Of a DNA stretch of 64,000 nt, positions 1 through 64,000 are shown one piece after another. This stretch comes from Solibacillus sp. R5-41. GTDB taxonomy: Bacteria; Bacillota; Bacilli; Bacillales_A; Planococcaceae. The translations under genes were made by a program, and so were the position numbers. The notes below the pieces were generated by a model. It was given only the letters and a program-made list of their open reading frames with translations. It was not told the origin of the DNA and ran no database searches. Numbering within the stretch: position 1 is the stretch's first letter; the number at the start of each line of letters is the position of its first letter. The stretch covers positions 364,001-428,000 of the forward strand of contig NZ_CP024123.1 in the NCBI RefSeq assembly GCF_002736105.1, given 5' to 3'.

Positions 1-40
1 GGAGATTCTGGATATCAATTTGAATGGGTTCATGTTTCAT
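1..40 (-). CDS. ssuB: Start of ABC transporter ATP-binding protein (SsuB-like), partial
   Basis: Only the first 13 codons are inside the window, read leftward from an ATG at 40-38; they translate MKHEPIQIDIQNL, typical of the first beta strand of an ABC ATPase. An AAGG ribosome site lies about 10 bases upstream, and the gene follows the SsuC permease by 16 bases. The name rests on operon position: binding protein, permease, ATPase. No Walker motif is visible, so the assignment is inference from context. Confidence 0.6.
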   Translation of the reverse strand, partial: MKHEPIQIDIQNL

Positions 41-56
41 AGTTTCATATCCTTTC

Positions 57-821
57 TTATTTGTTATAACTGGCATTCCACTTTAATGCACGATTTTCTC
101 CGAATTGTGCGATGACATCCGCTAATTTTCCAAGGAAAGCATAAATGACAATACTTAAAATAATGATATCGGTTTGCATAAATTCACGTGCGTTCGTAGC
201 TAAATAGCCAAGTCCAGCTTGAGTTGGAATTGTTTCAGCGATAATTAATGTAAGCCACATAACCCCAAGTGCATAGCGTAACCCAACGAAAATAGAAGGA
301 AGTGCCCCTGGTAAAAGGACATGTCTAAATAGTTGCCAGCCCTTTAAGTTATACATTCTGCCCATTTCTACTAAGTTGGGGTCTACATTTCGAATGCCGT
401 GGAATGTGTTTACATAAATGGGGAATAACACACCAAGTACGACTAAAAAAATTTTGGCATCCTCGCCAATTCCTATCCAAACGATGACTAATGGAATTAA
501 GGCAAGGTGAGGAATGTTACGGATCATTTGAATAGTCGTGTCTAAATAAATGTAGAAATTCTTCGATAAACCATTTAATACTCCAAGCACAAAGCCAATT
601 GCACCGCCGATTAACATACCTGTTAGCGCGCGCCCAAGGCTTACGCCAATATGTGTAGTTAAATCGCCACTTACCGATAAGTTCCATCCCGTTGTAAGAA
701 TCGTAATTGGAGAAGGGAAGAGTGACGGGGAAACAATTTCAATTCGCACAATGATTTCCCAAATGATTAATAGGACAATTGGGATTACCCAAGGTCGAAA
801 ATCAAAGGTCTCTTTTTTCAT
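57..821 (-). CDS. ssuC: ABC transporter permease, sulfonate/nitrate/taurine type (SsuC-like)
   Basis: Inner-membrane permease of a sulfonate/taurine-type importer, 254 aa from the ATG at 821, which has AGGAGG seven bases upstream. The frame stays open further up to 899, but that extension would overlap ssuA and has no ribosome site. About six hydrophobic segments are visible. The EAA-like cytoplasmic loop 'GRMYNLKGWQLFRHVLLPGA' near the middle is the ATPase contact site, as in BPD_transp_1 permeases. It lies 60 bases after ssuA, and that spacer carries a strong hairpin. Substrate (sulfonate, taurine or another small organic anion) cannot be fixed from sequence alone. Confidence 0.85.
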   Translation of the reverse strand: MKKETFDFRPWVIPIVLLIIWEIIVRIEIVSPSLFPSPITILTTGWNLSVSGDLTTHIGVSLGRALTGMLIGGAIGFVLGVLNGLSKNFYIYLDTTIQMIRNIPHLALIPLVIVWIGIGEDAKIFLVVLGVLFPIYVNTFHGIRNVDPNLVEMGRMYNLKGWQLFRHVLLPGALPSIFVGLRYALGVMWLTLIIAETIPTQAGLGYLATNAREFMQTDIIILSIVIYAFLGKLADVIAQFGENRALKWNASYNK

Positions 822-836
822 TAATAAGCCTCCTAT

Positions 837-877
837 CAATAAGCAGATGGAAAGGGGGGACGCCCATCTGCTTATTG
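837..877 (-). promoter_or_regulatory. Intercistronic hairpin between ssuA and ssuC
   Basis: A perfect 14-bp inverted repeat (837-850 against 864-877, arm CAATAAGCAGATGG) with a 13-base loop sits between the ssuA stop and the ssuC ribosome site. No U-run follows, so it is not a classical terminator. In binding-protein-dependent operons such hairpins often protect the upstream mRNA from 3' decay and give more binding protein than permease; that role is inferred here. Confidence 0.6.
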
Positions 878-880
878 ATT

Positions 881-1867
881 TTAATTTTTGTTCGTCCAAA
901 CTTTTTCTTTTACATTAACTTCCACTGGAATTAAACCGATTTCAAAATATTTATCTGCTTGTTTTTGTTGAGCAATGATGATATCCTTCGTAATTTCAGA
1001 GGCGCCAAACGTACGACGATTAATTTGCTTACTGATGACGTCGTTGTTAATACCAAGTGCTTTGGACATAATGTCGATAACTTTTTGGTTGTTCTCGTTT
1101 GCCCAATTATCGGATTCATTGATTTGTTCTAAAATAAAATTAACTAAATCAGGATGCTTGTCAACAAATTCTGTCGTTGCGAAGTAAAATGTACGGTTTG
1201 GATAGCCATCAATTTCTCCATTTATCAATGTGATAGAGTCTGTTTCTATTTCTGCGGATGCGAAGAATGGATCATATGAAGCTAATGCATCAATTTGTCC
1301 TGTTTCGAATAAAGCACGACCTTGAGCAGCGTCTTTTGGATATACCCATTCCACATCATTTGTCGATAGACCAACTGATTCTAATGCAAGAACGGTTGAG
1401 TAGTGATGATTCCCGCCTTTTAAAGCACCAATTTTTTTATTCTTTAAGTCTTCAATTTTTGTAATGCCTGACTTCTTTAGTGCAACAATTCCGACGCCTT
1501 CAGGATTTGGTGTGTCTGCGCCTACGTAATAAAATGGTTTATTTGATGCTTGCGCAAAAATTCCAGGGCCATCTGCCGCGTGACCGAAATCGATTGCCCC
1601 TGCGTAGATACCTTCCATTAGCGTATTGCCATGTGTAAATAACTCCCACTTAATAGTTAATCCTTTTTCTTTCGCGGCTTTATCTAAAATTCCTGATTCT
1701 TTTAAAATGTGAAGGGTATTTCCTTTTTGATAGCCAATGTTTACTGTTTTTAGCTCTTCTACCTTACTCGTTGCGTTGGTATTTGAAGGTTCTTTGCTAT
1801 CGTTTGAACATGCGGAAAGAATTGTAAAAATAAGAAAAATTCCAAGTGTAGTAAACCATTTTTTCAT
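881..1867 (-). CDS. ssuA: ABC transporter substrate-binding lipoprotein (SsuA-like)
   Basis: Extracellular solute-binding lipoprotein, 328 aa. The N-terminus is a lipoprotein signal: KK, a hydrophobic stretch and lipobox LSAC with the cysteine at residue 20. The rest fits the SsuA/TauA/NMT1-like periplasmic-binding fold (opening strand 'KTVNIGYQKGNTLHILKESG', later 'IGALKGGNHHYSTVLALESVG' region and 'DALASYDPF'). The ATG at 1867 follows an AGGAGG site. It comes 11 bases after the VOC gene and is co-oriented with SsuC and SsuB, so it feeds the same importer. A sulfonate substrate is likely by family, not proven. Confidence 0.85.
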   Translation of the reverse strand: MKKWFTTLGIFLIFTILSACSNDSKEPSNTNATSKVEELKTVNIGYQKGNTLHILKESGILDKAAKEKGLTIKWELFTHGNTLMEGIYAGAIDFGHAADGPGIFAQASNKPFYYVGADTPNPEGVGIVALKKSGITKIEDLKNKKIGALKGGNHHYSTVLALESVGLSTNDVEWVYPKDAAQGRALFETGQIDALASYDPFFASAEIETDSITLINGEIDGYPNRTFYFATTEFVDKHPDLVNFILEQINESDNWANENNQKVIDIMSKALGINNDVISKQINRRTFGASEITKDIIIAQQKQADKYFEIGLIPVEVNVKEKVWTNKN

Positions 1868-1878
1868 CTTATTTCCTC

Positions 1879-2685
1879 CTAAATAAATCGATAGATTGCG
1901 TTTGAAATGGTAGTTGTTTTTGGGGTGCTCCCTTTGAATTGAAGAGCGAATAAACCTTCACCTTTAGAATTAATAATTTCTTGAACAATACCTTCACCAA
2001 GTGGTTCATAAAAAATGATATCGCCACCTTGTAATGAAAGCCGCTGTGCTTTGGCATTCCATTCTTTGTCTTCGTAAATTATGCCTTTATCGAGTTGTAA
2101 AGTTTCCTGCCAAAGGGTCGTGATTTGTTCTAAATTTTGAACGGCAAATGCTGCACCATCTACTGAAATATCACCTAATACATGTGGGGCAATTACACCA
2201 CGTTGTTGTAGATCTGCTAGGCGCTCGTTGTCTTTTTCATCCCATTCTATAAAGAAGGGTAATGTTATTGAATCACTTGGTTTTCCGGCAAATAAAAGTT
2301 TCCATGTCACAAGTGTCCCATCTGGACGTTTTCTACTAAAATCTGAAGGTCCGTTAACTTCTAATCCAAGCGAACGAAAATGTTCTGCTAATGCCGCCAA
2401 ATTATTAGAGCGTAATGCGATACGCTGTGGTCCTTGTTGTAGTTGGTTTTCGATAAACGTATCACGCAAGCTATATTTGATACTTGCGGCTTCCTTTACT
2501 AAAGCTTCATCAAAAATACCGATTAATTCTACATAGCTCAAACCAAAATAGCTTAGTGCATTGTAAGTTCCGAGATTTTCGTGCTTTCCTCCTTCAACAG
2601 CGTGTAGACTAATTGACTGAAATGCTTCAGCCGCTTTCTTAGGGTCAGGTGTTAAATGGACAAAATGATCAAACTGTAGTGACAT
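1879..2685 (-). CDS. VOC superfamily protein, glyoxalase-like (Glyoxalase_3 type)
   Basis: First gene of the leftward importer operon, 268 aa, cytosolic (no signal peptide). It opens 'MSLQFDHFVHLTPDP', the beta-alpha-beta start of a vicinal oxygen chelate domain with a possible metal histidine at residue 7. A second module near residue 165 starts 'APHVLGDISVDGAAFAV'. Length and layout match the glyoxalase-like family Pfam calls Glyoxalase_3, of unknown reaction. Because it sits 11 bases before the binding-protein gene, it probably acts on the imported compound or a breakdown product. An AGGAGG site precedes the ATG at 2685. Confidence 0.7.
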   Translation of the reverse strand: MSLQFDHFVHLTPDPKKAAEAFQSISLHAVEGGKHENLGTYNALSYFGLSYVELIGIFDEALVKEAASIKYSLRDTFIENQLQQGPQRIALRSNNLAALAEHFRSLGLEVNGPSDFSRKRPDGTLVTWKLLFAGKPSDSITLPFFIEWDEKDNERLADLQQRGVIAPHVLGDISVDGAAFAVQNLEQITTLWQETLQLDKGIIYEDKEWNAKAQRLSLQGGDIIFYEPLGEGIVQEIINSKGEGLFALQFKGSTPKTTTISNAIYRFI

Positions 2686-2742
2686 TTATTATTCCTCCTT
2701 TGAATATAATTCCATAATTCCTATAAACATAATATGAATTAA

Positions 2743-2771
2743 ATAATAAAGATGCGCCATTTGAAAGTCAA
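2743..2771 (-). promoter_or_regulatory. Sigma-A-type promoter of the VOC-ssu operon
   Basis: Reading leftward, TTGACT (2771-2766), a 17-base spacer and TATTAT (2748-2743) form a good housekeeping promoter about 60 bases before the VOC start codon. No T-box, S-box or other leader structure was seen between it and the gene. Confidence 0.65.
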
Positions 2772-2854
2772 TGAAAATTTAGAATATTTAAAACAAAAGG
2801 AGTATAGTAGGATATAATTTGGGTGATTGAACGAAGAAAAACTTTATAGAAGTA

Positions 2855-2890
2855 TAAAAAGGGTATTTTGCCTATAAAGACAAAATACCC
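2855..2890 (-). terminator. Rho-independent terminator of helD
   Basis: Leftward transcript folds GGGTATTTTG (2890-2881) with CAAAATACCC (2870-2861), a perfect 10-bp stem followed by a U-run (2860-2856). It lies 39 bases past the helD stop. Confidence 0.85.
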
Positions 2891-2928
2891 CTTTACTATA
2901 ATAAAACCGATGTTAATAATGCTTTGTT

Positions 2929-5148
2929 TTACAATAAAAACGTTTCCCTTGATGGGCCGATTAAATAGAGCTCATGCATGGCGCGTGTTAAGGCAACATA
3001 AAGCAGCTTGCGATCGATGGCATGGTCGAAGTATGGTGTTTCAAAGGCGAGAACGATAACCGCATCAAACTCCAACCCTTTTGCTAAATGGCTCGGTAAA
3101 ACAAGTAATCTTTCTTGATCAATACCGGATTTTTCATCGAGTAATTGTGCAGGTAGATGTGCATTTTGCAATTGCTTCACGAGCACTTCGGTTTCTTTTG
3201 TAGTCTTGCAAATAAGTGCGATCGAGCGATGACCATTTGCTCGAATGCGGGCATATGTGTCTTGAATAACCTGTAAATCGAATGTATCTTGCAGGAAGAA
3301 TTCGGGTTCCTTGCCGTGACGAACAACCGGCTCTACAAGAGGCAGATCCTCCTCCATTTGTTCCAAAATTTGATTGGCCAGCGCCATAATTTCAATTGTC
3401 GTTCGGTAACTTTTTTGTAACGTTGCATATGTCGCACGTGGGAATAGCTCAAGCACTGGCGCCCACTCAGTTAATGCACGGTAGCTATGAATCCCTTGTG
3501 CGAGGTCACCAACCATTGTGAACATATCTGTTTCGAGTCCTGCTTTAAGTGCAGCCAGCTGAAACAGACTATAATCCTGAACCTCGTCGATAAAGACGAC
3601 GCGCATTTTCCACTTGTCATCAATACCTTTTGTTTTGGCATGCAAATAAAGAAGTGCCGCTAAATCTTCTACGACCCATTGTTCCTTCTGATGGGCTTGT
3701 ACAAATTGCTCGACCTCTTCCAATGTCCATTCAGGTGCCAATTCATTTAATAATATTCGGTTCGTTATAATGTCACGATACATCGGCTTTATTTTCGCCT
3801 TTTGGAATTTTCTCATATATAGGGAAGCAGTCGTTTTTGCTTCCTGTTTGATTTTTGGAATACGCTCATCACGCTCATCGATAAATTTTGTTACGATGCG
3901 ACGACGCTTTTCATCATCACGAATGCCGTTTAGTGCACGTCCAATCGCCTCTTCATAGCGTCCGTTTAATGTAGATAGAACCGCTGTTGATTTTCGTTTA
4001 ACCTCGGTTTGAATGACCTTTTTAATACGCTCAATGCGTTTTTCAATCGGCATATACTGGAATTCGATTAAAAACAACTTCTTTAAATAGCTGCCCTGCA
4101 TAATTCGATATTTTTCGATATATACATCATCGAATAAATCCGCAAGCTGCTGTTCATAGCGCTGCAAGTAACGGTCCATTATATTTTGGTAAAGCTTACT
4201 TCCTTTTTCTTTTGAAATAATAAAGGTGTCCAGATTTTCAGATTGGCTTGCAATAATTTTTTCGAGCTGGTCATTTGGATTTTGTAGCTTTAATTTAATG
4301 CCCGTCGCGTTTTGTACATATTCGGCATAGGTTGTTTGGCAAATTTTATCGACGCCAAGCTCTGGTAACACATCGCCAATATAATCGATAAATAGCTGAC
4401 TTGGTGCCAAAATCATGAGTTGCTCGGGCTTGAAATGCTCGCCCATCGTATAAAGAAAATATGAAATTCGGTGAAGCGCAATTGTTGTTTTCCCTGAACC
4501 GGCTGCCCCTTGTACGAGAATCGGCTGGCGTAAATGAGCACGTATGATTTCATTTTGTTCTTTTTGAATAGTTGAAACGATTTCTGTTAGGCGTACATCC
4601 GCCTTTCCTTCAAGTGCCTCTTGCAACAGTTCGTCATTTGTCGTTAAATCAACATCGCGGAAATCGAGTAGCTTGCTATGCTCAATTTTGTATTGTCGCT
4701 TCGAAAATAGATGACCGCTAAGCGCCTCATCGCGCACGTCATATGTTAAATCACCGAGACGCCCATCATAATAGACATTTGCGACAGGGGAACGCCAATC
4801 AACAATAATCGGTTCATGTGTGTCGCTATGGAATAAAGATGTTTTTCCGATATAAAGAAATTCTTCATCTTCTCCATCACGCTGAAAATGGATACGAGCA
4901 AAATATGGCTTTTGTCGAACGGCTTCGAGTCCTTCCTTTTGATTGCGAGCCATTTCAAAAAAGCGCGTGTTCGTCAGGATATTTAAAAAGCTATCACTAG
5001 AATCAATGTATTCTAAGTTGGCCATTGCTGATCGAATGTTGTCCTGCGCTGCTTGAAGATTTTGTTTCGAACTTTGCAAAATATAATCCATATAGTGTAC
5101 AGTATCAGCAAGGCGTTTTTGTTCTTTTACAAATTCAGGATGTTCCAT
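2929..5148 (-). CDS. helD: RNA polymerase recycling motor HelD (UvrD/PcrA-like)
   Basis: 739 aa SF1 helicase-like ATPase that removes stalled or idle RNA polymerase from DNA. The N-terminal 'PEFVKEQKRLADTVHYM' region is the coiled-coil arm that enters the polymerase secondary channel. Walker A is GAAGSGKT near residue 220, and Walker B/motif II is DEVQDYS near 530. Other motifs include QKSYRTT and the C-terminal 'LLYVALTRAMHELYLIG'. I chose the ATG at 5148 because AGGAGG lies seven bases before it; the earlier ATG at 5154 is only a base from that site. It is monocistronic with its own terminator. A second HelD is encoded at 42960. Confidence 0.9.
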   Translation of the reverse strand: MEHPEFVKEQKRLADTVHYMDYILQSSKQNLQAAQDNIRSAMANLEYIDSSDSFLNILTNTRFFEMARNQKEGLEAVRQKPYFARIHFQRDGEDEEFLYIGKTSLFHSDTHEPIIVDWRSPVANVYYDGRLGDLTYDVRDEALSGHLFSKRQYKIEHSKLLDFRDVDLTTNDELLQEALEGKADVRLTEIVSTIQKEQNEIIRAHLRQPILVQGAAGSGKTTIALHRISYFLYTMGEHFKPEQLMILAPSQLFIDYIGDVLPELGVDKICQTTYAEYVQNATGIKLKLQNPNDQLEKIIASQSENLDTFIISKEKGSKLYQNIMDRYLQRYEQQLADLFDDVYIEKYRIMQGSYLKKLFLIEFQYMPIEKRIERIKKVIQTEVKRKSTAVLSTLNGRYEEAIGRALNGIRDDEKRRRIVTKFIDERDERIPKIKQEAKTTASLYMRKFQKAKIKPMYRDIITNRILLNELAPEWTLEEVEQFVQAHQKEQWVVEDLAALLYLHAKTKGIDDKWKMRVVFIDEVQDYSLFQLAALKAGLETDMFTMVGDLAQGIHSYRALTEWAPVLELFPRATYATLQKSYRTTIEIMALANQILEQMEEDLPLVEPVVRHGKEPEFFLQDTFDLQVIQDTYARIRANGHRSIALICKTTKETEVLVKQLQNAHLPAQLLDEKSGIDQERLLVLPSHLAKGLEFDAVIVLAFETPYFDHAIDRKLLYVALTRAMHELYLIGPSRETFLL

Positions 5149-5234
5149 CGTCATTCCTCCTGTCATGTATATTCTCTATTTTTTATTAGCAAGTAAAGTT
5201 ATTCTAGACCTATATATCAACAGCAGTGGAATTT

Positions 5235-5282
5235 ACAGCGGTTACAATTCTTCGATAAAGAGTTGTAACCGCTGTTTTTTTT
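5235..5282 (+). terminator. Strong hairpin with U-run on the plus strand
   Basis: A perfect 13-bp inverted repeat (5235-5247 and 5263-5275, arm ACAGCGGTTACAA) is followed by eight T residues on the plus strand. Both neighbours run leftward, so for the DUF2804 transcript the stem is followed by the weaker TAAATTCC and may still terminate. The good U-run would stop rightward, antisense transcription toward the DUF2804 gene. Confidence 0.6.
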
Positions 5283-5304
5283 GTAGGTTATTGATCCTTT
5301 TTCA

Positions 5305-6327
5305 TTACCACTTCGCAGCATGTTCCTCAATGCAACCAAGCATTTGCTGGATGTTTAGTATTTCGCCATTGGATAAGGTAATTTGTCCATCATAATAGCC
5401 AATCATTTGATGCACCTCGGAGCGGACGAGTTTTGCATTCGTTGTAGCAACACGCTCAAAAAACGGTGTAAAAGTAAGATGTACTAAATCGCTAAATTTA
5501 GATGTTATTTTCCAAGGTTTCATGAAATTGGTGCGATCGTATTTAAAAATGACATCCTCATGAATTTTCGTCATGACACCGTCAACAAATACTGCATTTT
5601 CAGTCATTCCTGTGCCATCTGTCCATTGACCACCAAAATTTAAACCGATGCGTCGACCACGAATACGCTGTGAAGCCATGCCCCAATTCCAAGTGGCTTC
5701 TCGTGGCCAAACACCACGGCCATAATCTAATACAGCAAAGCTTTCTTCTGGGTGGAATGTGAAGCGTTTGTCTCCAATTTTGACAATGCCAGATGTCGGT
5801 AAAATGTGATGCTTAGCGGTAAATTGGAAAGTTTGACGATTCCACGGAATGACTACATTTAAGGAATCATCATTTTTCGGATGCTGTATCGTTAACTCGG
5901 CATGTAAATGTTCGCCGTCAAAATTTGATGAAGTAACGGTTAAATGCGTATCGCCATTAAAATATGTAAGTTGAATTGACATGTCATTGCTAGCAAATTG
6001 TACGGTTTCAAGTACTTGTGTGGGCATTTTGACTTTTGTACCTAGAGGAATGGTAATCGTTTTTTCAAAATAACGTTGTGTTTCATATTCTAGGAAATAG
6101 ACGAAGCAAACGGCAGCGTAATCCAAATGGCTAATTGTTGCAGAAAATAAAATATCCTCACCGTATACGCACCAATAATTCCATTTTTTCTTTCGCATGA
6201 AATGACCCGATAGATTACAATCGATAATCGGTTTACGTGCAAATCCGATTGCCTCAGGATTTAAATTCCCTTTTTTATCACAAAGTGGCGTTGGCTGCAA
6301 AATTTCCTTTTCTGCATGTTGCTTCAT
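5305..6327 (-). CDS. DUF2804 domain-containing protein
   Basis: About 340 aa, cytosolic by appearance, of the uncharacterised DUF2804 family. Recognisable features are the start 'PTPLCDKKGNLNPEAIGFAR', 'HFMRKKKWNYWCV' near residue 45 and the conserved 'ESFAVLDYGRGVWPREATWN' block near residue 195, followed by 'GLNFGGQWTDGTGMTENA'. Family members look like lipocalin-type beta barrels, but no reaction is known to me. A GGAGGG site allows TTG at 6330 or ATG at 6327; the ATG has the better spacing. It stands alone upstream of helD. Confidence 0.8.
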   Translation of the reverse strand: MKQHAEKEILQPTPLCDKKGNLNPEAIGFARKPIIDCNLSGHFMRKKKWNYWCVYGEDILFSATISHLDYAAVCFVYFLEYETQRYFEKTITIPLGTKVKMPTQVLETVQFASNDMSIQLTYFNGDTHLTVTSSNFDGEHLHAELTIQHPKNDDSLNVVIPWNRQTFQFTAKHHILPTSGIVKIGDKRFTFHPEESFAVLDYGRGVWPREATWNWGMASQRIRGRRIGLNFGGQWTDGTGMTENAVFVDGVMTKIHEDVIFKYDRTNFMKPWKITSKFSDLVHLTFTPFFERVATTNAKLVRSEVHQMIGYYDGQITLSNGEILNIQQMLGCIEEHAAKW

Positions 6328-6360
6328 CAATCAATCCCTCCAAAATAATTCAAATACATC

Positions 6361-6528
6361 ACGGCGTATTTGCATCCAGATTTTTTTTGAGTATGCTCGA
6401 AAACTCCCCTTAAAAATCTGTTACATCCGCCAGGGCATTGGACCAACACGATGTTGGTCACTCAGACGTTGCCGCACGACGCGACGTTCTTAGTCTGAGT
6501 TCTCCTACTTCAGCTGAAGCAAGTTAAT
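6361..6528. repeat. Family 1 intergenic repeat, copy A
   Basis: GC-richer block in an A/T-rich spacer, also found at 33671, 35522, 37691 and 42293. Its core has two hairpins. GACCAAC (6441-6447) pairs with GTTGGTC (6453-6459). ACTCAGAC (6460-6467) pairs with GTCTGAGT (6493-6500), with an inner GCCGC/GCGAC pair. It ends in the motif CTTCAGCTGAAGCAAGTTAA. No ORF of note lies inside. The 6331-6716 gap otherwise holds only the amidase leader. Confidence 0.8.
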
Positions 6529-6716
6529 ACATACTTAAAAATATTGTAGCAGACATTTTAGAAAACAGTGTAAATTCACTCTAACTTCATACAAATATTA
6601 TGAAGATCAAGTAAAAATTTATGGAGTGAATCTTCTAATATACGAAGATAAAACATAATCCAAAAATATTCGACATATGATGCGATAAAAAAGAAAATAA
6701 AAAAGGAGAAAAAAAT

Positions 6717-7223
6717 ATCGTCATTTATTATAACCGATTAGCGGCAGTTGCTTATGCACAGCGTTGGTGGGATGATTATAATCCGCAATTTCCGGTTTTT
6801 CAGGACGATTGTACGAATTTTATTTCGCAGTGTTTGCTTGCTGGGGGCGCGCCAATGAGGGGGGCACCCCCAAATCGTGAGGTCGGCTGGTGGATGATGG
6901 GTCTAAATGAGCGTTGGAGTTATAGTTGGACTGTGTCGCATTCACTTCGTTGGTATTTAGAAACGTCCAAAAAAGGATTGGCAGCAAGTCAAACAGATTC
7001 CCCGTTTGATTTAGAAATTGGCGATGTCATTTTTTACGATTTTCAAGGGAACGGTCGCATTGATCATAGCACCATCGTGACGAGTATAGTCGACGGTATT
7101 CCCTATGTAAATGCACATACTTCAAACAGTGCGAACCGACTATACACTTACGAAACTTCGACAGCCTACACACCACAAATGCAATACTATTTTTATAAAA
7201 TTAATGATGTTTTTAAGTTGTAA
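6717..7223 (+). CDS. Amidase domain protein (Amidase_6 type), non-canonical start
   Basis: About 168 aa, matching the Amidase_6 family related to CHAP/NlpC-type cysteine amidases. The conserved N-terminal block 'YYNRLAAVAYAQRWW' then 'DDCTNFISQ' (catalytic-type Cys) and a later 'GRIDHSTIV' (His) are all present. The frame upstream has no ATG, GTG or TTG between a stop at 6678 and the core domain. AAGGAG (6703-6708) sits eight bases before an ATC at 6717, exactly where the homologous Met would be. Either ATC is used, the start codon was lost, or there is a sequence error. A start at the TTG at 6834 would remove the catalytic Cys. No signal peptide is visible. Confidence 0.65.
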   Translation: MVIYYNRLAAVAYAQRWWDDYNPQFPVFQDDCTNFISQCLLAGGAPMRGAPPNREVGWWMMGLNERWSYSWTVSHSLRWYLETSKKGLAASQTDSPFDLEIGDVIFYDFQGNGRIDHSTIVTSIVDGIPYVNAHTSNSANRLYTYETSTAYTPQMQYYFYKINDVFKL

Positions 7224-7296
7224 CTAATCTTACAAAATATATAAAAAAAAGCCTAATTATGTTATGGTAAAGCTAATGAATGAAGGAGGATTTAAA

Positions 7297-7860
7297 ATGA
7301 CATTATCAGTAAAAGATGCAATCACACAACGCCGCTCGATTAAGAAATTTAATGGACAATTTGTTGAAAAAGAGGCTGTTTTAGAAATTTTAAATGACGC
7401 AAAATGGGCGCCAAATCACGGAGGTCGTGAGCCATGGCGTGTCGTGATGGGGGCTGGGGAACAGTTGCCACACGTATTAGATTTACTACGCGATTTAGCC
7501 GTTCCAAAATGGCAGGAGCTTTCAGAAGAGGCACTTGCTACACAGATGCAAAAATTTACGTTAGCAGGTGCTTATGCATTCGTGTTAGTGAAAGAAGACA
7601 TGCGTCAAAAGGAACGTTTAGAAGATTATGCTGCGGCATCTTGCTTCTTACAAAACGCACAATTATTAGCTTTGGAAAAAGGCATCGGCACTTGCTGGAA
7701 AACACCAGGCTTCTTAGATAATCCAAAATTCCGTGAAGCATTAAACGCCCAATCAGATGAGCGTGTCATTGCGATGCTTCAATTTGGTCATTATGATGAA
7801 GCACCAAAGGCAAAAGAGCGAAAAGCAGTATCGCAATTCGTTAGTGATTTTGGCGCGTAA
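7297..7860 (+). CDS. Nitroreductase family protein
   Basis: 187 aa FMN-dependent NAD(P)H oxidoreductase fold. The 'RRSIKKFNG' segment near residue 10 is the FMN phosphate-binding arginine motif, 'WAPNHGGREPWRVV' near residue 40 is a second flavin-contact block, and 'GIGTCWKTP' near residue 130 is the glycine loop seen in YdjA-type nitroreductases. The ATG at 7297 follows AAGGAGG by six bases; an in-frame ATG at 7276 lacks a site. It is followed by its own terminator. Physiological substrate unknown. Confidence 0.85.
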   Translation: MTLSVKDAITQRRSIKKFNGQFVEKEAVLEILNDAKWAPNHGGREPWRVVMGAGEQLPHVLDLLRDLAVPKWQELSEEALATQMQKFTLAGAYAFVLVKEDMRQKERLEDYAAASCFLQNAQLLALEKGIGTCWKTPGFLDNPKFREALNAQSDERVIAMLQFGHYDEAPKAKERKAVSQFVSDFGA

Positions 7861-7909
7861 AAGCTTTTGAAATACGATTGATTTCGCCTCGGCGTAATGA
7901 AGAGAAAAG

Positions 7910-7958
7910 CGAATGCTATTTTGCATGTCAGCTGACTGCAAGACGCATTCGTTTTTTT
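7910..7958 (+). terminator. Terminator after the nitroreductase gene
   Basis: CGAATGC (7910-7916) pairs with GCATTCG (7945-7951) and is followed by seven T residues. The loop contains a second short palindrome, GTCAGCTGAC. Confidence 0.75.
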
Positions 7959-8067
7959 ATCTTCGTTTAGTGTGTGGTATCCAAAATAGATCGCTTCCAT
8001 GTGACGACAGATAACGGACTGACATCGTGCAATATAACAGCAAAGTAAAAGGGATAAGGGAGTAGCT

Positions 8068-10041
8068 ATGCGATACAAAAGTTTAAAAACACGACTCATT
8101 GTAATTTTATTGTTAGTAGGAATTATTCCAGTGGCGGTTACGGGAACTTATAATTTTTTAACCTCTTCTACTAGCTATCAAAATGTTCAGAATGAAAAAC
8201 AAGAGCAGATTGAACATGCGGTAGCGCAGCATCTTAATAAAGTATCTAATGATTTGAAATACATAGCAGAGCTGTATGCACAAGATACGCGTGTGCAGCA
8301 ATTATTAAAGGAAACAAGCCGTACAACTCTTGATACAGAGGGACTTGCGTTATTTGAAAGCTTGCAAAAGGAACACCAGCTAACGATTTTAGAACTTGGT
8401 GATTTACAGGGCAATGTTCATCTACGCGGTCATAATGTTTCAAAATATGGTGACAGTAAAGCCGATGTAATGGCCATTCAACAAGCATTAAAGGGACAGG
8501 CAATTAGTGGGTTTGAATATGGTTCAAGTGGACTATCTGTTCGTGCCTTTGCGCCGATTAAACAAGATGGAAAAGTAATTGGTACGTTACAATTAGGGCT
8601 TGGAAATGAATTTTTAACGGACTTCCAAGCATTATTCCCAAGTACGGAAGTGGACTTAATCAATGAAGCAGGTGAAATTGTTCGTTCTACACATACTGAT
8701 CGTATTGGACAAAAAATTACGAATGACTATTTTGCTAAAGCAATGGCAGGGGAAAAAACGCGATTTACAGATTCAAAACAACTCAAAATTGAAAGTTACC
8801 TGCCTATTCAAGATCCAACAAGTACAGCGGTCGTGAGTACACTATTGTTAGTCCAAGATATTGCTACAACACAGACAGCTATTAATCAAATGAAAATGAC
8901 GAGTGGCATTGCATTACTTATTACGGTTCTAGTAGCGATTGCTGTGGCAATATTTTATAGCCGCACGTTAACAGTTCCGATTATTAAAACGACGCAGATG
9001 ATGCATGTATTGAGTAGTGGTGATTTAGCGAGTCGAATTGCTGATCATAACCGACGCGATGAAATTGGAATACTGATGACGGATATGAAGAAGATGCAGG
9101 AGCATTTACACAAAACGATTTCAGAAATATCGCAAGCATCTACGACTGTAACGACGAAAAGTATCATGCTCGCACAGTCAACTGAGGAAGTTTCAAAAGG
9201 CTCTGAGGCAATTGCTGAAACGATGGAAAACCTATCAAAAGGTGTTGAAAAGCAAACGGTTGAGGTTGCAGAAATATCAGAAATTATGGTCGAGTTTTCT
9301 CACAAATTAGCGGAATCTACAGTGCAAGGCAATCAGTTAAATGTAACATCTGAAAATGTACTAGCCTTATCAGAAAATGGTGCAAAGTTGATGAATACTT
9401 CGAATGAGCAAATGCAAGAAATTCATCAAGTAATGAAGGAGTCTATGGAAAAAATGGTGCAGCTTGATAAGCAGGCTGTACAAATTTCATCCTTCGTTTC
9501 CATTATTGAAGAAGTAGCCAACCAAACGAATTTACTAGCATTAAATGCATCGATTGAAGCAGCACGTGCGGGAGAACATGGCAAAGGCTTTGCGGTTGTA
9601 GCTGATGAGGTTCGGAAGTTAGCAGAGCAAGTTGCCCATTCAGTTACGGAAATTACATCGATTGTGGCGACAATTCAGCATGATTCAAAAGAAGTGAGCA
9701 CGTCATTGCAGCGCGGATATGGTCAAGTAGTTACTGGTTCGGAACAACTAGAAATAACGGCAAATACGTTTAATGAAATCCAAGATGCTGTTACACAAAT
9801 GGCACAATTTATCACAATGATGATCCATAACCTTCAAGAAATGAGTCAAGAAGGAAATGAAATTAATGATTCCATGCAGGAAATTACGGCCCTTACGGAA
9901 GAAACAGCGGCAAGTGTTGAAGAAACGACAGCAACAGTAATCCAAACAAGTGCAACAATGACAGAGGTTTCTACGGCAACGGAACAATTATCCGATTTAG
10001 CAGAGCAATTAAATCGTGTTGTGAAGGATTATAAAATTTAG
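8068..10041 (+). CDS. Methyl-accepting chemotaxis protein with Cache sensor
   Basis: 657 aa transmembrane chemoreceptor. A first membrane helix spans about residues 9-30. The extracellular sensor (30-275) carries the dCache_3-like pattern '[17 protein letters not shown]' and '[18 protein letters not shown]'. The second helix is near 278-298, HAMP near 300-355, and the cytoplasmic signalling hairpin tip reads '[19 protein letters not shown]' near 485. The Gln/Glu-rich helices around '[17 protein letters not shown]' and '[16 protein letters not shown]' are likely adaptation sites. The ligand is unknown. GGGAG precedes the ATG. Single-gene transcript ending in a clear terminator. Confidence 0.93.
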
Positions 10042-10074
10042 GATAGTGTATGAAATAATCTATTAAAACCAATT

Positions 10075-10107
10075 AACCCCCTCAGTGTTCTATACTGTGG
10101 GGGTTTG
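10075..10107 (+). terminator. Terminator after the chemoreceptor gene
   Basis: CCCCC-T-CAGT (10077-10086) pairs with ACTG-T-GGGGG (10094-10103), with one internal mismatch, followed by a short T-run. Confidence 0.75.
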
Positions 10108-10295
10108 TCTATTGGCTGCAGAACGATAAGCGCGTGTTTTTTTTATTCAGAGTGTTTTTTTTACTCGCTTGTCTCATATAATGAACTGTTCTTTTACTAC
10201 TATTAAAGGTATTCACTTAACTTAATTTAGCAAGGTTTGAACCATCACTAAATTTAATGCATATTCGGCATTCATCACTCACTTATTGAAGTGGA

Positions 10296-10318
10296 GAATT
10301 TCTGCTGAAGTAAGTTAA
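10296..10318. repeat. Short Family 1 repeat end
   Basis: The motif TCTGCTGAAGTAAGTTAA matches the terminal segment of the Family 1 repeats (compare 6511-6527). The hairpin core is absent, so this looks like an internally deleted or degraded copy. Confidence 0.5.
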
Positions 10319-10320
10319 AA

Positions 10321-10345
10321 GTTTCATTCCCGCTATTTTGGAAAA
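10321..10345 (+). promoter_or_regulatory. Putative sigma-B promoter of the YflT-like gene
   Basis: GTTTCA (10321-10326), a 13-base spacer and GGAAAA (10340-10345) resemble the general-stress consensus GTTTAA-N12-15-GGGTAT, about 33 bases before the start codon. It fits a YflT-type stress gene, but two positions in each box deviate. Confidence 0.4.
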
Positions 10346-10377
10346 AGGAAAGTATCGAAAACATTGGAGGAGTTCAT

Positions 10378-10992
10378 ATGTATGAAAATGAAGTGAAACG
10401 CTCGATTGATATTGCTTATTCCAAATACGAGATGTTCGAAAAGCTCCAGAAATTACGTACGCCTGATTTAACGAGGCAAAACACCATTTATATTATAACG
10501 AATGAAGTTAGTGAATTTCATGCATTAGCGCGAGATACACAAATTCAAATTGTCACAACACACGGTATTCGTAATCACATAAAAGCATTGTTTACAAAAG
10601 AAACACCTATTGAAAAGGCAATTCGCCGTATGCAGCTGTCAAAAAAGGAAGAAAAGGAATATATGGAAGTGATTAAGAAGGGAGGTATGGTACTTGTGTC
10701 AGGAGCCGATCCGTTTAATGAAAGTGAGTGGACGGGGCATACGTTGACGAAATGGATTACGAATCAAAAAAATCCATCGAACTTATTTATTTGGGGCTTA
10801 AAAGAAATCTATCCAGTAACCTTCAAACCGCAACGAGCTCCTCGCATGCCAGATATGGCTGTTGCAGGCGAATTTGGCATTCGGGATAAAGCGGACAAAG
10901 ATAAAAGTCCATTACAGGATGATCAGTGCTATATTCGTGATCCGATGACAGGTGAGCTTGGTATTTATCAAGCACCTCATAAAAACGGGTAG
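10378..10992 (+). CDS. General stress protein 17M/YflT-like domain protein
   Basis: 204 aa, soluble. Residues about 10-110 follow the heat-induced stress protein YflT pattern: a ferredoxin-like segment ('NTIYIITNEVSEFHALARD'), then 'LSKKEEKEYMEVIKKGGMVL'. The last 90 residues (after 'VSGADPFNES') form a charged tail I do not recognise. GGAGG lies about seven bases before the ATG. The upstream sigma-B-like promoter supports a stress role. Function of the family is unknown; this is a moderate-confidence family call. Confidence 0.55.
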   Translation: MYENEVKRSIDIAYSKYEMFEKLQKLRTPDLTRQNTIYIITNEVSEFHALARDTQIQIVTTHGIRNHIKALFTKETPIEKAIRRMQLSKKEEKEYMEVIKKGGMVLVSGADPFNESEWTGHTLTKWITNQKNPSNLFIWGLKEIYPVTFKPQRAPRMPDMAVAGEFGIRDKADKDKSPLQDDQCYIRDPMTGELGIYQAPHKNG

Positions 10993-11037
10993 GCCAAATA
11001 ATCGTAAGTTTTCAACGTAAAATAGTTTCTAATCCGC

Positions 11038-11077
11038 AAAAATGACATTTTGACTAGAAGCCAAAATGTCATTTTTT
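11038..11077. terminator. Bidirectional terminator between yflT-like gene and atoE
   Basis: AAATGACATTTTG pairs with CAAAATGTCATTT across a 9-base loop, with A- and T-runs flanking, so it can serve both converging genes. Confidence 0.85.
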
Positions 11078-11137
11078 ACGATTTATTTAATCCAAAATTT
11101 AAAGGTAACTTTTCATGACCTAATAGTCATTAGCTAA

Positions 11138-12451
11138 TTAAAAGAAAAAGAAGCCAATACTAATAATGATGCCTGAGTATACTAATACAAGTACACAGAA
11201 GCCCATAATATCTTTTGCACGTAATCCTGCAACAGCAAGTGCAGGCAATGCCCAGAACGGTTGAATCATGTTCGTCCACGCGTCACCCCATGCAATTGCC
11301 ATTGCCGTTTTTGCGTAGTCGGCATTTAAAGTTGACGCTGCGTCTAACATAATAGGTGCTTGTACGGACCATTGCCCCCCACCTGATGGCACGAAGAAGT
11401 TTACAAGACCTGCAGCATAAAAGGTGAATAAATAGAATGTTTGTTCATTTGAAATAGAAACAAACCAACCAGACATAACTGCGGCCAAGCCTGAAGCCGT
11501 CATCATCCCCATAATACCGGCATAGAATGGGAATTGGAATACGATGCCTGATGTAGTTTTAATGGCGTCCTGAGCTGCTGCTAAGAAGCGTTGTGGTGTA
11601 CCGTGTAAAATAATACCTAAAATTACGAAAATCGTATTCACGATGTTTAAATCTAATACAAAGCCTTTTGTCATAAAATGGTGACCCAAATACGTTAATC
11701 CAATCAGACCGATAAAGCCAGTAATGATATAACTACGCTCTGTAATTGAAGCGAATGTTTTTTCAGCAAGTGGGAAATTTTCCTTTTCCTCGACTAATAA
11801 AGCTGAATCTATTTCCACAATATCTTCATCTTTTGGCATTAATAGACGGTTGAAGAACGGTAATGTTAATACAATGACAATGACCATAAATAAGTTATAT
11901 GTCGAGAAAATCGTTTCAGTTGTCGGTACTACACCCATGATGTCTTGGAATGGATGATTTTCTGTCGCAATCGATAACGGAATAGACCCTGCTAAACCGC
12001 CATGCCAAACGACCATTCCTGAATAGGCACTTGCAATTAATAAGCGGTAATCTACTTTTTTAACATGGCGTGCAATTTCTTTTGCAAAAATTGCTCCAAT
12101 TACTAAACCGAAGCCCCAGTTAATCCAGCAAGCAATTAACGAAACGAATGTTACGACAATAATCGCCATGCTCGGTGTTTTAATAGAAGAAGCTATTTTC
12201 GTTAAACCTTTTTTAAACAATGGGCTATTTGCTAATACATGACCCGCTGCTAGAACGATAACCATTTGCATCGTAAATCCTAATAATCCCCAAAATCCAT
12301 TTCCCCAATGGACCGTCATTTCTAATGGCGATGAATCTGTAAAAGTTACACCTAGAAGCATCACAAGGAATGTTAAAATTGCTACAAATATATACGGATC
12401 TGGAAGGAATTTTTCCATCAACGTATTTGTAAAACGTGTAATTGCTTTCAT
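11138..12451 (-). CDS. atoE: Short-chain fatty acid transporter (AtoE family)
   Basis: 437 aa polytopic membrane protein with about 11-12 hydrophobic segments. Family blocks include 'MEKFLPDPYIFVAILTF' at the N-terminus, 'ACWINWGFGLVIGAIFAKE' near residue 110, 'HGGLAGSIPL' near 155 and 'FFVPSGGGQWSVQAP' near 355. AtoE-type proteins import short-chain fatty acids such as butyrate or acetoacetate. It is divergent from a LysR regulator that is followed by the ScoA-ScoB CoA-transferase, a coherent uptake-and-activation locus. Regulation by that LysR protein is inferred from the layout. Confidence 0.9.
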   Translation of the reverse strand: MKAITRFTNTLMEKFLPDPYIFVAILTFLVMLLGVTFTDSSPLEMTVHWGNGFWGLLGFTMQMVIVLAAGHVLANSPLFKKGLTKIASSIKTPSMAIIVVTFVSLIACWINWGFGLVIGAIFAKEIARHVKKVDYRLLIASAYSGMVVWHGGLAGSIPLSIATENHPFQDIMGVVPTTETIFSTYNLFMVIVIVLTLPFFNRLLMPKDEDIVEIDSALLVEEKENFPLAEKTFASITERSYIITGFIGLIGLTYLGHHFMTKGFVLDLNIVNTIFVILGIILHGTPQRFLAAAQDAIKTTSGIVFQFPFYAGIMGMMTASGLAAVMSGWFVSISNEQTFYLFTFYAAGLVNFFVPSGGGQWSVQAPIMLDAASTLNADYAKTAMAIAWGDAWTNMIQPFWALPALAVAGLRAKDIMGFCVLVLVYSGIIISIGFFFF

Positions 12452-12504
12452 AAAAGTTGCCCCCTTTGTTTGTATCGTACTCTTAATCTACTAAAAAAAA
12501 TGTC

Positions 12505-12577
12505 GAATTAAAATAGAAATATTCTGTGTATTCGAGAATTAAATGTTATGGGCGTTTTGTGGAAAATAGAAATATGT
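12505..12577. promoter_or_regulatory. Candidate regulator sites in the atoE-lysR divergent region
   Basis: The 13-mer AAAATAGAAATAT occurs twice (12510-12522 and 12563-12575), each close to a TGTCGAA motif. An ATTCT-N9-AGAAT dyad at 12521-12539 fits the T-N11-A pattern of LysR-type sites. All lie between the divergent genes. A role in atoE/sco control is inferred. Confidence 0.4.
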
Positions 12578-12723
12578 CGAAATTTTGTACGAAGAAATCC
12601 ACAATAATCCAATCTTATCAACATGTTTGCGAGCAATAATATATGGAATAAAAGAGGTTTTAGTTATAACCGTAGAGAATAAATGAGGGAGTCCTATAAC
12701 AAAAAGGAATAGAAGGTGTTCGC

Positions 12724-13590
12724 ATGGAATTACGAGATTTACGAAATTTTATTGCTGTCGTGCAATCCGGTAGTTATACAAGGGCTGCGAATCAGTCATT
12801 TGTGTCACAACCGTCCCTTAGTAAAAGTATTAAAAGATTAGAAGAAGAGATTAATATAAAATTATTAGAACGCTCGACCCGCTACGTTCGATTGACGGAT
12901 GCAGGAAGGATTGTTTTTGATCAAGCTAAAAAAGCTGTGCTCGCACTAGATGAAATGCCCGTGTTATTAAATGATTTAAAGCAAATGCATACGGGGAGTA
13001 TTTCGATTGGTATTCCCTCATTAGTGAGCATGTTATTTTTCCCGGAATTAGCAAGAAAATTCCATGAAAGCTATCCGCACGTAAAATTAGATTTAACCGA
13101 ACGCGGCGCAAAACTAATTTGGGAATTAGTCGACAATGGGGACGTGAATATAGGCTTTGTCGTGCTTCCTGCGAATGAGTCGTTATTTGATATCCAGCCA
13201 TTTATAGAAGATGAATTTGTTTTGTTTGTACATAAGGAGCATCCACTTGCAAAATGTGAGGTCGTTTCATTAGAAGATTTAAAAGAGGAGCAATTTATTA
13301 TTTTTTCAGAAGAATATTCGCTGCATGATTTAGTCATTCATGCATGTACGAAGGCAGGATTTATTCCGACAATTGCTTATAAAAGCTCACAGTGGGATTT
13401 AATCGTTGAGCTTGTCGCTTCTCGTTTAGGTATTACGTTATTACCGCGTTCGATTTATGAAAAGCAAAAACATAACGATATTCAAAAAATAGAATTACAG
13501 GAGCAATTATTGTGGCGTTTAGGAATCATAACAAAAAGGGATGCCTATTTATCCGTTGCCTCAAAGGAATTTTTAAGTTTTACGCAATGA
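12724..13590 (+). CDS. LysR family transcriptional regulator
   Basis: 288 aa. The N-terminal winged helix-turn-helix reads 'MELRDLRNFIAVVQSGSYTR' followed by 'SFVSQPSLSKSIKRLEEE'. From about residue 90 a periplasmic-binding-like effector domain follows ('GSISIGIPSLVSMLFFPEL'), resembling the CbbR/CynR branch. AAGGTG precedes the ATG. It is divergent from atoE and 103 bases upstream of scoA, so it probably controls both from a shared operator region, sensing a short-chain acid or its CoA ester (inference). Confidence 0.9.
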   Translation: MELRDLRNFIAVVQSGSYTRAANQSFVSQPSLSKSIKRLEEEINIKLLERSTRYVRLTDAGRIVFDQAKKAVLALDEMPVLLNDLKQMHTGSISIGIPSLVSMLFFPELARKFHESYPHVKLDLTERGAKLIWELVDNGDVNIGFVVLPANESLFDIQPFIEDEFVLFVHKEHPLAKCEVVSLEDLKEEQFIIFSEEYSLHDLVIHACTKAGFIPTIAYKSSQWDLIVELVASRLGITLLPRSIYEKQKHNDIQKIELQEQLLWRLGIITKRDAYLSVASKEFLSFTQ

Positions 13591-13693
13591 ATATATTCCG
13601 TAGTGGCATGAGTATTATGCAATATATGAATTTCTCTTATAAATTTTCCGTTTGTACAATATAGAAAATGGGTCAAAGGGGAGGCACGAGAAG

Positions 13694-14392
13694 ATGGGGA
13701 AAGTAGTAGCATCTGTTCAAGAAGCCATTCATGATATAGAAAATGGCGCAACGATTTTAGTTGGGGGCTTCGGACTTTGTGGTATTCCAGAAAACTTAAT
13801 TGCTGCTGTATATGAAAAAGGGGTTAAACAATTAACGGTTGTCAGTAATAACTGTGGAGTAGATGGTTTTGGCTTAGGTGTTTTACTCCCGAATAAACAA
13901 ATTAAAAAAATGGTTGCTTCATATGTAGGGGAAAATAAATTATTTGAACAACAATTTTTAAATGGTGAGCTTGAAGTCGAGTTAACACCACAAGGAACAC
14001 TAGCTGAACGCATTCGTGCTGGTGGCGCGGGTATTCCAGGTTTCTATACAGCAACTGGGGTAGGAACAGCCATTGCAGAAGGGAAAGAAGAAAAAGATTT
14101 TGAAGGCAAGGCCTATATATTAGAGCGTGCGATTTCAGGCGATTTTGCGCTTGTAAAGGCATGGAAGGCAGATCGCTCGGGGAATCTCGTATTCCGCAAA
14201 ACGTCGCGCAATTTCAATCCACTTGTTGCAACAGCAGGTAAGGTAACGATTGTAGAAGTGGAAGAACTGGTCGAAGTAGGTGAGCTTGATCCAGATGAAA
14301 TTCATTTACCAGGCGTTTATGTACAGCGTATTGTTCACGGTCAACCATATGAAAAACGCATCGAACGTCGCATTGTAAGGGAGGACGCATAA
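13694..14392 (+). CDS. scoA: 3-oxoacid CoA-transferase subunit A
   Basis: 232 aa alpha subunit of succinyl-CoA:3-ketoacid (or acetate:acetoacetate) CoA transferase, which activates acetoacetate with CoA. Diagnostic blocks are '[18 protein letters not shown]' near residue 20, '[16 protein letters not shown]' near 120 and '[16 protein letters not shown]' near 165. The ATG at 13694 has GGGGAGG nine bases upstream; upstream in-frame codons are not preceded by a site. Its stop overlaps the scoB start by one base, indicating translational coupling. Confidence 0.92.
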
Positions 14393-15024
14393 TGGATACT
14401 CGTTTAACAATAATACGTCGCGCCGTAAAGGAAATTGAAGATGGCATGTATGTCAATTTAGGAATTGGAATGCCGACATTAATAGCCAATGAAATTCCCG
14501 CACAATACGATGTCATGCTACAATCTGAAAACGGTATGCTTGGCATTGGGCCTTACCCCACGGAAGATGAAGTGGATGCGGATCTCATTAATGCCGGAAA
14601 AGAAACAGTAACTGCGCGTGCAGGAGCAGCCTACTTTGATAGCGCAGATAGTTTCGCCATGATTCGTGGTGGTCATATAGATGTGGCCGTTTTAGGTGGC
14701 ATGGAAGTCTCGGAAACAGGTGACCTCGCGAACTGGATGATTCCAGGGAAAGTTGTAAAAGGTATGGGAGGCGCCATGGATTTAGTTGTCGGTGCAAAAA
14801 AAGTCATCGTCATTATGGAGCACACAAATAAATACGGTGAATCTAAAGTAAAGCCGGCTTGCACACTGCCATTGACAGGAAAAGGTGTCGTCAATCGTCT
14901 CATTACAGATTTAGCCGTGTTTGATTTTGTCGATGGCCGAATGCAATTAGTGGAATTACAAGAAGGCGTGACGCTCGAGGAAGTTCAAGCAAAAACAGAG
15001 GCGCAGTTTGAAATAGCGCTGTAA
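14392..15024 (+). CDS. scoB: 3-oxoacid CoA-transferase subunit B
   Basis: 210 aa beta subunit. '[16 protein letters not shown]' near residue 20 and '[14 protein letters not shown]' near residue 43 are family motifs; the glutamate of SENG is the CoA-thioester-forming catalytic residue in this family. Later '[15 protein letters not shown]' is also typical. TAATG overlap with scoA; the pair ends at a terminator. With AtoE it would allow uptake and activation of acetoacetate or similar acids. Confidence 0.92.
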
Positions 15025-15044
15025 GACGTTCAAATTTACAATAA

Positions 15045-15081
15045 TAAAAACACGCTACTGTTGAATAGACATAGCGTGTTT
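15045..15081. terminator. Terminator after scoB
   Basis: AAAACACGCT pairs with AGCGTGTTTT across a 16-base loop, with T-rich and A-rich flanks on both strands. It lies between scoB and the converging ywbE gene and can act in both directions. Confidence 0.75.
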
Positions 15082-15114
15082 TCTGATGGAAACAATTAAT
15101 TATTTTTAGGTGCT

Positions 15115-15321
15115 TTATTTAACTGCAGTTGGATACGTTTGGCAGACACGTCCGATTTGTCCGTCTGTTAGGCGAACCTTGATGCCGTGCGGATGTGAGC
15201 TACTATTAGTTAGTAAATCCTTCACAACACCACGCGTTTTTTTACCTGTACGTTGATCTTGTTTGAGTACGATATCGACTTGCAAGCCTGCATACACGTC
15301 GCCTCGATTTTTCCCGTTCAT
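15115..15321 (-). CDS. ywbE: YwbE family protein (DUF2196)
   Basis: 68 aa protein of the YwbE family. The pattern 'GDVYAGLQVDIVLKQDQRTG' followed by 'GVVKDLLTNSSSHPHGIKV' is characteristic; it looks like a small SH3-like barrel. A GGAGAG ribosome site precedes the ATG. Function unknown. It is a separate unit between scoB and the ECF transporter operon. Confidence 0.85.
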   Translation of the reverse strand: MNGKNRGDVYAGLQVDIVLKQDQRTGKKTRGVVKDLLTNSSSHPHGIKVRLTDGQIGRVCQTYPTAVK

Positions 15322-15398
15322 TGAATCTCTCCTTTTCGTAATTGTTTTAGTAGTATAGCATGTTAAATGAAAAAAGCCTCGAACGAATCGAAGCTCCT

Positions 15399-16229
15399 TT
15401 AGTGAAACGGATTATAAAATCGTCCGTTATTCACAAAGAAAAAGGTAACTGTCACAGCGAATAACAGAATACAAAATCCAATCGCAATAAAGTCTTTTCC
15501 AGAATAAGCTTTCTCAGAATACCAAGTACGTTTTTTATTTTGGCCAAAGCCACGCATATCCATCACATTACTAATCGTCTCAATTTTCTCAAGGCTCGAG
15601 AAAATAAGGGGAACGATAATTGCTACGATATTTTTTATGCGTTTCCCGAATTTTTCATTTCGTGATAAATCGACACCACGTGCTTGCTGCGCTAGTGAAA
15701 CCGTCTGATAATCACGTTGAATTTCAGGGATGTAACGCAAAGCAATCGCAACTGCATAGGAAAGTCGGTAGCTAACTCCAATTTTATTGAGTGAAGCCGC
15801 AAACTCACTTGGCTGCGTCGTCAAAATAAATAGCAGTGCAGGGGGAATAACAACAAAGTATTTTAATGTAATATTTATTTGATAAAAAAGCTGTTCAAGC
15901 GTCAATTTATAGCGACCCCATTCACCCGTTAGTAGTGTTTCGGTGCCATATATTTTTAACCCTTGATTCGGGTCAAATATGAAAATCGCCACGTTATTTA
16001 ACAGTAAAAATAACAAAATAAATCCTAGCACAAAGGCTATTTCACTTAATTTAATTTTTGAAATGATAAATAAAAGAATACTTACAATTAAAAATCCAAT
16101 TAAAATACGCGTATCATACGTAAGCATTGCTGCAGTGGACCATAATAAGAAACAAATAAGTTTTGTTGCTCCAGTTAAACGATGGAGAAAAGAGTCGCGC
16201 TCAATATAACTAAGCATCTCATTAGCCAT
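15399..16229 (-). CDS. ecfT: ECF transporter transmembrane T component
   Basis: 276 aa membrane protein coupling the ECF ATPases to an S component. About five hydrophobic segments surround 'AIALRYIPEIQRDYQTVSLA' with 'QQARGVD' (first Ala-Arg-Gly coupling motif) and 'NVMDMRGFGQ' (second, Arg-Gly) near residues 185 and 235. It overlaps the upstream ATPase gene by eight bases, so translation is coupled. Last gene of the T-box-controlled operon. Confidence 0.85.
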   Translation of the reverse strand: MANEMLSYIERDSFLHRLTGATKLICFLLWSTAAMLTYDTRILIGFLIVSILLFIISKIKLSEIAFVLGFILLFLLLNNVAIFIFDPNQGLKIYGTETLLTGEWGRYKLTLEQLFYQINITLKYFVVIPPALLFILTTQPSEFAASLNKIGVSYRLSYAVAIALRYIPEIQRDYQTVSLAQQARGVDLSRNEKFGKRIKNIVAIIVPLIFSSLEKIETISNVMDMRGFGQNKKRTWYSEKAYSGKDFIAIGFCILLFAVTVTFFFVNNGRFYNPFH

Positions 16230-17934
16230 TTGTAAGCACTCTCCTTTCGTACTGAATAAAGCACTCTACTAGTTCGAAAGGTTCGGTTAATCCCAATCTC
16301 GTTGCAACGGTAAAAAGGGAAGACTCCTTCAAATTTGCCTGTGCTACTAATGATAAATTGGTCAGCACTTGTGAGGGTTTTTTATCGGCTATCAATTGCC
16401 CATCATGTACAACGATTGTTCGGTTTGTGTATTCAGACATTAAATGCATATCATGTGTAATAACGATGACTGTCGTGCCATTTTTCGTCAAGGATTGTAG
16501 AAATTCCATCAGCTCTTTTGCATGCTTATAATCTTGACCAGCAGTTGGTTCATCTAAAATGATAATGGAAGGATTAAGTACTAATATAGCGGCAATAGCA
16601 ACACGACGCTTTTGCCCATAACTAAGCGCGGAAATCGGCCAATTGCGGAATGGGTACAGGCCACAAACTTTTAATATCTTCAAGACACTCACTTCAATTT
16701 CTGCTTCATCTACATTTCGCTGACGTAATCCAAACGCCACTTCATCGAAAATTTTCGGTTGTGAAAACATCTGATTAGGATTTTGCAGAACGAAGCCTAC
16801 CTTTTCAGCACGTAATTTCAATGAATCTTTTTTTGCATCGGCCCCATTTATTAAAACCTTACCTTGCTTTACTTTTTCAAAGCCACAAATGCATTTCGCT
16901 AACGTCGATTTTCCTGCTCCATTCGTACCAACAATGCTAATAAATTCCCCAGCTTGAACGCTAAAATCGATATTTCGCAAAGTTGGTTTCTTCGCCTTGC
17001 TATACGTAAACGTAACGTCTTGTAAGCGCAGCACTTCCTCATAATTTGGCTGCGCGAGACTTTGCTTAGACTCCAGCTGAAGCCAATTCGAAATTTCAGT
17101 TTGATACGCTTCAATGTCGAGCTGCTGCAAAGTGTCTAAATGATTTAATGTCGAAATATCCACCCCAGCATATTTAAGTAAACGAATATAAAGTGGTTCA
17201 CGAATATCATTTTCAGCCAGTAAATTCGTTTGTAATAGCTTAGCAGGAGACAAATCAGCAATAATTTCCCCATTATTTATTAAAATAATGCGATCAATAG
17301 GTTGGGATAAAACATCCTCTAAACGATGCTCAACTAAAATAATCGTCTTTTGGGTTTCTTCATGTAAACGCTCAATTAATGCCATTGCTGATTTCCCAGT
17401 AGCAGGATCTAAATTGGCAAGTGGCTCATCAAATAATAAAATATCAACATCATTTACGAGCACTCCAGCCATCGCTGTACGCTGCTTTTGCCCACCTGAT
17501 AGTTCGAAAATTTGATGCTGTAGATGGGCTTCGATTTCGACTTGTTTCGCAGCATGCATAACCATTTCTTTCATTTGTTGCTGTGGAATCATATCATTTT
17601 CCAAAGCGAACGCTATATCTTCCGCGACCGTTAACCCGATAAATTGGCTGTCAGTATCTTGAAGTACTGTCCCAATTTTTTTTGATTGTTCGAACAATGA
17701 AAAGGAGGTTGCGGGTTTTCCGATAATATCCAACTTGCCTGTATATTTACCGTTGTAACGCTCTGGAATTAAACCGTTAAGACAATGTGCTAACGTGCTT
17801 TTCCCAGAACCAGAGGGCCCAACGATACAAATTTTTTCACCTTCATAAATCGTTAAATCAATATTTTGCAAAGTAGGCTTTTGCTGACTGTCATATTGAA
17901 ATGTAAAATTCTCGAAATGAATGATAGGTTGCAC
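16222..17934 (-). CDS. ECF transporter ATPase with two fused ABC domains
   Basis: 570 aa carrying two complete ABC ATPase domains in one chain. Domain 1 has Walker A GPSGSGKST near residue 40, signature LSGGQKQR near 143 and Walker B ILLFDEP. Domain 2 has GTNGAGKST near 337, a divergent signature LSYGQKRR and IIILDEP. Single-chain EcfA1A2 fusions occur in YkoD-type transporters; most ECF systems use two genes. It starts 13 bases after the S component and overlaps ecfT. Confidence 0.9.
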   Translation of the reverse strand: MQPIIHFENFTFQYDSQQKPTLQNIDLTIYEGEKICIVGPSGSGKSTLAHCLNGLIPERYNGKYTGKLDIIGKPATSFSLFEQSKKIGTVLQDTDSQFIGLTVAEDIAFALENDMIPQQQMKEMVMHAAKQVEIEAHLQHQIFELSGGQKQRTAMAGVLVNDVDILLFDEPLANLDPATGKSAMALIERLHEETQKTIILVEHRLEDVLSQPIDRIILINNGEIIADLSPAKLLQTNLLAENDIREPLYIRLLKYAGVDISTLNHLDTLQQLDIEAYQTEISNWLQLESKQSLAQPNYEEVLRLQDVTFTYSKAKKPTLRNIDFSVQAGEFISIVGTNGAGKSTLAKCICGFEKVKQGKVLINGADAKKDSLKLRAEKVGFVLQNPNQMFSQPKIFDEVAFGLRQRNVDEAEIEVSVLKILKVCGLYPFRNWPISALSYGQKRRVAIAAILVLNPSIIILDEPTAGQDYKHAKELMEFLQSLTKNGTTVIVITHDMHLMSEYTNRTIVVHDGQLIADKKPSQVLTNLSLVAQANLKESSLFTVATRLGLTEPFELVECFIQYERRVLTNG

Positions 17935-17947
17935 CTAATTCACCAGC

Positions 17948-18505
17948 CTATTCTTCGTAGCTTAAACTACCTTTTTGTGTACGTGTTTTTGCATAAGTAA
18001 TTAATAATAATGTCCCGATAACTCCAACAGCAAGAATGTTCCAAAGAGCTGCAATGACACCTTGTGTGAAAACTTTATTCGCAGGTTCCGCGTAAATTAA
18101 AATATCTAACACTGGCGCAATTAATCCCCAACCTATTAATTGAACAACAGTTTGCACGATGTTAAATGAAATAATCGTTTTTTTCGTAAATGCTTCAGCA
18201 CCAATTTTGAATTTGTTAAAGAATAAACCAATACCTAAACCAATAAAACCTGAAACAATCACCCAGCTCCACCATGCAGAGCCATAAGCCGTAATATCTT
18301 TTAGTGCATGACCGATGAAACCAACAAAGAAGCCTGCAATCGGACCAAAAACTGCTGCGATTAGCGCTAAAAATGCATAAGATGTTTGAATTTCTGTATT
18401 CGGAATCCCTGTTGGAATAATGACAAAACGGGCTAAAATGAAGAATAATGCCGTACCTACACCAATAGCAACGATTGTTTTTGTATTAAAAATAGATTTT
18501 TTCAT
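17948..18505 (-). CDS. ECF transporter S component, UPF0397 family
   Basis: 185 aa, about five transmembrane segments, opening '[20 protein letters not shown]' as in UPF0397 membrane proteins. '[21 protein letters not shown]' near residue 57 is typical of ECF substrate-specificity subunits. The ATG at 18505 is preceded by AAGGAGGAG. UPF0397 is not assigned a substrate that I can state with certainty. The linked Met T-box and SAM-cleaving enzyme suggest a methionine-, SAM- or adenosine-related solute (inference). Confidence 0.8.
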
Positions 18506-18524
18506 ATGAATCTCCTCCTTTATT

Positions 18525-19385
18525 TTAAGTATATAAGATTTTGGGTGTTTTTCGAATAGTAACTTCCCAATTCGTACCCGAACCGATTCTGTATGCGTTT
18601 GCAAAGGAGCCTTGATTGATAGCAACACCTAAGTTATCTAGTGAGTTGACGTAAACAAGGGGCTCACCGATATGAAGATCAGCAAAAGATCGGCCGTATG
18701 TCACGATATTTTTATAGATATTTCGTCCGTCTGTTGTAATGGTTAGCTCAAATTGATCGCCATACGTGACTGCGATATTTTTGAATTGTTCACGTGAAAT
18801 ATTTGTCCAAAGGTTTCCGAATGGTTTGTCAACAATATCGATAATCCCTTTCACAATTTCTCCCTCTTGAATGGACTCTTTAATAGGGAGCTCGTGAATC
18901 TCATCAATGCTGTATACAGGACCAACTTCCTCATAGGAAATGACTCCAGAAGCAAGTCGAGCACCAGTATAGGCAAAAATGTCTCGACCGTGGAAGGTAT
19001 GTGATTCTCCTGAATTTGGTAAACGATTAATTGTTTCATCAATTTCACGAGCTTCTGTAATGCCAAAGTAACGCTTAATATGTGTGAGTGTTCCGTTGTT
19101 TGGTGTGACGATATATTGACCACCCGTTGTTTTGGCAACAACAGCAATTCGATCTGATCCAACACCAGGATCTACAATCGAAATAAACACGGTACCTTTA
19201 GGCCAATACTGCACGGTTTGTAAAAGTCGGTAACTACCTTCCCAAATGTTAAATTGCGGAATGTGATGCGTTAAGTCGGAAATCGCCAAATTGCTATCGA
19301 CTCCATAAGAAACGCCATACATAGCACTGACTGCACCATCGCTTAAACCAAAATCCGATTGAAATACTAATAATTTTTTTGTCAT
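18525..19385 (-). CDS. SAM hydroxide adenosyltransferase (DUF62 family)
   Basis: 286 aa member of the SAM-dependent chlorinase/fluorinase-like family. Those with hydroxide activity split S-adenosylmethionine with water into adenosine and methionine. Motifs are '[19 protein letters not shown]' at the N-terminus, '[11 protein letters not shown]' near residue 70, 'TPNNGTLTH' near 93 and '[12 protein letters not shown]' near 130. The ATG at 19385 has TGGAGG nine bases upstream. First gene after the T-box leader; 19 bases separate it from the S component. Hydrolase activity is inferred from family. Confidence 0.85.
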
Positions 19386-19436
19386 TTTTGTTCCTCCATC
19401 ACTTGTTTTTTGTGAATGCATGAATTTTGGACAATA

Positions 19437-19690
19437 AAAAAGTCCCTAAATACGCAACAATAGCGTATTTAAGGACGAATTTATCATCGTGGTACCACCT
19501 TAATTTACTGGAAACAGCCTCCATTCAGCACGCGAATGCCTAGGTATTGATAACGGATACCAACCCGTCTCGCCTACTATAAGTTCAGCTTGCCGCTCAG
19601 AGGCCATGTTCATCTGTTTTAGTTTGACCTCCTTTCAGCTACCGAGGCTCTCTTATGCAAACTTCCACAAATTACTCTTCTCTTCAATGC
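19437..19690 (-). ncRNA. T-box leader, methionine specifier
   Basis: Reading leftward, the conserved T-box AAGGTGGTACCACG occupies 19501-19488. It is followed by a 14-bp terminator stem (GTCCTTAAATACGC, 19475-19462, with GCGTATTTAGGGAC, 19455-19442) and a U-run. Upstream, stem I starts with an AGAGAGCC/GGCCTCT helix near 19645-19605 and shows the internal AG-rich bulge and GAAC motif. The specifier trinucleotide after GAAC is ATG, giving tRNA-Met(CAU). Low charged Met-tRNA should therefore allow read-through into the SAM hydrolase and ECF genes. Confidence 0.9.
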
Positions 19691-19709
19691 GATTTTAATC
19701 ATAATAAAT

Positions 19710-19737
19710 ATTATAAATATTCTGACAAAAATTTCAA
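19710..19737 (-). promoter_or_regulatory. Promoter of the T-box operon
   Basis: TTGAAA (19737-19732), a 16-base spacer and a perfect TATAAT (19715-19710), read leftward, place the start of transcription just before the T-box stem I. Confidence 0.75.
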
Positions 19738-19880
19738 GCATTTTTTATGGGGATTATAGGAAATGAAAAAGAGACTTTAGAATCGTTAATAATGCTGGTT
19801 TTCCAATATTAATTGTATGTTAGTTTCGGTGCTGTGAAAGAAAGGTACTTCACTAAATAGATGACATTGCTGTTAACATA

Positions 19881-20705
19881 TTAAATAATCTCCAAAGCAA
19901 CCTGACCAATTAATAATACTAGAATAATAGTCAATAGCCATTTTGCAAATCGTAATGGTATTTTTGCTACGATGAGTAAGGCAATTTGTGTACCTATAAT
20001 AGATCCAGTAGCTAGAGCGATTGCATAATCCCATTGTAAGAAACCTGTTTGATAAAAAACAATAAATGCTCCTAAACAACTTCCGAAATTCAATACTCGA
20101 CTCATCTGTGTCGCCTTAACATACGTAAAGCCAGATTTCAGGAAATATAAAATACTGAATGAAGAGGAACCTGGGCCAAATCCACCGTCATAAATTCCGA
20201 TAAAAAATGAAACAATGGAGATGCGAGCGGGGTCTTTACTATCTTCATTCTGATTCGATGCCTCGTTGTACCATTTATTGCTTTTTAAAGAAAGACCTAA
20301 TGCAAATAGAAGTAAAAATAGCGCAATCGAATTCAGCCAACTTTCAGGAATGCAAGACGTCACGAATGCCCCAATGCCACCGCCTATTATTGAATATACG
20401 ATGTATTTTCTGATTGTTGTCCACTTCAATTCTCTCGCCTTCAGTAAAACAAATAAACTAGATAATGAGGCAATTCCAGATGAAAATTTGTTTGTTGCAA
20501 TACTAAATTGAATCGGAATCCCAAGAAGCATCATTGCAGGTAATGTAATTAATCCGCCACCACCAGCTAATGTTCCAATAAATGAAGCAATAATTCCAAC
20601 ACCGATTAAAATAAGTAAAAACTCCGTACTGGATGAAGAATTTATTTGTGTTAATAATAAAATTCCAATAAACAAAATTGTTGCTAGTCTAAGAAAAATC
20701 CACAT
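19881..20705 (-). CDS. TauE/SafE family membrane exporter
   Basis: 274 aa with about eight hydrophobic segments. 'GTLAGGGGLITLPAMMLLG' near residue 44 and 'GIYDGGFGPGSSSF' near residue 170 are the two repeat motifs of the TauE/SafE (sulfite exporter) family, which moves sulfur-containing anions. GAGGAA precedes the ATG. Monocistronic. The substrate is unknown; no sulfur metabolism genes adjoin it directly. Confidence 0.88.
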   Translation of the reverse strand: MWIFLRLATILFIGILLLTQINSSSSTEFLLILIGVGIIASFIGTLAGGGGLITLPAMMLLGIPIQFSIATNKFSSGIASLSSLFVLLKARELKWTTIRKYIVYSIIGGGIGAFVTSCIPESWLNSIALFLLLFALGLSLKSNKWYNEASNQNEDSKDPARISIVSFFIGIYDGGFGPGSSSFSILYFLKSGFTYVKATQMSRVLNFGSCLGAFIVFYQTGFLQWDYAIALATGSIIGTQIALLIVAKIPLRFAKWLLTIILVLLIGQVALEII

Positions 20706-20837
20706 GTCAGTTCCTCTATTTTTTTATTTAAAAGTAACGCTTCTCAAACCATAAATCTTATCAATGTTGATGAACTAGCCGTAACTATTCAAATTTACTA
20801 ATTCGAAAAAGAAAAGGATACTTTACTTAATAAGAAA

Positions 20838-20869
20838 GCTCGTTCCATTGCAATGAACATGGAACGAGC
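20838..20869 (-). terminator. Terminator of the ABC exporter gene
   Basis: GCTCGTTCCAT pairs perfectly with ATGGAACGAGC across a 10-base loop; leftward transcripts continue into TTTCTTATT. Confidence 0.8.
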
Positions 20870-20886
20870 CTTCACTCATTTAATGG

Positions 20887-22590
20887 TTAAGCATGATGCA
20901 GCCCGGCAAATACGCCTTCTTTTTCTAATAGTTCCTCATACGTACCTTGCTCTTCAATGCCATTTGGAGTTACGACGAAAATATAGTCCGCATCCCGGAT
21001 TGTTGCCAAACGGTGCGCAATAATAACGGTCGTACGGTCTTTCGCCAAATCGCTTAGTGACTGCTGAATAACGCGCTCAGTTGCCGTATCAAGGGCAGAC
21101 GTCGCTTCATCCAATATTAAAATCGGTGGATTCTTCAAGAACATCCGAGCAATTGCAAGTCGCTGTTTTTGCCCGCCAGATAATTTAAGTCCGCGTTCAC
21201 CAATTTCAGTTTCAAAGCCATCTGGCAGCTGCTCGATGAATTCAAGTAAATTCGCCTTTTCCGCAGCTTGTAAAATTTCTTCAAAACTTGCTTCGAGATT
21301 ACCATATCCGATGTTTTCACGAATTGTACCAGTAAATAAGAATACATCCTGCTGTACGGTACCGATCTGCTGACGTAATGATTCTTGCGTAAGGTCACGA
21401 ATATCATTTCCATCAATCGTAATCTCACCATCTGTCACATCATAAAAGCGGGGGATTAACGCACTAATCGTCGTTTTTCCTGAACCCGATGGCCCAACGA
21501 ATGCTACCGTTTTCCCCGCAGGCACTTTAAATGACATATCCTTGAGCACTTGCTTACTATCCGCATAGTTGAAGCTCACGTTTTTAAATTCAATATCGCC
21601 ATTTAATTGATTCACCTCAAGTGCATTCGGACGGTCCACAATCGAAGGCTCCTGATCAAGTAAATCGCAAAACCGTTTAAAGCCCGCCATCCCTTTTGGA
21701 TACATTTCGAGAAGGGCACTAATTTTATCAATCGGCTTAATTAATACATTCGTATATAGCACGAAACTAACAAATTCCCCGTAAGACAACTTATTTTGAT
21801 AAGATAGCCAAGCTCCGACAACAAGCACCGTCAGCGTCATTAAACGCGTCACAATATAAATACTTGAATGCGTGCCCGCCATTACTTTATAGGCATAAAG
21901 CTTCGCCTTTCGGAACAAGCCATTTTGCGATTTAAAACGCTCTTTCTCAAACTCCTCATTGGTAAATGATTTCACAACGCGAATACCTGAAAAACTATCC
22001 TCAACGCGTCCATTCACGTTGGCAATCTCACTATACATGACTGTCCAACCTTTTTTCATGCGCTTATTGCTCATATACATCACAATAATAAGGAACGGCA
22101 CCATAATTAAAAGAATGAGCGCTAATGTTGTATTGATATTGAACATGATCGTAAATGCCCCGATAAAGGTCATAACAGCAATGAACAAATCCTCAGGCCC
22201 ATGATGCGCAAACTCCCCAATATCAAATAAATCGTTCGTAATGCGGCTCATTAAATGCCCAGTTTTCATATTGTCAAAAAACGTGAACGGCTGACGCTGC
22301 ACATGATTGAACAACTGCTGACGCATATCCGTTTCAATATTCGTCCCAAGCTTATGCCCTAAATAGTTGACGACATAGTTCAAGCCCGTACTAATAATGT
22401 ACGTAATGAGCAGTAAAATACTAATCTTTACAATCATTCCCCAATCGCCAGTTGGTAGTAGCTTATCAATAAACCACTGCACCGCCATTGGGAATAAAAG
22501 TTCTAGCACCGCCACAAAAATTGCGCTCGAAAAGTCGATGATAAACAAGCGTTTATGTGGTTTGTAGTATGTAAAAAATCTTGTAAGCAT
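20887..22590 (-). CDS. ABC transporter, fused permease/ATPase (type I exporter)
   Basis: 567 aa half-transporter. Six transmembrane helices occupy about residues 15-300. The C-terminal ATPase has Walker A GPSGSGKTT near 366, Q-loop 'GTVQQDVFLFTGTIRENIG', signature LSGGQKQR and Walker B ILILDEATSALD. The general architecture is of MsbA/BmrA-like lipid or multidrug exporters that work as homodimers. It is a single gene, so a homodimer is likely. Substrate unknown. AAAGGA precedes the ATG. Confidence 0.92.
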   Translation of the reverse strand: MLTRFFTYYKPHKRLFIIDFSSAIFVAVLELLFPMAVQWFIDKLLPTGDWGMIVKISILLLITYIISTGLNYVVNYLGHKLGTNIETDMRQQLFNHVQRQPFTFFDNMKTGHLMSRITNDLFDIGEFAHHGPEDLFIAVMTFIGAFTIMFNINTTLALILLIMVPFLIIVMYMSNKRMKKGWTVMYSEIANVNGRVEDSFSGIRVVKSFTNEEFEKERFKSQNGLFRKAKLYAYKVMAGTHSSIYIVTRLMTLTVLVVGAWLSYQNKLSYGEFVSFVLYTNVLIKPIDKISALLEMYPKGMAGFKRFCDLLDQEPSIVDRPNALEVNQLNGDIEFKNVSFNYADSKQVLKDMSFKVPAGKTVAFVGPSGSGKTTISALIPRFYDVTDGEITIDGNDIRDLTQESLRQQIGTVQQDVFLFTGTIRENIGYGNLEASFEEILQAAEKANLLEFIEQLPDGFETEIGERGLKLSGGQKQRLAIARMFLKNPPILILDEATSALDTATERVIQQSLSDLAKDRTTVIIAHRLATIRDADYIFVVTPNGIEEQGTYEELLEKEGVFAGLHHA

Positions 22591-22801
22591 ATCTGTTCCT
22601 TTCTGTGTTTATCACGCGGAAATTAAATGCGCGATAAATGTAGTATATTTCAGTGAAAATGATTATTAATTAGATTATAGCATTTATGTGGGGGAATTTT
22701 CGAGAGGCGAAATGATGGAAGTTCTTAAATGAATTCAAATCTTATTAGAGCTATAAAAGAAGTGGTAAACTATATAAAACGATAGATCGAAGGGTGTCCG
22801 T

Positions 22802-23722
22802 ATGAATTTTTATATTGTAATGCAAGGTCGAACATATGATGAGGCAAAAGATAAACAAGTGATTTGGTGTTCGATTTTCGATAATAGTGGGAAAACACCA
22901 CATTCATGGGAACGAATGAAAGAAGTAAAAAAAGGTGATGCAATTTTTCATTGTGTAAAAGGTGAAATTGTAGCGATAAGTATCGCACAAGAGAATTGTT
23001 TTGAAGGAGTTAATCCGATAAATGAATCAGAAAATTTAGGGAATATGTTCGCAGCTAATTATGAGGAACTAGCAATTTTCATTAATATTAAAGCACATTT
23101 TAATTTCATTAAACCGTTATTACCAGTTAAATACTCACCATTTCAATCAACTGGTGATGGTAACCAAGGCTACTTATACCCTTGTAATGAAATGCTTGCA
23201 ATTAAGCTATTGGAGCTCATTAGTGATGTAAACATTTATGAAGAAAATGAAGAACAGCTTGAATTTGCAATAGGCATGATTGCACTAAAAGAACGCAATA
23301 CATTAGCACCTGTGTTAATTGAAACGGAAGCTGAAGCAAAGGTGAAAATTCGCAAAGGGCAGCAAAAGTTCAAAAAGCACTTAACCCCATTGTGGAACGA
23401 TCAATGTGCTTTGTGTGGTATTACATTGCCAGCATTGTTACGAGCAAGTCACGCAAAACCATGGAAAGACGCAACAGATGAAGAACGCCTCGATCCGTAT
23501 AATGGTATTTTATTGTGTAGCAATCATGATGTTTTATACGATCAAGGTTTTATCACCTTTGATGGGACGGGGAAAATTCATATTTCATCTGAAATTGAAA
23601 AAATGGATTACATAAAATATGGGATTCATGAAAAAATGCGTGTTAACCGTGTGGAAGAAAACAAAAAGTATTTTAAATGGCATAAGAGGAATGTGTTTAA
23701 AGGAAGAAAAGAGGGGATATAA
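22802..23722 (+). CDS. HNH endonuclease with EVE/PUA-like N-terminal domain
   Basis: 306 aa. The C-terminal nuclease domain (about 195-265) fits the HNH_2 type: CALCG, then 'RASHAKPWKDA', 'DPYNGILLCSNHDVLYDQGF'. The first 75 residues read like a modified-base reader of the EVE/PUA class ('WCSIFDNSGKTPHSWERMK', then 'KGDAIFHCVKGEIVAISIA'). EVE-HNH proteins are known as modification-dependent restriction enzymes, so this one may cut modified phage DNA. It converges on the PLD-helicase gene with 45 bases between stops. The N-terminal call is by eye and less certain than the HNH call. Confidence 0.8.
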   Translation: MNFYIVMQGRTYDEAKDKQVIWCSIFDNSGKTPHSWERMKEVKKGDAIFHCVKGEIVAISIAQENCFEGVNPINESENLGNMFAANYEELAIFINIKAHFNFIKPLLPVKYSPFQSTGDGNQGYLYPCNEMLAIKLLELISDVNIYEENEEQLEFAIGMIALKERNTLAPVLIETEAEAKVKIRKGQQKFKKHLTPLWNDQCALCGITLPALLRASHAKPWKDATDEERLDPYNGILLCSNHDVLYDQGFITFDGTGKIHISSEIEKMDYIKYGIHEKMRVNRVEENKKYFKWHKRNVFKGRKEGI

Positions 23723-23767
23723 AAATGGGCTATTGCTATGGTTGTATCCGTAGCAATAGCTTGTTTT

Positions 23768-26635
23768 TTATTCTTCTACTAAGTAATGATAAATATTGTA
23801 TTGGACCGGTTGCTCTAAAATCATCTCCAATGTGACAACAGGATATGACTTACCCTTTTCGGTTACTTGATCTGGTCGAGCAGAATTAGGGTTTACTAAT
23901 CCTTTACCAAGATAATAAAAGTCCTTACCTTCACCATTATCTTTCTTTACAAATAGATAGACATTCGTTCCATTTTCTTTGGAATGAATGAGAGTTTCCA
24001 TTTCTTTAGAATGTAAGTACCTATTTTTTGTAGAGCACCATCTAAATGCTTCAGGTGAAAGGAACTCATCCATATAGTTTGTTTCTGAGCCATCTCCATC
24101 CTTTTTGTGGTAGTTTACGAATATAGGAAAGTCGCCATTTTTAGGGCGACCGCCATTAAGTGTACCTTCTTCGTTTTTATCCCAGTTTAAAATACGACAT
24201 ACTTCGCGACGAGAATATTTTTGGTAAAGTGTAAAAGGCTCGCTGTTGTTATATGCTTTATTTTTAGTGAATGCACATTTAAGTAAATCGACAACATACT
24301 GTTTGAAATTATCGTCTATTAACGATTGTTGAAGTTCATCGTTGAACGTATAAGCATCCTTAATACTAATAACAATAGGTTTTAATCCAAATTTTTTTCG
24401 GTCGTTTTCTACGAAGAAGTTTAAAGAAAATACATTTTCCAAAGAGGTAATTGTATCTTCATCATAGTAAATGGATTTAGCATTTAGCAGTTCTATAAAC
24501 TGTTTCTTTGTTACCTTTTTTTGTTGAATAAGTAACTCTAGTAAAAGTATTTCATGTATACGTTTGCCAGATAATAAATCCTTTCCAATCATCATTAAAA
24601 TTGCATTTTCATAATCAGTGATAGATGAGATAGGTTCTTTGATTTTTAATAAAAAGTCATAATAGGTACCAGCGAAGTTAATGATTACTTCAGGATCTAA
24701 TGAATCATGTATTATAAAATCAAATAGAGTTGGGCTAGTACCAAGACGATTTTTTAGCTCATGATAGTTATCTTCTAAAATTTTCTTAGTAGACAATTTT
24801 GCATTTGAAATAGCATCGAAAATTTGCTTCTTCGCAATTTCCTCAAAGTTAATTGTAGAAACGCCTTGAATATAATCTGTATTTACCGTCTTACGGCGCA
24901 CGTTATCTTTATTCATCGACTTATCACCAGAAAGAGCAATAGGGATTAAATAGTTGTTTTTATAGTTGCCGATAAAATCGATAATCGTCACATATTCTTT
25001 CACATCATGCTTTCGTAACCCACGACCAAGCTGTTGGATAAAGATAATACTAGATTGTGTTTGACGAAGCATAACGATTTGGTTAAGGAAGGGAATATCA
25101 ATTCCTTCGTTAAAAATATCAACTGTTAGAATATATTCAAGCTCACCAGTTTTTAATTTTTCAATTGCATCTTCACGTTCATTTTGAGAGTTATCACCTG
25201 TAAGTGAAATCGTTTTATAACCACGCATATTCAACAAATTAGATAAAGTGCGTGCTTCATCTTTCGTACTACAAAACATTAGGCCGCGAACTCTATCTCC
25301 CGAAAATCCATAGTAAGAGATTTTTTCGATAATATGGTCAATCCGTTCTTTATGAATCAGCTTTTGTAAATCAGCCGTTTCGTCAATTAACTCACCATCA
25401 AGTTCATAATCTGTTACACCAAAGTAATGAAATGGGCAGAGCATCTCTTCCTCTAATGCAGCCTGCAGTCGAATTTCATAAGCTACGTTGTAATCAAACA
25501 GTTCATAAATATTGAATTGGTCTGTTCGTTCAGGTGTAGCAGTCATTCCTAGTAAAAATTGAGGTTCAAAATAATCGATTATTTTTAAATAAGAGTCTGC
25601 TCCAGCACGATGCACTTCATCGACTAAAATATAATCAAAATGATCCTTTGCAAATTGCTGCAAATATGGATCCCGCGACATTGTTTGAACGGTTGCAAAT
25701 AAATAACGTGCATCTGTATTTTTGGAATTACCTGATAAGATACCATAATCATCGGGGTCACCTAATAAAATTTTCCGGAAATCTTGCATAGCTTTCTTTA
25801 AAATCTGTTCACGGTGAACGATAAATAGCATTCTTTTAGGCGCAGCATTTCGAACATCAAATGCAGACAAATAGGTCTTACCTGTCCCAGTTGCAGAAAT
25901 AATAAGTCCTCGATTTGCTCCACTTTGACGAAGTAACCTTAACTGTTCGAGCGCTGCGATTTGCATTTTATTTGGTCGAATCTCTAAGCTTTCCTTTAAT
26001 GGATTGGTCACATATAAAGGTGGAGAAGCTACTTTATTTTGGAATTCTGGCTTTTCATATAATGCATTATATTGAAGAATCCATTCCTCTGTTAAGGTAG
26101 TAGATTCTTGCCAAGCTTGTTCAAATTGATTTTTAAAATGATGAATGACTTCCCCATTTTCAAGAGAAGTTAAATATACATTCCATTCAAAGTTTGCTTT
26201 TAAAGCACTATCTGTTAGATTTGAACTTCCTATAATAAGGGAATAGTGCTGTTGGTGTTCAAAGATATAGCCTTTAGAATGAAATCCTTTTACATCTGTT
26301 ACACGAACTTCTACATTTTTTAATTTCAATAATTCTTTAAACATTTTTGGTTGATTAAAACTTAAGAATGTAGAGGTTAAAATACGGCCTGTAATCCCTT
26401 TTTTCTCAAGGTCATAAAGCATTGTTTTAATTGTTGCAAGTCCACCCTCTGTAATAAAAGCAACGGAAAAGGTGAATGCTTTGCAAGTTTTCATTTCTTG
26501 TAGTAAAGATGAAAGTACATTTTCGTGTGCCTGATTAGATAATAATTTCGGTTTAAACTGAGAAGAAACGGCTTTATTTTGATCGATGAAACCTTTATAT
26601 AATGAGTTTTCAAGCTTTTGTATTAATTGTTCCAT
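23768..26635 (-). CDS. PLD nuclease-SF2 helicase-DUF3427 protein
   Basis: 955 aa. Residues about 40-185 hold a phospholipase D-type nuclease module with one HxK motif ('FHSKGYIF') and GSSN. An SF2 helicase core follows: Walker A SATGTGKT near 245, DEVH near 340, TATPERTD near 368 and motif VI 'QQLGRGLRKH' near 540. The last 330 residues match DUF3427, ending with 'YLFVKKDNGEGKDFYYLGKG'. Restriction-like translocase/nuclease fusions of this kind sit in defence loci. GGTGGAG precedes the ATG; the Nudix gene ends 21 bases upstream, so they form an operon. Defence function is inferred. Confidence 0.88.
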   Translation of the reverse strand: MEQLIQKLENSLYKGFIDQNKAVSSQFKPKLLSNQAHENVLSSLLQEMKTCKAFTFSVAFITEGGLATIKTMLYDLEKKGITGRILTSTFLSFNQPKMFKELLKLKNVEVRVTDVKGFHSKGYIFEHQQHYSLIIGSSNLTDSALKANFEWNVYLTSLENGEVIHHFKNQFEQAWQESTTLTEEWILQYNALYEKPEFQNKVASPPLYVTNPLKESLEIRPNKMQIAALEQLRLLRQSGANRGLIISATGTGKTYLSAFDVRNAAPKRMLFIVHREQILKKAMQDFRKILLGDPDDYGILSGNSKNTDARYLFATVQTMSRDPYLQQFAKDHFDYILVDEVHRAGADSYLKIIDYFEPQFLLGMTATPERTDQFNIYELFDYNVAYEIRLQAALEEEMLCPFHYFGVTDYELDGELIDETADLQKLIHKERIDHIIEKISYYGFSGDRVRGLMFCSTKDEARTLSNLLNMRGYKTISLTGDNSQNEREDAIEKLKTGELEYILTVDIFNEGIDIPFLNQIVMLRQTQSSIIFIQQLGRGLRKHDVKEYVTIIDFIGNYKNNYLIPIALSGDKSMNKDNVRRKTVNTDYIQGVSTINFEEIAKKQIFDAISNAKLSTKKILEDNYHELKNRLGTSPTLFDFIIHDSLDPEVIINFAGTYYDFLLKIKEPISSITDYENAILMMIGKDLLSGKRIHEILLLELLIQQKKVTKKQFIELLNAKSIYYDEDTITSLENVFSLNFFVENDRKKFGLKPIVISIKDAYTFNDELQQSLIDDNFKQYVVDLLKCAFTKNKAYNNSEPFTLYQKYSRREVCRILNWDKNEEGTLNGGRPKNGDFPIFVNYHKKDGDGSETNYMDEFLSPEAFRWCSTKNRYLHSKEMETLIHSKENGTNVYLFVKKDNGEGKDFYYLGKGLVNPNSARPDQVTEKGKSYPVVTLEMILEQPVQYNIYHYLVEE

Positions 26636-26656
26636 TAAATCTCCACCCCAAGATTA

Positions 26657-27046
26657 TTATTGTGTTAGTTTTTCGACAGCAGGTATATCTGCCGGTGCAA
26701 AATCAAGCGTATATAACATATTACGCGGTACCCATTTGGCGTCGGCATGCTCTAATGTAGTGGGGGTTCCTTTTGAAATTTTAGCCATATATGTTTCAAG
26801 ACGAACGATAAATGTCCCATAGTCATATGTAGTATCTTCCACTTTTTCTCCAACTAAAATTTCGCAAGCAAACTCCTCTAATATTTCTCTGCGTAATGCT
26901 CGTTGAGGAGTTTCACCTTTTTCAAGTTTTCCACCTGGAAATTCCCAATAGTTTGGTAGTGACATTTGTGGGCTACGAAGCGCGCAATAAATTTCGTTTT
27001 GTTCATTTTCTATAATGGCTCCAACAACATGTATTTGTTTTTTCAA
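26657..27046 (-). CDS. Nudix hydrolase (MutT/8-oxo-dGTPase-like)
   Basis: 129 aa from a TTG at 27046, which has GGAAGGG six bases upstream; the earlier in-frame TTG at 27061 has no site. The Nudix box is 'GGKLEKGETPQRALRREILEE' in layout (GGKLEKGE then REILEE near residues 39-60), but the glycine expected after REUXEEX is alanine (EEFAC). The 'WEFPGGK' entry is typical of MutT-like enzymes. It leads an operon with the PLD-helicase, so it may sanitise or hydrolyse a nucleotide in that system. Substrate not predictable. Confidence 0.85.
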   Translation of the reverse strand: MKKQIHVVGAIIENEQNEIYCALRSPQMSLPNYWEFPGGKLEKGETPQRALRREILEEFACEILVGEKVEDTTYDYGTFIVRLETYMAKISKGTPTTLEHADAKWVPRNMLYTLDFAPADIPAVEKLTQ

Positions 27047-27061
27047 TTTGAACCCTTCCAA

Positions 27062-27645
27062 TCCTATGTATTACTCCATATTATATAGAAGGAACAAAGA
27101 ATAAGGAAAAAAATTATGGAATTTAATTTTTCCTATATTTAATTATTTTGTTTGTTATAAAATTGTGTATTAATATATTGGAGTAAAAATAGATTACCCG
27201 GTTGTTATGGTACCAATGATGGAGATAGAAGAGTTGAAAGAAGAAGTATTAAAGGCATTTAATTACTATTTTGATGTGTCAACAATTTTGAAAAGTACAG
27301 TTTCGATATAGATACAAAATCGAGTTCTTTTCCTTAAAAAGGGAGAGAGTTCGATTTTTTTTACTATCTATGTTGGTTGTCATATACACCTAAAATTAAT
27401 CCATCATAAAATAAACAAAAATTCCCCTGCATCCTCACATAAAAACTATAATTGTGTCAACATTTTGAATGACGCATGTAGCTAACAAGGAGCGCGAGGT
27501 TAGCCGTTTTTTTATTGGAGATTTCATAAAAATGTATATGAAAATGAACATGAAAAGATTAGAAAAAAGCGCGTAAGCTAACCCTTTAGGCACAGTTTAA
27601 GGTATACTAGATAAAGTGACTAATTGAGGAAGTAGGATAGAGAAA
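27062..27645. other. Gene-free region with two hairpin terminators
   Basis: No convincing gene. A 34-codon open frame (27207-27311) has no ribosome site. A good terminator-like stem with several G-U pairs lies at 27318-27362 (AATCGA with TCGATT, then T-run). A second, GCTAAC/GTTAGC with a T-run, lies at 27481-27513 and has a TATAAT at 27447-27452 upstream. These could be remnants or small transcripts; nothing identifies them. Confidence 0.5.
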
Positions 27646-28542
27646 ATGCAAACGCAATCGAAGAAACAGTTGTGGGCTCAGGCTGTGAAAACGGGTATTA
27701 TTAAGTCGAATTTAATCCCGATGGTCGCGGCACTCATGCTTGCACTTTACACATACGAATTAAATTTTGTTGAACAAATTCCAACTATTATTTTTGCGAC
27801 ATTAGGCTCAGCGGCAGTAATTGCAGCTGCGGGTGCATTTAATAACGTCTATGACCGGGATATTGACCGAATTATGCCGCGCACCCAATCTCGTCCAACT
27901 GTAACAGGAGAGTTATCCGTCAAAACAGTATTAATTACCGCGTTTATATTGCTCGTAATTGGTACAGGTTTGCTCATTTTGGCTTCTCCACTAGCAGGTC
28001 TTTTAGGTTTTTTAGGTGTGTTTTTCTATGTCGTACCTTACACAATGTGGACGAAAAGAAAAACGATTTGGAATACGGAAGTGGGAAGTATTTCAGGTGC
28101 AATGCCACCGCTAATTGGTTGGGCTGCCGTGGCGCCGAATATTTGGCATCCAGCTGCTTGGGCATTATTTTTAATTATGGTTATTTGGCAAATGCCACAC
28201 TTTTATGCAATCGCAATCCGTAAAAAAGAAGATTATGCTGCTGCCAATATCCCGATGCTACCCGTAGCAAAAGGGGAGAGACGCACGTATATCCAATCCA
28301 ATATTTATTTAGTATTACTCATTTTATCGAGCTTTTTATTTTTACCTTTAAGCTTAGGACTGACAATCGTATCCATTATATTAAGTGCGATTTGGCTATG
28401 GATGAGTATTACGGCTTCGAAGCAAAAAGAACAGAAAAAATGGGCCAATAAAATGTTTGCCTACTCACTGTTCCATATGATGGCGATTTTTGGCACGGTC
28501 ATTATTTATGCAACAGTCGGAATGATTTTAAACGCACTATAA
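27646..28542 (+). CDS. ctaB: Protoheme IX farnesyltransferase (heme o synthase)
   Basis: 298 aa UbiA-family membrane prenyltransferase that adds a farnesyl group to heme b for heme-copper oxidases. The first Asp-rich motif is 'NNVYDRDIDRIMPRTQSRP' near residue 67. About nine hydrophobic segments are visible, with 'WGVIWQMPHFYAIAI'-like sequence at 'IWQMPHFYAIAIRKKEDY' near 183. No ctaA or cytochrome oxidase genes are adjacent, so it is a stand-alone copy and may be a second ctaB. Spacing to the preceding hairpin is about 130 bases. Confidence 0.92.
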   Translation: MQTQSKKQLWAQAVKTGIIKSNLIPMVAALMLALYTYELNFVEQIPTIIFATLGSAAVIAAAGAFNNVYDRDIDRIMPRTQSRPTVTGELSVKTVLITAFILLVIGTGLLILASPLAGLLGFLGVFFYVVPYTMWTKRKTIWNTEVGSISGAMPPLIGWAAVAPNIWHPAAWALFLIMVIWQMPHFYAIAIRKKEDYAAANIPMLPVAKGERRTYIQSNIYLVLLILSSFLFLPLSLGLTIVSIILSAIWLWMSITASKQKEQKKWANKMFAYSLFHMMAIFGTVIIYATVGMILNAL

Positions 28543-28550
28543 ATTATATT

Positions 28551-28590
28551 AAAAAGTATTTTGATTTTTCATATCAAAGTGCTTTTTATT
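28551..28590 (+). terminator. Terminator after ctaB
   Basis: AAAGTATTTTGAT pairs with ATCAAAGTGCTTT (G-U and one mismatch) and is followed by T-rich sequence. Confidence 0.65.
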
Positions 28591-28944
28591 TTGAAATAAA
28601 ATAATTGATTCGTACCCAAGTTAGGGACTGTGAATATATGTTATTACACCTTTTGGACTAGTATTTCCTGTATCCATAATTGTGGTGATAAGTCAATTGT
28701 TGTATAACAGTTTACAGAATTGTGAACAGTAATTGTGATGAAAATATGACATTCAAAGGATGGTTATTTTTTATGAAAGAAAAGGATGTTATGATTAACT
28801 CGTCTTAAAGAAACAGCTTTATGACAAACTTACTCTTTCATTAATAATGATAAGTCAAGCTCAATGAACCTTAAATGCTATGTTCGACAACTTATATAAC
28901 CTCCCCTAATGTTTATATATTTAATTGCAAAAAAAGGTTAAAAA
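28591..28944. other. Gene-free region before the dipeptidase terminators
   Basis: A/T-rich sequence without a supportable gene or recognisable repeat. An 11-codon frame starting at 28773 was noticed, but it is too short to call. Confidence 0.5.
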
Positions 28945-28945
28945 A

Positions 28946-28978
28946 CTCCGATGCATCAGTGGCATTGGAGTTTTTCTA
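28946..28978 (+). terminator. Terminator-like hairpin
   Basis: AAAACTCC-G-ATGC pairs with GCAT-T-GGAGTTTT and ends in T-rich sequence on the plus strand. No plus-strand gene lies immediately upstream, so the transcript it ends is unknown. Confidence 0.55.
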
Positions 28979-28994
28979 TGCGGAAAATTACTAT

Positions 28995-29046
28995 AAAAAG
29001 GTACAGCTTGGGATTGCGTTACGCAATTTCGTGCTGTACCTTTTGA
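28995..29046. terminator. Terminator of the dipeptidase gene
   Basis: AAAAGGTACAGC (28997-29008) pairs perfectly with GCTGTACCTTTT. On the minus strand it lies just past the dipeptidase stop and is flanked by a T-run. Confidence 0.75.
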
Positions 29047-29055
29047 TTTGCTATC

Positions 29056-30438
29056 TTATAGTTTCAACGACGCGACTTCAAACATGTAATCGCCAAGTAC
29101 ACGTAAGCCTTGGTCGAAGTTTTCTAAATGGAAGTGCTCGTTTGGTGCATGGAAATTTTCACTTGAAAGACCGAAGCCCATTAATACAACAGGTAGATTT
29201 AAAATTTCATCAAACGCTGCTACGATAGGAATCGAGCCGCCACCGCGTGTATAGGCAGTTGGTACATGGTAAACTTTTTCATAAGAGCGTCCAGCTGCTT
29301 GAATTAGTGGGTGGTCAAATGGTGTTAAGTACGGTTTTCCTTTGTCAAATTCAGAAATGACAACGTCTACACCAACTGGCTTGTGCTTTTCGATATGCGC
29401 TCTTAATAATGCCACGATTTCTTCTGGATCTTGATCTGGTACGAGGCGACATGTGATTTTAGCACCGGCTTCTGCTGGTAAAACCGTTTTAATGCCTTCA
29501 CCAGAGAATCCACCGAATACACCATTAATTTCTAATGTTGGACGTGCCCAAGTTTGCTCTAAGTAAGAATATCCAGCCTCGCCGAATAACTCCTGCACGC
29601 CAACTTCTTCTTTTAATGCGGCTTCATCAAAGTTTAAGTCACGATAAGCTTGACGTTCTTCTTCAGAAAGTGGACGAACATTATCGTAGAAACCTTCTAC
29701 TTGAATCGTACCGTGCTCATCGCGGAAGGATGCTAAAATTTCAGTCAGTGCATGAATGGCATTTTGCACGCCACCCCCGTAAAGACCTGAATGTAAGTCA
29801 CCTTTTGCCCCACGAATATCAATTTGAACGCCTGTTAAACCACGTAAACCGTAGCAAACAGCAGGTTTTCCTTTAGCATAAAGTCCTGTGTCTGAAATTA
29901 AAATTAAGTCTGCTGCTAATTTTTCTTTATTGTCTTCTGTATATTGCGGAAGAGAAGGGCTGCCGATTTCTTCCTCTCCTTCATAAATAAATTTCACGTT
30001 TACTGGCAATGTGCCCTCTGTTGCAAATAACGCTTCTATCATTTTCAAATGCATAAAAACTTGCCCTTTATCATCTGAAGAACCGCGCGCAAATAGTTTA
30101 TTGTCACGGATTTCTGGATCGAATGGGGGAGAATCCCATAAATTTAACGGGTCGACGGGCTGTACATCATAATGTCCGTAAAATAGTACAGTTGGCTTAT
30201 CTTTTGCATGTAGCCATTCACCATAAACAACTGGATGACCCGCTGTTTCTTCTACAGCAACGTTTTCAATGTTTAATTTTTTCAGTGCATCGGCTAACCA
30301 ATTGGCTGCTGTTCGCATGTCTTCTTTATGCTCCGACAAGGCAGAAATACTTGGGATACGTAAAAATTCGTTCAACTCAGCTAAATGTTTGTCACGATTT
30401 TCTGTAAAGTATACATTTAATTTTTCTAAATGGCTCAT
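29056..30438 (-). CDS. M20 family dipeptidase
   Basis: 460 aa cytosolic zinc peptidase of the M20/M25/M40 (DapE/carnosinase/PepV-like) group. The metal-site motifs are 'TVLFYGHYDVQPVDP' near residue 85, 'FARGSSDDKGQ' near 113 and 'KFIYEGEEEIGSPS' near 149, where the EE pair is the catalytic base. A late 'YTRGGGSIPIV' near 402 and 'HAPNEHF' near 430 complete the site. AAGGAGG lies about nine bases before the ATG. Monocistronic. Confidence 0.92.
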   Translation of the reverse strand: MSHLEKLNVYFTENRDKHLAELNEFLRIPSISALSEHKEDMRTAANWLADALKKLNIENVAVEETAGHPVVYGEWLHAKDKPTVLFYGHYDVQPVDPLNLWDSPPFDPEIRDNKLFARGSSDDKGQVFMHLKMIEALFATEGTLPVNVKFIYEGEEEIGSPSLPQYTEDNKEKLAADLILISDTGLYAKGKPAVCYGLRGLTGVQIDIRGAKGDLHSGLYGGGVQNAIHALTEILASFRDEHGTIQVEGFYDNVRPLSEEERQAYRDLNFDEAALKEEVGVQELFGEAGYSYLEQTWARPTLEINGVFGGFSGEGIKTVLPAEAGAKITCRLVPDQDPEEIVALLRAHIEKHKPVGVDVVISEFDKGKPYLTPFDHPLIQAAGRSYEKVYHVPTAYTRGGGSIPIVAAFDEILNLPVVLMGFGLSSENFHAPNEHFHLENFDQGLRVLGDYMFEVASLKL

Positions 30439-30623
30439 TAAAAGGGCCTCCTTTTATTTCGGTATTGGAAATAGTATAGCATAAGAAGAACGGGTGCGTC
30501 CTATTTATGGCAATCGATACATTTGCATCCACGGACATGAAAATACATATAAGTATGAAATACAAAAAGAAATAGAAATTCACAGCCAATTATGCGTACA
30601 ATTATTATAAGGGGGGAGCAGAA

Positions 30624-31184
30624 ATGGTTTATTTATATGTCATTGCAAGTTATTTCCTTGGTACGGTACTCACTGCTGCGCTCGTTGCAAAGCTAAAAGG
30701 TGTCAATTTACAAAACGCAAACAGTGGCAATTTAGGGGCACGTAATGCGGGTAGAACGCTTGGGAAATCAGCTTTTGTCATCGTTGCAATTAGTGATGGA
30801 TTAAAAGGATTATTAGTTGTGCTCATTGGACGAATGCTGGAGCTACCTGAATTAACAATTGCACTTGCAGTCATTGCAGTCGTACTCGGTCATCTGTATC
30901 CATTTTGGAATAAAGGAAAAGGTGGAAAAGGGGTCGCAACAATAATCGGCGCAATGGTGATCTTTTCACCTGTTCATGCCGTCGTATTTATATTAGGATT
31001 TTTAATCAGTATGCTCATCACAAAAAGTGCAACATTAAGTATGGTGAGTGGATTTGTAATATATGGAATTTTTATTAGTAGCCAATTTGAAGCAGGATGG
31101 GTCATGAGTGTGGCACTTCTTCTTGTCATATGGAAGCAACAGAAAAATATACTAGAGAGAGTGAAGCCGGATGTATTGGAGTAA
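30624..31184 (+). CDS. PlsY-like glycerol-3-phosphate acyltransferase
   Basis: 186 aa membrane protein with about five helices. The PlsY signature loops are present: 'SGNLGARNAGRTLGK' near residue 35 and 'GHLYPFWNKGKGGKGVAT' near residue 92. PlsY transfers acyl from acyl-phosphate to glycerol-3-phosphate. A housekeeping plsY is usually beside parC/parE-type genes in Bacillales, so this one may be a paralogue. Its 3' end overlaps the downstream acetyltransferase-aminotransferase fusion by 14 bases, which hints that both act on one lipid-like product (inference). GGGGGG precedes the ATG. Confidence 0.85.
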   Translation: MVYLYVIASYFLGTVLTAALVAKLKGVNLQNANSGNLGARNAGRTLGKSAFVIVAISDGLKGLLVVLIGRMLELPELTIALAVIAVVLGHLYPFWNKGKGGKGVATIIGAMVIFSPVHAVVFILGFLISMLITKSATLSMVSGFVIYGIFISSQFEAGWVMSVALLLVIWKQQKNILERVKPDVLE

Positions 31185-32697
31185 AATTGCAACAACTGAA
31201 GCAGAATTTGACGCGATTGCTGCCTTAAATTATGAAACGTTTGTAGAGGAAATTCCGCAACACGAACCAAACTCAGCTCGTCGTTTAATAGATAAATTTC
31301 ACGAAGAAAACGTTTATCTCATTGTATATAAAAATACAGAAATTGTTGGGATGGTGGCGTTTCGAGATGCTCGACCATTTTCACTAGATCAAAAAATAGG
31401 AGACGTTGAGAAGCATTTGGATAAAGAGCTTTGTCATTATTTATGTGAACTTCGCTTGCTCGCAGTGAAAAAAGCACATCGTAATGGGCGCGTTTTTACA
31501 AAGCTGGCAACCTCGATTTACCGCTATTCCTATGATAAGGGATATAGCGCGTGTGTTATTTCAGGTACTGTGCGTGAGGAAAAGTTGTATACACAAATGG
31601 GTTTCCGTCAATTCGCACCTCCTGTTGGTACAGAGGAGGCATTGTATTTGCCAATGGTGTTAACTCGTGAGGCAAGTAGGGGGTTTCGTGAGCGATTACG
31701 CGAGCAAAATAACATCTTTTATCCTGGACCAGTGGCACTTGAGAAGCAACTAGAGCATTCCACGTTATCACATCGTTCAGAAAAGTTTCAACAAGATCTC
31801 AAACAAATGAAAGCGCAATTGCTAAATCTTGCACAAACAAATGTTGTGATTCCATTAGTAGGTACAGGCACATTGGCAAATGATGCGATGCTCGGTCAGT
31901 TGAAAAGTGAATTCAATGAGGAACGTGGACTTATTTTGGTAAATGGAGAATTCGGCAATCGCTTAGCAAAACAAGCAAAGCAGTGGGGTTTACAAATTGA
32001 GATGATGGAATTCGGCTGGGGACAACCGTTTGAACTGGAGCAAATTGAACAAAAACTACAACTTCAAACGTATCGGTATATGCTATTTGTGCATGGCGAA
32101 ACATCAAACAGCACGATAAATCCGCTTGAGCGCTTAATCGTGCTTGGTAAACGTTATAACATCAAGCTTTGTGCAGATTGCATTAGCTCATTCGGGGCAA
32201 CTTCATTTTCGATGGCGAATCTTCATTATGCAACAGCTGTTAGTGGTAAAGCGCTCGGAACGGTTGCTGGACTGTCCTTTGTTTTTTGTAAGGAAGCACC
32301 GACAAACAGCAATGCTCCGATGTACTTAAATTTACCTTATTATATAGAAAAGGAAATTCCTTTTACATTGCCACATAATTTCGTCATGGCCGTAAATGAA
32401 GCGCTCAATGCGTACCCAAAACGATTTGCTTTATTACAAAAGCGCATTGAGGATGTAAGGAATTCTGAATTTGCAAGCCTGTTAGTTGGAGAGGCCTATC
32501 CAATGATTGCAACGATACAGCATTTAAAAATGGCTGAAATCATCGCAATATGCGGACTGAATGGCTATTTATTGCACAGTGCAAGTGATTATTTAAAGCA
32601 TCGCCAACTCGCGCAAATTAGCACAATCCAACCAAACTTCGAAAAAGACTTTAAGAAGATCAGTGAGTTATTTCATTATGTAAAGGAAACGTTGTAA
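31171..32697 (+). CDS. GNAT acyltransferase fused to class V aminotransferase
   Basis: 508 aa with two domains. Residues 1-170 resemble a GNAT/N-acyl amino acid synthase fold ('ENVYLIVYKNTEIVGMVAF', 'LRLLAVKKAHRNGRVFTKL', 'YTQMGFRQFAPP'). Residues about 185-508 form a class V PLP enzyme: 'FYPGPVAL' start, 'GTGTLANDAML' near 228, 'LCADCISSFGATSF' with the PLP aspartate near 332, and 'AVSGKALGT' with the probable PLP lysine near 357. The ribosome site is weak and the gene overlaps the PlsY-like gene, suggesting coupled translation. Reaction unknown. Confidence 0.8.
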   Translation: MYWSKIATTEAEFDAIAALNYETFVEEIPQHEPNSARRLIDKFHEENVYLIVYKNTEIVGMVAFRDARPFSLDQKIGDVEKHLDKELCHYLCELRLLAVKKAHRNGRVFTKLATSIYRYSYDKGYSACVISGTVREEKLYTQMGFRQFAPPVGTEEALYLPMVLTREASRGFRERLREQNNIFYPGPVALEKQLEHSTLSHRSEKFQQDLKQMKAQLLNLAQTNVVIPLVGTGTLANDAMLGQLKSEFNEERGLILVNGEFGNRLAKQAKQWGLQIEMMEFGWGQPFELEQIEQKLQLQTYRYMLFVHGETSNSTINPLERLIVLGKRYNIKLCADCISSFGATSFSMANLHYATAVSGKALGTVAGLSFVFCKEAPTNSNAPMYLNLPYYIEKEIPFTLPHNFVMAVNEALNAYPKRFALLQKRIEDVRNSEFASLLVGEAYPMIATIQHLKMAEIIAICGLNGYLLHSASDYLKHRQLAQISTIQPNFEKDFKKISELFHYVKETL

Positions 32698-32915
32698 GAT
32701 ATGGGATTAAACAGTAACTACTTGAACAATAGGAGGGGTTCATTTAAATAGTGCAAACAATTACATCCAAACTTACAGTATTGTAAGGAAATTGAAAGCC
32801 AATCCGATAGAGTGTAAGTAATGAATTTGGCAAAATAGAGTTAAGAAGTAAAGCACTTCATGAATAAAAACATTACTTAACTCATATAAATAAAAATCTA
32901 TCGGAGGATATTAAA

Positions 32916-33464
32916 ATGAATGAAATATTAACAAACGTTTACGATGAATATAACCGTTATATTTATCACCTTTGTTTAAAATTAACACGCAATCAAGTTG
33001 AGGCAGAAGATTTAATGCAAGAAGTTTGGGTAAAGGTTGTTCGCTACGAAGCATCTGTAGCAGATGTTGACCATGTTAAAGCATGGCTTACAACGATTAC
33101 GATGAATACATTCCGCGACCGCTATCGCAAAAATGTTCGACGTGGCAAATATATGATGAATCAACCTGAACAATTAGACGTACCGATTTTAGATTTGGTT
33201 CCCAACAATGAGATTTCAACAGAAGAAAAAATAGAAAAAACGGAAATCACAAAAATTGTCCAAGAAAAAATGGGCCAACTTGATGGGATTTACCAAAAAA
33301 CACTTTGGTATTTTTATGTTGATCAGTTTTCCCTTGCAGAAATTTCAGATTTAATGAAAGTATCAATCGGTACTGTAAAATCACGTTTATTCCGTGCAAA
33401 AGCGCGATTAAAAGAAATTTTACTATCTGATGATAGTCTAGCGGATACATTATTACCAGCTTAA
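32916..33464 (+). CDS. ECF-type RNA polymerase sigma factor
   Basis: 182 aa. Sigma region 2 lies at residues 8-75 ('LCLKLTRNQVEAEDLMQEVW') and region 4 at about 118-170 ('IYQKTLWYFYVDQFSLAEI', 'MKVSIGTVKSRLFRAKARL'). CGGAGGA precedes the ATG. No anti-sigma gene follows; the next gene is 0.9 kb away on the opposite strand. A hairpin (GTTAAG...CTTAAC, about 32840-32881) sits in the leader. Regulon unknown. Confidence 0.9.
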   Translation: MNEILTNVYDEYNRYIYHLCLKLTRNQVEAEDLMQEVWVKVVRYEASVADVDHVKAWLTTITMNTFRDRYRKNVRRGKYMMNQPEQLDVPILDLVPNNEISTEEKIEKTEITKIVQEKMGQLDGIYQKTLWYFYVDQFSLAEISDLMKVSIGTVKSRLFRAKARLKEILLSDDSLADTLLPA

Positions 33465-33466
33465 AT

Positions 33467-33503
33467 GTCCAACGCCATTCATAGAGAGTGGTGTTTTTTT
33501 GTG
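33467..33503 (+). terminator. Terminator after the sigma factor gene
   Basis: ACGCCA pairs with TGGTGT (one G-U) across a short loop and is followed by seven T residues. Confidence 0.7.
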
Positions 33504-33670
33504 TTGATCAACTATCTATATAAGTTAAAAAAAAGCTTCTATCCCTTTGTTGTAAGTTTTCTATAATGGATTTTAATTATGTTGTGCATGTTTTGGCTGG
33601 CTAAGCAAATGAGTCACACAGTTTTGTTGCGCAAATCTGTACGATTAATCTTTGTGCTTTGTGCAAGACC

Positions 33671-33735
33671 GGGTCAACAAGATGTTGGTCACTAAGGCGT
33701 TGCCACAGGACGTGGCGATTTTAGCCTGAGTTCTC
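33671..33735. repeat. Family 1 intergenic repeat, copy B (core only)
   Basis: Contains the core hairpins in the orientation of copy A. Here the inner stem is GCCAC (33702-33706) with GTGGC (33712-33716), against GCCGC/GCGGC in copy E, a paired change. The flanking arms are degraded. The 33741-34063 stretch to the right shows no gene. Confidence 0.7.
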
Positions 33736-34063
33736 CTGTGTAAGTTTTGCTACTGAATCTTTCTGTATTAATTGCACCGCTACGTAGGGGCGGCGTCATC
33801 CTAATTAGATTTTCATCCCAATGGGAAAAAACATCTTATTTTTGGAGCTGTGGATGAAAAGGAAGTTTATAACAATTGCGCTTGTTCGATCCTTTTAAGT
33901 GACAAAAATATGATATAAAAGTGGGAGTAAACAGCATGTATTACAGGCTTGACTATATTAGAAAAATAAATTTTAGTGTTGAACTACTATTTTAATAAAG
34001 GAATTTAATATATGAAACTTATTTTATATTTGGAAGAAAATTATTAGAAGTCAGGTTGGTAAA

Positions 34064-34256
34064 AATTTAATCAGAGGGAGTTGATTGGAATGAAGGGGAG
34101 GCGACTCCTGCGGGAACAGCACGAGTGGAAAATCCACTTGTTTCGAGATGCATCTCGAAATAAGTTAGTTGGAGCCGCGCCCGCGAAAAGCGTTCGGACT
34201 GGAATGGAAATCAACTCCCCCTTTTTTGGGGGTGAATTTTTAAAAGTGGGATTCTT
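34064..34256. repeat. Family 2 intergenic repeat, copy a
   Basis: About 193 bp closely matching 39998-40190. It has a terminal inverted pair GTTGATT...AATCAAC, GGGGAGGCGACTCCTGCGGG near the left, a central palindrome TTTCGAGATGCATCTCGAAA and a CCCCC-T6-GGGGG run at the right. An 79-codon open frame through it has no matching frame in the other copy and is not called as a gene. I recall related CTCCTGCGGG repeats in other Bacillaceae genomes. Confidence 0.85.
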
Positions 34257-34275
34257 TAGTTCAATTTATATACAT

Positions 34276-34315
34276 AAAAAAACGTCACTTGACGCGGGGT
34301 CAAATGACGTTTTTC
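34276..34315. terminator. Bidirectional terminator downstream of marR
   Basis: AACGTCAC-TTGAC pairs with GTCAA-ATGACGTT across GCGGG, with A-run and T-run flanks, so it can end the leftward spx-marR transcript. Confidence 0.8.
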
Positions 34316-34384
34316 TATAGAGAAGTACAATTCAAAATCTGAACGCAAGTACTCCGAGGTATTAATGGATTGAAAAAGCAACTA

Positions 34385-34810
34385 TTATAATCTCATGCAC
34401 TTTTCAAAAATCGCTCGAAGTGTTTTAATTTCATCTGCGGTTAACATGCCAAAAAGATGCTCAAAGAGTGTTTCAACTTGCTGACGAGAACGCTCTAATA
34501 TTTCCAAGCCTGATTCGGTAATGTGAATTTGCGAAGCGCGGCGGTCGGTTTCATTTTGCGTTTTTTCGATAAAGCCTGCTTTGAGTAGCTTTGTCGTTAA
34601 AACGGTAACGCCACCTGTTGTCACTTTTAACTTTTCCGCAATGGCTGAAGGTCGTTTCGGTCCTTCCGTTGCTAAAAACTCTAAAATTAAAATATGCGAT
34701 TTCGAAAAGCCTAGCTCATTACGACTATTCCATTCATTCGCAACTCTTCGTTCCAGAGAAGTCATTGTCTCAAAAAGTATAGCCAATTGCTCGCGTTTAA
34801 CTCCACTCAT
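34385..34810 (-). CDS. MarR family transcriptional regulator
   Basis: 141 aa winged-helix dimer. The DNA-binding region is 'LEFLATEGPKRPSAIAEKL' followed by 'TTGGVTVLTTKLLKAGFIEK' and the wing 'NETDRRASQIHITESG' (DRR motif). It follows the spx-like gene by 25 bases on the same strand, so the two are probably co-transcribed. Ligand and targets unknown; the linkage suggests an oxidative or thiol stress circuit (inference). Confidence 0.9.
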   Translation of the reverse strand: MSGVKREQLAILFETMTSLERRVANEWNSRNELGFSKSHILILEFLATEGPKRPSAIAEKLKVTTGGVTVLTTKLLKAGFIEKTQNETDRRASQIHITESGLEILERSRQQVETLFEHLFGMLTADEIKTLRAIFEKCMRL

Positions 34811-34835
34811 TCATTGTCAACTCCACATGTAATCA

Positions 34836-35237
34836 CTATTCTACGGCCATTTCTTGCAAGGCATTTAACTCAAATGCACGCACCTTACGTGGAATGAAAC
34901 GACGAATATCCATTTCGTTATAGCCGATTTGAATGCGTTTTTCATCAAGTAAAATAGGGCTGCGCAACATACGAGGATGCTGTTGGATTAAATTATATAA
35001 TTCTTGAATTGATAGTTGTTCGATATCAATATCAAGGTTTTTAAAGTCATTAGAATTTGTTGCGATAATTTCATCGGTACCGTCTTCAGTCATACTTAAA
35101 ATATGTTTAAACTCTGCTAAAGTTAGAGGTTGAGATGTTGTACGTTTTTCTGAATAGGAGATGTCGTTTTCATTTAACCATTTCAATGCCTTTCGTGAAG
35201 AAGAGCAACTTGATTGTGTATAAATTGTTACTGTCAT
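34836..35237 (-). CDS. Spx/MgsR-type regulator with CxxS in place of CxxC
   Basis: 133 aa ArsC-fold protein that, in Spx, binds the RNA polymerase alpha C-terminal domain. It keeps the Spx hallmarks 'LTLAEFKHILSMTEDGTDEI' and 'DEKRIQIGYNE', then 'RRFIPRKVR'. The N-terminal redox site reads CSSSRK: Cys11 is present, but the partner four residues apart in CxxC is Ser14. The RR pair I remember before PI in Spx is RS here ('LRSPI'). GAGG precedes the ATG. It leads a two-gene operon with marR. Confidence 0.88.
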   Translation of the reverse strand: MTVTIYTQSSCSSSRKALKWLNENDISYSEKRTTSQPLTLAEFKHILSMTEDGTDEIIATNSNDFKNLDIDIEQLSIQELYNLIQQHPRMLRSPILLDEKRIQIGYNEMDIRRFIPRKVRAFELNALQEMAVE

Positions 35238-35521
35238 AATAATTTCCTCGCTTTCCCATATTCATTTGGTAATAGCTTAGTTGTAAGATATTTATTGATA
35301 CTTATATCTTACTACTAAGGTAATTTGAATGCAATACTTTTTTTGTATTTTCTTTTAGTAGATGAGGGTGGATATATTAGTAGGAATTCCATATAAGAAG
35401 ATATATGAACTTGCATTATTTTTGTGAGAGTTACACCTTTATAATATTTACCCACTGTCATATAAATTTATACGTTTATTGTAAGAAAAAGTTTCGGAAT
35501 TTTATATTACATTTTTGTAAA

Positions 35522-35679
35522 TTTAACTTCTTTCAGCGGGTGTTTGGACACCTGCTGAAATAGTTGAACTCTGGCTAAGATTGCCACGTCCTGCGGCAAC
35601 GTCTGTGTGACCAACATTTTGTTGGCCTATGCCCACGGTTGATTCCAGACGCAATTATGCCGAGGCATAATTGATTGAG
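35522..35679. repeat. Family 1 intergenic repeat, copy C (inverted)
   Basis: Opposite orientation to copy A. The core is GGCCAACAAAATGTTGGTC-like on the minus strand, with inner stem GCCGC/GTGGC, which keeps pairing through a G-U. It ends with AATTATGCCGAGGCATAATT on the plus strand. The left end carries GCGGGTGTTTGGACACCTGC, an extra hairpin. The 35238-35521 stretch next to it holds no visible gene. Confidence 0.8.
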
Positions 35680-35706
35680 TAGAGAAAAGAGAGGCAGTTA
35701 GTTAAT

Positions 35707-35747
35707 AAAAACCACCATTTTCATAAAGAAGCAAAATGATGGTTTTA
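35707..35747 (-). terminator. Terminator of the ABC-F gene
   Basis: Leftward transcript: AAAACCATCATTTT pairs with AAAATGGTGGTTTT (G-U allowed), followed by TTTTTATT. Confidence 0.8.
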
Positions 35748-35768
35748 AATGGGTTTATTGAATTCAGC

Positions 35769-37340
35769 TTATTGTAATTCTTTCGTTTCGCCTGATGTGA
35801 ACCAGTCTTGTACGTTCCAAACTTTTGTAACAAGACCTTCATAAAATTCAGGTTCATGTGATACAAGTACGATTGTGCCTTTGAATTCCTTCATCGCACG
35901 CTTTAGTTCTTCTTTTGCATCGATATCTAAGTGGTTCGTCGGCTCGTCAAACAGTAACCAGTTCGCAGGATCCATCAAAAGCTTACACAGACGTACCTTT
36001 GCTTGTTCGCCACCAGAAAGGGAATTTAATGGGCGTGTAATATGGTCTGTTTTTAATCCAGCTTTTGCTAATGCTGCACGAACTTGCGCTTGCTCCATCG
36101 AAGGGAACGCATTCCAAACATCATCAATCGGCGTAATTTTATCTGCTTTTACCTCTTGTTCGAAGTAAGAAGGTGATAAATAATCTCCTAAAGTCACTTT
36201 TCCATCAAGTGGTTTCACTTTGCCAAGCATAGTTTTTAATAGTGTTGATTTACCAACGCCATTCATTCCGACAAGGGCAATTTTTTCACCGCGCTCAATT
36301 TGGAATGATAGCGGTGGAAGTAGTGGTTTTTCTTTGTCATAACCAATGACTAAGTTTTCCGCCTCTACAATGTAACGGCCTGGAGTACGTGCCTCTTTAA
36401 ACTGAAACTCTGGCTTCACCGCAGTTTCAGGACGATCAATACGCTCCAAACGGTCCAGCTGCTTTGCACGAGATTTTGCACGGCCACTCGTTGAATAGCG
36501 TGCTTTATTTTTTGCGATGAAATCTTCTTGTTGCTTGATGAAATCTCGCTGCTTTTCATACGCATCGATATGCTGACGCTTGTTGATTTCTGCAAGTTCA
36601 ATAAATTTTTCATAAGTCGCTGTATAACGCGTCATTTTCGTGAATTCTAAATGTAAAATGACGTCTACAACATCATTCATAAATTCCGTATCATGTGAAA
36701 TTAATAAAAATGCATACGGATAATTTTTTAAATACATTTTTAGCCATGTGATATGCTCTTCATCTAAATAGTTGGTCGGCTCATCAAGTAATAATACTTT
36801 TGGTTTTTCAAGTAATAGCTTTGCTAGTAAAACTTTTGTTCGCTGACCACCAGAAAGGGCTGAAACATCGCGATCTAGACCAATTGCATCTAATCCTAAA
36901 CCACGCGCAATTTCATCGATTTTCATATCAAGTGTGTAAAAGTCACCGGCATCTAATGTATCTTGAATTTCTGCCATATCTTCTAATAGTTTTTCTAAAT
37001 CTGCATCTGGGTCGGCCATTTGCATCGTAATTTCATTTAATTCTTCTTCTTTTTTATAAAGGGGTAAAAAAGCATCACGTAGCGTATCACGCATAGAACG
37101 ACCAGCTGTTAATACTGTATGCTGATCTAAATAGCCGTAATGTGTTCCAGGTAGCCATTCGACTTTCCCTGTATCATGGATTGTTTGTCCTGTAAGAATA
37201 CCCATAAGTGTCGATTTACCAACACCATTTGCTCCTACAAGTCCGATGTGGTCGCCTTCAACGAGACGGAAAGAAACATCTTTAAATAAAGTACGGTCAC
37301 CGAATGAGTGCCCCAAATTTTCCACTGTTAAAATTGCCAT
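35769..37340 (-). CDS. ABC-F family ATPase (YfmM-like)
   Basis: 523 aa soluble ribosome-associated type of ABC ATPase with two ATP-binding domains and no membrane segment. Domain 1 has GANGVGKST near residue 38 and LSGGQRTK near 163; domain 2 has GMNGVGKST near 353 and LSGGEQAK near 437. The linker is basic and coiled ('ARYSTSGRAKSRAKQLDRL'). The start 'MAILTVENLGHSFGDRTLF' resembles my memory of B. subtilis YfmM. ABC-F proteins rescue or modulate translating ribosomes; which role applies here is unknown. Confidence 0.9.
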   Translation of the reverse strand: MAILTVENLGHSFGDRTLFKDVSFRLVEGDHIGLVGANGVGKSTLMGILTGQTIHDTGKVEWLPGTHYGYLDQHTVLTAGRSMRDTLRDAFLPLYKKEEELNEITMQMADPDADLEKLLEDMAEIQDTLDAGDFYTLDMKIDEIARGLGLDAIGLDRDVSALSGGQRTKVLLAKLLLEKPKVLLLDEPTNYLDEEHITWLKMYLKNYPYAFLLISHDTEFMNDVVDVILHLEFTKMTRYTATYEKFIELAEINKRQHIDAYEKQRDFIKQQEDFIAKNKARYSTSGRAKSRAKQLDRLERIDRPETAVKPEFQFKEARTPGRYIVEAENLVIGYDKEKPLLPPLSFQIERGEKIALVGMNGVGKSTLLKTMLGKVKPLDGKVTLGDYLSPSYFEQEVKADKITPIDDVWNAFPSMEQAQVRAALAKAGLKTDHITRPLNSLSGGEQAKVRLCKLLMDPANWLLFDEPTNHLDIDAKEELKRAMKEFKGTIVLVSHEPEFYEGLVTKVWNVQDWFTSGETKELQ

Positions 37341-37461
37341 AGATAATCCTCCGATTGATTTTGAAATTTTTATTGGGTAAGAAAGTGATGTCTGTTTTAA
37401 AAAAATATAGTAAGAAAGAACATCATTCCGCGCTATTTTGCTGTGGTGTTGTCTTTCAAAT

Positions 37462-37496
37462 TAAAAAAACTCGCAAGCTAATTACAATGCTGCGAG
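37462..37496 (-). terminator. Terminator overlapping the SE1832 gene end
   Basis: Leftward, CTCGCAGC (37496-37489) pairs with GC-T-TGCGAG (37478-37470) and runs into seven U residues. The 5' arm lies inside the last codons of the SE1832 gene. Confidence 0.8.
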
Positions 37497-37667
37497 CTGC
37501 TTATTTAGTTCTGCAAGCTGTGCTTCCATATTTTCAAGACGGGTAAGCGCCTTTTGTACTGATTCCGCATGACCTACTGATTCTAGCTTTTCCATATCGC
37601 CTTGAAGATTAATGTAGTCCATCTTTAATTCAGCGATTTCTTGTTGTAACTGGCCTTTTGTTGGCAT
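37482..37667 (-). CDS. SE1832 family small protein
   Basis: 61 aa, almost entirely a predicted coiled coil ('LQQEIAELKMDYINLQGDME' onward, ending 'AQLAELNKQLAAL'). Matches the small uncharacterised SE1832 family of Bacilli. The ATG at 37667 has AAGGAG eight bases upstream; the upstream in-frame extension has no site. Function unknown. Confidence 0.75.
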   Translation of the reverse strand: MPTKGQLQQEIAELKMDYINLQGDMEKLESVGHAESVQKALTRLENMEAQLAELNKQLAAL

Positions 37668-37690
37668 AATAATTACTCCTTTTCGAACCA

Positions 37691-37810
37691 AAATCAATTA
37701 CGCCTCGGCTAACTCTTGTCCAGATTTTTTCGAGCATTCTCGAAAAGCTCCTCTTAAAAATCTGTGACATCTGGCAGAGGCTTTAACTTACCCCACTGAA
37801 GCAAGTTAAT
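37691..37810. repeat. Family 1 intergenic repeat, copy D (core deleted)
   Basis: Has both ends of Family 1 (left AATCAATTACGCCTCGGC and CCAGATTTTTTCGAGC; right CTGAAGCAAGTTAA) but lacks the double-hairpin core, so it is an internal-deletion derivative. The gap 37811-37978 has no visible gene. Confidence 0.75.
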
Positions 37811-37978
37811 CTGTACATATTGTATCATACGATTGATTTTTTTGTCGTCAAGGAAATTATTAAATTATCGTAAGCGGAGAAATATTTAGGATAAGTGTTG
37901 TCTAAATTTAGGTTCGAATAATGGAAGGGAAAGTTGTACATTCATGCTTTGTTAGTATCGCGAACATATTTTATGTCT

Positions 37979-39022
37979 TTAAATATGTGCAATATTATGG
38001 CGCGAATAAGCTAAATCTAGAAGTAATGTTTGTAAAATTTCATTGTTTGTTAAAATATCGAGCGAGCGCTGCTTTTTGACAGCTCGTTCACGACGATGTT
38101 CATGCAGTAACAGCTCCATCACCGCATTTTGAATAATCGATTGCTTCATTTTTCGACCAAGGCCAATATGAATAAACCCATTTGCCTCACGAGAAAATGC
38201 ATAATTCAGCTCATTTTCATGCTGAGCAGTAGTAATACAAGGAATACCAGCTGCCGCCACTTTGTATGGCGTATAGTTTGCGTTACATATGATTAAATTC
38301 GCTTCAGGCATGAGGTGGAGAAGGGCATCTGGACGGCGAACAATTTCAGTATTGCGTCGGCTTAATGCCATCATTTGCAAATCCTCTACATTATGTGAAT
38401 AATCATCATCAATGGCCACCGAAATTTTTAACGGAATATGCAATTGCGTTAAGTGGCGGAGGGTGCGGTACGTTAAATTATTCACATCTCCGTCTTCAAA
38501 TGCGACAACAATATGCGGTAAATCTTGCTTGATGGAAATATCTCCAGTGTCGATGATATGACTTGCAATCATCTCCAGTTCTTGTGATACAGCAAACGCA
38601 TAGCTCCCTGCCAATTCATTCGCAAGAGGTTGTTCATGGGACTCCTCAAAGAGTGCAATAATATTACAATCAATTAGCTGTGTTCCATGACCAAAATCAT
38701 CAAAATGAACTACGGTCGTACAAAATGGGCGAATGAGCTCAATGTGTTCGATATGAGTATCTTTTCCATCATGAACCACCAGATGCGGCTCTAAATTTCG
38801 TAAATGTTTTTTTAGTTCTTGCGGCTTTTCAAAAAGAAGTACATTCAAATCCGTTTTTGCCAGTTTGTCCAATAAACGCTCATTGGCCGTGCGAATAAAT
38901 AGATAAACCGTTTCACCTTGATCTTGCAATAACTGCGCTAAAGTAGCTGCGCGCTCAAACGGATATGTGCCCTTTATATCACAATGCTCCACAATAAATA
39001 CGATTTTCTTTTTTTGCAACAC
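37979..39022 (-). CDS. PseG/SpsG-like UDP-sugar hydrolase or glycosyltransferase-fold protein
   Basis: 347 aa, GT-B-like. It starts with 'KKKIVFIVEHCDIKGTYPFE' in the place of the GGGHxxR loop region of PseG/SpsG. It ends with 'NYTPYKVAAAGIPCITTAQH' plus 'NELNYAFSREANGFIHIGLG', which matches the C-terminal nucleotide-sugar site of PseG-type proteins. No pseudaminic or legionaminic acid genes adjoin it. In spore formers SpsG takes part in coat polysaccharide. Call is by motif only. Confidence 0.55.
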   Translation of the reverse strand: MLQKKKIVFIVEHCDIKGTYPFERAATLAQLLQDQGETVYLFIRTANERLLDKLAKTDLNVLLFEKPQELKKHLRNLEPHLVVHDGKDTHIEHIELIRPFCTTVVHFDDFGHGTQLIDCNIIALFEESHEQPLANELAGSYAFAVSQELEMIASHIIDTGDISIKQDLPHIVVAFEDGDVNNLTYRTLRHLTQLHIPLKISVAIDDDYSHNVEDLQMMALSRRNTEIVRRPDALLHLMPEANLIICNANYTPYKVAAAGIPCITTAQHENELNYAFSREANGFIHIGLGRKMKQSIIQNAVMELLLHEHRRERAVKKQRSLDILTNNEILQTLLLDLAYSRHNIAHI

Positions 39023-39140
39023 AATCCCATCCTTTCCACATTCCCTATAAAATATGGTGAAATTGCCGAAAGTATGTATAAATAGAAATAGATAAAAACA
39101 GTGATTTCAATTTTCCGATAATAAAGAGAGGGTGAATTAA

Positions 39141-39953
39141 ATGTTAGGAATGCGTTCAGCTTTAGTGGTAGGCGCAACAGGTTTAGTTGGCTCGGCGCTT
39201 GTGAAGTTATTGTGTGATAGTGAAAAATATGCTGCGGTAAATGTTATTTCGAGAAGAAAACTATCTTTTACGCATCCGAAGCTCAATGTAAAGATTCGTG
39301 AATTTGATCAAATTGTGGATCAAGACATGGAATTTGCACATGAAATATTTTGTTGCTTAGGGACGACAATCAAAAAAGCAGGCTCACAATCAGAATTTGA
39401 GAAAGTAGATTTTGAATACCCATTATCAATAGCTGCACTAGCCAAAAATCATGGTGTTCCGCACTTCATTGTCATTTCTGCGATGGGTGCAAATGAAAAG
39501 TCATTTGCTCATTACAGCCGCGTCAAAGGGAAGTTGGAAAATGAATTAATCGAGATGAATTTCCCGCGATTATCAATCGTTCGACCATCCTTAATAATAG
39601 GAGACCGTCAAGAATTTCGTTTAGGTGAATTAATCGGAGCAAAAGTGCTAAAAATAATGAACCCGTTATTTGTTGGACCAATGGCAAAATATCGATCCAT
39701 TTCAGCAAATCAAATTGCACTTGCAATGAAAATCATTGCGCTAAATGAGGGGAAACAAAGCGTAGCCATTTATACATCAGAGCAATTAGCAGCAATGCAA
39801 ATGCCAGCTGAAGTGGAAACCGGGGATGCACCTTCAAAGGATGGATTATTTGATTGGGGCAAATATAAAGACAAGGATTGCCCACCTGTTGATAGAGACG
39901 TCGTATTTGATCGCAGTAAAATAAAAGAAGTAGATAGGAAAGACGATAAGTAA
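39141..39953 (+). CDS. NAD(P)-binding oxidoreductase, HTATIP2/YraR-like
   Basis: 270 aa Rossmann protein. The dinucleotide site is 'ALVVGATGLVGSALV' near residue 7; 'CCLGTTIKKAGSQSEFEKVD' near residue 73 and 'FIVISAMGANEKSFAHYSRV' near 111 match atypical SDRs of the HTATIP2/YraR group. A charged tail after residue 220 is extra. GAGGG precedes the ATG. Divergent from the PseG-like gene. Substrate unknown. Confidence 0.82.
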   Translation: MLGMRSALVVGATGLVGSALVKLLCDSEKYAAVNVISRRKLSFTHPKLNVKIREFDQIVDQDMEFAHEIFCCLGTTIKKAGSQSEFEKVDFEYPLSIAALAKNHGVPHFIVISAMGANEKSFAHYSRVKGKLENELIEMNFPRLSIVRPSLIIGDRQEFRLGELIGAKVLKIMNPLFVGPMAKYRSISANQIALAMKIIALNEGKQSVAIYTSEQLAAMQMPAEVETGDAPSKDGLFDWGKYKDKDCPPVDRDVVFDRSKIKEVDRKDDK

Positions 39954-39997
39954 TAGATGCTAAAGTGAATCCAATTAGATTGCATTATGGGGCAGAA

Positions 39998-40190
39998 AAT
40001 TTAATCAGAGGAAGTTGATTGGAATGAAGGGGAGGCGACTCCAGCGGGAACAGCACGTGTGGAAAATCCGCTTATTTTTCGAGATATATCTCGAAATAAG
40101 CTAGTTGGAGCCGTGCCCGCGGAAAGCGTCTGGACCGGATTGGAAATCAACGCCCCCTTTTTTATGGGAATTTTTAGAAGAGGGATTCTT
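39998..40190. repeat. Family 2 intergenic repeat, copy b
   Basis: Same orientation and about the same length as 34064-34256. The palindrome here reads CGAGATATATCTCG, so the central bases changed while keeping symmetry. The right end has CCCCC-T6-ATGGG, which could also act as a terminator for the oxidoreductase gene 45 bases upstream. No gene is visible from 40191 to 40435. Confidence 0.85.
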
Positions 40191-40435
40191 AAATTTAGTT
40201 TATAATAGACGGAGAACCGCAAAATCCGTATAGGTGGGGGACAATGGATTATTAAGATGGTAAATTTAGCATAGAAAAATGCTCATATAGAGGTACGAAT
40301 TATTTGTATGAAATACTATTGTAAAAAAGTCAGACAAAAGACTGAAATTCATGTTTCTTAAGCAGTAACCCTATTAATCAGCTATGTCCATCTGATACAA
40401 TATAGTATAGATATTAGTTAGATGGAGGAACATAC

Positions 40436-40990
40436 ATGAAAATCTTACTTGTCGATGGGACAATTTTTGGTCGCAAAACCGGCGTTCTTTTAGAGCAGGT
40501 TCAACAATATATTAAAGAGATTAATCCCGATTTAGAGCTAGAAATATTATACTTCGCTAATTTAAAGCATCAAATTTTAGATGGTAGCCCTCTTAATGAA
40601 GATATGAAAGCGATGATTCAGAAATTTGAGGAGGCAGATGGCTATATTTTTGCTTCTCCTATTTTCCAAGCATCCATCCCAGGCGTATTAAAAAATGCAT
40701 TCGACATGATTTCGCCAAAAGCGTTGCGCTATAAGCCAGCTGCAATTATTGGAAATGGTGGGACCTATCAGCATCATTTAGTATTGGAAAATCAATTACG
40801 CCCGATTCTTGATTATTTCCGCTGCTTAGTAACACCAAATTACGTGTATACACATGCAGATCATTTTGATCAAGACAATAAAATTATTGATGAAGACGTA
40901 CACAACCGTTTACGTGAACTTGCACGTGTATTTGTTCACTATTGCGAAGCGAGTAAAACTTTATCAAAGCAACCGGTTGATATGCAGTAA
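40436..40990 (+). CDS. NADPH-dependent FMN reductase family protein
   Basis: 184 aa flavodoxin-like protein. It begins 'MKILLVDGTIFGRKTGVLL' (FMN phosphate loop region) and has 'GYIFASPIFQASIPGVLKNA' near residue 71 as the second flavin loop, then 'AAIIGNGGTYQHHLVLEN' near 102. GGAGG precedes the ATG. Likely a soluble NAD(P)H:FMN/quinone or azo reductase; electron acceptor unknown. Confidence 0.85.
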   Translation: MKILLVDGTIFGRKTGVLLEQVQQYIKEINPDLELEILYFANLKHQILDGSPLNEDMKAMIQKFEEADGYIFASPIFQASIPGVLKNAFDMISPKALRYKPAAIIGNGGTYQHHLVLENQLRPILDYFRCLVTPNYVYTHADHFDQDNKIIDEDVHNRLRELARVFVHYCEASKTLSKQPVDMQ

Positions 40991-41009
40991 AAGCTTCTAT
41001 ATAAATGAC

Positions 41010-41051
41010 AAAAATCCTGCATCTCCTTTAAATAGGGGATGCAGGATTTTT
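41010..41051. terminator. Bidirectional terminator
   Basis: AAAAATCCTGCATC pairs perfectly with GATGCAGGATTTTT; the flanks are A- and T-rich. It separates the converging FMN reductase and Cj0069-type genes. Confidence 0.88.
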
Positions 41052-41081
41052 GTATTTGAAGTGGTGAAACATCGTAATAGT

Positions 41082-42125
41082 TTAGATGGTGCTAGGCGTT
41101 TTTTCGTGAAGACAAGCTAAAATGTCTTCTGCAACATCATGCGCAAGTTCAAGTTCAGAAGTAAAGCCAACACATGAGCAATTCATTTCACCTAAAATAT
41201 ACGTATCTGCACCGTTCTCATCTGTATCTAAAATAAAGTCAGCTGTCCAAATTAATGGTAAATCATGACCACCGAGTAGCGCTGTTATTTCCTCTAGTTG
41301 GCCTAAAAAACTGTTTACAAGTGTAGCCCATTCTTCGGGCTTGTCGTAGCGGTAATGTGCGCCAGAAAATAAAGTAGCGCTAAAGGCTTCAGCATCTTCT
41401 GCGGGTTTTTTATGTACGACATTAACCGGTTTGTTACGCAGCATGAATAAACGGATTTCGCCTTCTTTAATACGTGGAAGGAACTTCATATCAACAAGCA
41501 TGCCATTTTCACCAACGATGTATTGCTCACAAAACGTCATAAAATGCTCCAGCGTATGATATTCAACATGATTATCCTTTGCTTCTGTACATTTAATTTG
41601 TGCTGTTAAGGGTACTTCTATAGCATTTTCTGCAAGTGAATCGACAACTTGTACACGCCAAATACCTTCACCTGTTGAGCCGCGATTTTGTTTTAATACA
41701 CGTTCGCCAGTAGCAAGTGCTTTAGGAAAGGCGGATTTAAATTCTTCAATAGTGTAGTATGCAAACGTATCCTCAGGTACAAGTGATGTATGACGTAGTT
41801 TTACTAACGCATCTTTTGCTCCGTAGCCAATCATCGCATCAGGATGGGGCATACCAATCACACCCTCATTACATAATTCACGAAGCATTTCAAAATACTC
41901 GGTTTCGTACTTTAAGTTACCAGGATTAATACGAGACACATAGGCAGCTGCATGCTCTTTTACATAGTTAAAAATTTCATCACGTTTCTCCAATTCAAAA
42001 AATATCACTTCTGAATTTTGCCCTCGCTGCTTTAGTGCATCCACCATAGGCATTGTATCACCACGATAACCATTTGAACCTTTATCACTTCCACCTTGTA
42101 CTTCAAAAAATATTACTTTTCTCAT
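41082..42125 (-). CDS. Cj0069 family ATP-grasp-like protein
   Basis: 347 aa, cytosolic. 'VLKQNRGSTGEGIWRVQVV' near residue 142 is the ATP-grasp central strand and loop. 'YILGEMNCSCVGFTSELELA' near 311 holds the metal-binding E-x-N-x-S pattern. Matches the Cj0069 family as I remember it, a carboxylate-amine ligase-like group without known product. AAGGAG precedes the ATG. Stands alone. Confidence 0.75.
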   Translation of the reverse strand: MRKVIFFEVQGGSDKGSNGYRGDTMPMVDALKQRGQNSEVIFFELEKRDEIFNYVKEHAAAYVSRINPGNLKYETEYFEMLRELCNEGVIGMPHPDAMIGYGAKDALVKLRHTSLVPEDTFAYYTIEEFKSAFPKALATGERVLKQNRGSTGEGIWRVQVVDSLAENAIEVPLTAQIKCTEAKDNHVEYHTLEHFMTFCEQYIVGENGMLVDMKFLPRIKEGEIRLFMLRNKPVNVVHKKPAEDAEAFSATLFSGAHYRYDKPEEWATLVNSFLGQLEEITALLGGHDLPLIWTADFILDTDENGADTYILGEMNCSCVGFTSELELAHDVAEDILACLHEKTPSTI

Positions 42126-42292
42126 ATGAGAATGCTCCTTTCAAATTATGAATTTCACTTCCATAATAACTTGTAATGATTGCGTTGTATGTAGGAAATG
42201 TAGCGGAATTGTTACAAAAATGCTTAGATATACGAAATATTGGTCTTTAAAGTAGAGTGGATTTGTAGTGATTAATAAAATGGATTTGTATT

Positions 42293-42546
42293 TTAACTTG
42301 CTTCAGCTGAAGTCCACCACTTCTATAAGTGGTGGACGAATACCTAATATGCCCTTAATTCAGTAGGGGTTCAAACCTGGGCTGAACAGAGGAAATCAGG
42401 CTAAGGACGCCGCGTCGTGCGGCAACGCCTGAGTGACCAACGTCGTGTTGGCCCAATGCCCGAGGTGGATGTCACAGATTTTTCGCGGAATTTTTCGAAC
42501 AAGCTCAAAAAAATCTGGACGCAATTACGCCGATGCATAATTGATT
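42293..42546. repeat. Family 1 intergenic repeat, copy E (longest, inverted)
   Basis: Full-length copy in reverse orientation. It has the terminal CTTCAGCTGAAG, an extra hairpin GTCCACCAC/GTGGTGGAC (42312-42337), the core with inner GCCGC/GCGGC (42409-42423), and the CAGATTTTT and AATTACGCCGATGCATAATT ends. The neighbouring 42547-42959 stretch up to the helD paralogue has no gene or recognisable structure. Confidence 0.85.
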
Positions 42547-42959
42547 GTCTGTTTGTTAGTATTTTGAGACGATTCAAAACAACTGTGAGAAGGGTAAAGT
42601 AAAAAAACCATTGGCATCACATATTTTCCGTGAAATAGTTAAATTCCTTTATTCCACAACGCAAATTGAAAATAATAAACAGTTTTAAAAATTAGGCATA
42701 AGGTATTAATTCTAAATAAAAATTTGCGTTTCAGTAAAAGTGAAGAAATATGAAGAAAATGTGTCTATACTACATGAGGTTCTCATGAAATTTTACATTT
42801 AGGGATAATATGAAGGATTAAAATTTACCAGGAAATTCAAATAAACCAAATTAGGCCAATTAAATAAAGTGCATCTGTTGATTGAACAGCAAGGCATTTT
42901 GAGGTAGCATTAGATTTCGTGTAAAATCAAACAGTTCTAAAAATTAAGGGGGCCAAAAA

Positions 42960-45155
42960 ATGGAACAGAATATTTGGCAGCAGGAGCAGACACATCTATC
43001 AACAATTAGTGAACTCCTTAAAATGCATATAGCAGCATTAACAGTTCAATTGAAAAAACAAAAAGGTGAAATTGTCGAGGAGCGTACATTTGCTTCCTCT
43101 GAATTTAATGATGTTTCAGGGGAGAATGCGATTCAATTTTCGCAAATGTTGCAAACGATGCAGCTCCGTGAACGTGAATATTTGAATGTGAATGAGCAAT
43201 TAGCAAAATCTAAAATCTTATATAAAAGTCCATATTTTGGACGGATTTCTATAAAAAATGAACTAGGTGAGCCGGAGCATTTATATATCGGGCTCTCGAC
43301 ATTTCGTGAGCCGGTTTCGGATGATATGCTCATTTTTGACTGGCGAGCACCGATTTCAAGTCTATTTTACGAAAATAAAGTAGGACCTTCTCGTTATCAA
43401 ATTCCAGATGGCGAATATATTGACGTAATAATAGAAGGAAGACGCCAATATAAAATAACATACGACCAGTTGCTGCAATTATTCGATGCGGATATTTACA
43501 TTGGAGATGAAGTGTTACAAGGATTGCTTGCAGATACGGCGAAGGAAAAAATGAAGTCGATTGTTGCCACGATTCAAAGCGATCAAAATGCCGTCATTCG
43601 TTCGTCCAACAAGGATAATTTAATTGTGCTTGGTCCTCCAGGTAGTGGAAAAACATCGGTTGCCATGCAGCGAATCGCATTTTTACTTTATGAATATCGC
43701 CAAACGATGAATGCGCGCAGTATTTTACTCATTTCACCGTCTGATTTATTTAATGATTATATTTCGAATGTACTTCCGGAGTTAGGCGAGGAAAATGTAC
43801 AGCATACGACCTATTTCCGTTTGCTTCGCGATTTAAAGTTGACGCAATATAAATGTGAAACGAATTATGAGAATATTGAACGCTTGCAAAAGGCGGATGC
43901 AGAGGCGCGGGAGCATTACGCTTTTAAAGGCTCACATCCTTATACGAAACAGCTGCTTAACTATATTGAAAGTGTTAAAAAGGCGGGTATCCCGTTTTAT
44001 AATTTGAAGATGGGTGAGGAAGTATTTATTTCAGCCCGCAAGCTATCCCAACTTTTTTATGAGAAATTTGGCGAACTCGATTTAGATTTCCGTTTGAAAA
44101 AAATTCGTACAATGCTGCACGCTAAGCTACGTGAACGAAAGCAAAAGGAAATGAGTGTGCGCATGAAGGAATTACGTGCGGTCAACGCTTATATTGGCTC
44201 GGATAAAGAACTTGAACAGCAAGCACATAATGAATTAAATAAGCGATTCGGCAGACTTGAACAAACGATTGAACAGCTCGGCTTTGTGAATATTCATAAA
44301 ATGTATTTACAATCAATAACGTATACAAATGACAATTTATTCACACAGGCCGTACAGGCGAGCACAGCACAAAATTTGAAAAATCACGTACTTAATTATG
44401 AAGATTTGGCACCGATGATGTATTTACAATCAGTTGTGAAAGGGCTATATGCGAATAACATCATTAAGCATATCGTTATTGATGAAATTCAAGATTACTC
44501 TTATTTACAGCTGCTCACGCTAAAGGTGATGCATCCAAAAGCGCATTACACGTTACTTGGTGATCGCAATCAAATTGTGCATCCCCAAATGAAAGATTCA
44601 TTAGATGGGCCCATTTCTAAGCATTTTAAAGTAGTAGAACTCAATAAATCTTATCGTTCTACAAATGAAATTACTGATTTTATGAGTGCGATTTTACAAA
44701 ATACAACGACACTTTCCCTTGGTGTAGCGGGTGATAAACCACAAATTATTGAAACACAGCAATCCCCAAAAGCAATCCAGCAACTTATTGTGGAGCAGTA
44801 TAAGGAGGAGGATAGCTTTGTAATTTTATGCAAAAATAAAGCAGCTTGCGAACAGTTATATGAAGCCTTAAAGCCACTTGTGCCCGATTTGCAGCTCGTG
44901 ACAGAAAAACAAAAAGTGTATATGAAGGGAATCCTCATTATGCCAGGCTATATGGCGAAGGGCTTTGAATTTACAACGGTTGTGTTAGCGGATGCCAATG
45001 CAAATGTATACGTGGAAGAAATGGACGCCTATCTTCTATATACGATCGCGTCACGTGCAACGAGGAAACTATTCCTTTTAACGCGCGGACAATTGCCAAG
45101 AGCACTTGCACACATCGAATCGCAGCATTATTGCAAAGAAGTTCAAACGATTTAA
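42960..45155 (+). CDS. Second HelD-like RNA polymerase recycling motor
   Basis: 731 aa, same architecture as the 2929-5148 protein but strongly diverged. The N-terminal coiled coil is 'EQTHLSTISELLKMHIAAL', Walker A GPPGSGKT near residue 224, DEIQDYS near 507, 'LNKSYRSTNEI' near 561 and C-terminal 'YTIASRATRKLFLLTRG'. The conserved 'FDWRAPISSLFYE' near residue 122 parallels 'VDWRSPVANVYYD' in the other copy. AAGGGGG precedes the ATG. It may favour a different polymerase state or stress condition (inference). Confidence 0.9.
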   Translation: MEQNIWQQEQTHLSTISELLKMHIAALTVQLKKQKGEIVEERTFASSEFNDVSGENAIQFSQMLQTMQLREREYLNVNEQLAKSKILYKSPYFGRISIKNELGEPEHLYIGLSTFREPVSDDMLIFDWRAPISSLFYENKVGPSRYQIPDGEYIDVIIEGRRQYKITYDQLLQLFDADIYIGDEVLQGLLADTAKEKMKSIVATIQSDQNAVIRSSNKDNLIVLGPPGSGKTSVAMQRIAFLLYEYRQTMNARSILLISPSDLFNDYISNVLPELGEENVQHTTYFRLLRDLKLTQYKCETNYENIERLQKADAEAREHYAFKGSHPYTKQLLNYIESVKKAGIPFYNLKMGEEVFISARKLSQLFYEKFGELDLDFRLKKIRTMLHAKLRERKQKEMSVRMKELRAVNAYIGSDKELEQQAHNELNKRFGRLEQTIEQLGFVNIHKMYLQSITYTNDNLFTQAVQASTAQNLKNHVLNYEDLAPMMYLQSVVKGLYANNIIKHIVIDEIQDYSYLQLLTLKVMHPKAHYTLLGDRNQIVHPQMKDSLDGPISKHFKVVELNKSYRSTNEITDFMSAILQNTTTLSLGVAGDKPQIIETQQSPKAIQQLIVEQYKEEDSFVILCKNKAACEQLYEALKPLVPDLQLVTEKQKVYMKGILIMPGYMAKGFEFTTVVLADANANVYVEEMDAYLLYTIASRATRKLFLLTRGQLPRALAHIESQHYCKEVQTI

Positions 45156-45281
45156 AGGACTTTTTAATAATTCATTTACTCACTATTGCTTAGTTCTGCT
45201 TGAATTCCAAAACGTACTTGTAAAGAAATTTAAAAAGTGATAAAATTTCGAAAATTATAAAAAAGAGGAAGATCTAAACTT

Positions 45282-46448
45282 ATGCAATATTCTGATAGCA
45301 TTTTGTACACGCCATCATCATTCATTCGAAATATTTTAAAGGTGACCGATGCGGAAGATGTCATTTCATTTGCCGGTGGTCTACCGAATCCAATTTCATT
45401 TCCAATCGAGCAATTAAAAACATCTATTGCACATGCAATTGATGAAAATGGTGCGAAATTATTTCAATATTCGACGACGCAAGGCTATTTACCATTGCGT
45501 GAGTATATTGCGAATAAATACAATCAAAAGCAGCCTGGATTGGATTTTAAACCAGAGGATGTTTTTATTACAACAGGCTCTCAGCAGGCATTGGAGCTCA
45601 TTTCGAAAGTATTATTAAATAAGGGCGATGGCATTATTATTGAGGAGCCAGGCTATTTGGGCGCAATTCAAGCGTTCACATTGCGCCAACCAGCATTTCA
45701 CAGTGTGACATTAGAGCAAGAGGGTATAAATGTTGAGGCATTAAAGGAAGCATTAAAAAAACCAAAGGTGAAAATGGTGTATACCGTACCAAACTTCCAA
45801 AATCCAACTGGTTTAACGTATACAAAAGAGCGTCGTGAAGAAGTATATGAAGCGGTAAAGGGTGAGGATGTCATTTTTATCGAGGATGATCCATATGGTG
45901 AATTACGCTTTACAGGGGAGAACCTTCCATATATTGCGGCAGGAAAAATGGAAAATAGCGTCGTGCTTGGTTCATTTTCAAAAACGGTGACGCCGGGGAT
46001 GCGCTTAGGTTATATTTTAACGAAAAATCATGAGCTGTTAGGTCATATCGAAACGGCTAAACAAGCATCTGACCTGCATACAAATATTTTCGCGCAATAC
46101 ATTTTGCATGATTATTTAACGAATAATGCGTACGAAGAGCATGTTGAAAAAATTACTGCACTTTATAAAGCGCAATCAGATGCAATGCTTACGGCAATGG
46201 AAAAATATTTCCCACCACATGTGACGTATACAAAGCCAGATGGTGGTATGTTTATTTGGGTAACGATGGAAAATGGCGCATCGGCTCTCGAAAAATTCCA
46301 TGAAGCAATGGAGCAAAAAGTAGCATTTGTTCCAGGGGATCCTTTTTATACAAGTAAAACAGGTGTTAACACAATGCGTTTGAATTATACAAATGCGACA
46401 CCTGAGATGATTGAAGAAGGAATTAAACGGTTAGGGAAGATTTTATAA
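45282..46448 (+). CDS. PLP-dependent aminotransferase (2-aminoadipate/aromatic type)
   Basis: 388 aa fold-type I aminotransferase related to LysN and to the catalytic domain of MocR proteins, without the GntR DNA-binding part. 'ISFAGGLPNPISFP' opens the protein; 'NFQNPTGLTY' near residue 170, 'FIEDDPYGELRF' near 202 and 'LGSFSKTVTPGMRLGY' with the PLP lysine near 232 are typical. AGAGGAAG precedes the ATG. Amino donor unknown; single transcript with terminator. Confidence 0.9.
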   Translation: MQYSDSILYTPSSFIRNILKVTDAEDVISFAGGLPNPISFPIEQLKTSIAHAIDENGAKLFQYSTTQGYLPLREYIANKYNQKQPGLDFKPEDVFITTGSQQALELISKVLLNKGDGIIIEEPGYLGAIQAFTLRQPAFHSVTLEQEGINVEALKEALKKPKVKMVYTVPNFQNPTGLTYTKERREEVYEAVKGEDVIFIEDDPYGELRFTGENLPYIAAGKMENSVVLGSFSKTVTPGMRLGYILTKNHELLGHIETAKQASDLHTNIFAQYILHDYLTNNAYEEHVEKITALYKAQSDAMLTAMEKYFPPHVTYTKPDGGMFIWVTMENGASALEKFHEAMEQKVAFVPGDPFYTSKTGVNTMRLNYTNATPEMIEEGIKRLGKIL

Positions 46449-46455
46449 AATAGTG

Positions 46456-46502
46456 AAGTAAGTTCAGTTCCATTTTAAAGGAACAGGACTTGCTTTTTTT
46501 TT
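46456..46502 (+). terminator. Terminator after the aminotransferase gene
   Basis: AAGTAAGTTC-A-GTTCC pairs with GGAAC-A-GGACTTGCTT and ends in a run of nine T residues. Confidence 0.82.
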
Positions 46503-46562
46503 GTTAAGTTCTTGTAGTATACTGTAATTACCATAATTTACATAAATGAAGGAGGTTGCCCA

Positions 46563-47498
46563 TTGATAGATATTTCACTCAAACCTTGTATAGAGGCTGG
46601 AGAACTTTTAATTCCAGCGATTAATTTAAAAATCGAAAATAAAATAACGGCTATTAATACCGATGTTACGAAGATAAATTATTTAAAGCAGCAATTATTA
46701 AAAGAACAAAATATTTATGTACATATGCATGAAGATGGACAATACGATCGGTTAACAGTAGAGGAAACTTTTCGTTATTACACAATGCTTTATGAGACAA
46801 AGATTCCCGCAGAACAGCTTTGGAAGGAATTTGGGCTTCAGCAACAATTAAAAAACAAAGTAGGCGAGTTAACTTCAAGTGAAAAACGCTTATTGAGCTT
46901 TATTCAACCTCTTTTACAGCAAAAACAATGCATCGCTTTCATTGAACCATTTCAAAATTTGCAGCAAGTAGAACGTAAAATTATTATGCACTTACTATCA
47001 TTGCTACAGAACGATGAAAAACAAATTATTTTGTTATCGAATAATCTTGAAGACTTAATTATTTCGAGTGGTGAAATTTTCAGGTTGAATGAACAAGGCT
47101 TACATCCTATACAAATGGAGGAAGAACTAAATGAGCCTTCCAAAATTGATACCGTTCAATTAAAAATTGAAAAAATTCCAATAAAGAAAGATGAAAAAAT
47201 TATCCTCTTTAACCCGCCAGAAATCGATTATATAGAAAGTATAGAAGGGGATGTGTTTGTTTATGTGGGAGGAGAGTCCTTTCCTTGCACATTGACATTA
47301 AATGACTTAGAAAATCGCTTAAAACCATTTGGATTTTTTAGATGCCATCGCTCTTATATTGTCAATTTACAAAAGGTAAGGGAAATAATTTCGTGGACAC
47401 GTAATAGTTACAGCCTATCCTTGCAAGGCTTTGCGAAAGCTGAAGTGCCAATTTCTAGAAATAAGCTCACAGAATTAAAGGATATTGTCGGAATATGA
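46563..47498 (+). CDS. LytTR regulator fused to a degenerate ABC ATPase domain
   Basis: 311 aa from a TTG start with AAGGAGG seven bases upstream. Residues about 200-311 are a LytTR DNA-binding domain ('IDYIESIEGDVFVYVGGE', 'GFFRCHRSYIVNLQKVREI'). Residues 1-190 follow an ABC ATPase without its catalysts. No Walker A is left near residue 30, 'RLTVEETFRYYTMLYE' stands where 'LTVEENL' occurs, the signature is LTSSE, and 'CIAFIEPFQNLQQVERK' replaces Walker B and D-loop. A functional ABC pair follows at 47646, so this is probably its regulator, perhaps binding the permease or ATPase (inference). Confidence 0.8.
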   Translation: MIDISLKPCIEAGELLIPAINLKIENKITAINTDVTKINYLKQQLLKEQNIYVHMHEDGQYDRLTVEETFRYYTMLYETKIPAEQLWKEFGLQQQLKNKVGELTSSEKRLLSFIQPLLQQKQCIAFIEPFQNLQQVERKIIMHLLSLLQNDEKQIILLSNNLEDLIISSGEIFRLNEQGLHPIQMEEELNEPSKIDTVQLKIEKIPIKKDEKIILFNPPEIDYIESIEGDVFVYVGGESFPCTLTLNDLENRLKPFGFFRCHRSYIVNLQKVREIISWTRNSYSLSLQGFAKAEVPISRNKLTELKDIVGI

Positions 47499-47645
47499 TC
47501 TATTTCCTGGGGAATAATCGGTACCATTCATCAGGAAATAACGCTATACAACATGAAAACACAACCATTCACCCGAAATATAATGCGCATTTTATGAAAT
47601 ACCTTTAAATTTAACGTAACAACTAAATTGAAGGAGGGCATGCAC

Positions 47646-48491
47646 ATGTCAAAAATTATTGATGTACAAAATTTGCAAATGAAGTTCGGGAAGGAAGAAG
47701 CGTTAAAGGACGTTTCCTTTTCTGTTGAGAAAGGGGAAATATTCGGCTTTCTTGGCCCAAGTGGCTCAGGGAAAACAACGACAATCAAAATCTTAACTGC
47801 GCAGCTAACGCATTCATCTGGGAAAGCTTCCGTATTTCAACAAAATGCAGCGGACATGAATCAAGTGAAAAACAAGCAGAAGATTGGCATACTTACAGAT
47901 AATAGTGGACTATACGGACGTTTATCTATAGAAGAAAACTTATTACTGTATTGTAACTTATACGGGCTACCAAAAAGTGCAATTGATGAAGCACTGCAAT
48001 TTGTTAATTTACAAAATGAGCGCAAGAAAAAAGTGAATAACCTATCTAAAGGGATGACACAGCGAGTAATTTTGGCGCGTACGATTATGCATAAACCACA
48101 ATTATTATTTTTAGACGAACCAACATCTGCATTAGACCCTGTAAATACACAGCATATTTATAAAGGGTTGCGAAAGCTTAATGAACTTGGTACGACAATT
48201 TTTTTAACTACGCATGATATGTCGGAAGCGGAAACGCTATGTGACCGGGTTGCGTTTTTGCATAAAGGTGAAATTCAAGAAATCGGGGATCCAGCGATGC
48301 TGAAAAAGAAATATAGTGATAATTCCTTCACTGTTGAATTAACCGATGGAGAGAAACATGTTTTACTTAATGGTCAAGAAGACGCACAACGATTATTCAA
48401 TTGGATGAGTGCGCAACAAGTAGAGCGAATTAACACAAACGAACCATCACTAGGTGATATTTTCGTACAATTAACTGGGAGTGACTTATAA
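47646..48491 (+). CDS. ABC transporter ATP-binding protein
   Basis: 281 aa. Walker A GPSGSGKTT near residue 40, signature LSKGMTQR near 137 (LSxG form) and Walker B LLFLDEPTSALD near 157. The ATG at 47646 is eight bases after GGAGG; the ATG at 47640 is too close. It overlaps the permease gene by one base (TAATG). With the pseudo-ABC-LytTR gene 150 bases upstream it forms a regulator-transporter module of the NatA/bacitracin-export type. Substrate unknown. Confidence 0.92.
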   Translation: MSKIIDVQNLQMKFGKEEALKDVSFSVEKGEIFGFLGPSGSGKTTTIKILTAQLTHSSGKASVFQQNAADMNQVKNKQKIGILTDNSGLYGRLSIEENLLLYCNLYGLPKSAIDEALQFVNLQNERKKKVNNLSKGMTQRVILARTIMHKPQLLFLDEPTSALDPVNTQHIYKGLRKLNELGTTIFLTTHDMSEAETLCDRVAFLHKGEIQEIGDPAMLKKKYSDNSFTVELTDGEKHVLLNGQEDAQRLFNWMSAQQVERINTNEPSLGDIFVQLTGSDL

Positions 48492-49201
48492 TGAACATTT
48501 CAATTAAACGAATTCAAGCCATTTTCATGAAGGACTATAAGGAATTTTCAAGGAATTTTGCTGTTTCATCTGTCATGTTAGTTCCTCTGGTCCTTGCGTT
48601 AGTTTATGGGAAAAGTGGAAGCAATTCGATACAGACATATATCTTCCCGATTAATATGACATTTTCAATGGTAACGGCCTATATGCAGGCTTGCTTAATT
48701 GCAGAAGAAAAGGAGCGCAATACTTTACGTAGCTTAATGATGTCTCCAGCGTCAATCGCCGATATTTTACTTGGCAAAAGTGTATTAGTTTTTATAATAA
48801 CGGCATTTATTTTAGGGTTCTCTATGTTTTTAGTAGGCTATACACCAGAAAACATTCCAGTGCTTGTAGCGGCGTTAGCCGTATCAACTGTTTTTTACAT
48901 TGGAGTGGGGATTATTTGTGGATTATATACAAAAACGGTTATGGAAGCGTCTCTCGCTAGTTTACCAGTTATGATTATTTTCTCTCTTGCTCCGCTTGCA
49001 ATGCAACTAGGGGAAACGCATATTGTTTATAAAATCGTCCAATGGTTACCGAGTTCGCAGCTCTTAATATTAGCAATTCAAATTTATGAGCAAGTGCCTA
49101 CAATGGATTTAATAACACCGATTCTTGTCATGTTCGTTTGGTCGGTAGTTGCGATTATTATTTCAGTTGTGCTCTTTAAAAAGCGAACAAAAGATGAATA
49201 A
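48491..49201 (+). CDS. ABC-2 type transporter permease
   Basis: 236 aa, six hydrophobic segments. 'IFMKDYKEFSRNFAVSSVML' at the start, 'ACLIAEEKERNTLRSLMMSP' near residue 73 (the ABC-2 coupling helix) and 'WLPSSQLLILAIQIYEQ' near 180. Start overlaps the ATPase gene stop. Typical of exporters of peptides, ions or antibiotics. Confidence 0.9.
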   Translation: MNISIKRIQAIFMKDYKEFSRNFAVSSVMLVPLVLALVYGKSGSNSIQTYIFPINMTFSMVTAYMQACLIAEEKERNTLRSLMMSPASIADILLGKSVLVFIITAFILGFSMFLVGYTPENIPVLVAALAVSTVFYIGVGIICGLYTKTVMEASLASLPVMIIFSLAPLAMQLGETHIVYKIVQWLPSSQLLILAIQIYEQVPTMDLITPILVMFVWSVVAIIISVVLFKKRTKDE

Positions 49202-49213
49202 TTAAGGTGAAGA

Positions 49214-49256
49214 AACATCCGCTCAAAGGGTATATCTATTGAGCGGATTTTTTGAT
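49214..49256 (+). terminator. Terminator after the ABC-2 permease
   Basis: CATCCGCTCAA pairs with TTGAGCGGAT across a 13-base loop, then six T residues. Confidence 0.82.
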
Positions 49257-49284
49257 CTTCTTGCGTTGTGCTACTGACAAAACA

Positions 49285-49316
49285 AAAAGGTACTCCACGG
49301 GTGGAGTACCTTTTTT
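49285..49316. terminator. Bidirectional terminator next to csp
   Basis: AAAAAGGTACTCCAC pairs with GTGGAGTACCTTTTT across CGG; works for the leftward csp transcript and as a backup for rightward transcription. Confidence 0.85.
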
Positions 49317-49350
49317 GCAACTAACTATATGAACTATTAATTAGTGAAAA

Positions 49351-49551
49351 TTAAAGTTTTGTTACGTTAGTAGCTTGTGGGCCACGGTTGCCTTCTTCAA
49401 CTTCGAATTCAACTTTTTGACCTTCGTCTAAAGATTTGAATCCTTCGCCTTGGATAGCAGAGAAGTGTACGAATACGTCGTTTCCGCCTTCAACTTCGAT
49501 GAAACCGAAACCTTTTTCTGAGTTAAACCATTTTACTGTACCTTGTTGCAT
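49351..49551 (-). CDS. Cold shock protein (CspA/CspB family)
   Basis: 66 aa single OB-fold RNA chaperone. RNP1 'KGFGFIEV' near residue 13 and RNP2 'VFVHFSAI' near residue 26 are intact. GGAGG lies before the ATG. The promoter is about 140 bases upstream, leaving a long structured leader, as is common for cold-inducible csp genes. Which of several csp paralogues it is cannot be told. Confidence 0.95.
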
Positions 49552-49599
49552 GAGAGAAAACCTCCAAAAAAATTAAATTAATCAAACTGTTAGTGTATT

Positions 49600-49656
49600 A
49601 AAAAAATTCACATATTAAAAAAGCGAGCGAACACGTTCACTTTTTTAATATGTGAA
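49600..49656 (-). promoter_or_regulatory. Attenuator-like hairpin in the csp leader
   Basis: A 17-bp perfect inverted repeat (TTCACATATTAAAAAAG, 49607-49623, with 49640-49656) is followed on the leftward transcript by seven U residues (49606-49600) and lies between the csp promoter and start codon. It has the form of an intrinsic terminator, so it may attenuate transcription or act as a thermosensitive leader element. Confidence 0.6.
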
Positions 49657-49692
49657 TTCATTGTCTACATGCTAAGCAATTTAATTACCCTT

Positions 49693-49721
49693 ATTGTATA
49701 ACAACATTATCCAACTGTCTA
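49693..49721 (-). promoter_or_regulatory. Promoter of the cold shock gene
   Basis: TAGACA (49721-49716), 17-base spacer and TACAAT (49698-49693), read leftward; each box is one base off consensus. Confidence 0.6.
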
Positions 49722-49952
49722 GTATAATTTATGGTGAAAACGAGGGAATTTTTGTTTTTTCGTATAAATGTAGTGACAAAGTAATTGAAAATACTGTAAT
49801 AATAGGATTTGTCATGAATAATGAAATTTCCCTACCATTTCAAGATAATGTGAGGGGCAGTTTGTGTGAAATAATTATTAGGAAATAAACCAATTTACAC
49901 TCATAATTGCTAATATTCCTTTAAAAAAATCACAATAGTTAAGAAGAAATAA

Positions 49953-49990
49953 AAGAAGAACTAAAGGATAGAATTCCTCTAGTTCTTCCA
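49953..49990 (-). terminator. Terminator of topB
   Basis: Leftward, AAGAACTAGAGG pairs with CCTTTAGTTCTT (near-perfect), then CTTTTATTT. It begins just after the topB stop. Confidence 0.8.
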
Positions 49991-49992
49991 CT

Positions 49993-52185
49993 TTATTTGT
50001 CTACTTTAAAACCTTTTAATAAATCTGCAAACGCATTATTAATTGGTTCGTCCTCTTTTTGTTGCTGCTTCATATAGTTTTGAACAGCGCGTTTGTCTAC
50101 TTTACCGCCGCCTTCTTTTTTACGACGGGCTTCGAATGCAGATAGTTTCTCGCGATGACCGCATTTACATACGAAAATTTGACCATCACCTTCGCCATGT
50201 AGCTCTAGTTTTTTCTTACATTGTGGGCAGCGTGCGTTTGTGACGCGTGCCACATTTTTTCGGTGACCACATTCACGGTCTTGGCAAACGAGCATTTTGC
50301 CTTTTTTACCGTTCACTTCAAGCATTGGCTTGCCGCAATCAGGACAAGACTTTGTTGAGATATTGTCGTGTTTATATTTTTTGTCGTTCGATTTGATCTC
50401 TGCAACAATCGTTTTTGTGTGCTGCTTCATTTCGTTAATGAATGCTTCTTTTTTCAACTTACCAGATGCAATTTGCTCCAGTTTCATTTCCCATTCGGCT
50501 GTTGTGGTAGGTGATTTTAATTCATCTGGTACAAGGTCGAGTAGCTGACGACCTTTTGATGTAATATGAATATCTTTTCCACGTTTTTCAATTAAGAATG
50601 AATTGAACAGTTTATCAATAATATCTGCACGTGTCGCAACGGTACCAAGTCCACCAGTTGATTTTAATGTATCAGCTAGCTGCTTATTTTGCGTTTCCAT
50701 ATATTTCGTTGGATTTTCCATTGCAGAAAGTAATGTGGCCTCATTAAAGCGCGCGGGTGGCTTTGTTTGACCTGATGTTTGCGCGATTAATTTGACGTTT
50801 AACGTATTTCCTTTATCAATGCGCGGCAATAATTGCTCCTTCACATCTTCGGTTGAATCGTCATCATCAAAGCGATTTTCATACACTTCTTTCCAACCAC
50901 TTGCTAAAATTGTTTTGCCTTTCGCGACAAATTGTTCATCACCGATTTTGGCACGTAATGTTAATTGCTCATATTCAAAAGCAGGGAAAAGCACGGCTAA
51001 AAAGCGCTTAACAACTAAATCATAGATTTTGCGTTCTTTGTCCGTCATCGCAGAAAAGTTGACATAGCCTTCAGTCGGAATTATGGCATGGTGATCACTT
51101 ACCTTACTGTCATCGACGAATGATTTAGACGTTTTGATTGGTTTGTTTAAGATTTTATTCGCCAAAGTACGATATTCACCTACCGCACATGCTTTTAAGC
51201 GCTCAGATAGTGTGCCTACAATGTCGGATGAAATGAAACGCGAGTCTGTACGAGGGTATGTTAAAACTTTGTGTTGTTCATACAGTTTTTGCATATAATT
51301 TAATGTTTCTTTTGCAGAGTAGCCAAAGATTTTATTGGCATCACGCTGTAATTCGGTTAAATCATAAAGACCAGGTGCGAATGTTTTTTTCGGTTTCTTT
51401 TCTATGTCAATAACTGTTGCGTTGCCATTGCCTAATTTTTTGACGATAGCATCCACTTTTTCTTTATCAAAACTACGTGAATTGCCTTTCGCATCTTGCC
51501 AAGTAAGCTTTAATTGATCAGATGTTTGCGCTTCAATGCCGTAATAGGTTTGGGCTTTGAAATGTTTAATTTCATCTTCACGTGTTGCAATAATCGCAAC
51601 GGTCGGTGTTTGTACACGGCCACAGTTCAGCTGGGCATTGTGACGTGTCGTTAATGCACGTGTGGCATTTAAGCCTATATACCAGTCTGCTTCTGAACGC
51701 GCAACTGCTGCGGCATATAGATTTTCGTAATTTTTACCGGGTTTCAAGTTCGCGAAACCGTCTTTAATTGCTTTGTCTGTTACGGATGAAATCCATAAAC
51801 GTTTAATCGGTTTTTTTACATTGGCTTTTTCAATAATCCAACGTGCAACGAGTTCACCTTCACGTCCTGCATCGGTTGCCACAATAATTTCATTAACATC
51901 ATTACGTGTTAACTGAGCTTTCACGGCATTGTATTGTTTTCCCGTTTGCTTCATTACGACTAATTTCATGCGTTCAGGTAACATTGGAAGATCTTCTAAA
52001 TTCCACGTTTTATATTTCACATCATACGTTTCGGGATCGGCTAATGTCACTAAATGTCCGAGCGCCCATGTCACAATATATTTGTCGCCTTCTAAAAAGC
52101 CATTTCCTTTTTTCGTACATTTCAATACATTTGCTATATCACGTGCTACTGACGGTTTTTCCGCAATAACTACACTTTTTGCCAT
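49993..52185 (-). CDS. topB: DNA topoisomerase III
   Basis: 730 aa type IA topoisomerase that decatenates DNA through single-strand passage. The TOPRIM domain starts 'MAKSVVIAEKPSVARDIA' and has 'VATDAGREGELVARWIIE' near residue 105. The catalytic tyrosine lies in 'LTYPRTDSRFIS' near residue 310. The C-terminus bears two zinc-ribbon-like repeats ('CPDCGKPMLEVNGKKGKML' and 'CPQCKKKLELHGEGDG'). AGGAG precedes the ATG. A degraded 3' fragment of a related topB occurs at 54001 on the other strand. Confidence 0.94.
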   Translation of the reverse strand: MAKSVVIAEKPSVARDIANVLKCTKKGNGFLEGDKYIVTWALGHLVTLADPETYDVKYKTWNLEDLPMLPERMKLVVMKQTGKQYNAVKAQLTRNDVNEIIVATDAGREGELVARWIIEKANVKKPIKRLWISSVTDKAIKDGFANLKPGKNYENLYAAAVARSEADWYIGLNATRALTTRHNAQLNCGRVQTPTVAIIATREDEIKHFKAQTYYGIEAQTSDQLKLTWQDAKGNSRSFDKEKVDAIVKKLGNGNATVIDIEKKPKKTFAPGLYDLTELQRDANKIFGYSAKETLNYMQKLYEQHKVLTYPRTDSRFISSDIVGTLSERLKACAVGEYRTLANKILNKPIKTSKSFVDDSKVSDHHAIIPTEGYVNFSAMTDKERKIYDLVVKRFLAVLFPAFEYEQLTLRAKIGDEQFVAKGKTILASGWKEVYENRFDDDDSTEDVKEQLLPRIDKGNTLNVKLIAQTSGQTKPPARFNEATLLSAMENPTKYMETQNKQLADTLKSTGGLGTVATRADIIDKLFNSFLIEKRGKDIHITSKGRQLLDLVPDELKSPTTTAEWEMKLEQIASGKLKKEAFINEMKQHTKTIVAEIKSNDKKYKHDNISTKSCPDCGKPMLEVNGKKGKMLVCQDRECGHRKNVARVTNARCPQCKKKLELHGEGDGQIFVCKCGHREKLSAFEARRKKEGGGKVDKRAVQNYMKQQQKEDEPINNAFADLLKGFKVDK

Positions 52186-52412
52186 AAATATTAACTCCTT
52201 TATTACCTTATTTACTGTTTAATATACCACAAGTGCTAGTGTGGAATGGCTTCGTGCCCACTACTTAGTAGCTTAACTAGTCATTATCCTATGTAAAAGG
52301 GATGTTTTTTTCTTAAATGTAAGTGCAATAATACTACGGATGACATATTGTTGTTTGGAATTTAATGTATTATTACAAATGTTAATGATTAATTATACAA
52401 AAGGGGATATTG

Positions 52413-52825
52413 ATGATTATTGTGCCGTGTGAAAATACAGAGGATATTTGCCAAGTAATACATCTCGCCTTTGAACGTTATAAGGAAGATCCAATTCCAT
52501 CGAGTACGTTAGTGGAAACGCCACAAACAATTGAAAAGGAATTGCAAAAGGGGATTCGCGTTTGGGGTGGACGAATAAATGAACAGCTAGTCGCTATTGT
52601 AAAAATTGTAACTCAAGCAGATGCACTTCATTTTTCTCGTCTTTCAGTTTTCCAACTATGCAAGGAAAAGGATTTGCAAAGCAGTTTGTTCGCTTTATTG
52701 AAATGCAAGCAAAAATGGAAGGGAAGCGCTATGTTACATGCAAAGTTCGAAGCAGTGAGGAAGGGAATATTCAATTTTATCGTAAGGTTGGATTCGATAT
52801 AGTAGCAGAGAAAACGATATGTTAA
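52413..52825 (+). pseudogene. GNAT acetyltransferase, frameshifted
   Basis: Frame 1 gives 'MIIVPCENTEDICQVIHLAF' to 'DALHFSRLSVF' (about 80 residues). The GNAT motif A then continues in another frame as 'PTMQGKGFAKQFVRFIEMQ' to 'GNIQFYRKVGFDIVAEKTIC' and a TAA at 52823. One extra T in the GTTTTCC run near 52647-52652 would restore the frame, so this is a one-base deletion in a homopolymer or a sequencing error. An AAAGGGG site precedes the ATG. If real, the reading frame ends as a scrambled tail at 52802. Confidence 0.8.
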
Positions 52826-52879
52826 GTGTGCATGATTATAAGTAATGGCGAAAATTCAATTTCGGTAGTGTGCATCGGG

Positions 52880-52921
52880 AAGCCCATATTCCAGGTTAAC
52901 TCTGGATAAGTGGGCTTTTTG
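52880..52921 (+). terminator. Terminator after the GNAT pseudogene
   Basis: AAGCCCA (52880-52886) and nearby TTCC pair with GGA and TGGGCTT, followed by five T residues on the plus strand. The right arm overlaps the end of the converging EAL gene. Confidence 0.7.
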
Positions 52922-53759
52922 CGTGCGCAAGTTTTTCTGCTGGGCGACCAATTGCATAGCCTTGTGCATAATGCACGCCTGCAGATTGAATAAATTCGTA
53001 CTCTTCCTTCGTTTCAATTCCTTCCGCTATGACCTTTGTTCCAGACTGAATCGCATAGTTTAAAATGACCATTAACAGCTGTTGCTGTGCAGGATGCTCA
53101 TTAATATTTTGAATAAGTGAACGATCGAGCTTAATAAATTCTGGCTTTAAGTAAATAAGCGTTTTTAAACTGTTATAGCCAGAGCCGACATCATCAACAG
53201 CAATTCGAAAGCCTTGCGAACGATAATGCGAGAGGACACGTGAAAACTCTTCAAAATCCGTCACCGCACTGCGCTCCGTTAGCTCAAACACCACTTGTTC
53301 CGGCTCGATGTTTAAAGAATTTAACAGTGTCAATGTTTCACCACTCTGGTAATTTTTATCGAGTAATATGTTTGGATGGATATTTATAAACAACGTGAAA
53401 TTTTCTTCGGGGAATGTTTGGTGAAGTCTTTCATGGTATCGAAGCAATGATAAATTTCGGCAAAGGCATTCAAATGAAAAAACACGATTCGTTTGACCTA
53501 CAAATTCGTAAAAGATATCTGGATTTTTAAAAAGGTTTGTACGAAAAGGGCGATTAAGTGCTTCAAAAGCAAATGTTTCATTGCTTTGCACATCCAATAT
53601 TGGTTGGAAAAAAGTCGTCATTTTTTGCTTGGTAATAATATTCTTTAGAGAAAATAAGCGCGCTAAATGCAATATAGATTTATTTTTTAAAAACAGTGAT
53701 TTCATATAATATTTAGGAGAGTTCCACATTTTTGCTTCAATAGTCGTTGAAAATTTCAT
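52896..53759 (-). CDS. EAL-domain cyclic-di-GMP phosphodiesterase
   Basis: 287 aa. After a 40-residue N-terminus the EAL domain runs to the end. All catalytic signatures are recognisable: 'FEALNRP' (EAL), 'FINIHPN', 'FELTER', 'AVDDVGSGYNSLKTL', 'IKLDRSLI', 'IAEGIET' and 'AQGYAIGRP'. It is therefore likely active in hydrolysing c-di-GMP. No membrane segment, GGDEF or sensor domain is present, so input is unknown. The stop overlaps the plus-strand terminator. Confidence 0.9.
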   Translation of the reverse strand: MKFSTTIEAKMWNSPKYYMKSLFLKNKSILHLARLFSLKNIITKQKMTTFFQPILDVQSNETFAFEALNRPFRTNLFKNPDIFYEFVGQTNRVFSFECLCRNLSLLRYHERLHQTFPEENFTLFINIHPNILLDKNYQSGETLTLLNSLNIEPEQVVFELTERSAVTDFEEFSRVLSHYRSQGFRIAVDDVGSGYNSLKTLIYLKPEFIKLDRSLIQNINEHPAQQQLLMVILNYAIQSGTKVIAEGIETKEEYEFIQSAGVHYAQGYAIGRPAEKLAHAKSPLIQS

Positions 53760-54000
53760 TCGATTACACCCATTCTTTCCATTAGTAAATTCTATTTTAG
53801 CGTCGCATTATTATTTTTATATGTGAATATTGTAAAGAAATAATTAAATTATTTAACAATACGTAAAATATTTAAGAATACAAAATAATTAATAGTGTTA
53901 AGTAGAGAATTTAGGTATAAAGACCTTTTTTGGGGAATTAAAAAATATAATAAACAATACAGGAGCATTTTAATGATTATTGAGCCGTTAGAAATAGAAG
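53760..54000. other. Gene-free stretch before the topB remnant
   Basis: Very A/T-rich. An ATG at 53973 after AGGAG opens 'MIIEPLEIEEA' and stops at 54006; this resembles the first codons of the GNAT gene at 52413. It looks like a fused fragment, not a gene. Confidence 0.5.
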
Positions 54001-54214
54001 AAGCTTGAACTTCATGGTGAAGGTGATGATCAAATTTTCGTATGTAAGTTTGGTTATCGAGAAAAACTATCTGCATTTAAAGCTCGTCGGAAAAAAGGGG
54101 GAGGCAAGGTTGATAAACGTAGTATACAGAAGTATATGAAAGTAGCAAGAAAAAGAAGTAAAGCCAATTAACAATGCAATTTCATATTTGTTAAAAGATA
54201 TGAAATTTGATTAA
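54001..54214 (+). pseudogene. Remnant of a topoisomerase III gene 3' end
   Basis: Reading 54001 onward gives 'KLELHGEGDDQIFVCKFGYR' then 'EKLSAFKARRKKGGGKVDKR', nearly the C-terminal zinc-ribbon and tail of TopB (its 'KLELHGEGDGQIFVCKCGHR'). A frameshift near 54165 leads to 'KPINNAISYLLKDMKFD', the counterpart of 'PINNAFADLLKGFKVDK', and a stop at 54212. The zinc-ribbon cysteine in CKCGH is replaced by Phe. The nucleotide sequence differs clearly from topB here, so it derives from a different or old copy. Confidence 0.85.
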
Positions 54215-54640
54215 TAGAAAACTGACTGGTAAATGAAATATTCACCAGCCATTTTAAAAACTATTTTAATTATATTAATAACATAGCTTTTCCAAAATGA
54301 AGGATAATATATAAAATGAAATTGTTGATATGGTGAAGAATTCAGTGGCAAGAGCATGATTTCTTCCTAATCACAGAGCTATAACTGACGATTGGATCAA
54401 TGAGGGGTGTGATATGGATCGCTGGTAGGGTGATGGAGGCGGCAATTTCACTTTAAAACATTGCACGGATTTCACTTATCATCAGTAAATTATAGGGTAC
54501 AGTATAGATAAAGACCCATAACTATTAATTAAAGTAAATTGCTAAATAGTGTTGAAAGACTACGCACACCAAACCAAATGTAAGTGCATAACATACCTTG
54601 AAGATTTGTTTTTATAGTCAATGTAAAGAGGTGAAAATTT
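54215..54640. other. Region without recognisable genes
   Basis: A/T-rich, many stops in all frames. A weak CTGGT...ACCAG hairpin lies near 54225-54250. Nothing else supportable up to the cupin gene. Confidence 0.5.
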
Positions 54641-55282
54641 TTGGCTTCAAATTTGGATTACACATCCCCATCAACTCAATTCACTTTTGATGTAAATAAA
54701 AGTCTCCTGTTCAAAAAAGATAATAACAACTTTATTAACGTATTAGGTGTACAACAGTTGAATACATTGGAAAATGTATCTTTGCTAGATATTTTCCTAA
54801 GTGCTAATAATGTCGTAGAACCGCACTATCACCAAAATGCAGCAGAGTTAGTTTATTGTATTTCTGGTGCTGCTACTGTTTCAATACTGAATCCATTCAC
54901 AAAACAACTTCTCAATTACCCAATTACACCCGGACAAGTGGCAAATATTCCACAAGGCTGGTGGCATTATGAAGTAGCTACAGTTGATAATACGCATCTT
55001 TTAGCAATTTTTGATGCGCCAACTCCTGAAGTAATATTGGGCTCTGACATTTTAAAATTTACTCCCGCAAATATCATGGCTCATACTTATTGCATGGATG
55101 AAAATCTATGGAAACAAGCTGTTGCACCAGTTCAACCATCCACATATATAGGTCCATATACAAATTGTAACAATGGAACGGTATACACTCCTCAACAGTA
55201 TGTATATCCACAATATCAATGGCCGCAATATACTCCGCAAAACCAACAAATTACTTATATTACTCAGTATCCGCAATATTAA
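54641..55282 (+). CDS. Cupin domain protein with Tyr/Gln-rich tail
   Basis: 213 aa, TTG start at 54641 with AGAGGTGA about seven bases upstream. A single cupin domain fills residues 45-140: 'VVEPHYHQNAAELVYCISG' carries the HxH...E metal set and 'PITPGQVANIPQGWWHYEVA' the second motif with His. Then comes a low-complexity tail rich in Tyr, Gln and Pro ('QQYVYPQYQWPQYTPQNQQ'). Such tails occur in spore coat and surface proteins. No signal peptide. Resembles oxalate decarboxylase-type cupins; function inferred only. Confidence 0.75.
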   Translation: MASNLDYTSPSTQFTFDVNKSLLFKKDNNNFINVLGVQQLNTLENVSLLDIFLSANNVVEPHYHQNAAELVYCISGAATVSILNPFTKQLLNYPITPGQVANIPQGWWHYEVATVDNTHLLAIFDAPTPEVILGSDILKFTPANIMAHTYCMDENLWKQAVAPVQPSTYIGPYTNCNNGTVYTPQQYVYPQYQWPQYTPQNQQITYITQYPQY

Positions 55283-56155
55283 AATTAGCGGTTAAACAAA
55301 CTAAAGAGCTATTATAGTTTCTGAACTATGGTTTAGAAGACATATTTTCGAAAGTACTTCTTGATTACGTTGCAAAAGATGCTTACAGACTCTGAGCTTA
55401 ACTGATTAGTTACAAATAATTTATGCTAAAGTATCATTACATAAAGGAATTAAAGAATCCTTTTTTTAATTTACTAGTTTCAAAATAATTTAATCCTCAA
55501 TCCTTTAATTTTGGAGATATTTTAGAGCAAATTTCCATTCGTTTCATGGAACTATAACGCAAGTATCTGATTTTATTACAGGTTAAAATGATAATAGAGA
55601 AAGTTGATATAAATTTTTCACTTTAAGAAATGAGTTAGGGTTAATGGTAAATTCCGTAGTTACACCTTCAACTTACTTAAGCACTTTATGCAAGCACTTC
55701 CAAGCAATGTGGATGGCGATATTATTAAAATAACATGGCTGTACTCTCAAAAGTTTTGGCAAGATAAACAGCCAATTCATGGGGTTATTTATTCAAGTGT
55801 ACCTGGTGTTTCGGTTGTGGATTCATCGAAATAACAGGAGGATGCACCTGAAAATTGAAGAACATCTCATGAAAATGTTGTTGTCAATATTTGTGAAGTA
55901 GCTCTTTAATTCACCAATTTTATGGAAGGTGCTATTCAAGTAGAGTACACTGCAGTGGACGAATTAAGATTAAAAAAATAAGTTAATCCCATATCAAAAA
56001 GAAACACGCACCTGTTTTTTCAAACTAGCGCATGTTCCTTTTTGATATGGTTCTCTTTGTTATATCTAAATGCGATATTTTTTAAAGAGATGCCCCATTA
56101 AAACCGCCTCTATTGTCTATAACTGACATTAAGTTTAAAGATTGTGATCGGCAAC
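55283..56155. other. Decayed region with unidentified coding debris
   Basis: Short stop-bounded peptides that look protein-like but have no start or ribosome site: 'NYGLEDIFSKVLLDYVAKD' near 55325-55395 and 'PSNVDGDIIKITWLYSQKFW' followed by 'GVIYSSVPGVSVVDSSK' near 55700-55830, plus 'MEGAIQVEYTAVDELRLKK' near 55921-55979. They may be pieces of one or more dead genes; I do not recognise the family. A long inverted repeat (CATATCAAAAAG...CTTTTTGATATG, 55987-56052) lies at the right. Confidence 0.5.
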
Positions 56156-57613
56156 TTAGAATGGATAGTTCATTGGTTTTACTTGAACAGATACCCATTT
56201 TGCTTGTGTAAATTCATCAATAATCCATGGGTTACCGAAACGACCCATTCCGCTGCCTTTCATACCGCCAAACGGAATATTGGATAAGCAGTTAACCGTT
56301 TGGTCATTCACGTGTGTCATACCAGCTTCAATTAACACTGCCATTTCTTCACCGATTGCTAAATCACTTGTGAAAACAGAAGAAGTTAAACCATACTCCG
56401 TGTCATTAGCAATTTCAATCGCTTCTTCATCAGTGGATGCTTTAATAAGTGACACAACCGGAGAAAAGAATTCTCTTCGTGCTAAACTACTAGCATTATC
56501 GACATTATCAAAGATGAATGGTGTTAAAATATTACCTACACGTTGACCCTCTAATAATAATTCATTGCCTTCCGCTTTTGCCTCTTCAATATAGCCTAAT
56601 ACTTTATCGATTTGTGCATGGTTAATCAGTGGACCAATAATTGTTGATGGATCTTTTGGATTACCATATGGAATTTGTTTTGCACGTTCTACAAACTTGC
56701 TAGCGAATTCTTCATATAGATCTTCATGCACGATAATACGGTTAATACTCATACAAATTTGACCTTGGTGTAAGAATTTACCCATGATTGCTGCTTTTAC
56801 TGCCTGTTCAATATCTGCATCTTTCAAGACAACGAATGGGTTATTACCACCTAGTTCTAGTGCAGTACGTTTCAACATTTCACCTGCAACTTTACCAATA
56901 TGTTTACCAACACCAGTTGAACCTGTGAAGCTAATTAATTTTGAATGCGGATGCGTAATCATTGTATCTCCGATTTCAGGTATATCTGTAAGAATTGAAC
57001 TGAATACACCTGCTGGAATGCCCGCTTCTTCAAACGCTTTTGCAATAACAGAACCGCCTGAAATACCTGTTTGAAGATCTGCTTTATGCACAACTGTGTT
57101 CCCTAATGCTAATGCTGGCGCAATAGTACGCATAGATAAATATAGCGGGAAATTAAAAGGTGAAATAGATGCAATGACACCAAGTGGTAAGCGATAAACT
57201 TTATTCAATTTGTCAGGAATTGCAGATTCTACTGTTTTTACTGTGCCAACTTTGTCAATCATTTTTAAAGATTCTTCTAAATCAGCAATAACAAAGCTAA
57301 CTTCTACATTACCTTTAAGCACACTACTACCAGATTCTGTAACTAATACATCTACAATTTCTTGTTGATGTTCTTTAAAATAGGCAATTGCCTTCTCAAT
57401 AACAGTTTTACGAAGTTCAGCATTTTTTGCCCATTCTTTTTGTGCTGTATTTGCTGATTCGAATGCTGAATCCAATTGCGCTTTCGAAGCTATTGAAATA
57501 TTGGCTAATACAGTATCGTCAAATGGGTTTAAATCGTTATATACACGATCAGTTTCCCCTGCTACCCATTCACCATTAATATAACTTTTGTTTAATGAAA
57601 AATATTGATTCAT
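56156..57613 (-). CDS. Aldehyde dehydrogenase family protein
   Basis: 485 aa NAD(P)-dependent aldehyde dehydrogenase. Cofactor and active-site blocks: 'ASISPFNFPLYLSMRTIAPA' near residue 150, 'SFTGSTGVGKHIGK' near 229, 'LELGGNNPFVVL' (general base Glu) near 251 and 'FLHQGQICMSINRI' (nucleophile Cys) near 285. The look is of the benzaldehyde/vanillin dehydrogenase branch. GGAGG precedes the ATG. The alcohol dehydrogenase gene upstream on the same strand suggests alcohol to aldehyde to acid oxidation, but a transposase remnant separates them. Confidence 0.9.
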   Translation of the reverse strand: MNQYFSLNKSYINGEWVAGETDRVYNDLNPFDDTVLANISIASKAQLDSAFESANTAQKEWAKNAELRKTVIEKAIAYFKEHQQEIVDVLVTESGSSVLKGNVEVSFVIADLEESLKMIDKVGTVKTVESAIPDKLNKVYRLPLGVIASISPFNFPLYLSMRTIAPALALGNTVVHKADLQTGISGGSVIAKAFEEAGIPAGVFSSILTDIPEIGDTMITHPHSKLISFTGSTGVGKHIGKVAGEMLKRTALELGGNNPFVVLKDADIEQAVKAAIMGKFLHQGQICMSINRIIVHEDLYEEFASKFVERAKQIPYGNPKDPSTIIGPLINHAQIDKVLGYIEEAKAEGNELLLEGQRVGNILTPFIFDNVDNASSLARREFFSPVVSLIKASTDEEAIEIANDTEYGLTSSVFTSDLAIGEEMAVLIEAGMTHVNDQTVNCLSNIPFGGMKGSGMGRFGNPWIIDEFTQAKWVSVQVKPMNYPF

Positions 57614-57659
57614 AAAAATTCCTCCAAATAATAAATTAAAGATACTTCCAGTTTAAAAT

Positions 57660-57893
57660 TCAGGCTGTTTGCTTTTGATTTTGTACGATGGCATTGATTC
57701 GGTCTGCTGCTAATTTGCAGGCATTATAAATAAACGTCACAAGGTCGAAATGTAGTTTTGCCTTTCTCCCTGTTCGATGACGGACATTTTTTAATTGAAA
57801 ATACTGTTTTAAATAAGCGTTTATTCGCTCAACGGCTGTTCGTTCTTTGTATAGATTTTTCCACAGTTCAGTGCCACGTGCTGTAAACGTATA
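57660..57893 (-). pseudogene. Transposase C-terminal remnant
   Basis: Leftward frame from 57893 to the TGA at 57660 reads 'FTARGTELWKNLYKERTAVE' then 'RINAYLKQYFQLKNVRHRTG' and 'HFDLVTFIYNACKLAADRI', the E-containing C-terminal end of a DDE transposase (ERTAVER motif). Its 5' part is missing, and a stop lies just upstream of it. It sits between the alcohol and aldehyde dehydrogenase genes. No terminal inverted repeats were recognised. Confidence 0.8.
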
Positions 57894-57943
57894 TTACCGA
57901 AGGGATTGGAATTATGAAATTAACTCAATTAATAGAAAAATAT

Positions 57944-59053
57944 TTAAACATTATAAGTTTTGTCTAAAACTAAAATAGGTTTAATAGTTGAACCGTTTTT
58001 AGAATCAGCAAATGCTTGTTCAATTTGATTAAATTCATAAAATTTCACCAGTTTATCTACCGGAAATTGGCCATTTTTAAAGAATTGAACTAATTTTGGA
58101 ATGATTAATTGTGGTACTGCGTCGCCTTCAATAACACCTTTTAATGTTTTTGCAGGACCAACGATGTCTGTGAACACGTTTAATGTTAAGTCACGTTTAC
58201 CAACAGCTACAGAAGCAATTTCACCTTTTACACGTAATGAGCGAATGCCAGCTAATGTTACTTCTGGAACACCAGTAGTTTCTAATGCATAGTGGGCACC
58301 TTTTTCAGTAATTTCAATAATACGTGTTGTTACGTCTCCTTGCTTACTGTTAATTGTGTGTGTTGCACCTAGCTCTTTTGCTAATTCAAGACGACTGTCA
58401 TGAATGTCTACAGCAATGATTGGGTAGCATCCAGCAATTTTTGCTGCCATCATACCTGCTAAGCCTACAGCACCAGTACCGAATATAACAAAGCTTGATC
58501 CTGGTTCCGGTGCTAGTGAATTTAATACTGTTCCACTACCAGTCATGATACCGCAGCCCAAAGGTCCAAGATAGCGTAGGTCGATTTCTTTATCAACTTT
58601 AACGACATTACCTTCATCAACTGTTGCATAAGTAGCGAATGAAGATTGTCCGAAGAATTGAGATACATCTTGATCGTTTTCTGTGTGAAGTGGTGTTTCA
58701 CCATGTTTATTTTTACCACCGAAGTTTAGAGGAAGCATGTTCTCACAGCCACCAGCATTACCATCTAGGCAATTATCGCAGTGACCGCAGTAAGTGAAAC
58801 CAAGTACAACATGGTCCCCTGGTTGAACTGTTGTTACGTTTGCCCCAACTTTTTCTACAATCCCAGCACCCTCGTGGCCAAGAACGGCTGGGTAAGGAAC
58901 AGGTGTAGATTTATCTAAAACAGTTGCATCCGTATGACAAACACCTGTTGCAACTATTTTCACTAATACTTGATCAGATTTAGGCTCATCTAAAACCAAA
59001 GTTTGTTGCTCGAAATCAATACCATCAGTTGTTACCATTGCTTGAATTTTCAT
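57944..59053 (-). CDS. Zinc-dependent alcohol dehydrogenase (aryl-alcohol type)
   Basis: 369 aa medium-chain dehydrogenase. Catalytic zinc ligands lie in 'GVCHTDATVLD' and 'LGHEGAGIVEKVG'; the structural zinc loop is 'GFTYCGHCDNCLDGNAGGCEN'-like with four cysteines near residues 90-107. The NAD site is 'FVIFGTGAVGLAGMMAAKIAG' near residue 190. It resembles the benzyl/aryl-alcohol dehydrogenase group with the conserved 'FFGQSSFATYATV'. AGGAGG precedes the ATG. It is divergent from a TetR gene that probably controls it. Confidence 0.9.
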   Translation of the reverse strand: MKIQAMVTTDGIDFEQQTLVLDEPKSDQVLVKIVATGVCHTDATVLDKSTPVPYPAVLGHEGAGIVEKVGANVTTVQPGDHVVLGFTYCGHCDNCLDGNAGGCENMLPLNFGGKNKHGETPLHTENDQDVSQFFGQSSFATYATVDEGNVVKVDKEIDLRYLGPLGCGIMTGSGTVLNSLAPEPGSSFVIFGTGAVGLAGMMAAKIAGCYPIIAVDIHDSRLELAKELGATHTINSKQGDVTTRIIEITEKGAHYALETTGVPEVTLAGIRSLRVKGEIASVAVGKRDLTLNVFTDIVGPAKTLKGVIEGDAVPQLIIPKLVQFFKNGQFPVDKLVKFYEFNQIEQAFADSKNGSTIKPILVLDKTYNV

Positions 59054-59256
59054 GTGAATACCTCCTAGAAGTTGAAACGAATAAGATACAGTGGTTATGA
59101 TAGTATTACCCGCTCAAAGATAGATTAATTATAGGTAGCGGAAAATTTGTATTCAATCATTAAAAAAATAATTTTGTATAGGTTTCCATCAACTAATTGT
59201 AAGATGTATTGGTATTCAACATTATTTTAAAAATGTCTATTTTGGAGGGAAGGTTG

Positions 59257-59871
59257 ATGGAAAAGAAAGAAGACCGTCGCATTGAAAGGACTAAGGATCA
59301 ACTTAGGCAAACATTGAAAACACTTGTGGTAAAGAACGGTTATACGAATGTACGTGTAAAGGACATTGTGGAAACGGCTAACTATAACCGGACGACATTT
59401 TATGTGCATTACGATGGCAAGGATGAGCTAGCTGCAGAAATTATTGCTCTCGAAATGAAAGATTTTTTATATGAATTTTGTAAACCAGTTCGAGATAATC
59501 CAATATTAGATTTACGTAAAATGGACGCTTCAGGGACGGACGTATTTCATTATATTAAAAAGAATCGAAGCTTTTATGATTTACTTGTGCTTGAAAATAC
59601 GCTACCAAATATTAATCAAACTTTATTAACAGAACTACAAGGAATATTTCAAAATCGCATGTATTTTTTAGGGGATCAAGCTACTGAAATTAACGCACAG
59701 TACTTTATTCATTATCGCTCATATGGGATATATGGATTTATTTTAGAATGGATTCGAAGTAGTTATGATGCAAAACCAACAGAAATGGCGAGGCGGATTA
59801 TTAATTTGTTACACTATCATTCCCCGCTTATGTCTAAAAACATAAAAGATGATGAATCACCCTTACAATAG
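59257..59871 (+). CDS. TetR/AcrR family transcriptional regulator
   Basis: 204 aa. The helix-turn-helix is 'TNVRVKDIVETANYNRTTFY' followed by 'VHYDGKDELAAEII', near residues 30-65. The ATG at 59257 is preceded by GGAGGG; the longer frame from 59209 has no site. The C-terminal ligand domain resembles the TetR_C_7/DhaS-like group. Divergent from the alcohol dehydrogenase gene, so it is a likely local repressor. I saw no convincing operator palindrome between them. Confidence 0.88.
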   Translation: MEKKEDRRIERTKDQLRQTLKTLVVKNGYTNVRVKDIVETANYNRTTFYVHYDGKDELAAEIIALEMKDFLYEFCKPVRDNPILDLRKMDASGTDVFHYIKKNRSFYDLLVLENTLPNINQTLLTELQGIFQNRMYFLGDQATEINAQYFIHYRSYGIYGFILEWIRSSYDAKPTEMARRIINLLHYHSPLMSKNIKDDESPLQ

Positions 59872-60063
59872 TAATGAGTAACACAAAAAATAAATAATTA
59901 ATAAACGCAAGGGAATGTAGAGGGTATATAAGATTATTTTTATAGTATATATGGTTCAAATATGTATAAATAATGAACTTTTTGCTGAAAAGTCTGATAA
60001 AATAATATACATTTAAAGTAAACCCGTTCGGATTACTAGACACTGAAAAGGTAGGTGTATACT

Positions 60064-60876
60064 ATGAAAATTTCGAGCTTATTGCATGGTTTCAATCCTG
60101 ATTTAGAGGAAAGAAAACGCCCCATCCAGCGTAAAATCGTTGGAGATGCTTATAAAAAGCATGCTAAATATACGGATGCAAGCAAAAAACCAATTCTTCA
60201 AGCGCTTGAAAATTTACTATCAGGTAAGACGGAAAAAGACTTGCATAAGGCAGATGCAGCTGCTCGCAAAGAAACTTCGCAATCCGTTGTTGAAGCAATT
60301 GTACAACCTGAAGGAAAAAATGAAATCGATCAGTTAAAGCTAATGGAAAGAGAAGTTGTTGCTCATGAAAGTGCGCATAAAGCAGCTGGCGCGAATGTGA
60401 CAGGTGGTATTAGTTACTCCCACGCAACCGGTCCAGATAATCAACGTCACATTACAGGTAGCGAAGTTTCCATTCACTTGCCAAGTACGGGTGAATCAGA
60501 TAGTACGATTTCTCTGCTTGAAAAGGTGCGTCAAGCGGCCCTTGCACCTGCTGAGCCGTCCGTGCAGGATTTACGTGTTGCAGCAAGTGCTTCCACGCAA
60601 ATTCAGCAAGTACGTGCAGAGCAAAATGGCGATGCTTTTGAGGAGGAAAGGGTAGCTCCATTTGCAGAGGAAGACTTTGCATATGTAGTTCCAGAGCGTT
60701 TCCGAAGCGATTTTACACGTGATCCACAGGAACGGACGGTTTTCGGAAAAGAGTTAGAAAATCTTTTATTCCAGCGCACGTATAATAAAGCAGTAGAAAA
60801 GTATTCATCGCATATTACGATGGTGAAATTGGGATACAACCCTTTAATTGAGCCTACCTTTTCACAATCAGCATAA
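60064..60876 (+). CDS. SprA-related putative metalloprotease
   Basis: 270 aa, no signal peptide. 'REVVAHESAHKAAG' near residue 104 contains an HExxH zinc-protease motif, followed by 'YSHATGPDNQRHITGSEVSI' near 125 and 'DLRVAASASTQIQQVRAE' near 173, the blocks of the SprA-related/CJM1_0395 family. The C-terminal 85 residues look like a separate extension. Start ATG at 60064 has AAGGTAGG upstream. Substrate unknown. Single gene with terminator. Confidence 0.8.
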   Translation: MKISSLLHGFNPDLEERKRPIQRKIVGDAYKKHAKYTDASKKPILQALENLLSGKTEKDLHKADAAARKETSQSVVEAIVQPEGKNEIDQLKLMEREVVAHESAHKAAGANVTGGISYSHATGPDNQRHITGSEVSIHLPSTGESDSTISLLEKVRQAALAPAEPSVQDLRVAASASTQIQQVRAEQNGDAFEEERVAPFAEEDFAYVVPERFRSDFTRDPQERTVFGKELENLLFQRTYNKAVEKYSSHITMVKLGYNPLIEPTFSQSA

Positions 60877-60883
60877 TGGAACA

Positions 60884-60918
60884 AGGCTTGCCCAACTAAT
60901 ATCGGGTGAGCTTTTTTG
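60884..60918 (+). terminator. Terminator after the SprA-related gene
   Basis: GCTTGCCC pairs with GGGTGAGC (G-U allowed) across an 11-base loop; six T residues follow. Confidence 0.75.
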
Positions 60919-60983
60919 TGTAACGAAAAGTTATTTTGGTTTGTTATACTAATTAAAGAATGAAAAAGCAAAGGGTGTATAGG

Positions 60984-61475
60984 ATGGCAAAGAAAAATGT
61001 GAAAACAAATGCGATTCGATTGATTGAACAGCAAAAGATTCCGCATGAAGTATTTGAGTATACGACAGAAGATGGGGAGGCTGTTGATGGTGTAACTGCT
61101 GCCAATAAAATCGGTCAACCCGTCGAACGTGTTTACAAAACGTTAATTGCAACTGCTGGAAAAGGTCATTTTTTTGTATTTGTCATTCCGGTAGCAACTG
61201 AGCTTAATTTAAAGGCTGCAGCAAAAGCGGTTGGGGAGAAAAAAATTGAAATGTTGGCCACGAAAGAGCTACTTAGTTTAACGGGCTATATACGTGGTGG
61301 CTGCTCACCTATTGGGATGAAAAAGCTGTTCCCAACATATATCGACGAAACAGCCGAGTCACTCGATTATTTCATCGTAAGTGCAGGGAAAATTGGCATG
61401 CAGTTAAAGCTCGCGCCAGCCGATTTAGCAAATGCAACGAAAGCCAAGTTTGCTTCAATTATTGTCAGTGAGTAG
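60984..61475 (+). CDS. ybaK: Cys-tRNA(Pro)/Cys-tRNA(Cys) deacylase YbaK
   Basis: 163 aa trans-editing protein that clears mischarged Cys-tRNA(Pro). '[20 protein letters not shown]' near residue 50 contains the catalytic lysine region; '[16 protein letters not shown]' near 102 is the family signature. I chose ATG 60984 (AAAGGG eight bases upstream) over ATG 60960, which lacks a site. Confidence 0.9.
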
Positions 61476-61564
61476 ATAGAACGTCTAAGCTGTTCCCATT
61501 GCACGCCCGATTTAAATAATGTATAAAGATAGAAACGTTTATAACTAGAGAGAGAAGGATTTAT

Positions 61565-62182
61565 GTGTCAAAGAAATTAAAATGGCAATGGGGATGCTTC
61601 TTTGTTGGATTGATGGTCATGTCGCTTGGTATTACAATGACCATCAAAGGAAAGGCAATTGGAACAAGTCCGTGGGATGTCTTACATATTGGTTTATTTA
61701 AACAATTCGGCTTAACAATTGGTTTGTGGTCGATTTTAACAGGACTATTTATCATTTGTGTCACTTCCCTTTATTTAAAGCAATTCCCAAAATTAGCGAC
61801 GCTTTTAAATATGATTTTAATCGGTTCGTTTATTGATTTTTTTAACTGGTTATTGCCATCAACAACAATGTTTGGATTTGAATTACTGTATTTTATTACT
61901 GGATTTTTTGTAATGAGCATAGGCTGTGGGCTATATATTGCTGCAAGTCTGGGTGCTGGTCCACGCGATACGGTCATGATGATTATCGCGAGCAAAGGAT
62001 TTTCGGTTAAAACAGGACGCACCATTATGGAAGTCATTGCAGCAAGTTGCGGTTTGTTGCTCGGTGGTCCAGTAGGATTTGGAACTGTTATTTTAGCATT
62101 AGGTACAGGCTATATTATTCAGCCCGCATTAATTTATTTTAAACAGAAGCTCGAACAAATTATTGGGGAACCACTCATATAG
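61565..62182 (+). CDS. YczE/YitT-like membrane protein
   Basis: 205 aa, about five transmembrane helices. 'LGITMTIKGKAIGTSPWDVL' near residue 20 and 'LYIAASLGAGPRDTVMMIIA' near 120 are the repeated glycine-rich motif of the YczE/YyaS/YitT family. GTG start with AGAAGGA five bases upstream; an overlapping ATG is out of frame. Transport role unknown. Confidence 0.85.
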   Translation: MSKKLKWQWGCFFVGLMVMSLGITMTIKGKAIGTSPWDVLHIGLFKQFGLTIGLWSILTGLFIICVTSLYLKQFPKLATLLNMILIGSFIDFFNWLLPSTTMFGFELLYFITGFFVMSIGCGLYIAASLGAGPRDTVMMIIASKGFSVKTGRTIMEVIAASCGLLLGGPVGFGTVILALGTGYIIQPALIYFKQKLEQIIGEPLI

Positions 62183-62189
62183 AGGTGGG

Positions 62190-62214
62190 AGACTTCTGCT
62201 GAAAGAAGTTAAAA
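62190..62214. repeat. Short Family 1 repeat end
   Basis: TTCTGCTGAAAGAAGTTAAAA matches the right end of copy C and the 10296 fragment, again without the hairpin core. Confidence 0.5.
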
Positions 62215-62268
62215 TTATCAGATTATGATAAAATGAAACTGATGTTAGAACAGAAAGGATGATCAAGC

Positions 62269-63459
62269 ATGTCAAACGTATTAACGACATTTTTAGATGA
62301 AAATTTAAATGTATTACGCTCGCAAGGTTTATACAATGAAATCGATCCTGTTGAAGGTGCAAATGGTCCTATCATTCAAGTGCGCGGTCAGCAACTAATC
62401 AATTTATCATCAAATAACTATTTAGGCTTAGCAACAAGTGATGAGCTAAAGCAAATTGCCAAAAAAACAATCGATACATATGGTGTCGGTGCAGGTGCGG
62501 TTCGTACAATTAACGGGACACTTGATTTACATGTAAAGCTTGAAGAAACATTAGCGAAATTTAAAGGTACAGAAGCAGCTATTAGTTATCAATCAGGCTT
62601 CAACTGCAATATGGCGGCAATTTCTGCGGTAATGGATAAAAATGATGCGATTTTATCGGATGAATTAAACCACGCTTCAATTATTGACGGCTGCCGTTTA
62701 TCAAAAGCAAAGATTATTCCTTTTGCCCATGCGGATATGGATGATCTACGCGCAAAAGCAAAGGCAGCAAAGGAATCAGGTCTTTACAATAAAGTAATGG
62801 TCATTACAGATGGCGTCTTTTCAATGGATGGCGATATTGCGAAACTGCCGGAAATTGTAGAAATCGCAAAAGAATTTGATTTAATTACGTATGTAGATGA
62901 TGCACATGGTTCGGGTGTAACAGGTAAAGGCGCCGGAACAGTGAAGCATTTTGGGCTTCAAAACGAAATTGATTTCCAAATCGGCACGTTGTCAAAAGCA
63001 ATTGGTGTTGTTGGGGGCTATGTAGCGGGTAAGAAAAATTTGATTGACTGGTTAAAAGTTCGCTCTCGTCCATTTTTATTCTCAACAGCGTTACCACCAG
63101 GCGATGTTGCAGCGATTACGCGTGCGGTAGAAATAATTATGGAATCTACAGAGTTACATGATCAGCTTTGGGAAAACGGTCATTATTTAAAAGCGGGTCT
63201 TGCCAAATTAGGTTTCAATATTGGGGCATCTGAAACACCGATTACACCGTGTATTATTGGGGATGAAAACTTAACACAAACATTCTCAAAACGTCTATCT
63301 GAAGAGGGCGTTTATGCAAAATCAATCGTTTTCCCAACAGTTGCAAAAGGCACAGGTCGCGTACGCAACATGCCAACTGCAGCCCATACAAAAGAAATGC
63401 TAGATGACGCACTTGTTATATATGAAAAAGTAGGTCGTGAGTTAGGCGTAATTAAATAA
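62269..63459 (+). CDS. kbl: Glycine C-acetyltransferase (2-amino-3-ketobutyrate CoA ligase)
   Basis: 396 aa PLP enzyme of the alpha-oxoamine synthase family. '[20 protein letters not shown]' near residue 45, '[20 protein letters not shown]' near 207 with the PLP Asp/His, and '[18 protein letters not shown]' near 240 with the PLP lysine. Kbl cleaves 2-amino-3-ketobutyrate with CoA to glycine and acetyl-CoA; the usual partner, threonine dehydrogenase, is not beside it. AAAGGATG precedes the ATG. KBL versus other oxoamine synthases is judged by overall likeness. Confidence 0.88.
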
Positions 63460-63469
63460 CGATATATAA

Positions 63470-63503
63470 AGCTAGAAACGAAATTTGTTTCTAGCTTTTT
63501 TCT
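63470..63503. terminator. Terminator between kbl and the converging aminotransferase
   Basis: AAGCTAGAAAC pairs perfectly with GTTTCTAGCTT across a 7-base loop with T-rich flank. The right arm includes the stop codon of the converging aminotransferase gene (63491). Confidence 0.85.
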
Positions 63504-64000
63504 TTAATATAGGGCATTACCGAGTTGCGATTGGCGAAAATCCCCAATTTCTCAACACGTCGTATTGCTTCACGTAAGCGTTCTTCATCTACTAATAACC
63601 CAACGCGGATGTAACCTTCTCCGTATTGACCAAATCCATTGCCTGCAGCGACCGCAATATCTGCTTTATCCAGCAATAAATTGGCAAATGATTCGCTCGT
63701 ATAGCCGGATGGTACAGGGAGCCATGCAAAGAATGAACCTTTTGGCGCGGTTATTTTCCAACCGATTTTATGCGCTTCTTCAACAAGAACATTTCGGCGT
63801 GTTTCATACATAGAACGCAACTGTTCAACGCATGCCTGCTCATCATTTAATGCCGTTGCGGCAGCGTGTTGAATAGCAGGGAATTGACTACAAAATAAAT
63901 GATCTTGAATGATGTTAATCGCTTCAATCATTTTTGCATTTCCAACGGCAAAGCCAATACGCCAACCAGCCATATTATAGGATTTTGATAATGTATAAAG
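63491..64000 (-). CDS. PLP-dependent aminotransferase, C-terminal part (cut by window edge)
   Basis: 170 codons of the 3' end; the start lies beyond 64000. The PLP lysine segment 'LYTLSKSYNMAGWRIGFAVG' comes right at the edge, followed by 'SQFPAIQHAAATAL' and 'GNGFGQYGEGYIRVGLLV' with the substrate-carboxylate arginine. This fits fold-type I aminotransferases (LL-diaminopimelate/aspartate group, as in several Bacillus aminotransferases). Substrate not determinable from this part. Confidence 0.85.
   Translation of the reverse strand, partial: LYTLSKSYNMAGWRIGFAVGNAKMIEAINIIQDHLFCSQFPAIQHAAATALNDEQACVEQLRSMYETRRNVLVEEAHKIGWKITAPKGSFFAWLPVPSGYTSESFANLLLDKADIAVAAGNGFGQYGEGYIRVGLLVDEERLREAIRRVEKLGIFANRNSVMPYIKEKS

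Follow-up and report, generated by a model that had tools for sequence, protein, structure and literature searches.

Organization of the locus

The window analysed here, a 64,000-nucleotide stretch of the Solibacillus sp. R5-41 genome, contains a block of three genes (Table 1) with an ABC transporter gene on one side and ctaB on the other. The coordinates and domains that a sequence-only reading had assigned to all three genes were correct by coordinates and by domain profile searches, as were its spacings of 21 nt between the Nudix stop and the helicase start and 45 nt between the convergent stops of the HNH and helicase genes. The open frame of the Nudix gene spans 26657-27061 on the minus strand, with TTG start codons at both 27061 and 27046. 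By eye, 6 nt separate the end of a GGAAGGG motif from the TTG at 27046; a start there yields a protein of 129 residues and agrees with the gene end chosen in the sequence-only reading. The hairpin between the convergent stops came from a search that found three sites against a shuffled mean of 2.5, a result that is weak by itself. The ABC transporter gene was found in 11 of 20 fetched stretches and ctaB in two (L023 and L032), although several of the stretches stop short of the position expected for ctaB.

Table 1. Genes, domains and other features of the block, in window coordinates.
Feature	Position	Strand	Description
HNH gene	22802-23722	+	306 aa, EVE-HNH Type IV restriction enzyme, VcaM4I-like
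Terminator-like hairpin	23721..23768		Between convergent stops
SauUSI-type gene	23768-26635	-	955 aa, Type IV restriction enzyme
Coupler (aa 618-805) and SRA-fold target recognition domain (aa 806-955)	23771..24784	-	SauUSI-derived boundaries
SF2 helicase-like ATPase	24785..25975	-	aa 221-617, boundaries transferred from SauUSI
PLD nuclease domain	26036..26635	-	~aa 1-200 of the 955-aa protein; domain search and SauUSI alignment
Nudix gene	26657..27046	-	129 aa, TTG start; NudG/MutT-like, PADLOC PDC-S07 subfamily

The 955-residue protein is a SauUSI relative

Profile searches of the 955-residue protein identified PLDc_2 (E 1.5e-12), ResIII (E 1.4e-41), Helicase_C (E 5.7e-16) and DUF3427 (E 1.8e-80) domains. 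This helicase fusion has a described counterpart: the PADLOC mREase_IV model PDLC03658 covers residues 1-953 (E 7.6e-285), and the same residues align with residues 1-952 of the S. aureus enzyme SauUSI (PDB 7clg, E 5.7e-276). By these alignments the protein is a full-length SauUSI relative. Its DUF3427 match (residues 683-952) spans the later part of the SauUSI coupler and the target recognition domain, the latter having an SRA fold according to the main text of PMC7913695. Homology to S. aureus SauUSI predicts that the Solibacillus protein cuts DNA containing 5mC or 5hmC in an ATP-dependent manner. Homology to SauUSI and VcaM4I, both characterised nucleases that depend on DNA modification, supports the suggestion that the block holds defence genes.

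By itself, S. aureus SauUSI is described as active both in vitro and when cloned into E. coli (PMC3874153). Based on this, the Nudix protein is not part of the cutting machine and was dispensable for survival in that host, whose own NudG might replace it. Neither Nudix nor MutT nor operon occurs in the main text of PMC7913695.

The Nudix and SauUSI genes form a two-gene module

To follow the pair through the family, DUF3427 was searched in 41 genomes and the Nudix protein (E ≤ 1e-25) in the 25 of these that belong to the family. Both were found in 17 genomes and both were missing from the other 8, an exact co-occurrence with a probability of 1/C(25,17) = 9e-7 (hand arithmetic, uncorrected for phylogeny). 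In 18 of the 20 loci fetched, the Nudix gene lay at most 24 nt from the SauUSI gene or overlapped it; of the other two, one had the Nudix gene at 2.6 kb and one had a DUF3427 fragment with no Nudix match.

The class was represented by an even sample of 398 genomes, in which we required E ≤ 1e-30 for a strong Nudix match and E ≤ 1e-38 for a well-scoring DUF3427 match, and counted a Nudix match as adjacent if it lay no more than 300 nt beyond the C-terminal side of the DUF3427 match or 3000 nt beyond its N-terminal side. A strong Nudix match was adjacent to 88 of the 98 well-scoring DUF3427 matches, a few of which come from short or broken frames (e.g., G422, G541 and G569, the last split over two matches). 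Adjacency held at 56 of 64 matches with E ≤ 1e-60 and at 32 of 34 from 1e-60 to 1e-38, whereas weaker DUF3427 matches were mostly unpaired (5 of 26 from 8.5e-36 to 7.1e-22 and none of the 11 scoring below these). Three layouts were seen among the 88 pairs: in 42 the Nudix gene is upstream of its partner and shares its strand, in another 42 it lies downstream and converges with it, and in 4 it follows downstream in the same orientation. Three of the 10 unpaired well-scoring matches were in genomes with no Nudix match at all. Overall, the Nudix protein was found in 95 of the 98 genomes with well-scoring DUF3427 and in 50 of the 300 others (Fisher p 5e-50, without phylogeny correction). In a sample of 299 genomes of the phylum, a Nudix match lay within 3 kb of 12 of 14 DUF3427 matches at E ≤ 1e-60 and of 7 of 28 others.

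The pairing was also examined from the Nudix side, using 5x1x as query and taking the best 80 of at least 579 relatives with named loci, a set that leans to close kin of the staphylococcal query. A SauUSI relative lay within 400 nt of the Nudix gene at 52 of these best 80 loci; the rest comprised four with SauUSI at 1-2.5 kb, one with an SRA-HNH gene and 23 with something else, including L267, where a DUF3427 gene is truncated at the contig end. Gene calls at the surveyed loci were crude open-frame choices, and several SauUSI frames among the 80 are partial or split (e.g., L233 and L237). The 52 linked loci span Bacillota and Actinomycetota, with Staphylococcus, Mammaliicoccus, Oceanobacillus, Neobacillus, Clostridium, Corynebacterium, Brevibacterium, Microbacterium and Nocardioides among their genera; S. 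aureus is absent from the best 80.

For the phylum sample 95 Nudix loci were fetched and the Nudix frame was found in 90. These had an adjacent SauUSI gene (16), a coupled SRA-HNH or SRA gene (7), a fusion (4) or other neighbours (63). A tally of neighbour families, of which the first 25 were listed, covered 132 neighbours from 74 loci, namely those of at least 100 aa and at most 600 nt away. The idea that most PDC-S07 proteins, the PADLOC subfamily of this Nudix protein, pair with Type IV genes was rejected for the phylum sample on the basis of those 63 loci. In a Nudix tree that is short, fast and poorly resolved, a single supported group, with 97 rows in all, took in 66 of 70 SauUSI-linked rows, and the starred branches forced at least nine changes of the SauUSI label; for these labels L267 was set by hand as SauUSI-linked, and the near loci L258, L264, L274 and L282 were set as other.

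Together, the shared presence in 17 of 25 family genomes and the adjacency at 88 of 98 class matches strongly support, from gene content and order, the earlier proposal that the Nudix and helicase genes form a unit, which we regard as a two-gene module.

The genes themselves are real and mostly known, and their pairing has already been glimpsed in print. The legend of Fig. 9 in Bell 2020 (PMC7641849) identifies small "DNA repair" proteins beside Streptococcus SauUSI homologues as MutT homologues. A 2026 survey of S. suis gives PDC-S07 and Type IV restriction as co-localised in 23 of 23 cases, the only such pair of 24 (PMC12813430), and S. thermophilus PDC-S07 genes are listed in PMC11514479. 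No mechanism for the pair is proposed in the accessible parts of these three papers. Our literature search, whose scope excluded subscription papers and most preprints, found no paper on the function of the Nudix-SauUSI pair or on SRA-HNH-Nudix fusions, and no biochemistry on any SauUSI-linked Nudix protein. The present analysis adds a measure of how widespread the pair is, a further form of it in which the partner is an SRA-HNH nuclease, including fusions, a candidate substrate that can be tested, and the exchange of a reader cassette.

The EVE-HNH gene is an independent neighbour

The 306-residue protein has an HNH_2 domain (E 1.3e-11), and its residues 1-300 align with residues 1-307 of the EVE-HNH enzyme VcaM4I (PDB 6yex, E 2.7e-39); this full-length match to a solved EVE-HNH structure upholds the description of its N-terminus as EVE-like. 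A second Solibacillus protein, in a 348-aa frame (G000:C1:3573526-3573900), shares the HNH part with 47% identity over residues 170-296.

Fifteen family genomes carry both HNH and SauUSI and five HNH only (G012, G013, G015, G019 and G022), so that HNH is present in 20 of 25; two have SauUSI only (G016 and G018) and three neither, giving a one-sided hypergeometric value of 0.17 for the association (hand arithmetic). Within the genus, HNH was convergent with and at most 0.5 kb from SauUSI in 11 of 13 SauUSI-positive genomes, the Solibacillus window included, and lay 1.6 kb (G011) and ~9.6 kb (G002) away in the remaining two. Outside the genus it adjoins SauUSI in G020 and is on a separate contig in G017. 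The HNH gene is thus a stable but independent neighbour, and the module comprises only Nudix and SauUSI because the distribution of HNH differs from theirs. The sequence-only reading had raised the three genes as one system, a unit that we rejected since HNH comes and goes apart from Nudix-SauUSI in the 25 family genomes.

No C5-methyltransferase was identified in the Solibacillus genome at E ≤ 1e-10. In the genus, such enzymes occurred in 2 of 13 SauUSI-positive and in all three SauUSI-negative genomes (10/560 = 0.018, hand arithmetic), a pattern that, with two exceptions, fits a Type IV enzyme that tolerates 5mC marking poorly. In the SauUSI-negative genomes these methyltransferases are found together with the EVE-HNH gene, one of them lying ~4-9 kb from it in each genome. 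In these members, which lack SauUSI and Nudix, the methyltransferases near EVE-HNH (G012:C3:226898-228085, G013:C1:396301-397323 and 413093-414280, and G015:C1:160064-161251) are placed as if replacing the SauUSI-Nudix locus.

A second partner of the same Nudix subfamily

The PADLOC model PDLC03656 (McrA-like HNH) had 13 matches in 12 of the 299 phylum-sample genomes, and a strong Nudix match lay within 3 kb of eight of these SRA-HNH genes, the other five having none. The profile of this partner matches the SRA-HNH part of ScoMcrA (5zmm, E 6.9e-17) and the HNH domain of E. coli McrA (6ghc, E 3e-25). The Nudix and SRA-HNH genes overlap by 4-20 nt at four loci (L073, L098, L105 and L131) and are 125 nt apart at L152. 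At L099:4659-6996 the SRA-HNH gene adjoining Nudix seems, by eye, to be interrupted by a 460-aa transposase-like frame. In two of the eight, L151 and L153, reader, HNH and Nudix are joined in single frames of 414 and 422 aa, and two genomes of one genus have apparent fused frames with a degenerate HNH (L161 and L162, 451 and 472 aa; alignment, by eye). The four fusions form one tree group (support 80), and hence may represent a single event. A further arrangement was an operon at L075:6525-9033 of a GmrSD-type gene, Nudix and a lone SRA-like protein (SAD_SRA E 3.8e-4, under Pfam's cut-off), with overlaps of 10 and 4 nt.

In the phylum sample, 19 of 97 strong Nudix matches were within 5 kb of DUF3427 and eight within 5 kb of PDLC03656, and as a control none of the 53 weaker Nudix proteins among the matches listed was that close to either. 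Another comparison used 41 Nudix-positive class genomes with no DUF3427 match of any kind, nine genomes with only weak DUF3427 being left out; nine of the 41 carry McrC, and none of the nine McrC genes was beside Nudix. A role for the Nudix protein as general partner of every 5mC nuclease was not supported, given this McrBC result and the independence of EVE-HNH.

Individual loci showed other arrangements. The Nudix gene adjoins an McrBC pair in Romboutsia (L275:7591-11218) and Vsr and DrmB genes in Neobacillus (L279:7649-10038). At L124:6572-7375 a single frame of 267 aa joins it to a C-terminal segment resembling, by eye, a DUF523 domain.

Relationships of the Nudix protein

The Nudix protein contains a NUDIX domain (E 7.2e-15) and matches the single-protein PADLOC model PDC-S07 (PDLC04899) over residues 6-133 on profile positions 3-129 of 135 (E 4.4e-51), PDC presumably denoting phage defence candidate. 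The nearest solved structure is 5x1x, "Mutator mutT protein" (E 7.7e-37), and further matches include MutT (1mut, 3.1e-15) and NudG (2rrk, 1.1e-14). The NCBIfam model TIGR00586 (MutT, 8-oxo-dGTP diphosphatase) was a near miss at 91.6 bits for a cut-off of 97.9. PRK10546 (pyrimidine (deoxy)nucleoside triphosphate diphosphatase) gave 84.8 bits, below its cut-off of 156, for which reason we call the protein NudG-like and not NudG. Judged by these comparisons, NudG would not be singled out, MutT scoring slightly better in both NCBIfam and solved structures.

The Nudix box is kept. The residue in the column of NudG Asp118 and MutT Asn119, which is expected to set base choice, is Asp in every one of the 90 aligned members and also in the Solibacillus protein, unlike the Asn of MutT. 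This Asp is no signature of the pairing, as 63 of the 90 members that share it are unlinked to Type IV genes. Two other NudG residues, Arg72 and Arg77, were present in none of the 27 Type IV-linked members of the alignment. The accessible text of PMC5158307 gives E. coli NudG a kcat/Km of 1.3e6 M-1 s-1 for 5-methyl-dCTP and 4.7e4 for CTP; MutT2 is reported to digest dCTP too. Of the two options that the sequence-only reading had offered for the Nudix enzyme, we infer that consumption of a modified nucleotide is better supported than consumption of a signal.

Exchange of the SauUSI reader half

Thirteen SauUSI relatives, 12 of the genus and one from G020, were compared. The nuclease and motor domains of the Solibacillus protein are 93% identical to those of G003 (L023), whereas the couplers are 45% and the SRA domains 53% identical. 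The same contrast was seen between G001 (L021) and G006 (L026), whose nuclease and motor domains are 98 and 99% identical and whose coupler and SRA domain are 47% and 53% identical. G001 and G003 have a common reader type (SRA domain 86%, coupler 68%), so that the other reader half is seen in two of the 12 relatives from the genus. At the DNA level, the drop in identity is limited to approximately the last 900-1000 bases of the SauUSI gene (about 23720-24750 in the comparison with G003), and between G001 and G006 identity regains 88-94% in the HNH gene beyond the exchanged block. The Nudix gene was not exchanged along with the reader half. These alignments indicate that the coupler-SRA half is a sharply bounded cassette exchanged between sister species. 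Type I enzymes change target by recombination, and the exchange seen here points to the same ability in Type IV enzymes.

Proposed role of the Nudix protein

Type IV enzymes are regarded as able to do without a protective partner, since host DNA lacks the mark that they read. Our preferred reading, to which we give an even chance, is that the locus consists of an independent EVE-HNH enzyme and a Nudix-SauUSI module in which the Nudix protein would be a self-protection partner that clears 5-modified dCTP. We infer this substrate and purpose from the identity of the parts, their co-inheritance in several layouts, and the association and fusion of the same Nudix subfamily with a second kind of SRA nuclease. 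As in S. aureus SauUSI, the enzyme would read modified cytosine through its C-terminal SRA-type domain, be moved along DNA by its SF2 motor and cut with its PLD domain. The Nudix protein would hydrolyse 5-substituted dCTP, namely 5-methyl-dCTP and perhaps also 5-hydroxymethyl-dCTP, to the monophosphate. Modified cytosine that the cell recovers by salvage as foreign or phage DNA is degraded would thus be kept out of the host chromosome, leaving no mark there for the host's own SRA nuclease, and the Nudix protein would be the protective partner of a restriction enzyme without a methylase. Self-protection is the simplest purpose for a putative remover of 5-modified dCTP beside nucleases that attack such cytosine. 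Among the counterpoints, the cell's own EVE-HNH enzyme should pose the same problem of self-harm, yet it is not tied to the Nudix gene, and neither is McrBC (0 of 9 McrC genes adjacent).

The same substrate, suggested by the Asp at the NudG position and by NudG kinetics, would also serve an offensive purpose, in which the Nudix protein destroys modified dCTP made by the phage while SauUSI cuts DNA that already holds the modification, giving two anti-phage layers. Phage kinases for 5-methyl- and 5-hydroxymethyl-dCMP have been reported (PMC10742078, in the parts accessible to us), and the Nudix protein matches a PADLOC defence-candidate model. However, a phage left unmodified would be hidden from SauUSI, so the two arms would conflict unless the phage needs its modification to replicate, and we consider this reading unlikely; the Nudix-nuclease fusions favour neither purpose. 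We are similarly sceptical that the Nudix protein is a general MutT-like sanitiser (of 8-oxo-dGTP or CTP) or acts on the ATP/dATP supply of SauUSI or on a signal. The slightly higher scores of the MutT models and structure and the other neighbours at 63 of 90 phylum-sample loci would suit such a role, but the 90 aligned members have Asp in place of MutT's Asn119, and a general sanitiser leaves unexplained a pairing with SRA nucleases that is absent in the 53 weaker Nudix proteins among the matches listed.

Hitch-hiking, in which two genes that were neighbours in an ancestor are passed on together without any joint function, would account for much of the count as inheritance, as 66 of 70 SauUSI-linked rows are in one group and the four fusions may be one event. 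It is less readily reconciled with the three gene layouts, the exact co-occurrence in the 25 family genomes, the separate SRA-HNH link with its single-frame fusions, and the nine or more changes of label in the short, weakly resolved tree, and we think it improbable, more so than either of the preceding alternatives. A generalization of self-protection is that SRA-reading Type IV enzymes constitute a restriction-sanitation class, with a dedicated Nudix protein in place of a methylase, that SauUSI, SRA-HNH and SRA-GmrSD adopted separately and of which the fusions would be the clearest form. We put this forward tentatively and with less confidence than self-protection itself. If self-protection is true, a conserved pool enzyme beside Type IV enzymes would mean that the mark also reaches the host through salvaged nucleotides, and it would help to explain, in physiological terms, why bacteria have 5-methyl-dCTP hydrolases, enzymes whose role is still unsettled on our reading of the literature.

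Comparison with known systems

The Solibacillus SauUSI-type protein has the same order of PLD, SF2 ATPase, coupler and SRA domain as SauUSI, in one chain of ~953 aa. Its PLD catalytic residues (HxK and SSN...E) and Walker A motif are kept and, of the pocket positions, F841, D858 and W868 are identical and I842 is V (alignment, by eye). It differs in having G829 for Y831 and N827 for M829 (by eye), such that the modification read may differ from that of SauUSI. A further difference is the exchange of its reader half, as the main text of PMC7913695 contains neither "recombin-" nor "swap". The HNH protein resembles VcaM4I in joining an N-terminal EVE domain to a C-terminal HNH domain and in keeping the positions of Q128 (intercalating), Y130 and W22 (by eye). 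P24 is Ser, E15 is Ala, and W82 lies beside a gap and is not kept (by eye), and specificity may therefore differ from that of VcaM4I. The McrA-like SRA-HNH proteins (ScoMcrA, 5zmm; PDLC03656), which are absent from the Solibacillus window, are the second nuclease type joined to the same Nudix subfamily. Lastly, the Nudix protein shares with E. coli NudG/Orf135 (2rrk; a pyrophosphohydrolase of 5-methyl-dCTP, dCTP and CTP) the fold, the Nudix box and the residue at the Asp118 position. It is a distant relative, no nearer to NudG than to MutT, in which Arg72 and Arg77 are not kept, and E. coli nudG sits between ynjF and ynjH and not beside a Type IV nuclease.
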